Shown here: piece by piece, positions 1 through 64,000 of the stretch
Layout: every line of letters starts with the position of its first letter
Numbering within the stretch: position 1 is the first letter of the stretch
NCBI GenBank assembly: GCA_037042915.1
Contig: CM073196.1
Location: 3,162,001 to 3,226,000, forward strand
DNA: 64,000 nucleotides
Reading direction: 5' to 3'
From: Auricularia sp. M13
Lineage: Eukaryota; Basidiomycota; Agaricomycetes; Auriculariales; Auriculariaceae
Notes under the pieces: model-generated
Database searches by the model: none
What the model was told of the DNA's origin: nothing
Seen by the model: the letters and a program-made list of their open reading frames with translations, nothing else
Made by a program: the position numbers and the translations under genes

Positions 1-2032
1 CAGCGCCGATGGTTTGCCAGCACTATTCGCGGTTTCGGCGACGACAATGAGCGCGTGAATCTTGGCCAGCTCGACAGGCGCACACACCTTGCCGCGGCCG
101 CGCTGTTTGCCTGGATCCATGCGACGCCAGAGTCGATTGCTTGCGTAACAGGATCGACATCCGGCGCGTCGACGCCCATGTATTGATTCTGGTCAGGAAA
201 CAGCTGGCTGCGGTTGACAACGTGAGTAATCATACAGCAACAACGCTCCCAGCGCGTAAACGTGAACGCACAACGTCGAGAAATCGATCTGCTTGATGGC
301 ATTGATATCTTCCGAATCGACGCCCTGAGCGCCGTTGAACGCTGTGCCCTGGGAACTGGGCGACAGCTGTCTGCGCGTTTCTGCGAGGGAAGCGCGCGCA
401 ATTAACATTGGGTTCCTCCATGCAGTCTGGGGAGAGGCGCCCGTACCAGGTGCAGCCCAGCGTCCACGGATAGTGCGCTTGACGGCGCCAGGACGAGGAT
501 TAGCCTTAGCATCTGCTCGCCATTTCTTCAGCAGGGCGGTCCGCATGGCGAGAACCTTTGCAGGCGTCAACAAGGCACCAGTGCCGCGCTTCTTCAAGCC
601 AGATCCCGACGCCGAGGGAGACGGCGAGGGTGCAGTAGGCGTCGCAAATAACTTCGGGCAGCCCACACACATAAAACCTCCCGAGCTGATTATCTCGGGC
701 TCAGTAATCAGTAGCACCAGTGAAAACACGGCACGTACCCAGAGGCAACAAGATGGAACGGATCTGCCAGTGCGCATTGAAGAGAAAGAGGAACCGGTTA
801 GTATTCGCGCGCTCCGGAAGCAGCGGGGGAGGTACACACCCAGCTGCTTGACGTGCTGGCTCTGCAAGAATGGAGCATGAGATCTGGAGCGCGCGGGTGC
901 AGTTACGGCAGGTATATAGACGCACGATTCTAGACACCCAGCGCGTGATGTTTTGCGGATTGCACCCCGGCGTTGTGGGCTGCGTGGAAATGCAACGTGG
1001 GTCGTTTGCGATTTCCCAGGCGAAGACGGCGGGGCTGCTCGCATAGCGCTTCACCACGGCCGAGACGTAGTTTTCGAATATCGTGATTAACTGGAGGGTG
1101 TTATGCGGTTTAGCCCTTGCACGGGACCGCAATGCGATCAGGATCGGCAGGAACACGCACAGTTTCATTCGTAAAGAAGTGATCGTGTTCTCCGTCAGGT
1201 CCTATGAAGTTCCGAACATACGCATCCATCCCACCTGCGCACGTTCAGGAATGCATAGAAAAGAAAGCGCGGGGGATGCGGCGCACCATAGTTGTTGGAG
1301 AGGAAGCCAGAAGGGAAATCGAGCGTCGCCGACGCGGGGTTCTTGAGCGCGCTCCAGTTGTTCGTTAGCGTCAGATGTATCTTGAGGCCCAGCTTCTCTG
1401 CTTCCGCGATGACCTTGTCCAGGCGCTGGAGGCCGGTCGGGCCCTCGTTGATCGTCGCAGTGCCATTTGCCAGGAGCTAGGGTCGAGGACTATGAGCACG
1501 ATGGCCGCAGCGAACAAAAGAATTTACCTGGAAATAAGTGCCATTGTTCGGAGGGATTTCGGTTACGTCGTTGAACGCCCTGCATGGTGTCATTGTGTTC
1601 AGCGTCAAGTTGACTGCAGAGCGAAAGAGCGGACGCACCAGGTGCGGACGACCTTGAAGCCCTGGTCGCATATCGTCTTGAGCGTGGTCTTGATATCGTC
1701 ATCGCTGAGCTGGGCGAGCCAGTAGGCAGTCGTGGAAAAGTGGAAAAACTGTAGAGTGGGGGTTGACGTTGAGCACGGCGTGTGAGTGACAGGCAGCGAA
1801 GACGTACCGGTCTGGACGGGTGGCGGGGCGATCGCGGGATCAACTAAAGTGAGTATCCTGGGGCTCAGGACGGCGGCGGCACGAACTTTCCGCCCAGATG
1901 AAATTGGCCGTCCTTCACGGAGACAAAATTGTTATGTCTCTTGTCCAGCGGCGCCGCCACGGTGCGGGTGGGCTCTTGGGCGGCCCAGGCGCTGAGAGCG
2001 CTGAGGACGACGCCGAGGGCAGCGGCACGCAT
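1..2032 (-). CDS. GH5_7 endo-beta-1,4-mannanase-like secreted protein (C-terminus beyond window)
   Basis: A multi-exon gene for a secreted glycoside hydrolase of family 5, subfamily 7, which normally cuts beta-1,4-mannan in plant cell walls. The start at 2032 opens a signal peptide (MRAAALGVVLSALSAWAAQ). Family segments appear in order on the minus strand: TAYWLAQLSDDDI near 1720-1680, FNDVTEIPPNNGTYFQ near 1590-1530, NEGPTGLQRLDKVIAEAEKL near 1460-1390, GGMDAYVRNF near 1230, and YVSAVVKRYASSPAVFAWEI near 1060-1005. A GCPKLF loop, a basic stretch (680-450) and FPDQNQYMGVDAPDVDP (about 200-155) follow. An intron of about 56 nt leads to a last visible exon reading SAGKPSAL, so the C-terminus is off the left edge. 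The acid/base motif usually written NEP reads NDP here (about 1003-995), so the usual catalytic Glu is Asp. Family assignment is firm. Activity on mannan is not, because of that change and because the nucleophile region is not in the window. Some exon borders are approximate. Confidence 0.85.
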
Positions 2033-2245
2033 GTCTCGCGGACTTGGGTGGGGGCAGCGGGGGAGAAGAAGGCACGCTTCCGCTGCATGGACATAAGGCG
2101 CGGGGGAGCAATAAAAGCAACATTGCAAGGGCTCGAGGCAGGCGCGAGTTGATGCACCGTGACAAGCCCCGAACAGGCGCCCGCCTCGCGCTCGGAGAAT
2201 CCGGCCGCAACTCCGATGCCAGCCTGACCTCGAGGTCCGCTATAA

Positions 2246-3781
2246 ATGCTGCTCCGTCGCCTCCAGCGTGCCTGCGCCCAGCCAGCCCTCCGCCACCAGC
2301 CCGGGGCACGTGCCCAGCGTCGCGCGTTCAACAATTTTCCCCGCGACGCGGTCCAGCCAGAGTCCAATGTGCGCCGCATCCTCTCGACCGCCTTTCTCAA
2401 GCGCTTTCTCGCGTTCTCGGCCTTTGGCATCACCCTCACCGCCCTGGGCTGTCTCACCGGCGTCGAGGGCGCCCATGTCTACGTCGAGGCCATTGCGCTC
2501 GCGCCGGAGAAGGACGACGACGTGAAGCGCTGGCAATGGGACCGTGAGCTCGACGACTGGGGCGGCGGCGATCGCGGCGGCACCGACCCGCGTCTGGGCT
2601 TCGTGGGCCAGCATCTCGTCCGCAGCGCATGGATGGCCCAAACCTGGGGCACCTCGTCTTCAGGAGTCGATAACCGCTTACTGTGGGCCCGAGCATTCCT
2701 TCTGAAAGCTATCCGGCGAGCATACACCAAGGACCCGCACTCCCTGGCTCTCCCGCCGCTCATACAACGCGAAGCAGCGGTGCTCGAGCGGCTGGGCACG
2801 CCCTCCGACCTGGCCCAGGCGACCGAACGCTATGCGCTTGCGATGGCAGCATATCCCGCGGAGAGCTCGGAACGCGCGCGCATAGCAGCGAAAATCGGCG
2901 ACATTGCAGCCAGGGTCGGCCACTCCGAGGTGGCGCGCAGATGGTGGACTAACGCGGCGCGACAAGCAGCCCGCAAGCATCTGCCAGAGGGCCAGGTTGT
3001 GCCCGACGCGCTGCCTGAATCACCGTACGATCAGCGTACCCTGTGCACGGCTCTGCTGGCCCTTTCATCTTCCTATTCCGCGTCCGGGGACTTCAAGAAA
3101 GCGGCAGAGCTGCAGCGTTCTGTGCGCGCCCTCCTCGCGCCGTCCGCCACCCTTCCCTCTGGAGACAGCACGCCCGCCGCAAGCCTACACGCCTACTTTC
3201 TCGCGCACCGATCGACCCTTTTCGCAATGCATCTGGCCGAAGTAACATTTGCGACAGCGGCCCCGAGCAGCAGCAGCTGGCTTCCTCCCCTGCCCTTCTC
3301 CCGCAAGTCCAAGCCCGCGTCCACCTCAGGTTCGAGCGCAGCCGAATCCGAATCGCCCCTCGCGCTTCTGCGGACTGCCGCAGAGACCTCGGAGCGCATC
3401 GCACTTTCGCTGCAGGGCATGCCGTACACGCCGATTCCCTCGCCGACGGCAGCAGACGGGCCACTGCAGCCGGCGTTCGCAAAGGCCTCGCGCGGCCTGC
3501 GCGAGCCCGCCGTCGCGCTGCTCCGCGACGCGCGCCGGAGCGCCGCACAGGCATGGCGGCTCTCGGGCATCCTGCACAGCGCGCGGGGCGAGGACGAGAC
3601 CGCGCTGGACTGCTTCACGCGCGCGCTGGCGTGGGCGGGCCCGGGCGAGCCGGCGCCCGACACGCTCGAGGTCGAGTGGCAGGCGATTTGGTCCGCGTAC
3701 ACGCAGACCCGGGAGCGTTTGCGGCCTAGGGACGCTGCTGGTGATAACACCAAATCGTCGACGTCGACTGCACGGACTTGA
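2246..3781 (+). CDS. Mitochondrial membrane TPR-like protein, function unknown
   Basis: A single open exon of 511 codons. The N-terminus is rich in Arg, Ala and Gln with no acidic residues (MLLRRLQRACAQPALRHQPG), as in a mitochondrial targeting sequence. A hydrophobic segment around residues 48-75 (FLKRFLAFSAFGITLTALGC) could span the inner membrane. The rest is alpha-helical with TPR-like pairs, such as ATERYALAMAAYPAESSERA and a C-terminal DCFTRALAWAGPGEPAPD. Similar proteins with a WQWDRE..GG..GTDPRLGF stretch after the membrane segment are, from memory, common in Agaricomycetes and uncharacterised. It is divergent from the mannanase gene, with 213 bp between the two start codons. No intron is needed and the ATG sits just after a TATAA-like string. 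A function in mitochondrial complex assembly would be a guess. Confidence 0.75.
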   Translation: MLLRRLQRACAQPALRHQPGARAQRRAFNNFPRDAVQPESNVRRILSTAFLKRFLAFSAFGITLTALGCLTGVEGAHVYVEAIALAPEKDDDVKRWQWDRELDDWGGGDRGGTDPRLGFVGQHLVRSAWMAQTWGTSSSGVDNRLLWARAFLLKAIRRAYTKDPHSLALPPLIQREAAVLERLGTPSDLAQATERYALAMAAYPAESSERARIAAKIGDIAARVGHSEVARRWWTNAARQAARKHLPEGQVVPDALPESPYDQRTLCTALLALSSSYSASGDFKKAAELQRSVRALLAPSATLPSGDSTPAASLHAYFLAHRSTLFAMHLAEVTFATAAPSSSSWLPPLPFSRKSKPASTSGSSAAESESPLALLRTAAETSERIALSLQGMPYTPIPSPTAADGPLQPAFAKASRGLREPAVALLRDARRSAAQAWRLSGILHSARGEDETALDCFTRALAWAGPGEPAPDTLEVEWQAIWSAYTQTRERLRPRDAAGDNTKSSTSTART

Positions 3782-4410
3782 CTTCGATCTGCTGTGCGAC
3801 GAGGAAGGACTCTTGGTCGAATCTCTTCTGGTCCCTTCAATCTTGTACATCGTGCCGACCGTTTCGCCGAAGACAAACACCCCGCTCGATGCTTGCGCCG
3901 ATGGAGCTTCTAGGAGGTCTATTCGTCGTCCGTGACGTGTGCTTTGAGAACAAGATCTTGCTTCTAGGCGGGCTGGGCAGCTTTAAGCAGGCTTGGAGAC
4001 AGACATCGCATCTTCGGTGTCACAGATGCCCGTGGAAGCTGCGCGTATGCACCTTCCTATAACGACTCGGACGAGTACAGTAGAAGACTAGATTAATGTG
4101 TATAGATTGTGACTGGCGATCGATTGGCAATGACGGCCGCAGGAAAAGTGCTGTCAGCCATCGACCTGCATCTTCAATGGCCGCTGCTCGTATCAGCAGG
4201 TAGCCGGTGCAATGTATTGCTGCCGATGGCAGTAGTTGATTTGGGTCCAAAGCTTGACTGAGAGACCGAGCACCCGTCGCACAGCGTCGCGAGTCGTCGG
4301 CTTGCAGTCCTCCGGGGAGAGTCAGCGGTGTACAGCGATGTACAAACGCTATGTCACATAGCACCCTGTGTTGGTAGTCCGGCCAGGGGAGAGCTGTGTC
4401 GGAGAGTGTG
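3782..4410. other. Intergenic region between two convergent genes
   Basis: About 630 bp separate the stop codons of the TPR-like gene (plus) and the Cys/His-rich-domain gene (minus). Open frames here are short or antisense to the neighbours. I see no gene, repeat or RNA. Confidence 0.5.
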
Positions 4411-5749
4411 CTATTGGGCGAGACGTCGGAGCTGCGCGGCGAGAGCATCGGCAGATGCGAGGGCCATCGCCACATCTTCCTGAGCATTTGGGTCGCCAGC
4501 AGGAAGACTGGCGAGAAACGCGGTAACATTGTCCAGCGTCGAGCGGAGATAGGAAAGCTGCATGGAGAGGTATGTCACCTGGGGTGGCGGCGAGAGCGGC
4601 GGTTCGTCAGGAATAAAGGATTCATGCGTTTCCTGCGGAAAGCTCAGCGCAACTCCAGGCATGCCATGAGAAAATGCCGTACCACTGGATTATGTGCTTG
4701 GAAGATCTCGGCCTGCTGAGCGTCATTCTGCAGCATGTTGACTTGCTGATCGTTGGCGGGGAGTTGAGTTGAGAGTTGTTGTTCTTCGCCCTGATCAATC
4801 CCATGTTCCCCGGCATGCGCGACGGGGTCGAAATTAGGTACTGACAGCTCGGTCTGAGCATGTGTCTGAAATGCACCAGCGTCATCCAACGCAGGCACTC
4901 CTTCGACCGGTGTAGCAGGCGGCGCTTTGCGCTTTCGATTTCGAATTCTTTTCCGGGGTGCAGGTTGATCTGTTGGTTGTCCCAGTTGCGCCTGTGCCAC
5001 GCGGGCTTTGGTCTCCACGCACGCGGCGTTGTGTTCGAGGTGTCCGCGTATACGAAGCACCGTTTTAGTAGACCCCTCCGTGGTGATTTCCACATGAGCC
5101 AGACAGCCCGTGTACGCAAACACGCTGGGATGAAATTTGGATGCGTGTGGGTAACCGCACGGACTGTATCGTGCCTGTTTAGCTACACACCTAGTAAACG
5201 TAGTGACTCGTACCATTGCAACAGCAAGCGCGAAATACCCCTCGGCCGGTCCTTGGTGCTGGCCTGCTTCCACATGATAGTCCACTGCTTGTCCGCCCTC
5301 GGTTTCTCGCGGTCCTCATCCAGAGAATGGGTACGCATGAGCTCCAGCGCGGCCGCCTGCTGCGCTTCGTCCGCCGGCTCGTACATCAGGTCGACCGTAG
5401 GCTGGTTGTCGTTCGACGCGTAGAGCGCGGAAATGGCGTCGGTGTTCTTGAGCTGATTCAGCAGGATGGCCGACGTGAGCCTGTGGAAGTCGTACGTCGT
5501 CTCGCCGTCCTGCTTGCGCTTCAGGCGCTTGGCCATGCGCTCCGCGTCGTACTGCAGTATCCGGCAGACTTTGTGCTTCGGCGCTGGCATGGGCGGTGGG
5601 GGCGGCGCTGGCTCGCCCTCGGTGGTGGGAGGCTGGTACATGATGATGGGCAGCGTGTTTACGCTCGGGTGCGTCGTATGTCCTGGGTACGCGTGCACTG
5701 TATACGGTGCGGCCTGGGTTGGATGCGCTGGTGCATAATTCGCGTACAT
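4411..5749 (-). CDS. Protein with Cys/His-rich (possibly WRKY-GCM1-like zinc) domain, unknown
   Basis: Three exons, 5749-5214, 5163-4683 and 4632-4411, give 412 residues. Both introns are exactly 50 nt (GTACGA..ACAG and GTACGG..GCAG) and keep frame. The N-terminal 90 residues are Pro/Tyr-rich and disordered. A helical block of about 80 residues follows (YDAERMAKRLKRKQDGETTY onwards). The first junction creates a Cys, giving CPCGYPHASKFH at 179-190, then GCLAHVE at 198-204 and RGHLEHNAAC at 218-227. This spacing of Cys and His could bind one zinc ion and recalls WRKY-GCM1/FLYWCH fingers. A nuclear-localisation-like RKRIRNRKRK follows at once, and the C-terminus is a helical tail. A DNA-binding role is inference from the Cys/His pattern plus the basic stretch. 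I do not recognise the family by name. Confidence 0.7.
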
Positions 5750-6489
5750 GGACGGTGAAGAGGGCGTGAGCACGTCGCGACGGTATTCTCCGGCGTGGCG
5801 TTGGCTCACACCGGCCAATGACCAGCTGCTCATCACCCATACGTGCGCGTTACAATATAGTTGCGCGGAGCCGAATGCACCATACATTGCTTCTGTGCGG
5901 GTTCATCTTGGTGCAGGTTACGCGCTAGTTGTCAGCAATGACGAGGGGGAGCGGCAATGCGACTGGCCGAGTGGGAAAAGAGGCAAAGATGACATTGGGA
6001 TCCGACGATGGTTTATATACATCGGGGGAGACAATGCATGGTGAGGACAATGTAGAGGAGATAATGCTAACACTAGTCTCCTCAACAGCGTGTCCTCGAA
6101 CTGACGAGCGGGCGGACGCACTGTGTAGCATTACATGCTGGCCCAACGACGGACCTGCTAGCGCATCGATCTTCACCCCGCCCTTCTCGCGTGGCATGGG
6201 AGTCTGGACGCCAGACTCATGGGTAGTACATGGGTACCGGTGTAACCGGGGTATGACTCTATCGCGCCCACAAGCTAGCAGCATATCTGCGATAAATGCT
6301 CCCTATTTGCCGTACAGTATAACTTTGATATGAATTATACGCTGACTATATCCGCGTTAGGCTTTTGTCATATGAGACAACGCAGCCTGAGAGCACGGCA
6401 GGTTCACGACGTGCTCGCCCTGTGTGCGTACTGTGCTCTGAAGCTCTAGTTCAGCCTTTGCGCTCACTAACCGCCTGCGTGGGATTGCC
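5750..6489. other. Intergenic region; possible minus-strand TATA element
   Basis: Lies between the start of the Cys/His-rich-domain gene and the stop of the broken DUF6534 gene. On the minus strand TATATAAA occurs at 6017-6010, about 260 bp upstream of the start at 5749, and may be a promoter if the 5' leader is long. Short imperfect palindromes (GAGGACA..TGTCCTC, about 6050-6097) are present. No supported gene. Confidence 0.3.
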
Positions 6490-7079
6490 TCAACGTACCA
6501 GCTCAACTTCCATCGACGCCGAGCGGCATGTGGAAATGTCATGCTGCGCATCCCAGGGAGAAAAGAATGGCGGCATCTCAGCCTGTGCTCTGTCACCGAC
6601 AGCAAGAGATGTAGTATCCAATCTTATTCGACGCAGAGAGCGCCGTGCATTGAGCCTGTCGGGTGTGGGTCTGAATTCAGAAGCTTGCAGACTTTGAAGG
6701 CTTACATGGCAAGAAAGGAATTAACGTAAACTGGCATAGATAGTAAGCAAAGCCGATCGTAGAGACCGGATCGTAAGGAGGCAACGCACGATGCGAGATG
6801 AGAAAACTCATTGCAGAATATATCTGCTTCTGTGGCAAAGCTAAGTACTGGGCGCTCGTATCAGCCGAGTGAAACTAGATGTGCACACATGCATCTAACC
6901 CACCGTTGCAAGGACCGCGCACGTCACAAGGAATGTTGTAACTCCGGACGCGATGGTGTAATTGGTGAGTGAGGTCATCATGTGCTCAGTGCTACTCTTG
7001 GTCATTGACCTGATACATCCGGAGGAATATGAAATGGCCTACGATCTCATCCCACTCCTATGGGTGTACAGCCAGTGCA

Positions 7080-7093
7080 CCATAGCGATGGCG
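7080..7093. repeat. Target-site duplication, left copy of LINE
   Basis: CCATAGCGATGGCG here is repeated exactly at 18139-18152, directly after the LINE poly(A). On the minus strand it encodes part of AIAMVH in the interrupted DUF6534 exon, which proves the original insertion site. Confidence 0.95.
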
Positions 7094-8361
7094 GGGGGGG
7101 CTTCTTCCGGAACCATGATGTTCAAAATACGCTCACCCGCGTGAAGCCATACCAAACCCCCACAGCGTGCTCGCAGCACACGAGCACGCTGACGGCACAC
7201 AAGCCGCTGCAAAAAAGAGCAGAAAAAGTGGATTACGAACGTCGTACCACGTGCAATGATAGCGCGCCAGAACGCGCCCACAGATGTAGCGTACAGCAAT
7301 GTCGTGGGAGCCACAGGCAAGACAGCACTCCCCCACCCCGAAAATGAGCTGGCACGAGGAAAGATAGCACTCCAGGCGAACAGCGAGGTTTTGGAGACGG
7401 GAAGGGGCTTGATCCCTTCTGAGAGAACCTGGCCAGCGTAGGAAGTGTAAGCGATCAGGAACATGGCAGGTACGGCTGCGCGCACCAGTGCAAAACGACG
7501 GGGCAAGCCAGCGCAATGCACGACCGCCACGACGGTCGGGCAACGGGGACGCGCGGCGCCCAGGCCAAGCTCAGACCACGACGTCAAACCTCGTCCGCCG
7601 GAGATGACGTCACGTCTGACGGCACATCCGGAACGGGCCGAGCGACGTAGACGTAGGCGCCCCTATCGGCGGACCGGATGACGGGGTCGACCTCGCTGCA
7701 CGGACTCGCGGCGTCTGCGCACACAGCGCAGCGCTCGGGCAAATAAGTGGCTCCGCGGAACTGCCGCAACCCGGGCCAGTACTAGCCAAGGCCTCAGCAG
7801 AGTAATGGGCCACACGTAGAGAAACGTACCGTCCGGCAAAGGGCGCAGCCGCAGACCATGTCGTCCAGACCCAGAGCACACCCCGCCCAGAGCCCACACT
7901 TTACCGGCACCCAGAACGCGGGGATGGTCATGACCTTGCGCTGCAGCTGGTGAGAGACGGCCGAGAACGAGGACCAAACTACGTACACCGCACGAGTTGT
8001 AAGTCCCGATGCTGCTGGATGTCAGCGAGGAGGCCGCGATTTGAGAATACGCACAGTACTAAGTTACACATGGCGAAAGGGGATAAGGAAATGGCCCTCT
8101 GGGACATGCGCCTTTATAACACCGGACGGTACGGCCGCAGAGCAATAGCAGCAAGCCCATCACCACAACTGGCTTGACGCCACGTCTCACCATCCAATAA
8201 AGGGTGAAGATGCGAGCCTAGGATCCTCAGACAGACCCGTAGCCCCACCCAATAGAGGATGAAGAGCCCTGACAGCAACCCAGCCAGCGGAAGCAGGCAA
8301 AGGGATTCGCGCAAGGCGCGCGCGGAGCCCTGATCCCAAATGCTGGCCACGGCGAGGGCCG
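7094..8361 (+). other. LINE 5' region with possible antisense exons
   Basis: No convincing plus-strand ORF. On the minus strand two segments join cleanly across a 69-nt GTACGT..GGCAG intron. One is about 7988-7840 (VSHQLQRKVMTIPAFWVPVK and LGLDDMVCGCALCRT), the other about 7757-7584 (FRGATYLPERCAVCADAA to a stop). A hydrophobic stretch (LCLLPLAGLLSGLFILYWVG) is encoded on the minus strand near 8310-8230. This may be a fragment of a host membrane-protein gene carried along by the LINE, or chance. No family can be named with confidence. The region could instead be a long LINE promoter and leader. Confidence 0.3.
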
Positions 8362-9158
8362 ATGACGCCACCACCAGCCCTTCCACTCATACCTGCACTC
8401 AATATGCCATCCGAACGCGCAGGCCGACCAGCTAAGGCCACTCCGCGAAAGATTGCGCCACGTCCAGCAGCGCAAGAGGCAGGCGCGACCACAGAGCCTT
8501 GGCTCATAGATATCCGGGATATCATCGAGTCGCCCACGGCGAGCGAAAACGGGATCTGGATTGAGGCCCCTCTGCTGCCTGTGGAAGAGCCAGAAATGGC
8601 CCTCGGGTCGGACTTAACTAGTAAACACCGCTGCACCGCGATGCGCGCCGGGACTTTCTAATTCATGCAACAGTGCTACTTGACTTCTATGACGCGCCTG
8701 ATAAGGCCGGACAGGACAGCCTGTCGGTGCAGGGCCCCACGGCCGCGGAAGACACGCCGACGCCCCCGCCGGCCGCGGAGGGACCGCAGCATGATCACCA
8801 GAGCTCGCGCACGATCACGACACAGCCCGCGCAGAGGAGGCGCCGAAAATCGCCGTGCCCCCAAGTTCGGACGGAACGACTCGAGGTCCCGCTGGAGATT
8901 GCCCTGCTCGGCCCGCCGATTCCCACGGAGCGTACGCCGGACGGGCACCCAGTGCTGAGATGCAGAGGGTGCGACACGATTTGGCTCAAACGTACCAGGC
9001 GCGAGAAACACTGGGCCAAGCGCCCGGACTGTGAAACAGCCCATACGGCGGTGGTACAGGGTACCTACGACGCGATCGAGTACAACGAGACGCTCAGGCT
9101 TCGTAAAAAGGCAGCTGACAGGCGGGCGAAGAACGCGAACAAGTTGCTCGGCGTCTAA
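8362..9158 (+). CDS. Intron-containing upstream ORF of the LINE, Cys/His protein
   Basis: An ATG at 8362 opens 259 coding nt. A 53-nt intron at 8621-8673 follows, with donor GTAAAC, branch-like TTCTAATTC and acceptor CAACAG. The frame then stays open to a stop at 9156-9158, giving about 247 residues. The first half is Pro/Ala-rich. The second half ends with RCRGCDTIWLKRTRREKHW followed by a further Cys, a Cys/His pattern like a small zinc finger, and a very basic tail (RLRKKAADRRAKNANK). It lies in sense orientation upstream of the gag-like ORF1. It may be a separate LINE ORF (nucleic-acid binding by inference) or captured sequence. The splice model is inferred from sequence only. Confidence 0.45.
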
Positions 9159-9644
9159 GTAGAAAATAGAACCGGCCGTCATAGGACCGCTGTTTAACGG
9201 CATTGTAAGCCCGGGGCCCTTCTGCAACCGCAGTCAGGGTGACCGCCGGGTAGCACAGCCACAAATAGGCCAGCCCTTTAGTAAGCGGGCCCGACCGGCC
9301 GGAGGATGTCCGCTTGCTCCCAGACACTCGAGTCGCCAGCCCCAACACGAGTCACTTGGGGACCCTTCAAATGCGACGATGAACAGCCGCCACCGATAGA
9401 CCCCAGCCACGACGTGGGGCTTCGCATGAACAGGACAGGGCTTCGAATGAACGGGCGCAGGCGCTCTTTTGCTCCAGCCAATAGCGGGTGAGCAGCGCGC
9501 CCAAAGCGCAGGACGGCGCGCCTCGATGTGAAGCCAGAGTGCTCTCTGACGATCTCGCCCTCGCAGGAGGCCATCGCAAACCGCTCAATTACGAGTACGG
9601 TCCACCACGACGGGGCTCTGGATCGACGGCAGCAACAGTATAAT

Positions 9645-12092
9645 ATGCCAGGTGAGCGATGCCGCGCACTTGCCATTCTCCGAGACTCAGCGGCCCCAAG
9701 CATGCAAAGAGGCAGCCGCTACGCGCCCCTGGCCATGGAGGACAGCAGCAGAGACGAGTCCGCCGCTGACATTGAACGCGAATACGCCCCGCCGCCCGCA
9801 CCGCTGATGTCTGATCTCGTCGCGCCTATGCTCGAGGCGACGACTGGGATCTCGCTCCTACCGACCTCCCCGTCTGACACCGCCGCGGTGACGAACGCGG
9901 ACTACTCGCCCACGCGGGCTGCCACGGTCAGGAAGGCCGCGGACGCCCTCACACCCTCGCGCGAGAAGGCAGCAGAGGTAGACCGCAAGGACCGCCGACG
10001 CTCCGCTATCGACAGGCTCGACCTGAGCGCGCACGCGCCTCCGTCCCTCGCGCAGCAAGGGGCGCTCCTTCGTGTTCCGTACGCAACGGCAGTCACGAAC
10101 GGGGCCCAGGACGTCGCGGCCGACAAGAAAGTCGACACCCTGCTCTTTCGCTCCGCGACTGGCGCAGGCATGACCTCTGGTCAAGACACGAGCCCTCCGG
10201 CCCAGACGGCTCCAGCACTGAACTACCGCATGCTCCCAGAGGAGCCGCAGGGGGGCGAACATGCGCCGCCCGAACCGGCGAAGCAGTTCGGCGAAGCAAC
10301 GAGGAGCCTCGCGGTTAGTGCACAGTCAGTACCCGAGCCTTCTGCACAGCCTGACCGTCACCAGAGCGCGGAAATGGACATTTCGCCCACTCACTCGCAC
10401 ATGCGGCTGCAAGCGCAGCCCGACTATCGGGGAGACGAGTTCTTCGCCGCGGGCGTGACTATTCCGTGCGACCCGGACTCCCCAACAGCCAGCGCGACAG
10501 CGCGCAAACAGAACAAGGAGCAGCGTCTCCATCGCTGGAGGTCGGGCAGCGCGATCGTCTCGCGCGTCGCCGCGGCCAAGGCCATGCCGAGCGATACGTC
10601 ACGCCCGCGGTCCTTGTCACGCCCGCGGCCAGCCTCTCCTCCTCGTAGCACCTTCCGCGGCCGCTCGCCGACACGCGCCGCGCAATCGCCGGCGCCCCCC
10701 CATGGTTCGCAGCCCATGCAGGCAGCCGCCGCCGACACCATGGAAGAAGACCTCTACGACGACGCCAACGACGAGCGTTTCAGCATCCCGCCTGCGCAGC
10801 CGAGGCCCACATATGCGGCGTCCGAGGCGTCGTACGACTCGGAGGACTCGGAGAACGAGCGCGAGGACGCATTTCCGGCGCAGACGCCGCTTCCGCTGTA
10901 TTTCGCCAACGCTGAGGTCCGCATCGGTCTCTGCTCCAATTTCGAGCCCATCGACGGGAAGGCGGAAGACGCACATCTCGAAGGCCTCTGCCCGCGCATG
11001 CGAGAACAGTGGGACAACTACAAGGGACAGAAGTCCATCGCCGTCCTGAAGCGAGTCGGCGACACCAAGGACCTCGCGAGCCAGAACCCGCTTGCCATGC
11101 TTGCCAGGGCGAAGAAGGACTTCCACGGCGCGGGTTTCGATGTGGAGCTAACACTCGCTGAGCAGGATCCGAACAGCAACGTCCGAATCAACCCGTTTAC
11201 GTGCCTCATCCGCGGGCTCAGTGTGCACCAACGCCACGTCCTGCAGAGCAGCAGGTTCTGGGTTTTCGGAGTCACGAACTTCATCTCGTACCGCTACAAA
11301 ACGTACGCCGCCAACTTCTTCGGTACGGTAGAAGGCACGACTATGACCGGCTCGGAGATCGCGACGGTCTGCGAGGACGTCTAGATGAAGCTGCCCAGGG
11401 TCATAGAAGTCTTCGACGAGTACGCCCGCGCCCACTGAACGCCGAGCTCGCGCTAACACCGGTATAGACAGGCATCGCTGCGTCCAGGCAAGACCTCACA
11501 GGAGCTGCAAAGAGCTTTTGTCAAGTCCATCGACGTCGAGCCTATGCATGTCAAGGTCGACACGGCGGAGATCACGTATTATAACGTGTACGCCTTCGCC
11601 TCTTACTTGCCCCCCGCCCTGTACGGGGCGCTTCGCGACGCCATCCGCAGCTGCCCGCTGCCGAACGGCCTCAAGAACACGGGCCATATGCGGGACCCGC
11701 CCTACGAATGCTCGTACTGCGACGGCGAGTCGCACCCGAACGGCTGCTGCAGGACCTTGGACGTCGCGTACTGGCACAGGCCATGGGAACGCGTGCGCGG
11801 CGGCGGGAGCTCACGCGGCCGCGGTGGAGGGTCACGCGGCCGCGGCGGAGGCTCACGCGGAGGTAGCGGCTCACGCGGCGGAGGAGGCGCACGCGGCGGC
11901 GGCGGCTCACACGTCAACGGCGGCCCACGCGGCGGCGGTGGCTTCCCCGCACTGGCGGCGGCTCGCGCGGCGGCGGTGGCACCTTCTACGGCGGCGGAAG
12001 CTCGCGCGGCGGCGGCGGCTCGCGCGGCGGTACCAACGCGCGGGAACGGCTCGTTCGCGCCGAGCACGGGCAGCAAGGCCCACTTCTTCTAG
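9645..12092 (+). CDS. LINE ORF1, gag-like protein with CCHC zinc knuckle
   Basis: The first in-frame ATG is at 9645 (a second is at 9735). The frame runs to a TAG at 11382-11384. The product is Ala/Pro/Ser-rich and acidic, with an Arg/Ser-Pro stretch (PRSLSRPRPASPPRS). Its last 150 residues look folded (LTLAEQDPNSNVRINPFTCL, RFWVFGVTNFISYRYK). After ~80 nt the coding signal resumes in another frame at about 11475 (QASLRPGKTSQELQRAFVK) and runs to 12092. It holds CSYCDGESHPNGC, a C-x2-C-x4-H-x3-C knuckle, and a long Gly/Arg/Ser RGG-type tail. ORF1 proteins bind LINE RNA. The gap has GCTAACACC before TATAG or ACAG, so it may be an intron with a weak donor; a frameshift is the alternative. Confidence 0.7.
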
Positions 12093-12746
12093 AATTGCCT
12101 CCCCCCTCCCATATGACAAAACGCGCCGCCATAGGCTGGCAGCCCCATCCCGTGTACGCGCGCAGCGCCCCCCCAAAAAATGCACCCTCCGCCCCGCTGC
12201 GGAGGTGATCTTGTTACTGCTCAATAAAGCTGTTGCGCATGCACATGAACACCGTCTCCTTTGCATTCACCTGCGCTGGGGGGACCCCTTTCAAAGAAAA
12301 AAGAAGATCGGTGGGATCTTCATGAATACGTGTGAACTTCAGCACGGTTCCAGGAAGTCTCAGTGAAACAGATCCGGCTGCTTAGCTGTGCTTCCTTAGC
12401 GACGGCTCTGCACGATCCCAGATAGTGCCCTGGAGTGCCCAAATATACTGGTCGGCAACGAGGCAGGAAAGCACTCCTTGTAGAAAAAGCGGTGGCCTAT
12501 TTAGGCCAAGGACTGCCCGCGCGGAGACGCTTAAGCCGCGGGGAAATCAGCAATGCCCGGGCAACGTTGAGAATATCCAAGGCATGGTCCGCCGAGCTGG
12601 TCGGAACTACCAGCTGAGCGGTCAGGGTGCACTGGCCCTGGCACGCGAGATAATCAGTGCAACCTCAACCTCACATCAATAACTACACTTCCACGGTGAC
12701 GAGCGAAAGGTCGGTCTACACGACTCCGAACGCTGGACCGGCAGGG

Positions 12747-15700
12747 ATGGGGAACGCTGCCCTGCATCGGGATGAAAGCGCCGGAGTATTTGGCAGCGCC
12801 AGCTCCGCCGCCGCGGCGTCGCGAGGTCCCTCCTGGGGGATGGACGCTGGCAGCGAGGAGCATGAGAACGAGGGTGCAGCCCGGAACGGGCAGGATGATG
12901 ATGTAGAACCACAAGAGGGCGAATCTATTTCATGGCAGCCATCGTCGGGCACAGGATCGCGACCTAGCGCTAGCCCTCTGAGTGCTCATTCTGCCACACC
13001 GGAGACTCAGCAGCGACGGGGAGAAGAGGCGTCGGTCCCAGACGACGACGAATCACGGTCGTGTTCCAGAAAGAAGACCAAGGCGTTCCTGAGAATAGCC
13101 TCGGAAAACATGAAGGGCAGGGGAGCCCAGCATATAGCGGGCAGCCTAAAATGGAAGAAACTCGCCGAGGATATGCGGAGTAAGAAAATCGGAGTTATGG
13201 CAATACAGGAGACACACCTGTCCGACGCGCATGTGGATGAAATCCACCAGTTCTACGAACACCTGCACGTAGAAAACTCGCATCTCCCTGCGAATCCGAC
13301 GGGAGCCGGAGGAATTGCGATCGTCTTTAACAAACTTCTCACGAACTACAAGTCGGTGGAGAAATACGTACTTGTACCAGGCAGGGCATTGGTAGTTAAA
13401 TTTGAATGGCACAGAGGTACCAACATGACTATTCTTGCAGTGTACGCCCCGACGGATGTTCGGGAAAATAGGGAATTCTGGGTAAAAATCAGAAACAAGC
13501 TACGCGGGTCACGAGTGTCAATCCCCAAGCCAGAGGTCTTTCTTGGAGACTTCAACTTCGTGGAAGATCCCATCGACAGGTACCCAGTAAAAATAACGCC
13601 GATGGACTCACCGCAGTCTTTCGACGATCTCAAAGCGTACCTCCGGGTTTTTGACGGCTGGCGGTTAACTTTCCCCGACAGGACAGAATGGACCTGGCGA
13701 AACGGCAGCAGATCGGCGATGTCTAGGATAGACAGGATATACCTTAGCAAAGAGCTGCTTAGGGCGAGTCGGGGATGGGAGATTGAGATATCAGATCTCA
13801 ACACCAACGACCACAGCAGGATCCTGACTGAACTGACCAGTCTTGGATGCCCGGAAGTCGGTCCTGGGCGGTGGAGCATGCGTGAGCCGCTGGTCCGAGA
13901 CAACATTTTCATGAACTCGGTGAACAGACTAGGAAAGGAGGCCCAGCTGAGCCTCTCGGAGATCGCGACAGAAGGCCGCTCGGAACAGAAGAACCCGCAG
14001 ACTGTGTGGGCAAGCTTCAAAGCGGCCGTGATAGAGTCTGCGAAACGGCGAGGAAAAGCAAAGAACTGCGCGAGACTCACGGAAGTGAACAAGCTCAAGG
14101 AAGAGCGTCTCGCGGCGATTACGGAACTCGGTTCCGGGGGAGAACAGGCGAATGAAGACGCTGCTCGTGGCCGGTTGCGGGCAGTGGAACAGAGACTGCA
14201 CAAGCTGCAGGAGGATGAGCACTTGAACACCTTCACCTTCCGAACCACACGCGCTTGGGCGGCCGGCGAGACGATGGATAAAGGCTGGTTCGCATGGACT
14301 AAGGAGCGCAAACCCAGGGATACGCTCGTCAGCCTGCAGAAACCGGGTAGCGACCCACCAATTTTCGTGACAAATTCTAAGGGTATGGCAGCTCTGGCGG
14401 GCGAGTATCACGAATCCGTACAATCTGTGGACATGGACGTGGACGAGATGCACCGCGAGGAAGCTGTGCTGCACACTCTACAACACATCCAGCGCCCAGC
14501 GAGCGGGGCTGCGGTGGAAGACATGTCACGCGCGATCTCCGAACTGGAGGTGGTAGAGTCGATTATGGCAGCGAAGAACGGCTCAGCGGCGGGAACTGAC
14601 GGCCTCATATACGAGCTATGGAAGACGCTGCATAAATTCCATACGATTACGAAGAACAGGGCGGTACCTTGGTTCAACCTCGCAGCTGTCCTCACGGCGA
14701 CCTACGCCGACATCGAACAACATGGGCTGCTCCCAGACTCGACATTTGCCGAGGGATGGCTCTGCCCGCTGTATAAGAAGGGCGAGCGGTGCAGAATTGA
14801 GAATTATCGCCCGATCACCCTTCTCAACACGGACTACAAGATCTACACGAAATCTCTTGCCCTCAGGCTCGCTCGGGCGGCACCTGACATGATACATGAG
14901 TCCCAGGCAGGCTTCGTGCGCGGGAGGAGCATAACAGAACATACCAAAATTTCCTCCCTGATCTTAGATTATGCGGAAGTCATGGAAGAAAATGGGGCCA
15001 TTGTTGCCCTTGACCAAGAAAAGGCGTACGACCGGATACGCCACGATTATCTGCTCAGAGCGTTGGAAGCTTTCCATCTTCCTGGTAATTTTGTGCGCGC
15101 AGTTAAAAACCTGTACGAGAATGCTTACACGACAGTGATGGTGAACGGGTTTATGAGCAGCAGATATAAAGTCACTCGGGGAGTCAGGCAAGGCGATCCA
15201 CTGTCCTGCCTGCTCTTCAACCTCGCAATAGAACCCCTTTCCGCGATGCTGCGACAGTCCAATCTGCGAGGTTATCAGATCGGAGGGCTGGCAAATAAGT
15301 TAATCGCGACACTTTACGCGGATGACACAACAGTGTATCTCAGTGAGCACGACTCGTACGGCGAGCTGGTGAGAATCCTTGACAAGTGGTGCCTTGCGGC
15401 GGGCGCGCGTTTTAACTCGTTGAAAACGGAAATCATCCCGCTCGGGGCTCGAGCCTATCGCGACGAGCTGGTTGAGACTAGAAGACTTGCGCCCGGTGAG
15501 GAGCAATTTCCCGCCGCGATCAGGATCGCCAGAGAGGGAGAGGTCACGAGAATCTTGGGCACATGGCCCGGAAATGGCGTCCAAACAGCGAACACGTGGT
15601 CAGTAATTACGGACAGAGTCCGGGACAGCCTAGATAGATGGTCGGCCAAGAGACCGACGTTCAACGGCAAGGGCATTCTGTCTCAGACAATCGCGGGAGG

Positions 15701-17951
15701 ATACACGCAGTACCTCACCGCAGCCCAAGGAATGCCTACAAAGGTTGAGAAGAAACTCGACAAGATGGTGCTCGATTTCTTTTGGGGATCGACGCGCCGC
15801 CATCCAATCAACATGACGACCCTCCGCATGACTAAAGCCAATGGAGGCATGAATCTGGTGCATATTGGCGACAGGAACGAAGCCCGGTATCTCACATGGG
15901 TGAGCGCGTTTCTCGCGCCGCCGACAGAACGCCCCATCTGGGCCTTCATAGCGGACCATGTGTTCCGCGCGACCATGATTGAGAAAGACCGTCGCCTGGT
16001 CCCGTTGGAGACTAGAGTAAATCCGTTCTACCGGAAGTGGAGCCCCAACGTGAGACGTCTTCCGTTCATTTTGCGGCAACTCGTGCGAGTGGCAAGGAAG
16101 CACAACCTCGTGCTTGACGCCCCTATGATCCCAGAGAAAATGAGGGAGGAGATGCCACTGTGGGCACACCCGGCGCTGATGCACCCGGACGCCCTACGCC
16201 GGGGGGGCACAGAGGTGAGATGCCTGCGTCGAGCGCACGCCGTGCGCACGATCGAGGACCTCGAAGAAATAGCCGAGGCGGACGACGACGATCACGAGGA
16301 CGCGACGGACTGCGGCTGCGAGAACTGCACGGCAGACAAGCTGGAGGGATGCAAGAGGCCGTACAGGTGCCAGGAACTGGCCTGCGACACCATAGGTGAC
16401 ATTGCGCCGAAGTGGCACCCGTCCACGACACAGCCTGCAATCGCGGACGAATTGTGGCACGCCTTTGCGGACCAGCGACAGACTGCGATCCGGGACGGAG
16501 AGCTGATCGTTTTTGACTCGAAGCTGGATGAGGGCGCACATCTGGAGGACTACTATAGAATCCTAGGCCATGCCATAGCGCTGAAGCCCAGATGCGCGGA
16601 AGAGGCGATGCGAGGGCCAGCGGCGTCGCGGCAATACCGAGCCCGAGACCCAGTACAGGTAGTCGTCAGTGGCGCAATGTTCCGAGACAACACGTACGAG
16701 GCCAAGGGCGGTTTCGCGGTTTTCTTCCCAGACTTTGAATTTGGGGGCACGACCGGGCGCTGCCCCGGCGAGACGCAAACGTATATCAGAAGTGTGGCCA
16801 TTGCCGTTCTGACGGCTGCGCAGACAGCACCGTGGCACAGGCCACTCCACGTCGTGACCACGTGCCAACAGGTCGTAGTGATGCTGACCACTCGGCTAGC
16901 ATACCACGAAGCGCGAGGCTGGATTGACGTTCCGGAGGAAGCGGAAGCGCTGCGGGCCACTGCGGCGATTCTGCGCGCCCGCAGCGCAGAAACGACTTTC
17001 ACCGTAGTGCACAAATCGCGTATGAAGGACTGGCCTGCAATAGGCGATGCGAAAAAGATGGCAGCAGTAGCCGCGGAGGTAGGGCCCGATGTTCGCATCA
17101 ACTGGGCACGTTTTGCAGCCTTCGACAAGCCGGGCCTGTCGATCAGACACTTGAGTCAGAGGACCACGCACCGTGCGCTGAAGCAGGTCGCGCGAGACGG
17201 TGCGGAAGTCAGGCGGGCGACAGCGAAGAACCTGTCAGCCATCCGCGGGAGCATGGCGCGCGAATGCGGCTACTCCCCGACGACGGACGCGATTTGGAAG
17301 TCGTTGCAAACGCGCGCGCTCTCACGAACCGCTAGGAATTTTATCTGGAAGGGAATTCACGGAGCCCACAAAGTGGGCGACTATTTCAGCAAAATGCCGG
17401 AGCCCTGGAAAAGCTATGAAATGTGTCCCACATGTGACAAGGTGGAAACAATGGAGCACATCCTATTGGAGTGCCCGGACACTGGCCAAGGGCACGTCTG
17501 GAAGCTGGTTCGCTGGCATCTGAGACACAAGCTCGTCGAGCTGAACATCGATATCGGCGTCATTTGGGGAAGCACTACCTTCCACGCCTCTGGGTACTGG
17601 GGGGCGCGGAACAAGGCCGTAGAGCGCGCTGTCAGCATCATAATCTCCGAATCAGCGTTCCTGATTTGGAAAATCAGGTGCGAGAAGCGCATAGAGCACG
17701 AGGATGATCCAGACTGGCGGCTCACGGACAAGGAGGTTCAGGACCGGTGGCAGAAAATACGGCGTACTCGGTATGACCAGGATTACAGGCTGACGAATCG
17801 GCACTACAAGAAGCACGCGATCAACAAATGGCTGGTGCACGACACCTGGCTAGATCTCTTGCGCCCAAACCACAGGCATTTCAAGTTTAGATATAGAAAG
17901 CCCGGAGTTTTAGTGGGTACGGGAGTCGCACGCCATGACGGCGTCGGCTGA
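12747..17951 (+). CDS. LINE ORF2: endonuclease, reverse transcriptase, RNase H-like, zinc knuckle
   Basis: An uninterrupted frame of 1734 codons from the first ATG; it is open upstream to 12657 without an ATG. Residues ~113-370 are an apurinic-type endonuclease with IQETHL, LGDFNF, SRIDRIYL and NDHS, so the catalytic set looks complete. Residues ~670-930 are the reverse transcriptase: ENYRPITLLN, AGFVRGRS, VALDQEKAYDRI, RGVRQGDPLSCLLF and catalytic YADD at ~856. An acidic Cys-rich insert (CGCENCTADKLEGCKRPYRC) follows at ~1190. Residues ~1300-1440 resemble RNase H in layout, but the usual acidic residues are not obvious (VVSGAMF and VVTTCQQVVVML replace the D-containing strands). A zf-RVT-like motif, CPTCDKVETMEHILLECP, is at ~1559. 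The protein nicks target DNA and copies LINE RNA in place. It looks whole. Confidence 0.93.
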   Translation: MGNAALHRDESAGVFGSASSAAAASRGPSWGMDAGSEEHENEGAARNGQDDDVEPQEGESISWQPSSGTGSRPSASPLSAHSATPETQQRRGEEASVPDDDESRSCSRKKTKAFLRIASENMKGRGAQHIAGSLKWKKLAEDMRSKKIGVMAIQETHLSDAHVDEIHQFYEHLHVENSHLPANPTGAGGIAIVFNKLLTNYKSVEKYVLVPGRALVVKFEWHRGTNMTILAVYAPTDVRENREFWVKIRNKLRGSRVSIPKPEVFLGDFNFVEDPIDRYPVKITPMDSPQSFDDLKAYLRVFDGWRLTFPDRTEWTWRNGSRSAMSRIDRIYLSKELLRASRGWEIEISDLNTNDHSRILTELTSLGCPEVGPGRWSMREPLVRDNIFMNSVNRLGKEAQLSLSEIATEGRSEQKNPQTVWASFKAAVIESAKRRGKAKNCARLTEVNKLKEERLAAITELGSGGEQANEDAARGRLRAVEQRLHKLQEDEHLNTFTFRTTRAWAAGETMDKGWFAWTKERKPRDTLVSLQKPGSDPPIFVTNSKGMAALAGEYHESVQSVDMDVDEMHREEAVLHTLQHIQRPASGAAVEDMSRAISELEVVESIMAAKNGSAAGTDGLIYELWKTLHKFHTITKNRAVPWFNLAAVLTATYADIEQHGLLPDSTFAEGWLCPLYKKGERCRIENYRPITLLNTDYKIYTKSLALRLARAAPDMIHESQAGFVRGRSITEHTKISSLILDYAEVMEENGAIVALDQEKAYDRIRHDYLLRALEAFHLPGNFVRAVKNLYENAYTTVMVNGFMSSRYKVTRGVRQGDPLSCLLFNLAIEPLSAMLRQSNLRGYQIGGLANKLIATLYADDTTVYLSEHDSYGELVRILDKWCLAAGARFNSLKTEIIPLGARAYRDELVETRRLAPGEEQFPAAIRIAREGEVTRILGTWPGNGVQTANTWSVITDRVRDSLDRWSAKRPTFNGKGILSQTIAGGYTQYLTAAQGMPTKVEKKLDKMVLDFFWGSTRRHPINMTTLRMTKANGGMNLVHIGDRNEARYLTWVSAFLAPPTERPIWAFIADHVFRATMIEKDRRLVPLETRVNPFYRKWSPNVRRLPFILRQLVRVARKHNLVLDAPMIPEKMREEMPLWAHPALMHPDALRRGGTEVRCLRRAHAVRTIEDLEEIAEADDDDHEDATDCGCENCTADKLEGCKRPYRCQELACDTIGDIAPKWHPSTTQPAIADELWHAFADQRQTAIRDGELIVFDSKLDEGAHLEDYYRILGHAIALKPRCAEEAMRGPAASRQYRARDPVQVVVSGAMFRDNTYEAKGGFAVFFPDFEFGGTTGRCPGETQTYIRSVAIAVLTAAQTAPWHRPLHVVTTCQQVVVMLTTRLAYHEARGWIDVPEEAEALRATAAILRARSAETTFTVVHKSRMKDWPAIGDAKKMAAVAAEVGPDVRINWARFAAFDKPGLSIRHLSQRTTHRALKQVARDGAEVRRATAKNLSAIRGSMARECGYSPTTDAIWKSLQTRALSRTARNFIWKGIHGAHKVGDYFSKMPEPWKSYEMCPTCDKVETMEHILLECPDTGQGHVWKLVRWHLRHKLVELNIDIGVIWGSTTFHASGYWGARNKAVERAVSIIISESAFLIWKIRCEKRIEHEDDPDWRLTDKEVQDRWQKIRRTRYDQDYRLTNRHYKKHAINKWLVHDTWLDLLRPNHRHFKFRYRKPGVLVGTGVARHDGVG

Positions 17952-18138
17952 ACTCCAAGCCCCACACTACCTCACCAGGTGTGCTAACTGCTATTTCTCC
18001 GGACGGAGACGTCCCTATACACAAATTGGGCGGCTTGCCCCGCCCGTCTCAGCTGTCCGATTCATCGGATAAGGGAGCAACCTGGGTCACTATGTGATTG
18101 CGGGCCTCCTGACGCTCTACAAAAAAAAAAAAAAAAAA

Positions 18139-18152
18139 CCATAGCGATGGCG
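18139..18152. repeat. Target-site duplication, right copy of LINE
   Basis: Exact repeat of 7080-7093, immediately after the poly(A) stretch at 18121-18138. The DUF6534 coding frame resumes to its right on the minus strand. Confidence 0.95.
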
Positions 18153-19091
18153 ATAATTGCATCGCACACCATCATCAGGGCGAGTCCAGCGATTGCCAGG
18201 TTCTACGTGAGTTGTATGTGAGTTCAAGTAAACAACCAACCATGTCAGGAAGATCGACTTGCCCCTGATTGAGTACTTGAGATAAAACTTGATGCTCGTC
18301 CGAACCTAGGCTGCGTGAGCAATTGGAGCGCGTGAATTAGGTATAAAGATGCACGCACTGTTCTGCTGAGACAGCTGCAGTCCGTCAGTACGTTGCCAGC
18401 CCTGAAACAACGCACTGACCTAGAGCTATGTACGCAAAAGAAATCAGCTATATTGCTAGGTTGCTGAATGCTTCATATCAACTCACGCAACGGTGATATG
18501 CCGAGGGCCAACTACGATGACAGTGAGCCCAGAAAGAGAATGCGATCTAGCTTGAGCTTACGATCAGGACGAACAGATGAACATTCTTGGTAACTGAGGG
18601 AGAAGAGGATTTGCATCAGCGGTTGAACAGCGCGACTGGCCACCGGAGCATACGACGTAACAGCCTGTATGCGTAAAAGCTACTCAAGTGAGTGGACATC
18701 ATTGAAAGAGATCGATAAGGTACTAACCATTGCACAAGTGCGATAATTATTGGCTGCAGTTATGCTCCATGTCAACGGAAGATAAGCTCTCAGTGGTTAT
18801 ATCTGACCGATACAACGAAAAGACCAGCTCTGAGAGTCCACGGCAGTGCGCTCGGGTCTGGAGGTCGTCCAATATCGGTCACAAGGAGTTGGTATAGACC
18901 CGACGACACCAGGATAGTGATTATCACTCCGAGGATCCTGGAACTTGCTTTAGTCAAGTTCAAGTGCTCTGGGAAAGAGGTTTACAATAGTGCCAATACC
19001 TTGGTGAAGTCAGATAACGAGTTGCATATGAAAAGACTCGCATACCACAATTTTGAGGTACAACGGATCTTGATGGTAGTTCTTCAGATAC

Positions 19092-19585
19092 TGTAGAGCT
19101 AATAATTATTACCGTGTCACGCGTCACGGAGGCCTCACGGCCCGGTAATAAACACGTTTTGTAACATGTCACGGGCCTCTCCTGGTAACAGGATGTCACG
19201 GTGTTCAGGCATTCAATTCCTCACTTGAGACTGTCAGGAGTGGCGCGCCTTCGGCGCGCAGCATGTATAACTATAAAACCAGCAAATCTCACACAATCCC
19301 TTCAGAATCATAGTGGTTAGAATCATGATTATCACTGCACTGTCCATATCAGGCTTTCAGATACCTGAGCAGACCCGGAAACAACCCTTAAATGGATAAT
19401 TTTACTCAAGGCATCTTTCCCACAGTCCACTTGTGCTTTGTCCTGCTGAGAACAAGCTAAGAAGTACCAATTCAGCGATTTTTTTCTCAGCCTGTGTGGC
19501 AATGTCACATGTCACGGGTGCCCCAAGGTAATGTCTCCGACGTGTCACGGTCCAATGTCCTCGGTAATAATTATTAGCTCTACAG
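19092..19585. mobile_element. 494-bp TIR element (MITE-like) with TA target duplication
   Basis: Ends are perfect inverted repeats of at least 23 bp: CTGTAGAGCTAATAATTATT then ACC at the left, its complement at the right. They are flanked by TA at 19090-19091 and 19586-19587. Subterminal zones are crowded with GTCACGG-type repeats on both sides, as transposase-binding sites often are. A perfect hairpin, GCGCGCCTTCGGCGCGC, lies at about 19243-19259. There is no transposase ORF, so the element is non-autonomous. TA duplication fits the Tc1/mariner superfamily, but the family is inferred. It sits inside exon 1 of the DUF6534 gene. Confidence 0.9.
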
Positions 19586-19808
19586 TAGATCCATGATTGC
19601 ACAATCGACGCGCCGAGGAGTAAAGTAGCCAATTGCTGGCCAATGTACCAAACACCATAAACTTCGTTCGCATCGCTCATGGAAAGGAAGAGAGAGGAGA
19701 CTAAACAGGGTGTGTCAGTAAGCAGACAACGAAACGAAAATGGTGGGCGCTCACAGTGGCACTCTGAGCGCTGCCTTTGCCGCCAACCTCAGCCGCGACT
19801 GAAACTTC

Positions 19809-20258
19809 ATGGCGTCTCAGGTTGAGGGTTGTCCCAAAAATGGTATAATTAACAGGGTTGAGAGCCCAAAGAAGCTAGCTCAAGGCCGCGAGTGCACTGA
19901 GCAGCCAACCCGGCGTCGGCCCGCGATTCGGTGTGCATGTTTTCACTGTTCAGGGCGCATTCTGACGCTGGGAGCCGGCAGGGTACGGTGCACATCGACA
20001 CTGTTCGTTGCGGATACGTGTATGTCCGGCAATTCAGTGCGCGCGCTGGAAAAATGTGTAGAATTCTTGCGCGAAGACGGCGAGCCGGACAGGAGGATCA
20101 AGTACCGTGAAGTGACGGTGCTTTCCCGCGGCTCTCTGCTCGTCGATTCTTCTATTGACACCGGTCACTCACCTCTAATTTCCAGTGTGTCGCAGAAAGT
20201 TAGCTATGTCCCACATGACAAGAAGTATTGGTGGCTGTTCGACGACGCCGACGAGTAG
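19809..20258 (+). CDS. Small hypothetical ORF, 149 codons
   Basis: An ATG-started frame between the broken DUF6534 gene and the F-box gene. It has a CACFHCSGR pair of cysteines near residue 45 and an acidic C-terminus (WWLFDDADE), but no recognised domain. The reading frame is open without introns. Codon use is unremarkable and I see no homology cue, so it may be a chance ORF or a lineage-specific gene. Confidence 0.25.
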   Translation: MASQVEGCPKNGIINRVESPKKLAQGRECTEQPTRRRPAIRCACFHCSGRILTLGAGRVRCTSTLFVADTCMSGNSVRALEKCVEFLREDGEPDRRIKYREVTVLSRGSLLVDSSIDTGHSPLISSVSQKVSYVPHDKKYWWLFDDADE

Positions 20259-20510
20259 GTTTTGCACGTGTATGTGTAGGGCACAGCGAACGACTTCAAA
20301 TTGCGTGTTTCCTAAAGCTTGTCGAAGATAGCAGCCGAATACGAGCGACGAAATCCGCCTGAACCTGATTAAAAATGGGGAGAGCGGGGTGACAAGGACC
20401 GAATCCCGCACAAGCTCGGTCGGACAAGTCCGACTAAAACGCATTCTTTTCTACCCGCCTCTGCCCTTCGCAGAAAGTCGTTCATTGTGGCGCACTGGGC
20501 GCATAACATC

Positions 20511-21710
20511 ATGACTCGGCCGAAAACAGTGCAGCTACCGGCAGAGATTCTACGCATCATATTCGAGTGCGGCCGCCCTCTCTTTCACTATAAAGATTTC
20601 CATACTGGACTGCATACGGTCAAACTGCTCTGGACGGTTTACTACCGCTCTCTTCGTCGATTCTCCCTTGTGCATAGGACATGGACTCCATGGGCACAGG
20701 AGCTGCTGTTCGAGAACGTCGCCCCTTCTCTTACATGCCTTTCCGGGGCAGTCACATGCTACCCCGTTGACTGCTTGCTTGAAGCTCCCAGACATCTGCG
20801 CAACAAGACGAAGTCGTTGGCCCTGCAGGTTGGGAAAAGGCTGCAGCAGAAGCACCCCCGCGAGCCGCCCACTGTGCTCGCCAGTTTTGCATCATGGGAC
20901 CAATTTGCTCGCGTTCTGGCCGCCTTCCCGAATGTGCATCACCTGCGCATCAATTTATATTCGCTCGACATTTTGGAACCTACGATGAACGAGGACCAGC
21001 TGCGGCTTGCCCAGGAGCAGCGATCGCTGCGCCACCTGGCTATTTATTTCGACATCAGTCCACCAGTGGAATCACTCTGCCAATTGCTTAACTCCTGGAC
21101 GCTGCTAGAGACACTCGAACTCTCTAGCTCGTGCGGACAGATATTCTATAACACACCCGACGCCGATTCAATTCGCCCCTTGGAGCATCTACGTGATTTG
21201 CGACTCTGCCTGCCGGTGGGTGAACCCGGCCACGCGTGGCTCGATGATGCATTGGCCCGCACTCAGAATCTCCGCGCGCTTCGTTGTTCGACGTCGGACC
21301 TGCCGAAACTATTGCCGTTGGTGCATGGCAGTTTAGAGACTTTATCTGTCGATGCCGATTGGGGTGGTCCAAATGACAACCCATTCACCGGCATTGCACT
21401 GTGCAGCAAGCTCGTCACCGTAGCACTCGACATTGTTGACTTATCCCCGGCGCGAGTAGCGAATTGCTTGAGGAGCCTTCCGCGCGGATTGAAACACTTG
21501 TCCTTAGCTTGCCACCCGGTCTATCCCAGCTTGCTGAGGCACTCTGGCATGGACTGGTCGTCATTGCGTACTCTCACCCTTGGCCCACTTCCAAAGGCGA
21601 TGGCTCGGCGTGGAGGCGCAAACAATCTTTATGTTAACCAGGATGTAGAATCCTTGCAATCGTTATGTTTGAAGCACGATATAGTGCTTACCATCCTGTC
21701 GGATACGTAG
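20511..21710 (+). CDS. F-box / LRR-like protein (paralogue of the gene at 62842)
   Basis: An intronless frame of 399 codons from the ATG at 20511; the frame is open a little further upstream but without an ATG. The N-terminus VQLPAEILRIIFECGRP is an F-box-like helix pair. FSLVHRTWTPWAQELLFENV follows, the usual end of basidiomycete F-box domains. The remainder consists of leucine-rich stretches (LRHLAIYF, LLETLELSS, LRALRCSTSDLPKLL, LKHLSLACHP), giving an LRR-like solenoid. Such proteins recruit substrates to SCF ubiquitin ligases; the substrate is unknown. It shares layout and many residues with 62842-63996. These F-box genes are highly expanded in Agaricomycetes. Confidence 0.8.
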   Translation: MTRPKTVQLPAEILRIIFECGRPLFHYKDFHTGLHTVKLLWTVYYRSLRRFSLVHRTWTPWAQELLFENVAPSLTCLSGAVTCYPVDCLLEAPRHLRNKTKSLALQVGKRLQQKHPREPPTVLASFASWDQFARVLAAFPNVHHLRINLYSLDILEPTMNEDQLRLAQEQRSLRHLAIYFDISPPVESLCQLLNSWTLLETLELSSSCGQIFYNTPDADSIRPLEHLRDLRLCLPVGEPGHAWLDDALARTQNLRALRCSTSDLPKLLPLVHGSLETLSVDADWGGPNDNPFTGIALCSKLVTVALDIVDLSPARVANCLRSLPRGLKHLSLACHPVYPSLLRHSGMDWSSLRTLTLGPLPKAMARRGGANNLYVNQDVESLQSLCLKHDIVLTILSDT

Positions 21711-22248
21711 GGGCTTTCGATACCGAGGATACAGAACAGAGCTCGCGAAGTCTGCATGGACCACCGAGGCGACTGCTACAACAGGGCCATTCTTTACGTG
21801 CAGGATGTAATGAGCTTGGGAAACCCATGGGGATTGAATTTCCCTACCATGGTCCACGGCCAAATTGAGCATTGCGCCAAATGCTTTGTCATATGAAATG
21901 CTTGGTGCATGGTTTGCCCGGCGCATAATTTTGCGGGGTCGAATCGGCATTTGGAACTAAGCTGGAGGTTGGGAGGAGAGCTAAGGAAGGGGCGACCAAG
22001 GCAACCTGAACAGCCTCCAACCCTGCATCACGAAACAATAATATTACACTTCCACGTCGGGTACATCAGCGCGCCGTCAAAAATCGACTCCAGGACCGAG
22101 GCTGGTGGATGAGGATGGGGAAAAATGTGCTTGGGAGGGAACAAAGACAAAAGAGTCCAGTGAGCGGCTGCCTCAGGGGGGTGAGTGCAATATTATAGTA
22201 GTATGTATGAGAATGGAGGTCGTCGCGTCGGCGTTCAGCGTTCGGTGT
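21711..22248. other. Intergenic region between convergent genes
   Basis: Separates the F-box stop from the UPF0658 stop. Only short, low-quality frames. No feature seen. Confidence 0.5.
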
Positions 22249-23898
22249 TCATTCTATGGACATGCGCGGCCCGAGCGCAGAGCCGCCCATGTAGCTGCCT
22301 TGCCGCCCGGGTTCGGTCATCGGCGTGCCGCCCGTTGCGTTGAGCTTGGGCTTCACGCCCTCCTGCACCTTCGGCGTGCGCAGGCCCTTGTCGAAGTCTT
22401 TGAAGCAGATGATGCCGACAAAGAAAGACGATATGAGCAGGATGAACGCTACTATCACTATTGCGGCAGAGTGAACAAAATGCAGGGGAGGGATACAGCG
22501 AGAAAACATACGGAAGAACGCTAGCGTCGCCCGTGTTGTCGCGTATCGCTCGCGGCTGGAAGGAAGCCACAGCCTGATGAACTTGTACACGAAATATGTC
22601 TCCGCGGCAGCCATGAGCACCAACGACGCGGTCATCAACCTGAAGTAACTGTTAGCACATGAACTTGATGTGGCTGGAACCAACTCGGCGCACCATTTGA
22701 TTTCGCGCTGAACTGCAATGCCGCACATAATGAGCAGCAGCAATACGACAGGTATGGCAAGGATGGTGAGTGCGAATTCCGCCGAGTCGCGCGACAGGAC
22801 CAAGATCAGCAACTACACGTGCAGTGTGTTGCATTAGCAAACAAAGACGAAGTGAGATGGGATTTGCAGCGCACCTGGATCGTCACGCCCGTAAAACAGA
22901 AAAAGTCAAACTTGAGGAGACAAATCATGATCTGGTAGTAGCGGTACATGGCTGGAAGCCACATCGTTTCAGCGTTGCTGGGGACTGAGAGACGGTCGGC
23001 GAAACGACGTACTCCGCATGCGTGGGTCTGCCCCGATCGCGTGGAACACTGCCCAGCTAAAGTGGCGGTGTCAGTCATCGGGTCGGCAGTTCAGGGAGGA
23101 CATACCCGAATTCGGCGTACAGCGCCCGGACAGTCAGGACCATGACGATGAGCGACACGCCGAGGACAATGGGCACGACGATGAATAGCCTGCGCGCGGG
23201 AGCAGTCAAGAAGCAGCCGTCAGAACGCCGCTAGGCGCGTGACGAGAGGCACACGCACTTGAACACAGTCGACCATAGTGAGCCAGGCGAATCGCATGTC
23301 TGTGCGAAAACATCAGCCCGGGTCGTGCGGAAGACATGCAATGCTGCTGCCGCACCTTATAGCAGTCCGAGCCCGGGGTCAGGACTAGCGCCTCCTTCGT
23401 TTGCTGTATTTGAAGCGCCGAGAAGACCATCAGCGCAATGTGGAACCTAGACAGTCGCGCAAGCAGGTGTGAGAGCGCGTAATGGCGGCGGCGCGGGACG
23501 CACATGAGGATGGACACGAGCTGCAGCGAATTCCGCAGTCGCAACGCATCGGCGGCGATTACAAGCTCGAATAGCTCTGCCAGAGCGAACAGCGCCAGGT
23601 AGCACGGCAATGTCTAAAGCAACGCTCAGCGTACAGTGCTGAATCCATTTCGGCGGCCTGATACACACTTTGTAATTCGGGCCGGAAGTGTCGACCGCAT
23701 TTTCGACCTGTGTTCAATAGAGTGAATCCTGAGCGATACCATGCATAGATTGCACGCACAAGGCCGAAGGCAGTTGCGATCATAGCAAAGACGACCGCCG
23801 CCTCTGTTTCGGGACGATTAACAGCTGCACGAGGTCGTTGCTGGCAGCTTACGGATGACGACTGTGGGGTAATTCACATTAAACCCTGAGATATCCAT
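22249..23898 (-). CDS. UPF0658-type Golgi membrane protein
   Basis: A multi-exon gene for a polytopic membrane protein of the UPF0658 family, located at the Golgi in fission yeast but of unknown activity. Segments in order are: start [15 protein letters not shown] at 23898; a 49-nt intron, then [47 protein letters not shown] then DALRLRN (about 23610-23530); [19 protein letters not shown] (about 23440-23385); [20 protein letters not shown] (about 22955-22890); [20 protein letters not shown] (about 22805); [29 protein letters not shown]; and [16 protein letters not shown] before a hydrophilic tail. These match the family along its length and give about seven membrane segments. The gene is divergent from the DNAJC9 gene. 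Not every intron border was fixed. Confidence 0.82.
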
Positions 23899-24055
23899 GA
23901 CAACTCAATACTCACCGGTGCCTAGGAATATGCGCTGGGCTGATGTGCCGAGAAAAGCATCGCCAGCCATGAGAAAGGATCGGGAACAGGAAGGACAACT
24001 CGAAAACAGCTCCGACAGGCAATTCCCGAACGACGCGCCTCTGCCCAACCACTCG

Positions 24056-25086
24056 ATGGACCGCGACAACGACCCGATATCCCAGTTTTTCCCTGGCCAG
24101 GACAATGTTGACCTCTACGCCGTACTAGGCCTTACCGACGCCGCCACGCCCGACGACATCAAGAAGGCGTACCGCAAACTGGCGCTCATTCACCACCCCG
24201 ACAAGCACGCAGCGGCCTCTGAGGAAAGAAAGGAAGAGGAATCGCGTAAATTTCAGCAAGTAGGCTTTGCCTATGCTGTTCTCAGCGATTCCAAGAGACG
24301 CCAGCGCTACGACACAACCGGTCTTACCGACGCGGCCTTTGAGCTCGCTGAGGGCGAAGACGGCTGGCAGACTTATTTCTCGGACTTGTTCGAGGAGGTT
24401 ACGCGTGCACGACTCGACGAGATGAAGAAGGCGTATCAGGGTAAGCACGGGCTTGCTCGACTGCCCGCGCGTTAGGTAGTGACACGCTTTCAGGCTCCGC
24501 GGAGGAACGCGCTGACTTGCTGGACGCGTACACCAAATGCGACGGCGACATCGAGCAAATCATGTCCCACATCCCCCATACGACATACGAGGACGAGGAT
24601 AGATGCGTCGCCATCATCAACGACCTCATTGCTTCGGGAGCTGCATCCCTACTGCCGCGGTGGAAGTCGAGCACACAGGACAAGAAGGCAAAGGCCCGGC
24701 GACGTAAGGAGGGTGAGAAAGAGGCGCAGGAAGCCGAGGAAATGGCCAAGGAGCTGAATGTGTGGGACGAATTCTACGGCTCGGGCGCGAAGGGCAAACG
24801 CAAGGGCAAGGGCGGTGGTGGCAAGCAGGCCGACGAAGAGGACGTCTCCGGCTTGCAGGCGCTCATCCAGTCGCGGCAAAAGGCTCGCCTGGGCGTCCTC
24901 GACGCTCTCGCAGACAAATATGCGGCGCCTCAGCCGAAGGGCAAGAAACGCGCAGCAGAGGGTGGACCTGCGTCCAAGCGGAAGAAGACAGCCGCCGCCG
25001 CCGCCGAGCCTGAAATTGACGAGGAGGAGTTCCAGAGGATTCAGGCTAGCATCATTGGGGACAAGAAGTCGCGTTCAAAGCGCTGA
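24056..25086 (+). CDS. DNAJC9-like J-domain protein
   Basis: Two exons (24056-24440 and 24494-25086) with a 53-nt intron, 325 residues. The J domain is at about 14-80 ([20 protein letters not shown] with HPD in IHHPDKH). It is preceded by DPISQFFPG, typical of DNAJC9 proteins. The second exon begins [19 protein letters not shown], the conserved middle region, then a charged helical tail with Lys-rich NLS-like blocks (KKRAAEG, KSRSKR). DNAJC9 proteins are nuclear co-chaperones for Hsp70 that also hold histones H3-H4. I chose the ATG at 24056 because an upstream in-frame ATG at 23897 would overlap the start codon of the divergent UPF0658 gene and adds only non-conserved residues. Confidence 0.85.
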
Positions 25087-25185
25087 AGTGTGGTTTTGGC
25101 TAGACTCCATTGTGTAATACTATCATCACGTGCAATGTGTACACTTTGTTTACTTTGATTCAACTCTGCAGTATACCCGTCCAGT

Positions 25186-28100
25186 ATGGACTACTTCACG
25201 CAGTTCCTGCGCTCGACGTCGAACCAGCTACTGCCGAAGGCGCCCAAGGACCATGTCGGCGACTTTCACGCCTCCTGGACTACTGTCAAGGTCGGACTGA
25301 GCTGCCTTGGACCTCTTAGCGCAGGCATTGACAGCATGAGCAGGAGACCCTGGAGCACCCGGACGAACGACAGCTGACGCGTGGCATTGCGAGCACAGAG
25401 GTGCCCGCGAGGCTCAAGCTCATGGTCGATGCACTCGTCTCCGAGTCGACGAGCACCGAGGAAGGGTGCGGCCGCCGGCGCAAGTCTGTTATCATGGCTT
25501 ACGCTCAAGCATCAGCACCTTCGGCCCGTGTCTGGAATATCTGCTCAAGAACGGTGCGCATGGACCCCGCACGCGGGTGAAAGCTGACGATTGAATACAG
25601 ATGTGTTGGGTACGCTGGTGCTGCTCAGTGAGAACGACCGGCCGGCGGGCATCCAGGCCGAGGTCTTGCGCACAGTGAACAGCATGATAGTCTCTCTGGA
25701 CGAGCAGTTCCTTGTGCACAGCGCGGTGCACAAGGCCGTCATCCGCCTTTTGCGCATGTGTGCGGGCGACGAGTTGCAGGAGCGCATCGACGGCCGCAAC
25801 AAAGCCATGGGTGCCGCGGGCAACATTATTCGACCAGCTCCCAGCGAGTATGAAGAGGACTGTAAGCGCAAGGCACCTTGGCGAAATCGGTCTGATAATC
25901 TACAGTGGTGGACTTGCTCTGCATCATCTGCGGTCGAATACGAACATACCGAGACCTACTCATGATATTCTTCCACGACAAGAACTGGTTCCATATACAA
26001 CCACTCGCGACGCTTTCAGAAGAGGACGAGGATGAGGAAGAAGACGTCCCACGCGCCCCCTCCCCGACACCATCCCAAAAGACAGTAACCTCTGCACCTG
26101 CCGCTGCAGAACCAGAACCAGAACCAGAATCAGCACCAGAGCCCGATCCCGAACTTAATGCGCCAGGACCTACGAAGCCCGAGTACGAGTTTCTCATCTT
26201 CAACTACCTCTTGCGTTTCGTGCACCGTGAGGGCAAGATTGGCGACTTCGCGCGCGCGGGTTTGCTCTTCCTCATGGACGTTGCCCTCTCTGCGGGGAGC
26301 AACCGCAACATCGACCCCGATTCGCAACAGGAGCTGCAACGCCCGCCATCCCCGCGATCCGGGTCGCAGACGGCGGACCCTGTCGAGGAGGCCGAGCTTG
26401 CGTTGGCGGAATACGTGCTGGACGGCGATTTCGCGGAGGTCCTAGGCGCGGGTCTCGGCGCGGTGTACAGCGTACTGCCATCCAAGCTGGAGGTCAAGTC
26501 CGAAGCGCCCGCTTCGCAAACGGGCGGTATGCTGCTCGGCACCGCCGGTCTCGGCAGCGAAGAGGAACAGCGGCAGCGACAACGTAACGCTGAGCGGAAC
26601 GACATGCTGGGCATCGAGTCGAGCGACTCGCCGTACTTCCGTAGCCAGCTGGAACATTTTCTCAAGCTTCTCGAGTTCCTGCAGGACGTGCTGCGCCGCA
26701 ATCAGCCCAACGAGCGCGCGGAGTCGCTCAACCCCGGCGTGTTGCTGGGCAATGCCATCACCAACTCCATACTCGACGCCGTCAAGCGCGTTTTCCTCGA
26801 GAACATCCTCTACACAAGCATTCTGGAATGCTCGGATGTCGACGGGAGCGCCGTGGCCGTGATGAGCTATATCGATGTCATGTTGCGCACGCTCAAGCAG
26901 GACCACCTCAGTGACATGCTTGTCGAGTACCTGATGAGCGAGGACGACTCGGCGCGCCCGACCCGCGCGAAGAGGCGCATGCTCAACCTGAGCGAGGCGC
27001 CGCCGATGTCTGCGCGCGCGCGCAAGCTCTCGCGGCGGAAGAGCAGCGCCATGATGCTGCTCGAGATGGAGGGCGCGTCCGCCAACCGCCAGTCGACTTA
27101 CTTCACCGCGCTGGAACGGTTCACACTGAAGGACCTTATTCTGACCAACCTGCGCTCTGAGTCGCAACCTACGGCTGCAGCTGCTCTGCTGCTCCTGCAG
27201 ACGCTACTTTCGTGCCACTGCCATGCAACCGTGCCCAAGCTCCTCATCATCGTGCGCGACCCTGGCGCCACGATGTTCCCCGAGCCTGCGCGGATTGCAG
27301 AGGCTGAGCCGCCGCGGCCTGCTACACCTGACAGCGATATCTTTATATATCCTGGCGCGGAGCCCGAGGAAGAGAAGAAGTTCTTCGAGAGCGTGTTCAG
27401 CCAGCCGAGCACCACGATCGCGACGCACGAGCGCGAAATGCAGCTCTACATGAACCTTGTCGCGCAGATTGACGTCGGGCACAGCGAGGACCCGTTCAGC
27501 ACGGGCTACAACAACTACCTGCAGGACGCCATCCTCGCTATCCAGTCGCATAGCTGCAGTACAGATCCACGCGCGGACGAGGGGTGGAAACATCGACTCG
27601 ACCCGAACGGGCCACTGCTCAGCGCGCTGCTGCAGAGCCTGCGGCAGTTCTTTGCCAACACGCCGGAGCGAAACGTCGCACTGACGGGCGCGTTCGCGCA
27701 GCTCGCGATGTGCCCGACGCGTTCACTCGCTGGCTGGCTGACGTTCGGCACGGCGCACCCGGAGCCGCCGCGCGCCGCGTCGCCCGTGCCGCTCAGCGCC
27801 CTAGACGGCGACCGCGACGGGGACGACCGCAGCATCGACGGCGAGATCGACGAGCGGCTGGCATCGACGGCCGGCGTTGTGCTGCCACTGCCGGACATGG
27901 GCGAGGCCGCGCACCCGGCAATGCACGGGCTCTTCCAGGGCCTCGTCGCGCAGCTCGACCGTTACCGCTCGCTCGTGCCGCACTTCGACCGCTTCCTCGT
28001 CGAGCGGCGCCAGGGTTTGCTCTTCGCGGAGAACCTAAACGACGCTCTCAGCCTTGCGCTCGAGCTCGACGTGCTCACCGGGCCACCCGCGACGCCGCCC

Positions 28101-28571
28101 AAGCCGAAGCCAGCGCGCGCGAAGAGCGGCCCGTTCGCGTTCCTCACGCCCAAGAAGAAGACGGCGCCGCCGAAGCCAACTCCCAGCGCGTCGCCGCCCG
28201 GCACGCCGCCGCACCGGCGCGCTATGAGCGCCAGTCCGTTCGCGCCGCACTACCAGCAGACCGGCGCCATCGCCGTCGAGGCGCTCAACGCGCCCGTGCC
28301 AGCGTCGGGACCGTGGACGCCTGGTAAAGGCAGGACATACGATGTTTTCGGGCCCGAGAAGAGTGCGTGGGCGGATGAGCCCGAGGAGGACGAGGACGAA
28401 GACGCGCTGAATGCGAATCGCAAAGCCGAGGAGGCGGAGACCAGTGTGAAGCGTATCACGGTCTCGCAGCTGCTCGATAACGTCGTCATCCTCGAAGAGT
28501 CTATCAAGGAACTCACGGCGATATTACATGCGCGACGGACGCTGGGTATCGATGCGGTGCGGTTTGTGTAG
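25186..28571 (+). CDS. FHIP / RAI16-like protein (FTS-Hook-FHIP complex subunit)
   Basis: Five exons, 25186-25290, 25344-25465, 25516-25553, 25601-25861 and 25906-28571, are joined by introns of 44-53 nt and give 1063 residues in frame. The N-terminus (MDYFTQFLRSTSNQLLPKAP, W..VK.TLEHPDERQL) and the following blocks GPCLEYLLKNDVLGTLVLLS, VLRTVNSMIVSLDEQFLVHS and FEFLIFNYLLRFVHREGKIG-like YEFLIFNYLL are typical of the RAI16 family. An acidic, Pro/Glu-rich insert lies at about residues 200-235, and the last ~250 residues carry Pro/Lys-rich disordered stretches. In Aspergillus the FhipA complex links early endosomes to dynein through Hook; that role is inferred here from homology. Exon 3 is only 38 nt. 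Confidence 0.85.
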
Positions 28572-28780
28572 AGCGTAGAGCGTAGAGCGAGAGCATGGAT
28601 CGTGAAAGGTAGCATGGGAACGAGAATGTGCGGCCGGATAGTGTACGGATACATAGTGTCACAAGGGTGCGGGTGTGGTATGTGTGCGGAGGCGAAGCAG
28701 CGCGCTCCGAGTATCAGTCTAAGTTATTGACCTGCAGCTTTCAAACCAAAGAAATTCCCTTCCGTCAGGAGCGTCAAGGC

Positions 28781-31071
28781 TCAGGGCTCGTCCTGGTGTA
28801 GACCATACGAGTCCTTCATACGTGCGCGGATCCAGAGACCGCCCTTGACAGACAGCGTGAGCGACGAGACGGGCCGTATACGCTCAACGCTCTCCCGGCC
28901 GGCGGGCGAGGTGGCCCAACGCGGAGGCGGAAGCGTGCCCGCGGGCTGCGCGTCCGGCGCGAGCTCGAGCGCCGCGACACGCTGCAGCATGCGCACGAGG
29001 AGGTATGACGTTTCGGCGTATGCAAACTGCTGGCCCAGACACTGCAAGTGCACCCACCATTAGCAAGCACTTCGAGAACGCGAAGACGAAGACGGGCGTA
29101 CTATTCGCGGGCCGGCATTGAACGGGAGGAAAGCGAATGGATTCCGGACATGCGCCTTCTGCTTGAGTTCTTCCGGGTTGACCGCGTCGCCCTCGCCCTC
29201 CGGGCTGAGCCAGCGCGCCGGGTCGAATGCGAGCGCGGAGTCGCCCCAGATGTCCGTCCTGCGGTGCAACAGAAGCGAGCAGAACTGCGGTCCCCGCACA
29301 CCATCAACATCCACACGCTAAGGCAAGAAGAAACGGACGCACGGTGATCGAGACATTCGCAGGCATGTAGAGCGGATGGTGTCCTGAGAGCGGGGACGGG
29401 AGCGCAGAAGCCCCGACGCCTGTAGTCAAATTCAGCGTTCGGGTGCAGACTAGAAGGAGGAGGAAGGCAGACTTCGGCGTATGTTGAACGGCACGGGCGG
29501 AAAAAGCCTGAGGACCTCGTTGAGCACCGCGCGGACTTCTCGGGCGAGGCTGCATCAGCGGGAGGCAGGGGAATGGGAATAGCAGAGGACGCACGGTAGC
29601 GCATCTCGCGCACGTCCTGCGGCGTCGGCGCGCGGTCGCCCACGACGCGCTCGATCTCCGCGCGCAGCGTCGCCTGCACGTCCGCGTGCTGCGTCAGACA
29701 GTAGACAGTGAATGTCAGCACCGACGCCAGCGTGTCGCGCGACGCGAGCAGGATGTTGAGCACTTCTGCCCGCACGAGCTTCGGGTCGTCGATCTGCGAG
29801 ACCATGTAGTCCAGGAACGTCATCTCGTCGATGTCGTTCAGCTGGCCGCGCTTCGCCATGGCACTGTCGATGATCGGGCCGATGAGGTCGTCGATGATCT
29901 TGACGGCGGGAGCGGTGCGGTCGCCGAATATCTCAAAGACTGGCCACAGCGAGCCTCTAGGGGAGAGTTTAGACAGACAGGCATGCAGGGGATGATGGGG
30001 TCGCACATTCTGACGCGGGTGGCCCCGACAAACGCGGCCTCGTTGAACGCGCCGCAGAACCGGCCCCAGGCCTCGTCCTTGCAGATGAGGGCGTCGAGTG
30101 ACTTGACGCAGCGACCGAAGAGAAAGTCCGTGCCCACGTCCATCGAGAACCGGCCGAACAGATCCTGCCCGAGGTCAGCGGTACTGCAATTGCCGTCGTG
30201 GGGACGGACCTGGATGTCGAGCGCGTCGCCGTGGTGGGCGTACATGCCGAGCACGGACAGCATCTTTGCCGAGTGCAGCTCGAAGCAGCGATAGTCCTGT
30301 GACGGATTAGGCCGGCGTCATGTTCTTGACTGAGACGACGCTCACTGTGATGCGTTCGCGGGAGAAGAAGGGCTTGAGCAGCTGCCGGTGCTGGCGCCAC
30401 TGGTCGCCGTCCGTGGTGAAGATTCCCTGGCCCAGGAAGAGATCGAACATGTCCCTGAACTTGACACCTTTCTGGAGTAACTGTTACTGATAGTGGGGTC
30501 TATGGAAATCGACTGGGCTCACCACGAAATCGTTGAAAGAGGTAGCAAGCACATGCTGCACGTTGGCAGGGTCGACTGAGAGATTAAAGTATTAGCACAG
30601 CAAGAGACTGTACAGTTCGGAGCGCGCCTGTGACGATCTGTGGGCGCTGCGGGTCAGTGCGGGGCACGCAGTGTCGTCCGGCGCGGTACGCACCTGCGAG
30701 GCCCAGAGAATGCCCATGTCGAACGTGGGCCCGAGCAGCTCGGCGTGGCGACGCATGGTCTCGGCGCAGTACTCGTCGCCGTCGGAGACGACGAGGTCCC
30801 AGAGCACGTCGAGGTTGCCCGGGAGCCAGCCACGGACGCGCGGGACCGGGCGCGCACCCAGACGCTGCATGTCGGCGTTGCGAGCGCGCTGCTCGGGGAT
30901 TGCGCGCAGATACTGGGCGAGCGGGATGGAGAGCGCATAGACAAGGACTGAGAGCCAGGGTCTGGGGGGCTGGGCGGGCAACAGCCATCGCAGCAGCAGG
31001 TGGGCGAGCGCCGGCGGCAGGACGAGGGCCTTGGCGACAGACTGCAGCAGAAAGCGGGACTTGAGCGCCAT
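28781..31071 (-). CDS. Cytochrome P450 monooxygenase (CYP63-like)
   Basis: A multi-exon gene starting at 31071 with a membrane-anchor N-terminus rich in Leu/Pro (LPPALAHLLLRWLLPAQPPR, SVLVYALSIPLAQYL). Conserved parts are QDLFGRFSMDVGTDFLFGR (about 30170-30110), the I-helix LNILLASRDTLASVLTF (about 29760-29710), and WGDSALAFDPARWLSPEGEG (about 29250-29190). The heme loop FAFLPFNAGPRI is split by an intron from CLGQQFAYAE, with the heme-ligating Cys just after the intron, at about 29050. The C-terminal strand includes LTLSVKGGLWIRARMKD. The pattern resembles the CYP63 group of white-rot fungi, which oxidise alkanes and aromatics. Substrate is unknown, and exon borders other than the ends are approximate. 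The upstream side abuts the repeat island from 31.5 kb. Confidence 0.85.
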
Positions 31072-31514
31072 GGGCAGAGGCGAAGCGGAAACGCGGGCCT
31101 AGCTGCAGTCCGCCGTCGCGGCCGTCCTTGACATTCGGTCTGGTCGGAGACAGCGAACACCCCTAACAGCGGCCTTTTCGGAACACTTTGGTTACAAGTG
31201 CAAAGCTTGTTAACAACCTTTCAACACTTCTTGTACATACACAATGGGAGTGGTCAAAACAGAGCAAGGCCCATTAATATAAGTTTTTGCGGTTTCGTTC
31301 TTAGAAGAGAGAATGCATGACTTAGATATTGTGATAAGCAAAGTGCACTCTAGCTCATATCTTCACACAACTTACAAGCCAGTGATTACATCTTGTCATC
31401 AGAGAGGACAATGTACAGCACATGTTTTCCAAAAGCAACTTGGTCGTTGGAGACTTTGGCTGCATTCCCCACATGGTCATTTATTCTGTAAGTGCAATCC
31501 ATTATCTGACTTGT
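31072..31514. other. P450 upstream region, AT-richer
   Basis: About 440 bp between the P450 start and the LTR element. It is noticeably AT-richer than its surroundings. No gene or clear TATA box on the minus strand could be fixed. Confidence 0.4.
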
Positions 31515-31519
31515 GTTGC

Positions 31520-32543
31520 TGTCACGGTGTGCTGCATACACCACCGACCAGGAGGCGTAGCCGACCAGGAAGGGTACTCAGGAGGGGAAGGTCAAACACA
31601 TAATAGACCAGATCCAACCTAGGGTACATCCGAGGGCAATCGCCGGTACATATAGTCCGATCGGAGGCAAACCGGATCCGAACGCTCCAGACAACAAAGG
31701 AAGCCAACCAACACCAAAGAGAGGTCCGGAAGCGATGGGAAAGGCATCGGGGAAGTCACCGAGGGTAATCGGGAGCCAATGGAAGCAATGGGGGGTAAAG
31801 GGAGTCAAGGGAGGGTCAAGAAAGAGTGAAGCGTCGCGCCGAAGGCGCAGAACGGCTCCGGACGAAGGGGATAAAGGATGTCCGTGCCTATGGAGGGTAT
31901 CGGGCGGGTATCCGAGACAGACCAAGGTGTCCTTGCATGTATGCACGCACTAACACCGGGGGCGAAAGGCGCCGACGCAATGGCAGCGCGCAGCAGCGAG
32001 CGCAACGCGTCGGCGAGCGAGGTACGGGTGCACCACCCAACAATCAACACTCCCACTCCATCCGGACAGCCTCCGGACCATGGACCATGCCGCGCGGACC
32101 GAGGAGAGTGTGGCGGCCGAGGTCCGAGGTGCCGGAGCGGTCGAGCATCCAGGGGACAGAGGGTGACGGATGTACGTCGGCACGATCGTTGCAGCTTCAC
32201 CTATACTCCCAGCGCACACCGGCCATGCAGGGCGATACCCGAGGTGTGGTGTGCGGCATCTCCGAAGGTGTAGGCCGTAATGTGACACCGAGGAGACGGA
32301 CCGACGAACGGCTACACACTGGTTGGAAACCAACGCAGCGGTGATCGACAACAATGGCAATAGCGCGTCGCATCCAAGGACCGAGGTTGACAGGGGTCCG
32401 GTGACGCCGAGAGAAGGTAGCCGAGGTGCCAGCGGTCCGGAGAGGCATGCGGAACGGGTATATCGGTCCGACGGAGCGGTGTGAAGCGGCGAAAGAGATC
32501 CAACGGAAGCGGCGTATGGGCAAGATCGCCGCGCACCGTAACA
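31520..32543. repeat. Left LTR of the 31.5-kb element
   Basis: 1024-bp direct repeat, TG...CA ends, nearly identical to 34859-35882. Confidence 0.9.
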
Positions 32544-34858
32544 TAACCCCCTTCCAGCCGCGAGCCCGCAGAAAGCGACCGAGAATGGTGGAGGCCATTG
32601 GGGGTGGCCGAGGTCGTTAAGTTCATGACGAATCGAAATAGAAGTGTACCCTCGCATCGGGCGAGACCCAAAGCACGGAGGTCGTCTCCCCCGCTCGGAC
32701 CGAAGTGGTCCACGGCGAAAGCGAGGCCCATTGGGGGTGAGGACTGACGGGCTATTACGGCACGGCAATCAATCCTCACCGATCCAAGGTGCAACACCAG
32801 CGTCGGAAACATTGCAGGTCCAAGGGAAAGAGTCGGTCTGAGCTCCAAGCGAGAAGGACACCTACTCGGGATGTCCCCACACCACATCTCAATATGCGGC
32901 GGCCACCGGGAGTCCTACCGTCCAGGAGGGAACATGGGAAAGGTCGTTACTGCCGAGCGAAACGCGGGAGCGGTCGAGGTCGTAATGGAAAAGAGAGCGG
33001 GACGCGCTGCGCCCAAGAACGGACTCCTACCATCTCCGGCTGGGGTAAAAGGGTGGGGGAAGGTCGGAGTACACCGAGATAGCGCCCGAGGCACAGGACC
33101 GAAGGTATAGGAGGTGTCGGAGTGTTGGTCCGCGACCAACAACGCTGAGCACTGCGCATCCCAGTGGATCGCAACCTCAACCCCGGTGAAGGGCACGACG
33201 AGAGTTTGAAGCGAAATCATGACGGTCGTAAGCGTAAGCCAGTGCGGTCGGCATCGGGGTGGCAGCCCGGGAGGAGGGGTGGAGTGTAGGGGAGGATGTC
33301 CGATGCGACGGCGAGTCCGAGGGCAAACAGCGGCTATCCCGAATTGAGCTCGTGCAGTGCGCAAGCAGAGCCGGACTTCATCAGTGACATCGCCGGTGGG
33401 TCCGAAACGCGGGTCCGTCCTGGGAGGGGGTTCCAGATGCGCCAGAGAAGTCCACAGGTCCAACAGGATGCGATGTCAAGGCGGCCGACGTACGCGACCG
33501 GTGCACTGAACATCGGATGCACATATCTTGCCGAGGACCTCTTCGTTTGGCAAGGTCCGACCGCGGATAGAGGGCCAGGAATTGGGAGAGGACACGGGCA
33601 CCTCGCGCGGGATTCGGAAAGACGCCCGGTGGCGAAATAAACGGCGGAGCGGACAGGGGGTTGACAGTCGGCAGCATCGCCGAGGGCGCGTTGTATCGAA
33701 CGGGCGGCGGGTCATGCGGCTGCGGAGACCTTGCCAAAACACCTGTGCGATGGACGGAAAGCCTGTGAGACCATTGGGTCCGTGTCCGGTTCGTGTACTC
33801 CATCCTGTAACGCCGAAGAGGGGGTGCGCGCGTGAACACCGATATTCCGAGAAAACCAAAGCGATCCAGCGGGGCTCCGGCCTCGGTCCATGTCAGGGAG
33901 CACCTCCAAGGTCCAGCGGCGAGGTAGGTCAGCGTTGGCTCACGCGTCCGACACCGGAAGATCCAGGTCGGCGGAGGGTGCGAAACACCAGATGTCCAGC
34001 AGCTCGGCCGAGCGCACGGCGACCTGTACTGTTGCCAGCGTTGCATAACTGACAGCGGCCGGCATCGGTAGGTGTGGAATGGTCCGAGGTGAACTTGGAG
34101 CACAAGGACCGAGGGTAGATGGGTGCCGAGGGTCGCGCTGCAAAGGACCGAGGTGTGCAAGTGCGTGGGACGCCCAAACGCTCGATTGGCAGCCAGGACA
34201 GCGTGCGCGGGGTATCGGTTAAGCACACATGGGTGGGGGACGTTGATACGCGTTGACCGAGCCTTGGGGCAGGCGGAACGCAGCAGGGGCCGGCAAGGGG
34301 GAGCGGAAATGGTCCGGCCGAGGCGGTGCATGGCAACGGCGGCATCGGCGAGCGTAGCGCCTTGTAACTTCGCATGGGACTCCGGAGGGGTGGTGCAAGG
34401 GTGTCGGCAAAGTTTGGAAGCCATCGGCCTATAGGGTGTTCGTCGGCGAAGCGATTCGTGCGGACTGCAAGCGGGATTTGCCGGACGTCGTTGCGAGGGG
34501 CGACCAAAGGGAAAACTACAACTCCAGAAGGGTCCGGAACTTGAGGGTAAGGTTTGGGAAGCGTGCCTAAGGGCGGTATGGGGTTAAAGGAAGGCCGAGA
34601 GGCGGCCAGGGGGTCCGGGAGGGTTCGGGTCCAAGGGGGCGGCCACCAGAAGCTTGAGACCGAGGCCAGGGGATTCTGTGGGCGAGATCGGTCCTATATC
34701 CAAGGTCCAGGTGGTATAAGCGAAGGGGATATTGTGGAGACCGCCGGGGCGGGCACTCGCAGCTCCGCTGGGGGTAGGAGGAAGTAGAGAGCGGATAGAA
34801 GAGGATAGAGGGGGGGAGGAACTGAGTACCCGGAGTGGACGGGGTAGGTTGGATCTTA

Positions 34859-35882
34859 TGTCACGGTGTGCTGCATACACCACCGACCAGGAGGCGTAGC
34901 CGACCAGGAAGGGTACTCAGGAGGGGAAGGTCAAACACATAATAGACCAGATCCAACCTAGGGTACATCCGAGGGCAATCGCCGGTACATATAGTCCGAT
35001 CGGAGGCAAACCGGATCCGAACGCTCCAGACAACAAAGGAAGCCAACCAACACCAAAGAGAGGTCCGGAAGCGATGGGAAAGGCATCGGGGAAGTCACCG
35101 AGGGTAATCGGGAGCCAATGGAAGCAATGGGGGGTAAAGGGAGTCAAGGGAGGGTCAAGAAAGAGTGAAGCGTCGCGCCGAAGGCGCAGAACGGCTCCGG
35201 ACGAAGGGGATAAAGGATGTCCGTGCCTATGGAGGGTATCGGGCGGGTATCCGAGACAGACCAAGGTGTCCTTGCATGTATGCACGCACTGACACCGGGG
35301 GCGAAAGGCGCCGACGCAATGGCAAGCGCAGCAGCGAGCGCAACGCGTCGGCGAGCGAGGTACGGGTGCACCACCCAACAATCAACACTCCCACTCCATC
35401 CGGACAGCCTCCGGACCATGGACCATGCCGCGCGCGGACCGAGGAGAGTGTGGCGGCCGAGGTCCGAGGTGCCGGAGCGGTCGAGCATCCAGGGGACAGA
35501 GGGTGACGGATGTACGTCGGCACGATCGTTGCAGCTTCACCTATACTCCCAGCGCACACCGGCCATGCAGGGCGATACCCGAGGTGTGGTGTGCGGCATC
35601 TCCGAAGGTGTAGGCCGTAATGTGACACCGAGGAGACAGACCGACGAACGGCTACACACTGGTTGGAAACCAACGCAGCGGTGATCGACAACAATGGCAA
35701 TAGCGCGTCGCATCCAAGGACCGAGGTTGACAGGGGTCCGGTGACGCCGAGAGAAGGTAGCCGAGGTGCCAGCGGTCCGGAGAGGCATGCGGAACGGGTA
35801 TATCGGTCCGACGGAGCGGGTGAAGCGGTGAAAGAGATCCAACGGAAGCGGCGTATGGGCAAGATCGCCGCGCACCGTAACA
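34859..35882. repeat. Right LTR of the 31.5-kb element
   Basis: 1024-bp direct repeat, followed by GTTGC, the right copy of the 5-bp target duplication. Confidence 0.9.
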
Positions 35883-35924
35883 GTTGCGGTCGTCACGGCC
35901 GTTGCTGGCTCTGTGCCCGTGGAC

Positions 35925-36399
35925 TGTCACAGTGACTGCTACATATATCACTCTCTGAGACGACGCTCGAGGGGGAGGGATGGATGGAGAGGGGGGCGCG
36001 GATAAGCGGTATGATAGACCAGACCAAACCTAAGATACAAGAGGGGCACCAGCCCAGTATATATACCACGAAAGCAAGACCGAGGGGGCCTGCAGACCGG
36101 CCGCGTGACCATTCGGTTGCCACACAGTTGCTACAAATCAGGCCGAGTGGATGCCTCAAAGGCACCCTCGGTGCAATGGGAAAACAGGAATAAATAGAGT
36201 CCACCCAAACCCAAAATATCCAGCCGTGTTCTCCTTCTCCTGGGAGGGGACCGAGGGACCTGCCTTGCCGAGGGGTCAAGACGATGTGCCAAAGGAGGCG
36301 CCGAGAGGCCGAGAGTAGGTACAAGGATGTCGGAGCAGCAGGCAAGGACCACTAGGATGCGAAACGAAACAGCAGGAGAGAAGGAACCTGATGGCAACA
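35925..36399. repeat. Possible diverged solo LTR of a related family
   Basis: Begins TGTCACAGTG and ends GATGGCAACA. Internally it shares a diverged block with the LTR next to it (ATAGACCAGACCAAACCTA against ATAGACCAGATCCAACCTA, each followed by a TATA-like stretch). No convincing 5-bp duplication was found, so the borders are tentative and it would be old. Confidence 0.4.
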
Positions 36400-36824
36400 C
36401 AGACTTTATGCTGCTTTGCCAAGCATTCGACTGATGTAGCGTACAGTTGGCACGCTGTTTACCTCAGCCTGAGACTTGGCCAGGGTTAGGTGCCTCAGGC
36501 AGTTCAGCTCAGGATACGACCTATGCTCTACTCTCTACCTGCCTAGGGGTGAGCCAACCTCAGTGGATACCCCAATTCAGCTCAGTGGAGGTTCCCTACC
36601 CTCAGACCGTGGTTCTACATCTCCTGCGGCACTGTACACACTGCGTACCAGTGTCATAGTGCTCGGGATGTACTATGGGACCCTCCTCAGACCTCAGGTA
36701 GCCTTTAGTTGACACCATAGGTAGCCCCAGAGGCTCAGAGACGCTCTCATTGGACTTCCTGCTGGCGTGGAACCCTGTGGATGGATCGTAGGAGGACCTT
36801 GGGCACGTGGTACAAGGTTGGCTA
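36400..36824. other. Unassigned repeat-like sequence rich in CTCAG
   Basis: CTCAG/CTCAGG strings recur irregularly across this stretch. No ORF of note and no terminal repeats recognised; probably decayed transposon sequence. Confidence 0.3.
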
Positions 36825-37627
36825 CAGTGGGGAAACTTGAGAATGCCGGTCGATAAAATCGCATATACCATGGAATCTACTGCATGGAGGACTATGGTGT
36901 ATATATGAGACTTGTAGCTCTCGAGATGCTCTATCAGGTGGTATATGATTAGTGGCCAAAGGGTGCAATCCGGGGGTGAGAGAGAGGATCCGATGAAGAG
37001 GTCGAAAATCACATCGCCAGAAACGCGTCCTCCAGATCATTTGAGGTTGGCCTCTTATTCTATACGTAATTCTGAGGTAGGTTTATTATTTGAGTCAAGG
37101 TGGTTGGATATCCCATTCTGGAGCAATTCCTCAATTAACCTGGATTCCATGATTTCTATATCCGGGAATTGAATGACCTTGATGGCCAACCAAGGGTCAG
37201 AAACTCCTTCTCACAGCCTAAAACTACATATAATTTACTCTAGAGCATGTCTTGGTTCAGGGAAATGCAGTTAGGTAGGCCATTGGCTGTTTGAGAGGTT
37301 GAGCAAGCAGAAATTGCAGGTGCACTAGCTCCAGAATTGGATATCCAACCACCTTGACTCAAATAATAAACCCACCTCAGAATTACGTATAGAATAAGAG
37401 GCCAACCTCAAATGATCTGGAGGACGCGTTTCTGGCGATGTGATTTTCGACCTCTTCATCGGATCCTCTCTCTCACCCCCGGATTGCACCCTTTGGCCAC
37501 TAATCATATACCACCTGATAGAGCATCTCGAGAGCTACAAGTCTCATATATACACCATAGTCCTCCATGCAGTAGATTCCGTGGTATATGCGATTTTATC
37601 GACCGGCATTCTCAAGTTTCCCCACTG
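36825..37627. mobile_element. 803-bp inverted-repeat element with 300-bp arms and TA duplication
   Basis: Left arm 36825-37124 and right arm 37328-37627 are near-perfect inverted copies around a 203-bp spacer. The ends read CAGTGGGGAAACTTGAG and are flanked by TA on both sides (36823-36824 and 37628-37629). CAGT ends and TA duplication fit a non-autonomous Tc1/mariner-like element; there is no transposase. Very few mismatches between arms suggest a recent insertion or homogenisation by hairpin conversion. Confidence 0.88.
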
Positions 37628-37651
37628 TACATCCTCGGATCCGCAGCCTGT

Positions 37652-38785
37652 TGTCACGGTGTGCTGCATACACCACCGACCAGGAGGTATAGCCGACCAG
37701 GAAGGATACTCAGGAGGGAAAGGTCGCACACATAATAGACCAGATCCAACCTAGGGTACATCTGAGGGCAATCTCCGGTACATATAGTCCGATCGGAGGC
37801 AAACCGGATCTGAACGCTCCGGACGACAAAGGAAGCCAACCAACACCAAAGGGAGGTCCGGAAGCGGTGTGAAGACATCGGGGAAGTGACCGAGGGTAAT
37901 CGGGAGCCAGTGAAAGCAATGGGGGGTAAAGGGAGTAATGGGAGGGTCAAGAAAGAGCGAAGTGTTGCGCCGAAAGTGCAGAACAACTCCGGACGAAGGT
38001 GGTAAAGGATGTTCGTGCCTATGGAGGGTATCGGGCAGGTATCCGAGACAGACTGAGGTGTCCCTGCATGTATGCACACACCGACACCAGGGGCGAAAGG
38101 GGGGCTGATGCAATGGCGAGCGCAGCGCATCAGCGAGCGCGGTACAAGCGCACCACCCAACAATTGAGACTCCCAATGTATCCAGACGTCCTCTGGACCA
38201 TGGACCATGCCGAGCGCGGACTGAGGAGAGTGTGGCGGCCGAGGTCTGAGGTACCAGAGCAGTCGAGCATCCATGGGACAGAGGGTGAAGGAGGTACATC
38301 GGAAAGATCGTTGCAGCAGTGCCTGTACTCCCAGCGCGCACTGGCCATGCAGGGCCATACCTGAGGTGTTGTGTGCTGCATATCCAAAGGTGTAGGCCGT
38401 AATGTGACACCGAGGAGACGGACCGACGAGTGGCTACATGCCAGTTGGAAACCAACGCATCAGTGGTCAATGACAATGGCACGTCGCATCCAAGGACCGA
38501 GGTTGACAAGGGTCCGGTGATGCCGAGAGAAGGTATCCAAGGTGCCAGTGGTCCGGAGAGGCATGCGGGACGGGTATATTGGTCAGACGGAGCAGGCGAA
38601 GCAGCGAAAGGGATCCAATGGAAGCAGCGTATGGGCGTGATCGCCGCGCACCATAACACCGGCCATTGCCCTTGGATGTACCCTAGGTTGGATCTGGTCT
38701 ATTATGTGTTCGACCTTCCACTCCTGAGTACCCTTCCTGGTCAGCTATAACTCCTGGTCAGTGGTGTATGCAGCACACCGTGACA
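37652..38785. repeat. Rearranged LTR copy ending in an inverted LTR start
   Basis: 37652-38658 is a third, clearly more diverged copy of the LTR of the 31.5-kb element, with no internal region attached. Directly after it, 38659-38785 is an inverted copy of about the first 125 bp of the same LTR, so the unit begins TGTCACGGTGTGCTGC and ends with its complement. It appears older than the element at 31520 and is incomplete. Confidence 0.85.
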
Positions 38786-39339
38786 CAGGCCGCAGAGCTC
38801 TGATCAGGCCTTGATCAGTGCCGGTCACCACTTATCGCTCTAAATTAATGATTTATCAGTAATCACCAGGTCTTATAGGCGCTTAAGGCATCCCATAGGT
38901 GCGTATAGGCATGTATCACGATACATAGAGCTCTGATAAGAGCATAATCGCTGATCACCGATTTGCGATTTTTGGGACACATAGAGTACCTTTGGAGTAG
39001 TTCAGGCTCTTATACTCTTGGGGAACTTGTGCCATTTATCTGAATATCAGGGCCAGACACTCAATAACTACTCAAGGGATCCTCGGCCCTCCTCCCAGTG
39101 CATGTCTGGACACCTAAAGGAAAGTGACAGTTCAACCCATTAGTTATAAAACCCCCAATTACAGTATAAGAAGCTACAGTCAGATCTTAACCTGAATGCT
39201 GTATGTAATTGATCGTTCAATTGCATGGTATTTTTGTTACTTACTAGAATCTGACTTTTTATTTACTTACCGACAACAAAAGTAAGAAACACGTCAACAG
39301 ACTCCGAACAGCCGCTTATCTTCTTTCCTGCCATCCGCC
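38786..39339. other. AT-rich upstream region of the Ptc7 gene
   Basis: About 550 bp, AT-richer than the genes. Short related strings (GAGCTCTGAT..TGATCA near 38795 and 38930) hint at decayed repeats. It should also contain the promoter of the phosphatase gene. No ORF. Confidence 0.35.
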
Positions 39340-40728
39340 ATGAAGCATCGAATACGACCTGCCCTGCAAACAGCGTCCCGCGCGCTGTCCACAGCGACCA
39401 CTACGGCGCCAACGACGGCCCATCCGTTCAAATTTCACATTGGCGCCAGCTTCCACGGCAAGCCCGCCGATGACCTCGCCCGACGCGCGCGCGCCCGCCA
39501 CCCAGGCTTTCCGTCCGATACCCCGCTCGGGGCCTGGCGCGACGAGATGCTCGCGCGACACAGGGCAGTGCGCTCGGCCCATGCTGGCGAGGACTTTTAT
39601 TTTGTGCAAGAAGTGAGCAAAATTCTCTGCAAGCACGCGTGAATCTGACGGTCTGCAGATGCGCGGCGCATCGGTAGGTAAGCTTTCCTTAGACGCGCGC
39701 GCAATGCACACTCATCTCACCCCGCTCAGGGCGTGGCTCTGGGCGTTGCAGACGGCGTCGGCGGCTGGGTGTCGGCCGGCGTCGACCCGTCCAAATTCTC
39801 GTACGCGTCTTCGCTCGCCCCGCTGCCCGTTTCTCGCCTAACTTGCATGCAGACAAGCACTCATGTACCACTGCCATCGATACGCGAAGACCTCGTGGGC
39901 CGGCGAGCCACCTAGCGATCCCGTCTCGGACGCCGCGGAGCCCGTCGAGGGTTGGGAACTGACGCCGTTCGAGTGCATAGAACTCGCGCACGGCGCTGTG
40001 CTGCGCGAGCGCGCCGTAGACGCAGGTCTGTTACCCTTCGGTTACTCCTGAATACATCAGGCTGATCTTCGACGCGTGGCCGACAAGGATCAAGCACGGC
40101 ATGTGTCGTCACGCTCAATGCAGAATCCGGGCTCCTGCGCGCCGCAAAGCAAGTCTCCGCCCCTGCATCATCATGCATCCTCGGTGCTAAACTTTGGCTG
40201 CAGTTTGGGCGACTCGGGCTTTGTGGTATTACGCGCGAATCAAATATTCTACCACCAGCAGCCGCAAACGCGCTTCTTCAACTGTCCGCGGCAGCTCGCC
40301 AAGCTGCCGCTCGTCAACGACCGCGAGGTGTTCTCATTCAGCGACTCGCCACGGATGGCAGAACGCTACTCGACCTCGCTGCGCTCCGGCGACATCGTCA
40401 TCCTCTACGTACGCCTGTTAACCTGTAAATTTCCAATTTCGCTGAGCAGTGAACTCGGCAGACGGACGGCGTGTCAGACAACGTGTTCGAGCCGGAGCTG
40501 GTGTCGATCTGCGCGCTCGTCGCGCGCGCGCAGGCGGACAACACGCCCGAGGAGATCCAGGCGCAGGCCATGGCAGACCGCATCATCGAGTACGCGTGCG
40601 CGTGCATGTGGAACAAGAGCCGCGTCTCGCCTTTCGAGCGCGCCGCCGCTCGCGCAGGAAAGTACTGGCCTGGCGGAAAGCCAGACGAGTGCGTCCAATT
40701 CCTCCTTCCCGCCATTGCTCAGTGCTGA
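39340..40728 (+). CDS. PTC7: PP2C-type protein phosphatase, mitochondrial Ptc7-like
   Basis: Seven exons, 39340-39612, 39659-39673, 39730-39800, 39853-40025, 40088-40148, 40204-40408 and 40462-40728, give 354 residues in frame. Exon 2 is only 15 nt (MRGAS). The intron at 40149-40203 has a GC donor (AAA|GCAAGT). The N-terminus is a mitochondrial-type presequence (MKHRIRPALQTASRALSTAT). PP2C metal-binding motifs are present: GVALGVADGVGGWVS, STACVVTLNAESG with NLGDSGFVVL, and TDGVSDNVFEPEL. Yeast Ptc7 dephosphorylates the coenzyme Q protein Coq7 in mitochondria, so a role in CoQ synthesis is plausible by homology. All aspartates expected at the metal site appear to be there. Confidence 0.9.
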
Positions 40729-41474
40729 CGCACGATGAATGCGCAGCGCGACAGCTGTAGTAGCTATCGTCACCGAGGGAGTGTGAATCGACCCCTACCC
40801 GGACATATTGCAACGTATATATCATACCATGGTTGAGCGCGCTACGGCTACGGAGTAAAGTACTGGTACATATGCTATCTGCGTAATCTACTTGGTGATC
40901 CTTGCGATACTTTATTGATGTCTTTCTTCAACTAGTACCCAGCAGACTCGAATGCACGAACGCCGCTGGGAGCGGGACAAGAGCGGGACTTCACGGGTGC
41001 GCATCTTCCTCGGAGCGCTGATCTTGGGAACATACCGTTTGGAAATGCTAGGAGGACCAAATGCGTATGCAGTCTATCTTACGTGCAAATACTACGCGCG
41101 CTTTGCGGATGCACGCGCGGATGGAACATGGTCGTAGGCCAAATGACCACGGCAATGGGCAGAATGAAGCTCAAGGTACCAGACGACACCTTGATGACAC
41201 ACTCTACCTACATAGCAATTGCAGAGCTCATTAGCCTCCCGTAATGCCAGCTGTATCCTAAACATCGACACGCCCCTGCCTGACGAGGATGTCGACGCGA
41301 AAGCAGAGTCAGTGGCACCGACCAAAATTGAACATACGCTATAAACCTTGCCCGCATCTCTATCGACATTGATGTATATAGGTGCAGCTGATTCGGCAAT
41401 ACTGGGACACGTGCTCGGAAGCGAAAGCTTATCAACAAAGAGCGAGCAGGCCAATGCGTTTGCAGGCGGAGTTC
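40729..41474. other. Intergenic region with a doubtful minus-strand coding fragment
   Basis: A minus-strand frame near 41200-41100 reads IKVSSGTLSFILPIAVVIWP and another near 41375-41330 reads MSIEMRARFIAYVQFW. The hydrophobic segment is protein-like, but I could not connect the pieces into a gene or name a family. Confidence 0.2.
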
Positions 41475-42897
41475 CTACTTGGACGAAACCGCGTCGATGA
41501 ATCGACCAAAGCCATCTGGGCGTTCCCAGACGCGCTTCGACAAGAAGCCACCGATCCAGATTCCCCCGCGAGGATCATCGGCGACGAGACCCATGAAGTT
41601 GCGCACCGGGAACGGCTGGTATGACATGCCCCAAAGATATACGCAGTTTACTTTGCTGGTCGCACCATCGGGCAGGCCCCCGGAGAAATCTATCTCCATG
41701 AGCTTCATGTCGCGCCAGTTTGTCACGCCGTTCCATGCGCCGGTGGGCTCGAAGAAGAGCGTGAGCCGCCCGGCGTTGGCAAGGCGCCAGCGCAGCCAGC
41801 GCTCCACGGCCGAAGTCTCGGTCTGCTCGCGTACCGTGCGACGGATTAGCAGTGCAAGCGCGCCAAGGGACATGTCGGAAACCTGGGAGAGCGGTATCGT
41901 AGGCGTAACAACCGTGCAAGCACCGTTGTGCAGGTACGGCCGTGGCAAAACATCCGACAGATACCGACGAAGGTTCGCAGAGTAGAGAACATTGAGCGGC
42001 GTGCTCGAAGACGTTTTCCCGTGGATGCACTTCAAGCAGAATGCGACTAGCGCATCGCTCGTGCTGATCCATTCGCCTTCGGGGACACCGGACATTGCCT
42101 CGGCTTTGATGCGTTCTGCCTCGGCCGTCGGCACGAATATTTCGCGGTTCTCGATGTCCCTATGGACCGCGAAGTCCCACGCAAGGCTTGCAAAGAACTT
42201 GGCGCTGTCTAAAAACCCGAAAGCTCGCCAGTTCGGCGGCGCTTCCGTGTTCTTTGGCGCGCCATCGTAACGAGCCAAGGGATCGCCGTCCTGCAAAGGC
42301 GCGACGGTTTCGCCTTTGAGGATGCGCGCAAGTGCGAGTGCAATCTCCTTGTTGCCGTGCCCGTCGCAGAGAACATGCGGGGTGGTGAGGCCAATAATGG
42401 AAGCGTCGCTGAACGTCGTCACTTGAAGGAAAGTCACAGGAATGTCCTTGCTCATGAGCTCCGTTACTGAACGTGGGCCTCCATCTGAGAACAGGGCAGC
42501 ATTGTTGTCCTTGGGCGTGCACTTGATTGACTCGGAAACGCGGGGATAGTTGTAATGGGCGTCGATGGAACCTTCCTTGGCGACATGCTTAAAAACGTAG
42601 CGCGGCCGCGACGGTGTGAAGGACGAATAGACGCGGTACTCCCATGCCTGACTCTACCAACGACAAGAAGCTAGGTTCAGTACACGCGGTCTCGCGATAT
42701 TGCTGTAAGCAACGCACAGTCTTGTTCTTCCGTAGCCGTGAGCTGAGCAGCGGCCAGGTCCGAAGCAGTGTCTCCCAGGCGCGCTCAACCTTCGCGGGCT
42801 CAAGGACTTGATCTAGGACCCAACCGGTGAGTACTATCGAGTCTTTTTCGTTGCCGCTAAGGTCGAAGACTCCCGCAGGTATGGTGGAATAGGACAT
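41475..42897 (-). CDS. BAHD-like acyltransferase (transferase family)
   Basis: Two exons, 42897-42718 and 42647-41475, with a 70-nt intron give 450 residues. The BAHD catalytic motif HxxxD is present as PHVLCDG, about residue 150, in the first half of the enzyme as expected. Flanking features are LTGWVLDQVLEPAKVERAWE with LLSSRLRK at the N-terminus (typical of the first subdomain) and IDFSGGLPDG near the C-terminus, in the place of the usual DFGWG structural motif. Such enzymes move an acyl group from acyl-CoA to an alcohol or amine in secondary metabolism. The substrate cannot be told from sequence. No signal peptide, so probably cytosolic. Confidence 0.8.
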
Positions 42898-43443
42898 GCG
42901 GTTAACGGTCGGTTGTTACTGGAAGCAAGCAAGCGGCGAATGCCTTCAGGCTGTCCACCGATCCTACTTACAGGAGTCTTTGCAGCCCACTGACACCGAC
43001 TTCAGCCGCCGAGGAGGGTCCTCACACAATGGACCCGATGTTTGTTTTGCGAAATGCTGTGCCTGGCAGCACGTGTGACGGATCACGCTGGAAGCACTCC
43101 CGCGGTATAGCATACCACCAACGACGAGATATGATCACCCACTGCTACTGCATGTCAACGACTCTCCCTTCAAACGTAATTATGGGCACACATTCGTCTT
43201 CGTCTCATTTCCTCAAGGGCTCAAATACCGGAATCTTTAAGCAGGTTCTTACGCTAAACGGATCTTCGTTTACAGTGCCTCCGGTTCGGTACCACAAACT
43301 GTCGCAGAGTCAGCCCAACGCTCAAAATGTGTTACGGATACAGTGTTTCCGGTCCAGATCCTATCAACACTCAGGAACACCGAAGAGTGCTGGCTTTCAA
43401 CTCTACCTCAATCTCTCCCCCTTGTGTTATCTGAATCATCGAC
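42898..43443. other. Divergent promoter region
   Basis: Lies between the divergent starts of the acyltransferase and the DUF6534 gene. An open frame over 43029-43457 runs into the DUF6534 start but shows no protein-like features. No TATA box was identified with confidence. Confidence 0.4.
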
Positions 43444-45137
43444 ATGGGAGCCATTGATGATAGCTTCGGGGCCTGGTACATCGGCCAGCAGGTGGCTATC
43501 TTGCTCGTCGGCGCTTCAATAGTCCAGTCATGGGTATATCTGAAGAATAGCGGCCAGGACCCTGTACTTTTAAAGACAGTGGTAACGAATTAGTCTAGCA
43601 CAGCGGACATCGAAGAATCTCAACTAATTGTGCTCCAGGTCCTTATTCTTATGTACTAGTTGCATACTTCATCGACAACGAATTGGCGCACTGAGACTTC
43701 GCTCAGGCTGCTTCAGGCCACCCTTGCGGCCTTAGTGTCCGCAGGCCTCTATCACTTCCTCATAACAGCTATCGGAAACCCGCAAGCGTTGACCTCAATC
43801 CCTCGGACGCTGAATGCGGAACCTTTCATTTCGGTGAGCCCTTCGAGACTGTTCCGTTCGTCATGAATCTGAGGCGTAGCTGAGGCTGCGGTCATCGCGA
43901 TCGTCCAGTGGTACGCAGCTAGTGGTATTCATGCCCTGAATACGGTCCTCCGCTGACAAATGAGTTTAGGTTCTATGCTTTCAGACTATTCCATCGTGAG
44001 TCTGAGTACCCCAGCTTTTATGGGAGGGTTCAAGCTTACTTCTTGATCCAGTTACGAAGAGTATCGCTCTACTGGTGATTGTGGTCAGTCCATAGATTTA
44101 TTTAGGAGGCCCAACATTTCAACTCAAGTGATATTTGCACTAAGTTGCTTCTTGGAGCCGCGCAACTCGGTGAGTGACCCTGTATTTGATCTGCACCGGT
44201 GCTCACGGCTCACCTGGTACTGCCGTAGGCATGGCGTCTGGTGCGCATGTGGATGTCAAATGGATGCAGTTTACCGTCACTCACGAAACGTATCAGCTGG
44301 TGCAGCAGCAGAGTTTGTCAATTAATTTTTGACCTGAACTCATTGTCTGATCGCTCATGCCCAGCCTGAATCAGTCAGGGACGATCGTTTCGAGTTCGAT
44401 GGCTAAGGCATGTCGCAGTTCCCCAGCCGCTGCCAGCATGCTTAATCCTCAGCAGACTATTTCATGCGCTTCGCTCGTTGCGGATATGTTGTGCGATGCG
44501 ATTATTACTGTCACCATCGTACATTTTTTGCACACTCATCGGACCGGTGTCAAATCGTGAGTCTTGCCATTCATATGCCCTTGAGACTGATACCAGCTCG
44601 CTGAGCAGTACGGAGAATATGATGAACACCCTGACGAACTATACACTCGCCTCCGGCTTCATTACCTTCGTCGGGTCATGTGTCATCCTAGCCACAGTCA
44701 GTAATCCGCTTGCATCCAGACTTTTGGAAGATCAACTCATATGTGTGCTTTTAGTATCTAGCTCTTCCGGATACGCAGATATACTCTGCAATTGGCTTCC
44801 TCCTGCCGCATCGTGCGTAGTTTTGTAATCATAGGCGACCGTTGGGCGACTGAGCAAGGGCACCAGTCTACACAAATTCACTTCTTGCTCTGTGAGCGGC
44901 AGCCCCGGTCGACCATATCAACAAAATCTTACCTTAGATAGGCTTAACGCAAGGCGCTCACTTCGTCAACGCTCCGTGGCGCAGATTTCCATGACTAGGA
45001 ACACTGCGCAACCCCGAGACTCTGCACCATTATTTGTGCCATGGAATAACTCGCCAGAACTAAGGTCTGGTTATACATCGACGACGATGAACATTGAGAT
45101 GGTACACTTACCTGCGATAAGCATTTGCATCAGCTGA
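43444..45137 (+). CDS. DUF6534 seven-helix membrane protein (paralogue of the broken gene)
   Basis: A multi-exon gene opening MGAIDDSFGAWYIGQQVAIL then LKNSGQDPVLLKTV (exon 1, 43444-43581, with donor GTAACG). Following coding blocks are LAALVSAGLYHFLITAIGNP (about 43730-43790), IAIVQWYA (about 43900), FYAFRLFHR (about 43970), LVADMLCDAIITVTIVHFLH (about 44475-44540), STENMMNTLTNYTLASGFIT (about 44600) and a C-terminus with LDRLNARRSLRQRS and PLFVPWN. This is the DUF6534 pattern of Agaricomycete membrane proteins of unknown function, with about seven hydrophobic helices. It matches the disrupted gene at 6490-19680 block by block, so the two are paralogues. Exon borders after the first are approximate. 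It appears whole, though I did not verify every junction. Confidence 0.75.
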
Positions 45138-45139
45138 TA

Positions 45140-46110
45140 GAGTTTCGCAGGGCTCAGTCGCCTCACATGGTAGCCACGTTCTCCATTTTCCACCTTCCCA
45201 GTCCATGCCGGCTTCAGGAGACCAAAAGCGTGGGGCAACAATCGAGTGATCCACGTCAATGATGCAGCTTTGCGCAGCTGGCCTTGAGTTGAGCGCGCAG
45301 GCTCCAATCTTAACACAGGGTATCAGCAGTCATGTACACAACAGCCATGTACATATGTTTGCAAGTCCGGCTCTCGCTTTTTAACTACCTACCCGCTTTT
45401 CAATCACATGCCTGAGAAGTTGTACGTCGCCGAGCTGAGGGTCCGAGGAGATACGCCATCGTCACCTGGGCATAGAACGCAAAGTCTGCGAAGGAGACCA
45501 TCACCGACGGGCCGACGTTCATGAGCGCCATCCTGTTCCCAAGTATCCACGATGCCGTCACAGATTTCATCTTCGCCTTCTGCGTCGAGCAATGTCAGGC
45601 GAATAAATGACAAACGAGCACGCCGAAAGTATCGTCAGATTGCACACGCTGATCTCTGGTCAGACAGACTTGGAGCCCCACGTAGCCAGAATCAACCATT
45701 TCACGGGCACTGAGTTTCAATGCCATGCGTCACAGGTGGGGAATCTCGACAGGAGCAGCACAGCGCCTCTTGACGCCAGATGAATCAGGGACTCAAAGTG
45801 AACATTCCAAAGACGGCGGTCCAGGGGCGGAATATTCGCGCCATTCAAGTTCCATTTCCAGAAGATGTGTATGCAGTATCACCCGTGGCAGGCAAGGGCG
45901 GCGGGTGTCGTTAGCTGTCCGCGAAACAATCTGAAAACGGTGCTGCGAGAAGAAGACCGGCAGTCCGTAACGCAATACAGCTGGCAAAAAGCACCCATGT
46001 CACCGCGCAATAAAGCACTTCCTTGTGCGCTACACCGCAGGATTCGTACCGAGTGACATGAGGAAGACAAGGTACGGGAGACGCCGCCCGGCAACTCCGA
46101 CACTCTAGCG
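45140..46110 (-). CDS. Possible multi-pass membrane protein gene, unresolved
   Basis: Several minus-strand segments look like membrane helices: PYLVFLMSL near 46075, then after an apparent ~45-nt intron EVLYCAVTWVLFASCIALRT then AGLLLAAPFSD (about 46020-45930), MALMNVGPSVMVSFADFAFY (about 45530-45470), and LLPHAFGLLKPAWTGKVENG (about 45235-45175). The order is consistent with one gene, but the linking exons, start and stop are not fixed and the family is not recognised. It could be a decayed gene. Confidence 0.3.
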
Positions 46111-46148
46111 CCTGCCAGTGCTATCGTTCCAGCGACTGTCCACCGCTC

Positions 46149-46646
46149 ATGACAACCTTAGAAGCGCCTCCCCCTCTCTCCGGGCAATTCTGGCTCAAAA
46201 CGGCGCCTCTTTCGGGCAAAGAGCCATCCCGCTTCACGGGCCTGTACCTGCGGCAGAACAGCAACGCAGACCCTGCGATCATGCTGACCCCTGCCCCGCC
46301 CAAGTTCCTCAGAGCACAGTGCGACGACGACGGCTCCAACGTCCATCTCGTCTCCTGGAATCACGAGGGGCGGAAGTGGGGTGTCGTGCTGCGTGCTCAC
46401 CCTGCTGGCAAGGCTGGCTGGGAGAGGGTCGAGATCCCCGAAAATGAGATTGACGAGCGAGTGAGGCTGACGAAGGACGCAGAAGGTGTCGAGAGTCTTC
46501 AAGGGCGCGAAAGCGACGGATGGAGGGGCTGGATGGTGTGTGAATGGTCACTTGGCCATCCACAATTATTCTGGATCACTGGAGCCCTGCAAGGCGAACT
46601 CCCAGTATTTTGCGAAAGGGTATCTATCGTGAGAGAGACGCTGTAA
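46149..46646 (+). CDS. Small conserved-looking hypothetical protein, 165 residues
   Basis: A single exon from ATG 46149 to a stop at 46646. The product is soluble, with alternating hydrophobic and charged residues (SGKEPSRFTGLYLRQNSNAD, KWGVVLRAHPAGKAGWERVE, WRGWMVCEWSLGHPQLFWIT) suggesting a beta-rich fold. There is no signal peptide, membrane helix or known motif. The even amino-acid make-up and lack of stops argue that it is a real gene, but I do not recognise the family. Confidence 0.6.
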   Translation: MTTLEAPPPLSGQFWLKTAPLSGKEPSRFTGLYLRQNSNADPAIMLTPAPPKFLRAQCDDDGSNVHLVSWNHEGRKWGVVLRAHPAGKAGWERVEIPENEIDERVRLTKDAEGVESLQGRESDGWRGWMVCEWSLGHPQLFWITGALQGELPVFCERVSIVRETL

Positions 46647-47032
46647 GCTCTCAGTTGACTATGCAACTAGTGTGTAGATTCTCTGCGCGCTGTGCGAATT
46701 CTATTAGCTATGTATAATTCATGCATGTCGGTTCGTTCGAGCGGAACCTGGCACCATCTTCCAGATGTCAAAGCCTGGGCGCAGTGCCGCATACATTCTA
46801 TAAGAGCCTAGTGGATACATGTTCAAATGGAGAGGGAAAGCTACATGAGCCAGCGGATAGCGCGGCAGGCAAAGCAAATGCTACAAATCAAAGCGCGTGC
46901 ACAGTAATAATGATAATGAATATGATGCTGCGAGAGCAATGAGTGTGTGGATGTGAATATGTGTGTGTGGATGTGTGGATGTTCCTGTCAAGTGTCCCTC
47001 GTATATGTCGTCGTTAGTATGTCGTTTCTAAA
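46647..47032. other. Intergenic region between convergent genes
   Basis: Holds a TGTGTGGATG-type simple repeat near 46940-46985. No gene seen. Confidence 0.4.
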
Positions 47033-49478
47033 TCAGCGGCGGCCGACGACTATGGCGCCGATAGCGACGGCTGCCAAAGCCAAGAAGCCGGGCACCGCAC
47101 GCTCGGCAGCGTTGTGCAAGTTCGCGTGTCGACTCGTGCTCGCGAAGCGGCCCATCTGGCGGAAGTTCGCGCCGCCCTGACCGTTGGACGTCTCGATTAC
47201 TCCAGCGTTGAGCGTCGCGGTGTTGTGATCACGGAAGTAGTACGAAGTCGTGAACGTCTCTGCTGCCGTTGCGGAAGGCCCAACACCCGCGTCCGCCAAT
47301 GCCTGCTCGGTGAGGAAGACAAGCGCGATCTCGGGCGCCTTCACGACCACGCTGCAGACGCCGCCCGGGCAAGGAATCTCGAGCGTCTCCTCTTCGCCGT
47401 ACAGTTGGCCATTCGACTGGAACATGCCGCCGAAGGTCTGACCGCCGATGGTGATGTTGCCCTTCCACGCGACGCTCGGCGCGCTCACGTAGCGAACCCA
47501 AGCCTTCTGTGGCCCACCAGCGTCACCCACGCTAATCTGGGCAGTGTAGTCCGAAGCACCAGTCGCATCGGTCATGTAGTTCATGAGCAGGACCTTCTCA
47601 GGGTTGCCTTTCTCGTCGTAGATGCCGTAGGCAGGCGTGTAGTCGTTGTCCGGATACAGGTCGATAACGCGAGATTTGTCGGACTTGCCAAGCGCCTCCG
47701 CAACGATGAGATTGGCGTAGAAGATCGGTCCAACGGTCCATTGATGGTACGAGGACTCGTTGGTGGGCGGCGGCACGAACGGATTGTAGTAAACGTGCTG
47801 ACCACCGACGTGCAGCATCATGTTCGTGAAGTTGATAGACGCGAGCTGCATTGCCAAGTCTGTCGCCCAGAGCGTCGACGCGAATGCATTGCTGAGGCCC
47901 GGGAAGCCACCGCACGACGCAGTGTTGGTCTCAAGCAGAACAATGTCCTTGTCGTACGCAGCGGCGCTCTGAGCGGCCGACCGATAGTTGTTTGCGAAAT
48001 GCATGGCAAACGAATGCTGTTGCACGTCAGCTACTGCACAGAGAAATGGTAATCGACTTACCATCATGTACTCGTTCATCATCTCTTGAGGTGGGTGCTT
48101 GCCAACCTGGCAATTGTCGTACGGGTAGCGTTCTAGATTAAAAGGTGGACTCTGTGAGTTCTCTAGAGCAGCGGCGGGTCAAATGTACGTACCAACGATG
48201 ACGGTGCTCAGCGAATCCTGGACTGGTGTGCAAGCGGTGAGCATCAGATCTCTGTAACCGCCCAACATAAGACCAACTCACACTTCCCGAGATATCCGGC
48301 GTTTAGGATATCCTCTTGCAAGTTCCACAGGCAGCACACGCCGGGGCCACCGATGTTCTGCTTCATGGTAATAAGAGGATCGCCGTTGATCGCGTTGAGC
48401 ATCGTCTGGAACTCGGAGAAGTACTGTTGGACGCTGTAGGTCGGCCTAACAAAGGGTCAGCTCACATCCCGCATCTCGTTATTGAGCTCACCGGTAACCG
48501 TGAGACTGGTACAGGTCGGGTTCGTTGCCAAGTTGGAAACCGACTACACTCATATTCAGCGACTGCGAACAAGACGAGTATGACCAACGAACCGACGTTG
48601 TCACCCAGAACCTGCTCTGCGACCTCGGCGATACGAAGGCGCGGGTTCGACCTAGTACACGACTTGAGTTCAACGTCGCGCAATCCCCAGTCTCGACTCA
48701 CGTATCGTTGAATGGGATACCTACGTGAGTGAGTCAGCATGGAGTATTGCGCCGATGGCAGACGCGTACCCATCCACCACTTGATGTCAAGGAGGTTGGT
48801 GATGTTGGCAAGGTTATACAAAATGTCGAGCGTGAAATGGACGGTCGGGGTAAGTGTCTAAAGTCCGGCTCAGCATCCGCAAAGGCCGCGAGCGTGCCCA
48901 GTCCGACGCACCACACCGGTTGGGCCATGCTGCGACTTCAGGAGCGTGACGTTGTTGGGCAGGCTGCCGGGGTCGACGAGCACGGCCTTCTCCTGAGTGT
49001 TGCCGCCGAGACGAATCATGGGCGAGCCGCTGCGCTGCTTGAGCGTCGACATGAGGTTGAGGAACTGCGGGTTGAGCAGGTCCCTGCGCGATGCAATTCC
49101 GCGTCAGCCCTATGCAGCTGCAGGCAGGGGTTGGCGAGATCATACCCGTTAGGGCCCACTGCGAGCGCGGACGCCAGGTCAGCTCCTGTGCAGGGCGGGA
49201 TGCAATCCCGGACACTCACTGACGGACGCGGCGAGCGAGAGCTCGACACTGAGGCCGAGGAAGTTGCCCGTGTGCGGCTTGCTGAGGCCAGCGGGCGCCT
49301 TGACGAGCTCGATGGGGAAGGTCGTCGCGGGCGCTGGGCTGGGCAGCGGCGGCGGGTCAAGCGTCTCAGGGTCGTACGCGTGCAGGAAGGTGGGCGTCTC
49401 CTTGGGCGGCATGCTGTAGATCGACACGGCCGCCAACGCCAGTGTCGGGGCCGCGGCGAGGGCGAGGAGAGACTTCAT
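47033..49478 (-). CDS. Glycoside hydrolase family 79 (beta-glucuronidase-like), secreted
   Basis: A multi-exon gene starting at 49478 with a signal peptide (MKSLLALAAAPTLALAA). Then PATTFPIELVKAPAGLSKPH and GNFLGLSVELSLA open the catalytic barrel. FQLGNEPDLYQSHGYR, at about 48540-48490, carries the acid/base Glu in the usual NEP setting. LLETNTASCGGFPGLSNAFA in the last exon (48082-47033) carries the probable nucleophile Glu. After YYNPFVPPPTNESSYHQWTV comes the GH79 C-terminal beta-sandwich. The end is a hydrophobic tail (VPGFLALAAVAIGAIVVG) that could be a GPI-anchor signal or membrane segment. Fungal GH79 enzymes remove glucuronic acid or 4-O-methyl-glucuronic acid from arabinogalactan-proteins. 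Both catalytic residues look present. Intermediate exon borders are approximate. Confidence 0.85.
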
Positions 49479-49675
49479 CGTGGGCGGCGGAGAGAAGAAA
49501 GGGACAGGGACGACGAAGAGAGAGGACAAGAGAGGTGGCCAGGGGTCCGAGTACCCCGCCCGCGCTTTTGAACCTATCTGCTCCCCCTGAACGGCTCACA
49601 GAACACAATCTCCGATAGCTAGCTAATAAGTACCTAGTACACCGTGTACACTGATAAACACTCTAAAATACACTC

Positions 49676-52600
49676 TCAACGGGCACCCCCGTTCAGCGGT
49701 CGCCACAGTGCTGGCGGTGGGCCCTGGGACGAAGACTTGGCATGCGCACGGTCGTTGGGCGTGGGCGGCAAGGGTCGACCGTGAGCACTAGAAGGCGGCC
49801 CTGGCTCCTGCTGAGGGCGCCTGCCAGGCATCGGTGGCATCCACGGCCCGTGCGTCTTCTCCCACCGCTGTTTGAACGCGGCAGCGACAATGTTGGGAGC
49901 CACATTCGTGCGCTTCGCCTTGAACTTGTTCTGAACAAACATCATTCAGCACGCGCAAGTCCCAACACTGCACGATCTGCGCGCACCTCGAACTGGATAA
50001 TCGTTTGCATCTGCTTCTGCATTCGCAAAGGCGGCCCTTGCGCAGCCTGTCCAACTGTCAGACTAACGCGCTCCAGGCATGAAGAGAACACGCACGTATT
50101 CCGCTTCGCGCGCCGCGCGGTCTGCTGCCTTCCTCTGGTCCCACTCGCGCCGCTGTTCCGGCGTAATGCCCGAATCCCGCTTGGGCTGCAAACGCACGCA
50201 GTCAGTCAGCAAACAGCAGCTAACCGAACTAAGCACACACGACACACGCACCTTGCCCAACACCGCCGAAAGCACGCTCGTGGGGTCCAAATCGCGCGAC
50301 GAGTGCTCTGGAGGCAATTGACGTCCGAACGGCGTGGGCGCCGCAGCGGGTGCAGCCGTCGGCTTGGGTGGCAGGCCAGCAGGTTTAGGCGGCAGGTGAG
50401 CGGGCACGCGTTTCGGCGGCGCCGGCACCTTCTCCTTCTCGGGTTCCCTCGCCGGCGCCGGTGGGGTCTGCTCCTCGAACGATGGCTGCTTGATTTTCTT
50501 GAACGACCCGTACTTCTTCTTCGCAGGCGCCGGCGCGGGAGCGGCCGTTTCCTGCGCCGCAGGCTCGGGAGCAGGCGCCTCTGATGCGGGTTCAGCGGGC
50601 CACGCCGGGGACGATGACCGCGACCGCGACCGCTTGCGCCCCTGTTGAGGACTCGCGGATTGTGCTGGAAGAGTATGTGGCGAGCTGTACTCCTCCGCGC
50701 CGGACTCTGGCGAGTGGATGACCATTCTGGAGGACACGCGTCGCTGTTCTGGGCGTGCGTGTGGTGGAGGCTCCTGGCGCGGGGGCGGCGATGGCGCGCG
50801 GTGCTGTTCGTGCAAGGTCGATTGCACGACCGAAGGTGGCGATCCCGGGTCAAGGAGCGAGCTGTGTGGTTTCAACGGCAGATCTGTGGACGGCGCCTGG
50901 CTATTGACAGCAGCCGACGGCGATGACTGTTTAGGCGTGTCGGACGCACGCGATTGGCCAATTTCAACCGACGGTGACACCAATCGGATTGGTGATGCTG
51001 GCTCGTCCTCCTCAGGCTCGGGGCTGCTACCGTATGCACCGAGACCTAGCAAGCCAAGTAAAGGCTGAGGCGAAGCTGCACGATTATGCTTTGGCGTATC
51101 GGTCACGATCGCGGCCTTGTTCCTCGCTTGGCTATTGTCCCCAACCTCAGGATAATTGTCGTCGTCCTCGAGCAGTTCCGATAGCTTGCGGCGCGGTGTC
51201 TTGCGCTTGGAAAAATCGACGTGGCCCTCCGTATGTGCAAGCTCGCTCTGGGCCCTTTGCAAAGCGCGCTCACGCGCTGACAGGGTCGTGTCGCTGCTGC
51301 TTTCCCGACGGGATTCCGACGAAAAACGCTCTTGCTGCACCTTGGGAACGGAGGGCGCCATCGCCGCAGTGTCCGCGAGCATCAACAGCGCGTCGAGCGC
51401 GTGCATAGGCTTGTGCTGTAGCTGGCCTGGGTTGAATGCGCCGATGTGAGAAAGCTCGCTGGAGGCACGCTTTATGGCCATCATAGTGCGAGGCGACTCG
51501 TCGATGGCAGGGCCGGGAAGGGATGTTTGAGCCAGTGCGGGGGGAGTATGCATGTTGTCAGTCGGGTGCGGGGCGCTGAGAAATTCGGGTTGTCGAGGTA
51601 TAGCGCGATTGGACGTAGATGTGGCTTCTGCAGGTGCAAGCTTCCCAGCATTCTCGGCAGGACGGGGCGCTGCCAAGGTCGCGCCCTGTTGCCGCTGCTC
51701 AGACTCCTTGACAATCGAGGATATAGGCAGTAATTTCTTCTTCCTTGGAGGAGGGGCTGGCGGAGTGGCAGACTCGGCGGGCGATGGGCGGGAAGCGGAA
51801 GTTGGAGGTGGAGCAGGTCGAGTGCGCGTGCTGTCTGGCACGACAACGGAAGAGGTATTGACAGGTCGTTCGGGAGGAGGATGCTCTGGGAGCTTGGATG
51901 CCGACCTGGGCAATACGTCCCCAGATTCGCGAGACGGTGGATCCAATGGGCGGGTGGCGGACTGTTCCTTCAGCTTGCGCTCTTCGGCCTGCGTTAGAAT
52001 CGAAGAAAGAGGCAAAAGTTTCTTCTTCTTGGGAGCGGCAGGCGGTGCCACATCGGGCTCGGGCGGCGCACGAGCTTTCTGTTTCTTTTCCGGTTGGCGC
52101 TCCTCGTTCACCGGTCGCGACTTGCTGGTGTTGCCTTCAACCTTGACCCGGGCTTTGCCTTTCTCTTCTCGAGAAACGTTGGGCGCGCCAGGGCGAGAAC
52201 TCTGAGGGACTGGAACGTCTCTGTCGATATCTTCGCTCTTGACTTTGTCTGGTCGAGCAACAACCTTCGGGACGGGTCGACGAAATGACGCATCCTTCTC
52301 CACATCGACGCGGTCGCGATGAAGGGGATGAGACGCTGGTGCTTCGGCAGCCTTCCGCTTTTCGTCAACTCGATTAGCGACAATTGACGGCTGAGTGTGG
52401 GAGGGAGTCGAGGCTTCCTTCTTGGGTTCTAGCGGGGTATGGCGCGGCTTTGAATCTGCAACAGCGGTCGGGGTCATGGGGCGCGAGCTCGACGAAGACG
52501 CAGCAGGTCCAGGAATGGGTGTATGTGACCGAGGCGTGGACGCTTCATCCTTCGCCCGACTTTCACTTTCGGCGAGGATGGCGAGGACCGACTTGACCTT

Positions 52601-53342
52601 CTTCTTCGGAGGCAGCGGGACCGGGGCCGCCTGGTCCTTAGCGCTGACATCGTCTCCAGGCCCGTACGATAATGCACGCTTGCGCTTCGCCGAGCCGCCA
52701 GCAGGCGTCGAATCGGTGGAAGGGCTTGGAGAAGGTTTAGGTCGCTTGAAGGGCATAAGCGGCGGTGGTGGCGGCGGACGGTCGTCTGCAGGCGGCGTGT
52801 CTAGGGGCACGGCGGGCAAGCTTGTCACGACTGGATTGGCGACTGCAGTCGTCAAGACTGCTGGAGCTGAAGCAGCAGACGGCGCCTTTGCAGCAAACGC
52901 AGCGGCCAGTGCTTCGGCACTGGTAAGAGTCGGAGCTGGAGCCGGTGGGCTATGGCGGACACGCTTGGCAGCCCGAGACTGGTCATCTGGGATTGAGGTT
53001 GGTTCGTCACCGGCAGTCGTGCCGTTTACAGATGACGGGCCAGGTCCAGCAGCTGCAATAACGTGCTCTTTGCGCTTCTGGGGAACAGAACGAGGCTGCT
53101 GAGGCTCGAGATGTTTCCTGATAGCCAGGTTCAGTGTCTGGGCGTTCCGGCGCGCATGTGGCTGGTTTGGTTCCCCGGCGTAGCGAGCTCTGGGAGCTTC
53201 GGAGGAACGACCCGCATCGTGAACGGTAGGAGTAGAGTTCCGCGGTTGAGATGGGCCCGCAAGCGCAGGTGCTGCTGGGCGAGGTGCTGCTACCTGGTCG
53301 TCCTCGTCGTCGGAAAGCACAACACGGCCATTCGTCACACGC
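49676..53342 (-). CDS. Long intrinsically disordered protein with KKKLLP-type repeats, unknown
   Basis: Exons 53342-50252, 50185-50096, 50046-49987 and 49930-49676 encode at least 1160 residues. A first exon upstream is not resolved, because the frame opens behind an apparent acceptor (CATTAG at 53348-53343) without an ATG. The N-terminus reads VTNGRVVLSDDEDD. Most of the protein is Pro/Ser/Ala/Lys-rich. Three related motifs recur: PKKKVKSVLAILAESESRA, KKKKLLPLSSILTQAEERK and RKKKLLPISSIVKESEQRQ, with a looser fourth (KKKYGSFKKIKQPSFEE). The conserved-looking part is the C-terminus (GITPEQRREWDQRKAADRAA, QMQTIIQFENKFKAKRTNVA then PNIVAAAFKQRWEK). The 66-nt intron at 50251-50186 is free of stops and a multiple of three. 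A nuclear location is a guess from the basic motifs. Confidence 0.7.
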
Positions 53343-53816
53343 CTAATGGACGGCTATAGAAAACATGGCAAGGTCAATCAGCTTTCGGCCATAGCGCGTA
53401 GCATGCCGCCCCACTTTCGCGTGCGAGCCCTGGGGCTGCATGGCCGTTGTGTGGTGTGAACGAAGCAGAGACGATTGTGTCGGTCAAAGCCGGCGACGCG
53501 GCCCGTGGACATGCTGAGTCCGAAACAAAGACAACGAGATGCTGGCAAGTGAGATTTTTGAGTTTGTTCGATGTCATAAGGTGTCGAAAGATTAGTTAAT
53601 TTTTTGAAAACCTGAATTGTCTATTCAAATAGATATGAGTCCCGTCTGAACTTGCACAAAATGAGAGCATCACTCCCTGGGATACTCTTCGGCCACAAAT
53701 GTGATTCAACACGATTTACTTAACTTAGGATAAGCATGGCAACTGAGGCCTGCCATATGGTACCTTCGAAAGGTACCGCGACTGTATGCTCGTCAATTGC
53801 GGCCGCGATGACCGGC
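53343..53816. other. Divergent upstream region
   Basis: Should contain the unresolved first exon and promoter of the disordered-protein gene and the upstream part of the PNGase A promoter. A minus-strand frame at 53577-53374 is not supported. Confidence 0.35.
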
Positions 53817-53824
53817 TATAAAAG
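53817..53824 (+). promoter_or_regulatory. TATA box (TATAAAAG) of the PNGase A-like gene
   Basis: TATAAAAG preceded by GACCGGC. It is 15 bp before ATG 53839 and 36 bp before ATG 53860. If transcription starts about 30 bp downstream, the second ATG is the more likely initiation codon. Confidence 0.6.
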
Positions 53825-53838
53825 AGCAGACATTGCCG

Positions 53839-56151
53839 ATGCCTCCATTGACCGTCCCCATGTTCAGTGCATTTTTCGCAGTACTGAGCGCAATTAGCTA
53901 CGCTGCCGCGCAAACGGCGGTCCCGTTGGTTGACTTTCAGGTTACCCAACCACCCATCGTGCCGATCGGCGCACGTCAATGTCAGGTCCAGATACTGCAG
54001 CACAATTTCGATAGCTTCGGAAAGTATGCATGACTTGCATGACTTCTATTCCGTCCTGATTTTTCATTTACATTTTGCTGCAGCCCTGCAATTGTGCAGT
54101 ATGTGCCTCCCACCAACTGCGGAACTCCAGGGACCTGGGCTGCCGTCACCCTGAACTACACGGGCACGTCCAACGGCACCCAATTCGACAGACTCTCAGC
54201 GATCAGCTTCCATAACGTTGAAAGTAAGCTCCTTGGCAAGCTCGAATGCCGCTAAACTTTCCATTCGACAGTCTGGCGCACCTCGACACCAGAGCCGACG
54301 CTGGGGGGAATCCTCTGGACGGCAGTGAAAGACGTCACGCGATTCATACCACTGTTTGCCAAGCCCGGGACCCTGATCCTCGACCTCGACAACATTGTCG
54401 ATCCTTCTCAGGGACTAACAGGAGAATATCTCAGTGAATCTGGGTTTATCTGAGCATTCCTACGATCCAGCTCACCACTCACCAGTTACACTTACTGCGA
54501 CGTTTTTTGCGTCCAGCCGCGCGCACCCGCCAGCCAAAACTTCGGACCTCATTATTCCATTGTCAAACCTTTCCCCAACCAGACAGAATTACGTCTCCGT
54601 GCCTCCCGCACTCGATGTGAGCACGTGACTGCCCTTGCTCTCTGTTTACCTCCCACTTTGGGACTGATTCGCGGCGATACGTCAGGTCAGCACCGCATTC
54701 CCTCGGAATGCCGTCAAGGCCTTCGCGGAGCTACAGGCCAGCGGAAACGGCAACGAAGAATTCTGGGTGAGCATTGGTCAACCACCAGAACGTGCGGCTA
54801 GCAAGAGTGTCACTGACAATGCATGGACAGTACTTCAACACGGCCAACGATTTCCTCGACGACCTCCCACCAGGAGCATCGCTACCGAATGGGCCCTTCC
54901 GCGAAGTTCGTCTTCTGGTCGATGGTCAAGTCGCCGGCGCTATCCTCCCATGGGCAATATTCTTCACCGGAGCGATCGATCCCCTCGTCTGGCGGTTCGT
55001 AGATCGTCTCCGCCCATTCGCACTCCCTCCAAGGCTGAAAAACATTACTATGCAGTCCTATCGTTTCGTACCCGGCCATGGACTTGGCCACCTATTTCGT
55101 GGACCTAACACCGTTTATCCCGGTCCTGACTGACGGTGCGAATCATACGGTCTCAATAGACGTGATCAGCGCAGAAACAGACCATGCCATCGACCAAAAT
55201 TGGTTCGTCAGCGGAAACATACAGGTGAGGTCCTCTCCATCACCATAGCCGGCGCTGAACACCTGGGAAGGTCTTCCTGGACACGTCTTCGAAGCCGACG
55301 ACGGGCAGAATCATCTCGTACGACGCCGAGCCGTTCCCGGTGACGACGACCACGGGAGTCGTCGGCGCTAACGGGGACGTCAACGTCACTGTCTCCGGCA
55401 CGCGGTCGCTTTCCATCGTCTCTGAGATCAAGGCCGGGAGCGGCGCGACGACGCTCGTGAAGTGGTCGCAGAACATGACCTTCACAAACACGCAGTCGTT
55501 CCTGGACGACACCTTCGTTCAGGTAGCAAGCTTTCTCACAGATGCCATTGAATACTCACCGTTTCTCAGTTGGTCAGGCAGCGAAGCACAGGCACCTTCC
55601 TCTCCACGCACAACGGCGTCCCGCTAGTATCAGACGTCTTCGATTACCCCGTCGACGTCGATTTCCTCGTCTTCCCCGACGGATCAGGCTGTACGCTCCC
55701 ATGTTTGCCCTTTAAAAGTCTAAGTAGCTGACGGTCAGCACGTAGCCACCGTCATCGTAGACCACACATTCAAGCGCACCCTGGTCCCCAACCCGCTCCA
55801 AATCCAGTCCACGATCAACTCGCACCAGCGCGGCAGTACGTGCTTTCCGCATCAACTCACCTTCTGCTTTAAAGTGTCTCGCCAGACGGGAGTTTCTTCA
55901 ACCTCCCCACAGGCGGCCGCTCAGGAAACGGCACGAACGTGAACGAGTTCAGCTTCTCCGACGTCCGGGGCAACACCTTCACCCGCCAAGTCGCCTCGAC
56001 GAACAACAACATCACCGTCGACCGGACCGGGGGAACGCTGGCCCCTCGCACGCCGTTCAAGTTCGCGTCCCAGAAGCCCGAGGGCGTCCTCCCGCGCGCA
56101 GGCGTCCGCTTCCCAGGCAGCCGCAGCGCGCGCTTCGGGTTCAATCCTTGA
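53839..56151 (+). CDS. Peptide-N4-asparagine amidase A-like (PNGase A), secreted
   Basis: A multi-exon gene of the PNGase A family, secreted enzymes that release N-glycans from glycopeptides. It starts at ATG 53839 or, more likely given the TATA box, 53860 (MFSAFFAVLSAISYAAA is a good signal peptide). Family blocks in order are PLVDFQVTQPPIVP, QCQVQILQHNFDSFG, WAAVTLNYTGTSNGTQFDRL, VWRTSTPEPTLGGILWTAVK with DVTRFIPLFAKPGTLILDL, QYFNTANDFLDDLPPG, GPFREVRLLVDGQVAGAILP then FFTGAIDPLVWR, YFVDLTPFIPVLTD, SYDAEPF and TTTGVVGANGDVNVTVSGTR, and a C-terminal SFFNLPTGGR-like region. Several potential N-glycosylation sites are visible. Exons are separated by ~50-nt introns, not all fixed. It is convergent with the C1-THF synthase gene, 235 bp apart. 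Confidence 0.85.
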
Positions 56152-56385
56152 GCGAAAACACCTTGATTCGATTGCGATGCGATGCGATGCAAGAAAAACA
56201 GTGAATAGATGCACCAATGAATGTCACCTAGGTTGAACTAGCGCCTGATATACTGATACAGTGGTTAGTTTGCGTTGAATGCCTTCCGTGAAGTAGTGTA
56301 AACCGGGGCCGGGGGATGATGAAATCCCCCGTCACCTGCGTCAGAGATGGTGAACCTCTGCCCGCCCAACAATGGCCAAATCTCC

Positions 56386-59300
56386 TCAAAACAGGCCGAT
56401 CACGCGGCCAGTCTCGGGCTCGACGTCGACCTCCCAGAAGCCTGTAGTAGCAAGAGTTCATCAAAGTGCTCACGCAGTGAGAAAGAGAGGACCAACCTGG
56501 ACGGGTCCCGAGACCAGGCATAGTCTGCATGTCGCCCAGAATGGGGTACAAGAAGCCCGCGCCGGCCGAGAGGCGCACGGCGCGGATGGGCACCGTGAAG
56601 CCGGTGGGCGCGCACTTGAGCGCGGGGTCGTGCGAGAACGAGAACTGCGTCTTGGCCATGCAGATGGGCAGGTTGCCGTACCCCTGGCGCTCGTACGTCT
56701 CGACCTGCCTCGCCGCCAGCTCGCTCAGCTCGATGCCGTCCGCGCGGTACACCTCGCGGCAGATCGCCTCGATCTTCGCCGCGATGGGCTGCTCGAGGTC
56801 GTACAGGAACTTGAACGCCGACTCGCCCGAGCTCGTCACAGCGATGAGCGCCTCCGCCAGGTCCTTCGCGCCCGCGCCGCCCTTCGCCCAGTGGTTGCTC
56901 ACCACCGCGGCGTCCGCGCCCGCCGCGAGCGACTTGGTGCGCACCAGCTCAAGCTCGGCAGGCGAATCCGTGCTGCGGGCAATTACGCTGAGCTGCAGTC
57001 ACAAAGGGCGCTCAAGGCGAACTCACGCAAACTGGTTAATGCCAACGACGACCTTGACGCCGAACTTCTTGCAGTTCTCAATGTGCCGCGCGAGGTTGTC
57101 GCACCCCTTCTCGAGCGTCTCGAGGTTCTCCTTGGTGTACGTATCGTGCAGCGGCTTGCCAGGCGTCACCTCCGGCCCGCCACCATGCATCTTGAGCGCG
57201 CGCGTCGTGGCGACGATAACAGTCGCGTCCGGCTTGAGGCCCGACACGCGGCACTTGATGTTGAAGAACTTCTCCGCGCCCATATCCGCGCCGAACCCGC
57301 CCTCAGTGAGCACGAAGCCCGCGCGCGCGGGGTCGTCGCCGGGCTCGGTGCCGGCGAGCTTCAGCGCGATGCGGTCCGCGAGGATGGACGAGTTGCCGTG
57401 CGCGATGTTGGCGAACGGGCCCGCGTGCACGAACACCGGCGTGCCCTCGAGCGTCTGCATGAGGTTCGGCTTGATCGCGTCCTTCATCAGCACCGTCAGC
57501 GCGCCGCCCACGCCGATGTCGTCCGCCGTCACGGGGTCGCCTCCGCGGCTCGTCGCGACGACCATCGCGCCCAGCCGCGCGCGCATGTCCTTCAGGTCGT
57601 TGCTCAGCGCCAGCACCGCCATGCACTCGCTCGCCACGGAGATATCGAACCCTGTGACGCGCTCGTGGCCCTTCTCCGTGTCGTTCTGCCCAATCGTGAT
57701 GCGCCGCAGGAACCGGTCGTTCACGTCCACCACGCGGTTCCACGTGATGGTCTCCGGGTCGATGTCGAGCCTTGCAAAACTCTTGATCTCCTCGGGCGTG
57801 AGCGAGTTGGGGTCCGTCTTGTCGATACCGAGCTTCTTCAGCCGCTTGAACATGAGCGGCGCAAACTCGCGCTTGCCCTTCTTGGTCGGGACGAGACGTG
57901 TGAACAGCTGCTTGTCGGTTTGCGTGGCTTCGTGGAACATACGCGCGTCGAGCGCCGCTGCGAGAAGGTTGTTCGCGGCAGACACGGCGTGGATATCGCC
58001 GGTCAGATGCAGATTGAACTCGTCCATGGGGATGACCTGGCTGTACCCGCCGCCGGCAGCGCCGCCCTTAATGCCGAACGTCGGGCCCTGACTGGGTTGG
58101 CGAACGCACGCGAAGGCTGGGCGGCCCAAGTGTGCACCGAGCGCCTGCGCAAGACCAATCGTCGTCGTCGACTTGCCTTCACCGAGGGGCGTTGGCGTGA
58201 TACCCGAGATGAGCACGTATATCCCGTCCTTGCGATGGGAGAGCCGATCCAGCACGGACAGCTCGACCTTAGCCTTGTACTTGCCATAGCTCTCGAGCTC
58301 GTCTGCGCGCAAACCGATCTCGAACGCCAGCTCGCTCACGGGCTTGGGAATCTGCGCCTGAGCGATCTCGATGTCGGACGGGACCTTCTCCTTGATGTCG
58401 AGCGGGAGCGCGCGCACAGTGCGCTCGCGGGCTTGGTTCCAAAGGCGCTCGGCAGACGTCAACGTGTTGAGCATGAGCATGGCGACTGTCATGGGGCCAA
58501 CACCACCAGGGACGGGCGTGATATGGGAAGCGACCCGTGAGGCAGACTCGAAATGAACGTCGCCGACGAGCCTCTGCCCGCTCTTCTTGGACGGATCGGG
58601 GATGTAGTTTGTGCCCACATCGATGACAACGCAGCCCGGCTTGAGCCAGTCGCCCTGGATGAATTCGGGCTTGCCGATGGCGGCGACGACAACATCGGCA
58701 GTTTTGAGCTGCAAAATGTGAGAACCGAGCAATGCAAAAGCAGGGCTACAAGCTGAAGTGTAACGCATCATGCACGATGTGACAGTACGTGCACCGATCG
58801 CGCTCAAGGCTTCGAAATCATGTTGAAATGCTACTCAACACGTGCTCAAAGCCTTGCAACAATGACTGCAGCGCGGGTATGGCATCGCACAGATAGCAGG
58901 CAGCCGTTGATGGGGTGACAGCTGCCATACCTGAACAGCAGCTCCGGAGCGCGCACTGACACGCCACCTTGGCCGTACATATGTGCAGCAAACAGCTCAG
59001 TCCGGTAACAGGGCCCGCCAGAGCGGTCACTGAGCCAGAGGACGGTACAGAAAGGCTGCACGTTCTCCCACCCGGGTCGCCGACGTCCGCACCGGTTAGG
59101 GAGCCGCCTACCGATGTCCGGTACGCGATTACCGTAGTGCAGGAAGCACGGTTCAAGCTTGCAGGGAAAGCGACACTCACAATGTCCTGCAAATTGCGCG
59201 TACGGCTGTGGCACTGGGTGACGGTCGCGTCGCGCTTCCTGAGCATGGCGGCGACGGGGCTGCCGACGATGTCGCTGCGGCCGAGCACAACTGCTGACGC

Positions 59301-59975
59301 GCCGGCGAGGTGGACGCCGGTCGAGTCGAGCAGACGCATGACGCCCGCCGGGGTGCCGGGCAGGAAAAGCGGCGTCGAGGCGCGCGACGAGAGATGGCCG
59401 ATGTTGTATGCGTGGAACCTGGGCGCGAGCGTTAGCGTACTTAGTGGGTTTGAGGGCTGCTGTATGCTGCGCACCCGTCGACGTCCTTGGAGGGGCTGAC
59501 GGCCTCTGTGACCTTGCGCTCGTCCTCGGGGCCGACGTGCTCGCCGAGCGGGAGCTGGACAATGATGCCGCTGATGGCGTCGTCGTCGTTGAGGGCCTTG
59601 ACGGCGCGGATGACGTCCTGGACGGAGGCCTCGGCGGGCAGCTGGACGTGCTCGAGGCCGATGCCGGTCTCCGCGGCGGCCTTGGCCTTCATGCGCACGT
59701 ACGTCGTCGAGTCTGGGCGTGCGCCGGCCTGGATGATGGCGAGGCGCGGCTGGAAGCGCGGGTGGGTCGCGCGGACGGCGGCGACGCGCTGGGCGACATC
59801 GACGCGGATCGCCCTGTTTCGGCCGTGAGCGCCGAGGGCCCGTGCGCATCAGGCTGACTCACTGGGCGATGGCGGCGCCGTCGATGAGCTGGGCGTTGGC
59901 GGCGGCGGCGGCGGACATGGCACGGGTGATGAGGAGGGGCCTGAGGAGGAGGGACCGGGCGGCAGGGGCCATCAT
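56386..59975 (-). CDS. ADE3: C1-tetrahydrofolate synthase, trifunctional
   Basis: A multi-exon gene for the one-carbon enzyme combining methylene-THF dehydrogenase, methenyl-THF cyclohydrolase and formyl-THF synthetase. The start at 59975 ([20 protein letters not shown]) has a mitochondrial-like leader; a second ATG at 59918 ([10 protein letters not shown]) would give a cytosolic form. The N-terminal domain shows [14 protein letters not shown] (catalytic Lys), [13 protein letters not shown] and [17 protein letters not shown], and later VVIDVGTNY and [16 protein letters not shown]. The synthetase domain fills the large exon (to about 57028) with [20 protein letters not shown] (P-loop), [20 protein letters not shown] and [18 protein letters not shown]. 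It ends [33 protein letters not shown] and [18 protein letters not shown]. An unusually long intron (~470 nt) separates LQDI from the KTADVVV exon. Confidence 0.92.
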
Positions 59976-60053
59976 TCCGAGCTGCCTTTTTATCGCTGCC
60001 TACGGTCACTGTCTGAGGCTAAGCAGCCCAAATCTTATCTCCTCGCTGCTTAT

Positions 60054-60485
60054 ATGCGCGTCCCCGCTGCCCGCCGGCTGCTGTCCTCCGCCGCCGCCGC
60101 CGCCATCGAGCTCAACGGCCGCCGCTACCCGACCGACGCGACGACCAATGTCACCCAGGCCATCCTCGCCAAGGTCCCGCGCAGGCTGCACGCCCAGCCC
60201 GGCCACCCCATCGGCATCCTGACGCGCCGGATAGCCTCGCATTTCGCGGGCTTCAGCCTGCTCGACGCGCCCGACCCGGTGGTAAGCGTCGCCAGGAACT
60301 TCGACGACCTCGGCTTCGCCCACGACCACCCCGGCCGCCGCGCCTCCGACAGCTACTACCTCAACGCCCACACCCTCCTGCGCACGCATACATCCACCCA
60401 CGAGGTCGAGGCCTTCGCCGACGCCGCCGTCCGCGACGCCTGGCTGCTCGCCGCCGACGTCTACCGCCGCGACGAGATCGACCGC

Positions 60486-60518
<33 letters not shown>

Positions 60519-61484
60519 GCCCGCCTCTTCAACACCGACTGCGACCGCGCCGCGCTCGAGGACCGCATATCACGTGACGAGCACGCCCTGCGCGCCGCCA
60601 ACGTCCGCATCCACGACGCGTCCGCCATCGGCCCCGCCAACCCGCTACAGGCCGGCCACGACCCGCACCTCGCCTCGCTCGTCGTCCGCGACCTCAAGCT
60701 CTCGCTCAACGGCCTCATCCTCGACCTCTTCGGCGCCCCCGCGGGCGCGTCCAGCGAGCCGCTGCAGGTCCGCTGGATCGACGCGTTCTTCCCCTTCACG
60801 AGCCCCAGCTACGAGGTCGAGGTGCTCTGGAACGGCAAGTGGCTCGAGCTGCTCGGCTGCGGCCTCATCGCCCAGCCCACGCTCGACCGCGCAGGTCCGC
60901 CCTAGCCACCTCCCCCACACGCATCTCACCCTCCCCACCCTCAGGCGTGCAGAACAAGACCGGCTGGGCCTTCGGCCTCGGCCTCGAGCGCATCGCCATG
61001 GTGCTCTTCTCCATCCCCGACATCCGCCTCTTCTGGTCCGAGGACGCCCGCTTCCTCGGCCAGTTCACGCCCGGCAAGTTCTCCGCCTTCAAGCCCTACT
61101 CCAGATACCCGGAGTGCAAGCGCGACGTCAGCTTCTGGACGCCCGAGGGTTTCCACGAGAACGACTTTTGCGACGTGGTCCGCGACGTCGCGGGAGACCT
61201 CGCCGAGGATGTTGCGCAGGTGCGTTGCGGGAAGATATTATCGGCTAGCTGTTGCTCATGATGCACGCAGATCGACCAATTCGTCCATCCGAAAACTGGA
61301 CGCAGCAGCAGGGCGTATAGAATAAACTACCGGTCCATGGATAGGTGCGGCCGCGTTGTTGTCGTTGTCCATTGTGGCTGCTTCTCATCTGAGTCGCAGA
61401 TCCCTTACGAACGAAGAAGTGAACGAGGTTCACGCGCAAGTGACCAAGCGCGCGGCAGAACAGTTGGGAGTAGAAATCCGGTAA
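60054..61484 (+). CDS. MSF1: Mitochondrial phenylalanyl-tRNA synthetase
   Basis: Four exons, 60054-60894, 60945-61219, 61271-61344 and 61400-61484, with introns of 50-55 nt give 424 residues. The leader [20 protein letters not shown] is mitochondrial in type. The single-chain class II synthetase core includes [47 protein letters not shown] (motif 2 region), [39 protein letters not shown] and motif 3 [20 protein letters not shown]. The C-terminal anticodon-binding ferredoxin-like domain is spread over the later exons ([60 protein letters not shown]). It attaches Phe to mitochondrial tRNA-Phe. It is divergent from the C1-THF synthase gene, only 78 bp apart, probably sharing a promoter. Confidence 0.92.
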
Positions 61485-61684
61485 TAGTCACTTACAGTGA
61501 CATCCACAGAAAAGAGGGCTCGCGCCCATGGCCAGGATATAGACTGGGCGTGGAAAATTGGGCACCACCACTCACTGCTCATTAAAACAAAGAGCAACGC
61601 TATCGAGCTCTCGCTATGCTACTTCGTATGCCCGTACGGCATAATATAATTTGCTTTCGTGCACGCATCTTCGTGGTTTTTTGC

Positions 61685-61845
61685 AGCCGAAAGAGGTCCA
61701 CGCGCAGGCGGGCTCGCGCGACACAGCAATTTGGAGTGGAGATTCGGTAATCATCAGCAATAAAAAAGCAGAGCAAAGCGATCGAGCTCTACACTATGCT
61801 ACATCTGCCCGCGCGGCGTAAGATACTTTTGCATTTGCGTCGTCC
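61685..61845 (+). repeat. Diverged duplicate of the PheRS last exon and 3' flank
   Basis: After TTTTTTGCAG the sequence AAAGAGGTCCACGCGCAG and then CAATTTGGAGTGGAGATTCG plus GTAA mirrors the end of the true last exon (GAGGTTCACGCGCAA ... GTTGGGAGTAGAAATCCGGT). Several of the differences fall at third codon positions. The following 3' flank is also shared (ATCGAGCTCT..CTATGCTAC). It is a tandem duplication about 275 bp downstream of the original, now imperfect in frame. Confidence 0.7.
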
Positions 61846-61858
61846 ACGGGCGCGGTGT

Positions 61859-62624
61859 CTACTTGGCAACGCCGACCTGCGCCGCGCGGAGCGTGCGGTC
61901 CTTGATGGTGTAGCCGAGTTTCTGGCAGTTGATGACGGTGCCAGGCTCGGTGCCCGGGGGCGCCGGCGCCTCGAAGAGCGCCTCGTGCCGGTTGGGGTCG
62001 AACTTCTCGCCCGTCGGGTCGAACGGGACGACGCCGTACTTCGCAAAGGTCGCCAGGAGCTGCTTCTGCGTCATCTCGATGCCCGCGCGCAGGTTCGCGT
62101 CGAGCCCGGCCTGCTGCGGCGCGGAGGCGTCGTGCGAGTCCGAGGCGCCGCCTGAGTCCGCCGACGCAGGCGCAGCGGTCGAGCCCGCGGGCGGCGCGAG
62201 CGAGCGCAGCGCCAGCGCGAGCACGTCGGCCGTCTCCAGCAGGTCGAGCGCGAACCGCGAGATGGCGAAGTGCGCCTGCTGCTCCTTCTCGCGCGCCGCG
62301 ATGCGCTGCTGGTTGACCAGGTCCGCCTGCGCGTACCGTAGCCGGCTCTGTTGCTGCCGTCAGCGCTGTGCTCCTCCGGAAATTTTCGAGGAGGCGACGC
62401 ACGGTCAGGTCCGCGATCTCCTCATCCTTCGCCTTCAGCTTCGCCTCCACGCTGTCCGCCTGCGGGGCTTCTGGGCTGGCGGGCGCGTCGTCCGGCTTGG
62501 CCGCCTCAGCCGTGCTCGACATCGGTCGTCTTAAGCGGGCCGCGCATGCTGGCGCTATGCGGCGGGTTGACGAGACGCGCAGCGCGCCAGTGGACGCGCG
62601 GAGGACGTGCTGCAAGGCGGACAT
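61859..62624 (-). CDS. MGE1: GrpE, mitochondrial nucleotide exchange factor (Mge1-like)
   Basis: Two exons, 62624-62403 and 62347-61859, with a 55-nt intron give 236 residues. The N-terminus MSALQHVLRASTGALRVSST is a mitochondrial presequence. A coiled-coil follows (AKLKAKDEEIADLTSRLRYA, QADLVNQQRIAAREKEQQAH). FAISRFALDLLETADVLALA is the GrpE core helix. After an Ala/Ser-rich insert of about 35 residues come AGIEMTQKQLLATFAKYGVV with PFDPTGEKFDPNRHEALFEA, and the beta-domain end VINCQKLGYTIKDRTLRAAQ. GrpE releases ADP from mitochondrial Hsp70 to drive protein import and folding. The insert between core helix and beta domain looks longer than usual. Convergent with the PheRS gene. Confidence 0.92.
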
Positions 62625-62841
62625 TGGGGAACGCAAGTTTCGAAGCAGAACGCGTAGAGGCAAAAGCAGAAAGCAGGTTACAAAACTCCGCGCTCGACTC
62701 TCTTCCCGACCATCTTACGGCGGCCTGGCTTGGCTCGTCTCGCTCGCGTGGCTGGGCCTTCGAAAAGCACACTCCCCTGCTTAGTACCTGCTGGATCTCA
62801 GCAGATCTGAACCTCCGATCGCAGTGAGCATCGCTGTGAAC

Positions 62842-63996
62842 ATGCATCTTCCGCCCGAGATATTGCTAGCCATCTTCGAATGCGGCCGCCCTCAGCAGGT
62901 TCGCGATAAAGGCTTCCATAGCGGCATATCGACACGGAGGGATTATTACTTCTCTCTCCGTATGTTCTCACTCGTGCACAGGACCTGGACGCCATGGGCG
63001 CAAGAGCTGTTGTTCGCCCACATCGAGCCTCCGGAGACGTCCCCTTCGGGATGCTACCCCATCGATGCCCTGCTCGATGCCCCGGAATATCTGCGCTCGA
63101 GGACAAAGTCACTGTCTTTGCGTCTCGGGGATCACTTGCGCTTCCGGAGGCCGTCCGTCGTGTTGGCGAGGTATGCTCCGTGGCTACACCTTCCCCGCAT
63201 CCTCCGCGCCTTCCCCAACCTGAATTCTCTGCGCCTTGATCTATACTCGCTGCATAGCTGCGGACCGCTGACAGAGGAGCTTCACGAGCACCGGTCGTTG
63301 CGCCACTTAGTCGTCCGCGCCTGCGCGCCGGGACGGTATAACCACTGGAATATTCTCTACCGTCGCACCTGCTCTTGGCCTCTACTGGAGACGCTCGAAG
63401 TTTCCGGCTTTTCCACAGAGCCATGCTACAGCGCGCGTGCTATCGGGCCAGTGCATTCTGTAGAGGAGCTGCGCGCGCCGCGATGGTGCTCGCAGATCGA
63501 GTGGGTCCGGAACACGGTCGTCCTGGAGTCCCAACACTTGCGGGCACTCCGTTGCTCAATCTGGGATCTGCCACTATTTCTTCCATATCTGCACGTCAGC
63601 CTGGAGACTCTGACGGTAGACGTCGATGCCAACCGGATTGTGAGGGCCGAGGACGATGCGCTCGCCTGCCTCGCGCTATGCAGCAGGCTCGAGAAACTCG
63701 TGATCGTCGATCCCAGCATGGCACCAGCTAACTATGTCAAGGGGCTGCCAGCCGGGCTGCGACACATATCCATCGCCGTGCACCCAGGCTGGTTTCTCAA
63801 CTGCGCTCCTGAGATAGACTGGTACTCGCTGCGCACCATCACTCTTGTCTGGCCTCCGCAGAGCTACGCCGTGCGACGGTATCTGGATCTCAAGGGTGCC
63901 AAAAAGGACGCGGCAGCCTTGCGGGCTGTGTGTTCGAAGCACCGCGTAGAGCTTACGATGCTATCTGACTGCTATCCTGAAGATTGGCAACACTGA
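62842..63996 (+). CDS. F-box / LRR-like protein (paralogue of the gene at 20511)
   Basis: An intronless frame of 384 codons from the ATG at 62842 to a stop at 63996, just inside the window edge. The F-box region is LPPEILLAIFECGRPQQ, then MFSLVHRTWTPWAQELLFAH. CYPIDALLDAPEYLRSRTKS and LRR-like stretches follow (LNSLRLDLYSL, LRHLVVRACAP, LLETLEVSGF, LRALRCSIWDLPLFL, LRHISIAVHPGWF). The same block order occurs in the gene at 20511-21710, so the two derive from one duplication or belong to one expanded clade. Probable SCF ubiquitin-ligase adaptor; target unknown. Confidence 0.8.
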   Translation: MHLPPEILLAIFECGRPQQVRDKGFHSGISTRRDYYFSLRMFSLVHRTWTPWAQELLFAHIEPPETSPSGCYPIDALLDAPEYLRSRTKSLSLRLGDHLRFRRPSVVLARYAPWLHLPRILRAFPNLNSLRLDLYSLHSCGPLTEELHEHRSLRHLVVRACAPGRYNHWNILYRRTCSWPLLETLEVSGFSTEPCYSARAIGPVHSVEELRAPRWCSQIEWVRNTVVLESQHLRALRCSIWDLPLFLPYLHVSLETLTVDVDANRIVRAEDDALACLALCSRLEKLVIVDPSMAPANYVKGLPAGLRHISIAVHPGWFLNCAPEIDWYSLRTITLVWPPQSYAVRRYLDLKGAKKDAAALRAVCSKHRVELTMLSDCYPEDWQH

Positions 63997-64000
63997 GTTG

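Follow-up and report, generated by a model that had tools for sequence, protein, structure and literature searches.

What broke a DUF6534 gene of the fungus Auricularia sp. M13, and in what order, is the question that this locus raises. The gene runs on the minus strand from 19680 to 6490 of the window, the whole 64,000-nucleotide stretch analyzed here (C4:3162001-3226000 in a genome of 52.1 Mb and 14 contigs), and a LINE lies within one of its exons. The DUF6534 genes, LINEs, and short introns seen here are in keeping with an agaricomycete. The available portion of PMC12842992 proposes DUF6534 (PF20152) as a new fungal GPCR family, with a predicted receptor function. A preliminary description of this DNA held that the gene had been split by an 11-kb LINE, and the alignment of both flanks to one continuous paralogue bears this out.

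The LINE and its junctions

The LINE is 11,045 bp long (7094..18138, plus strand). Its longest frames are on the plus strand, antisense to the DUF6534 gene. A G-run starts at 7094 on the left, and an A18 poly(A) tail can be read directly at 18121..18138 on the right. Directly flanking these two ends are copies of CCATAGCGATGGCG, a 14-mer found in the window at 7080 and 18139 and nowhere else. The two copies of the target duplication (7080..7093 and 18139..18152 on the plus strand, the latter read directly) are identical at 14/14 positions. Repetition of a 14-mer alone is weak evidence, because 992 different 14-mers recur within the window; what counts is the position of the duplication at both LINE ends and its presence as a single copy in a close paralogue described below. 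The first A of the duplication is indistinguishable from the LINE tail, so that its length is either 14 or 15 bp; counting that A, the left copy starts at 7079 and has 15 bp. The 14-bp duplication of the preliminary description is thus present at both junctions, with its exact length corrected to 14 or 15 bp. Removing 7094-18152 also restores, on the minus strand, the reading VCDAIIAIAMVHWLYTHR that had been given for the empty site.

ORF2 of the element (12654..17951, plus strand; 1765 aa stop to stop, with the first ATG at 12747) contains an endonuclease, a reverse transcriptase (RT), an RNase H-like domain, and a weak zf-RVT that scores under its Pfam cut-off. The APE endonuclease (PF03372, E 8.7e-10) and the RT (PF00078, E 1.9e-34) are both above their cut-offs within this one ORF, and the best solved relative of ORF2 is human L1 ORF2p (E 1.6e-47 over endonuclease and RT). 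The ORF1 frame (9492..12092, plus strand), which includes CSYCDGESHPNGCC, presumably a CCHC-like knuckle, is interrupted by stop codons at positions 11382, 11436, and 11454. A relative on contig C6 has no stops over the stretch of ORF1 that holds these three, and the ORF1 of the window copy therefore looks damaged; the C6 copy's own ORF1 shifts frame further upstream.

The element ends first proposed, 7094 and 18138, are matched by the ends of other LINE copies in the genome. The first ~65 bp of the element have counterparts at C6:1884852, C10:1611844, and C1:5363553 with 81-85% identity, and an A-tailed 3' end is common to all of the LINE loci read (22/22). These were drawn from 29 other loci, seven of which (L011, L024-L027, L030, and L038) were left out because their best piece ends before the element end. 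Separate target duplications can be read in the printed flanks of the C6 copy (11 bp, GTACAAGCCTG) and of the C10 copy (12 bp, GAATCCATTGAG). By its APE endonuclease and RT, A tail, target duplication, and shared 5' end, the element is an APE-type LINE. Its insertion, antisense to the gene, probably occurred by target-primed reverse transcription, which would have duplicated the 14-15 bp of target and left the A tail at the 3' end.

Two other accounts of the element were considered. A composite or shortened LINE is judged unlikely, since the C6 relative spans ~11.5 kb between the 5' and 3' ends that it has in common with the window copy, a length taken from match coordinates with the interior read over 4,451 bases in one stretch and at the end loci. 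RIP-like decay is unsupported, with a CpG observed/expected ratio of 1.10 and a TA/AT ratio of 0.68 in the LINE, compared with 1.11 and 0.65 in window positions 20501-64000.

With L1-like APE-type LINEs the element shares an endonuclease and RT in one ORF, an ORF1, and an A tail, and the target duplications of 11-15 bp found with it and its copies are likewise as in L1-like elements. It differs from them in its 11-kb length, its 1765-aa ORF2 frame, and the presence of an RNase H-homologous domain behind the RT. Any placement in the L1 clade is putative.

A sister gene with the site empty

When the two flanks of the LINE are searched separately, each has one strong partner, and the partner is the same for both: a close paralogue at C4:3123446-3125119, which lies outside the window, ~43 kb away and inverted. 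The left flank (6261-7093) matches C4:3124517-3125366 at 82%, and the right flank (18138-19090) matches C4:3123539-3124531 at 79%. On the paralogue the two matches overlap by exactly 15 bp, which is the duplicated target in single copy. Base-by-base alignment to the paralogue is unbroken across the LINE site and across the site of a MITE in exon 1, and homology extends beyond the MITE up to window position 20089. The possibility that the flanks belong to different genes, raised in the preliminary description, was checked within the same genome, where both correspond to one continuous gene (C4:3123446-3125119). The close paralogue is a natural empty site for the LINE, although as a paralogue and not as an allele. 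That the LINE sits here through an assembly chimera is extremely improbable: the duplication, the A tail, the 5' end shared with its family, and the continuity of the paralogue over the site all fit a real insertion. As a separate observation, the left-flank search also gave 19 short matches (43-65 bp), every one of them inside window positions 6010-6132 and outside the gene.

The 5' part of the broken gene (18153..19680, minus strand) has its ATG at 19680 and comprises exons 1-7 and the start of exon 8, with the MITE interrupting it; the 3' part (6490..7093, minus strand) holds the last stretch of exon 8 and extends as far as the stop codon at 6490-6492. With the exons joined by hand, the product scores as DUF6534 with an E value of 2.8e-16 and 60.9 bits against a cut-off of 28.2, in agreement with the identity first assigned, and the domain match spans the LINE junction in the joined protein. 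The window gene is thus above the Pfam cut-off for the family, but this copy is broken. The close paralogue scores E 3.9e-16, and a more distant homologue within the window, matched by tblastx with the joined gene (43444..44817, plus strand), scores E 1.6e-9 on pieces likewise joined by hand. The latter is the 43.4-45.1 kb paralogue singled out earlier; DAIITVTIVHFLHTHR is indeed present in its frame at 44351-44560, but it is more distant than the gene at C4:3123446-3125119. The DUF6534 domain in these genes is cut by introns, and an exon-by-exon PF20152 search of the genome gave 10 matches, none of them at the broken gene, the close paralogue, or the 43.4-kb homologue. A search with the paralogue protein located the subfamily at three loci, each of them on C4 (14 pieces).

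The introns of the model measure 46-67 nt, with the exception of a 284-nt gap between exons 7 and 8, whose counterpart in the paralogue measures 318 nt; indels separate the two. This gap must hide an exon, because in each copy plain concatenation loses the reading frame once past exon 7; an internal exon was looked for there by eye and was not found. As this exon is missing from the model, later exon frames were taken exon by exon, and the scanned protein was assembled in the same way and likewise lacks it. The exon-3 donor was shifted 6 nt by hand because the original model site is not GT in the paralogue; the moved donor reads GTCAGA in the broken copy and GTGAGA in the paralogue. The stop codon differs as well, the paralogue reading through where the broken copy stops. 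A candidate frameshift at exon 5 (CTCCGG in the broken copy, CTAGG in the paralogue) was dropped, since an upstream GTATGC donor puts the change in an intron in both copies.

Over 833 modelled exon positions, the broken copy and the close paralogue differ at 10.1% with zero gaps; outside the modelled exons, 21.2% of the aligned positions differ and there are 50 gap columns. Estimates of dN and dS between the two are 0.046-0.051 and 0.30 by NG86 and 0.054 and 0.26 by YN00, for a dN/dS of ~0.15-0.21, and the substitutions at codon positions 1, 2, and 3 number 11, 9, and 39 (ten blocks, last exon left out). From the lack of exon indels and this dN/dS, it follows that the coding sequence was long under constraint after duplication.

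A MITE in exon 1 and the order of events

The earlier account of how the gene was broken was right about the LINE and overlooked a second element, a MITE inside exon 1 (19089..19587, no strand assigned). It consists of 495 bp between TA duplications, has perfect 26-bp inverted ends, and interrupts codon 32 (...QSWIY^LKNYHQDP...); the paralogue carries a single TA at this site. The family is multicopy, with at least 96 matching pieces (40/60 candidates scored), and TA is found on both sides of 10 of the 11 other copies read, the eleventh being without a right end. The inverted ends, TA duplication, and multicopy state make the element a TA-type MITE. With TA-duplicating MITEs of the Tc1/mariner type it shares its TA duplication, its inverted ends, and its many copies. 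Judging from its 495-bp length, it probably has no transposase of its own, and it would have moved in via a cut-and-paste transposase. BLAST pieces against the paralogue overlap by 14 bp at the MITE site, probably because the target resembles the element end.

The MITE is important in that each of the two insertions should suffice to break the gene, and the LINE is therefore not necessarily what killed it. The LINE would be left as the sole cause if the MITE were spliced out as an introner-like intron, for which its sense-strand ends, CT^GTAGAG and CTACAG^TA, offer possible GT/AG splice sites; splicing at the element ends, however, retains 4 additional bases and puts the reading out of frame, and we consider this very unlikely. 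The broken copy should give no full-length protein, and its function has presumably been lost.

The chances appear even that the MITE came first, so that the LINE inserted into what had already become a pseudogene. In favor of this order, exon 1 is split by the MITE, which over 499 sites carries 14 private differences relative to its five closest copies and so is not brand new, and the two copies of the LINE duplication still agree at 14/14 positions. Against this, the closest LINE copy in the genome matches at 88% over 506 bp of the 3' end, which leaves no near copy for dating; 14 bp of duplicated sequence are too few to give the insertion a date; and the two insertions are not nested.

As for the overall sequence of events, it is almost certain that a duplication of the DUF6534 gene was followed by insertion of the LINE and the MITE into one copy, with the corresponding sites of the sister left empty. 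The duplication would have taken place on C4, and the two insertions, likely independent of each other, would both be younger than it; the sister ~43 kb away would have kept its sites unoccupied since. As the sister gene preserves both empty sites to the base, the insertion mechanism and the gene model support each other. The split gene is ordinary transposon biology with an unusually clean control.

An RNase H-homologous domain in ORF2

More unusual than the gene breakage is the RNase H-homologous domain of the LINE, which lacks the three alignable catalytic acids (16650..17015, plus strand). It belongs to a 210-aa conserved domain after the RT in ORF2 that tblastn finds in 28 of the 29 other LINE loci. 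The domain alignment (n = 16) holds the window copy and 15 of these 28 relatives, near-duplicate, partial, and frame-broken rows having been left out, and the 15 relatives are 33-83% identical to the window copy. Pfam gives an RNase H match in 0/16 aligned members, and a profile search of solved structures with the domain found no significant relative, returning one weak unrelated chain at E 0.038. Homology to RNase H was detected by profile-profile comparison only. In hhalign, the domain profile matches a reference built from eight intact RNase H domains, the best 8 among 79 matches in this genome, with a probability of 97.2% and an E value of 4.6e-11 over 119 columns; an unrelated profile, as negative control, gives 0.05%.

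None of the three alignable catalytic acids is kept in any of the 16 aligned copies, the fourth acid lying outside the alignment, and none was seen in the left-out rows where those columns were printed. Set against a functional RNase H of the Tad type, with its catalytic D-E-D, 0/16 copies thus keep any alignable acid. Because the domain is conserved (33-83%) with the three acids gone in 16/16, the LINE may represent a diverse fungal lineage that keeps an RNase H fold after the RT in a non-catalytic role, a reading drawn from sequence that is about as likely as not. Retroviruses carry a degenerate RNase H, the connection or tether domain, and a non-catalytic RNase H in the window LINE would, if true, be the LINE parallel.

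The eight intact RNase H domains sit in other LINEs of the genome, before the RT. The order endonuclease, RNase H, RT is found in 6/8 of their frames, and the other 2/8 are partial and consistent with it; L070 and L071, among the eight, are near-identical and so not independent. In the available portion of a 2015 paper, an RNase H upstream of the RT is called unique to the oomycete Utopia (PMC4640811), and Tad1 is among the clades listed there with RNase H. Tad, Inkcap, and Deceiver, named as LINE clades in the accessible parts of PMC4427930, PMC3411680, and PMC9674265, are likewise fungal; the RNase H-like domain of the window LINE is without its alignable catalytic acids. At the level of search results, with subscription literature mostly outside this scope, no precedent was evident for a fungal LINE with an inactive or upstream RNase H.

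The locus is a clean teaching case, in which a single gene carries two types of element and its sister gene has both sites empty. For the DUF6534 family, it suggests the loss of a candidate receptor family member to transposons following duplication. Should the RNase H domain of this LINE lineage, which appears to be non-catalytic, be confirmed in other fungi, the use of this fold in a LINE would become a testable question.

Insertions and repeats in the window

The DUF6534 gene broken by the LINE carries a second insertion, absent from the preliminary description: a MITE at window 19089-19587, within exon 1, flanked by a TA duplication. The paralogue has a single TA at the matching position. 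Elsewhere in the window lie three copies of a 1.02-kb direct repeat (31520-32543, 34859-35882, and 37652-38658), with inverted fragments close by. The first two are 99.2% identical and spaced about 2.3 kb apart, and the third shows 87% identity. The arrangement resembles two LTRs enclosing a short interior, together with nested fragments.

Coding capacity of the LINE and its relatives

The LINE ORF1 frame contains three in-frame stops grouped inside 75 nt (window 11382-11456), whereas the 5.3-kb ORF2 frame has none. A relative on another contig (C10:1611844-1630502) spans about 18.7 kb from shared end to shared end with a 12-bp duplication, so some 7 kb of it is probably another insertion nested inside.

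RNase H domains

An RNase H-homologous domain of the LINE (window 16650-17015), also present in relatives among loci L011-L033, lacks the three alignable catalytic acids in 16/16 aligned copies, including the window's. Other LINEs in the genome carry an intact RNase H between the endonuclease and RT (L069-L076, the best 8 of 79 matches; for example, C6:1536562, C1:3047506, and C1:1603304). Six of these eight frames hold all three domains; the other two are partial and consistent with the same order. A 2015 paper (PMC4640811) described RNase H placement before RT as a feature unique to oomycete Utopia.
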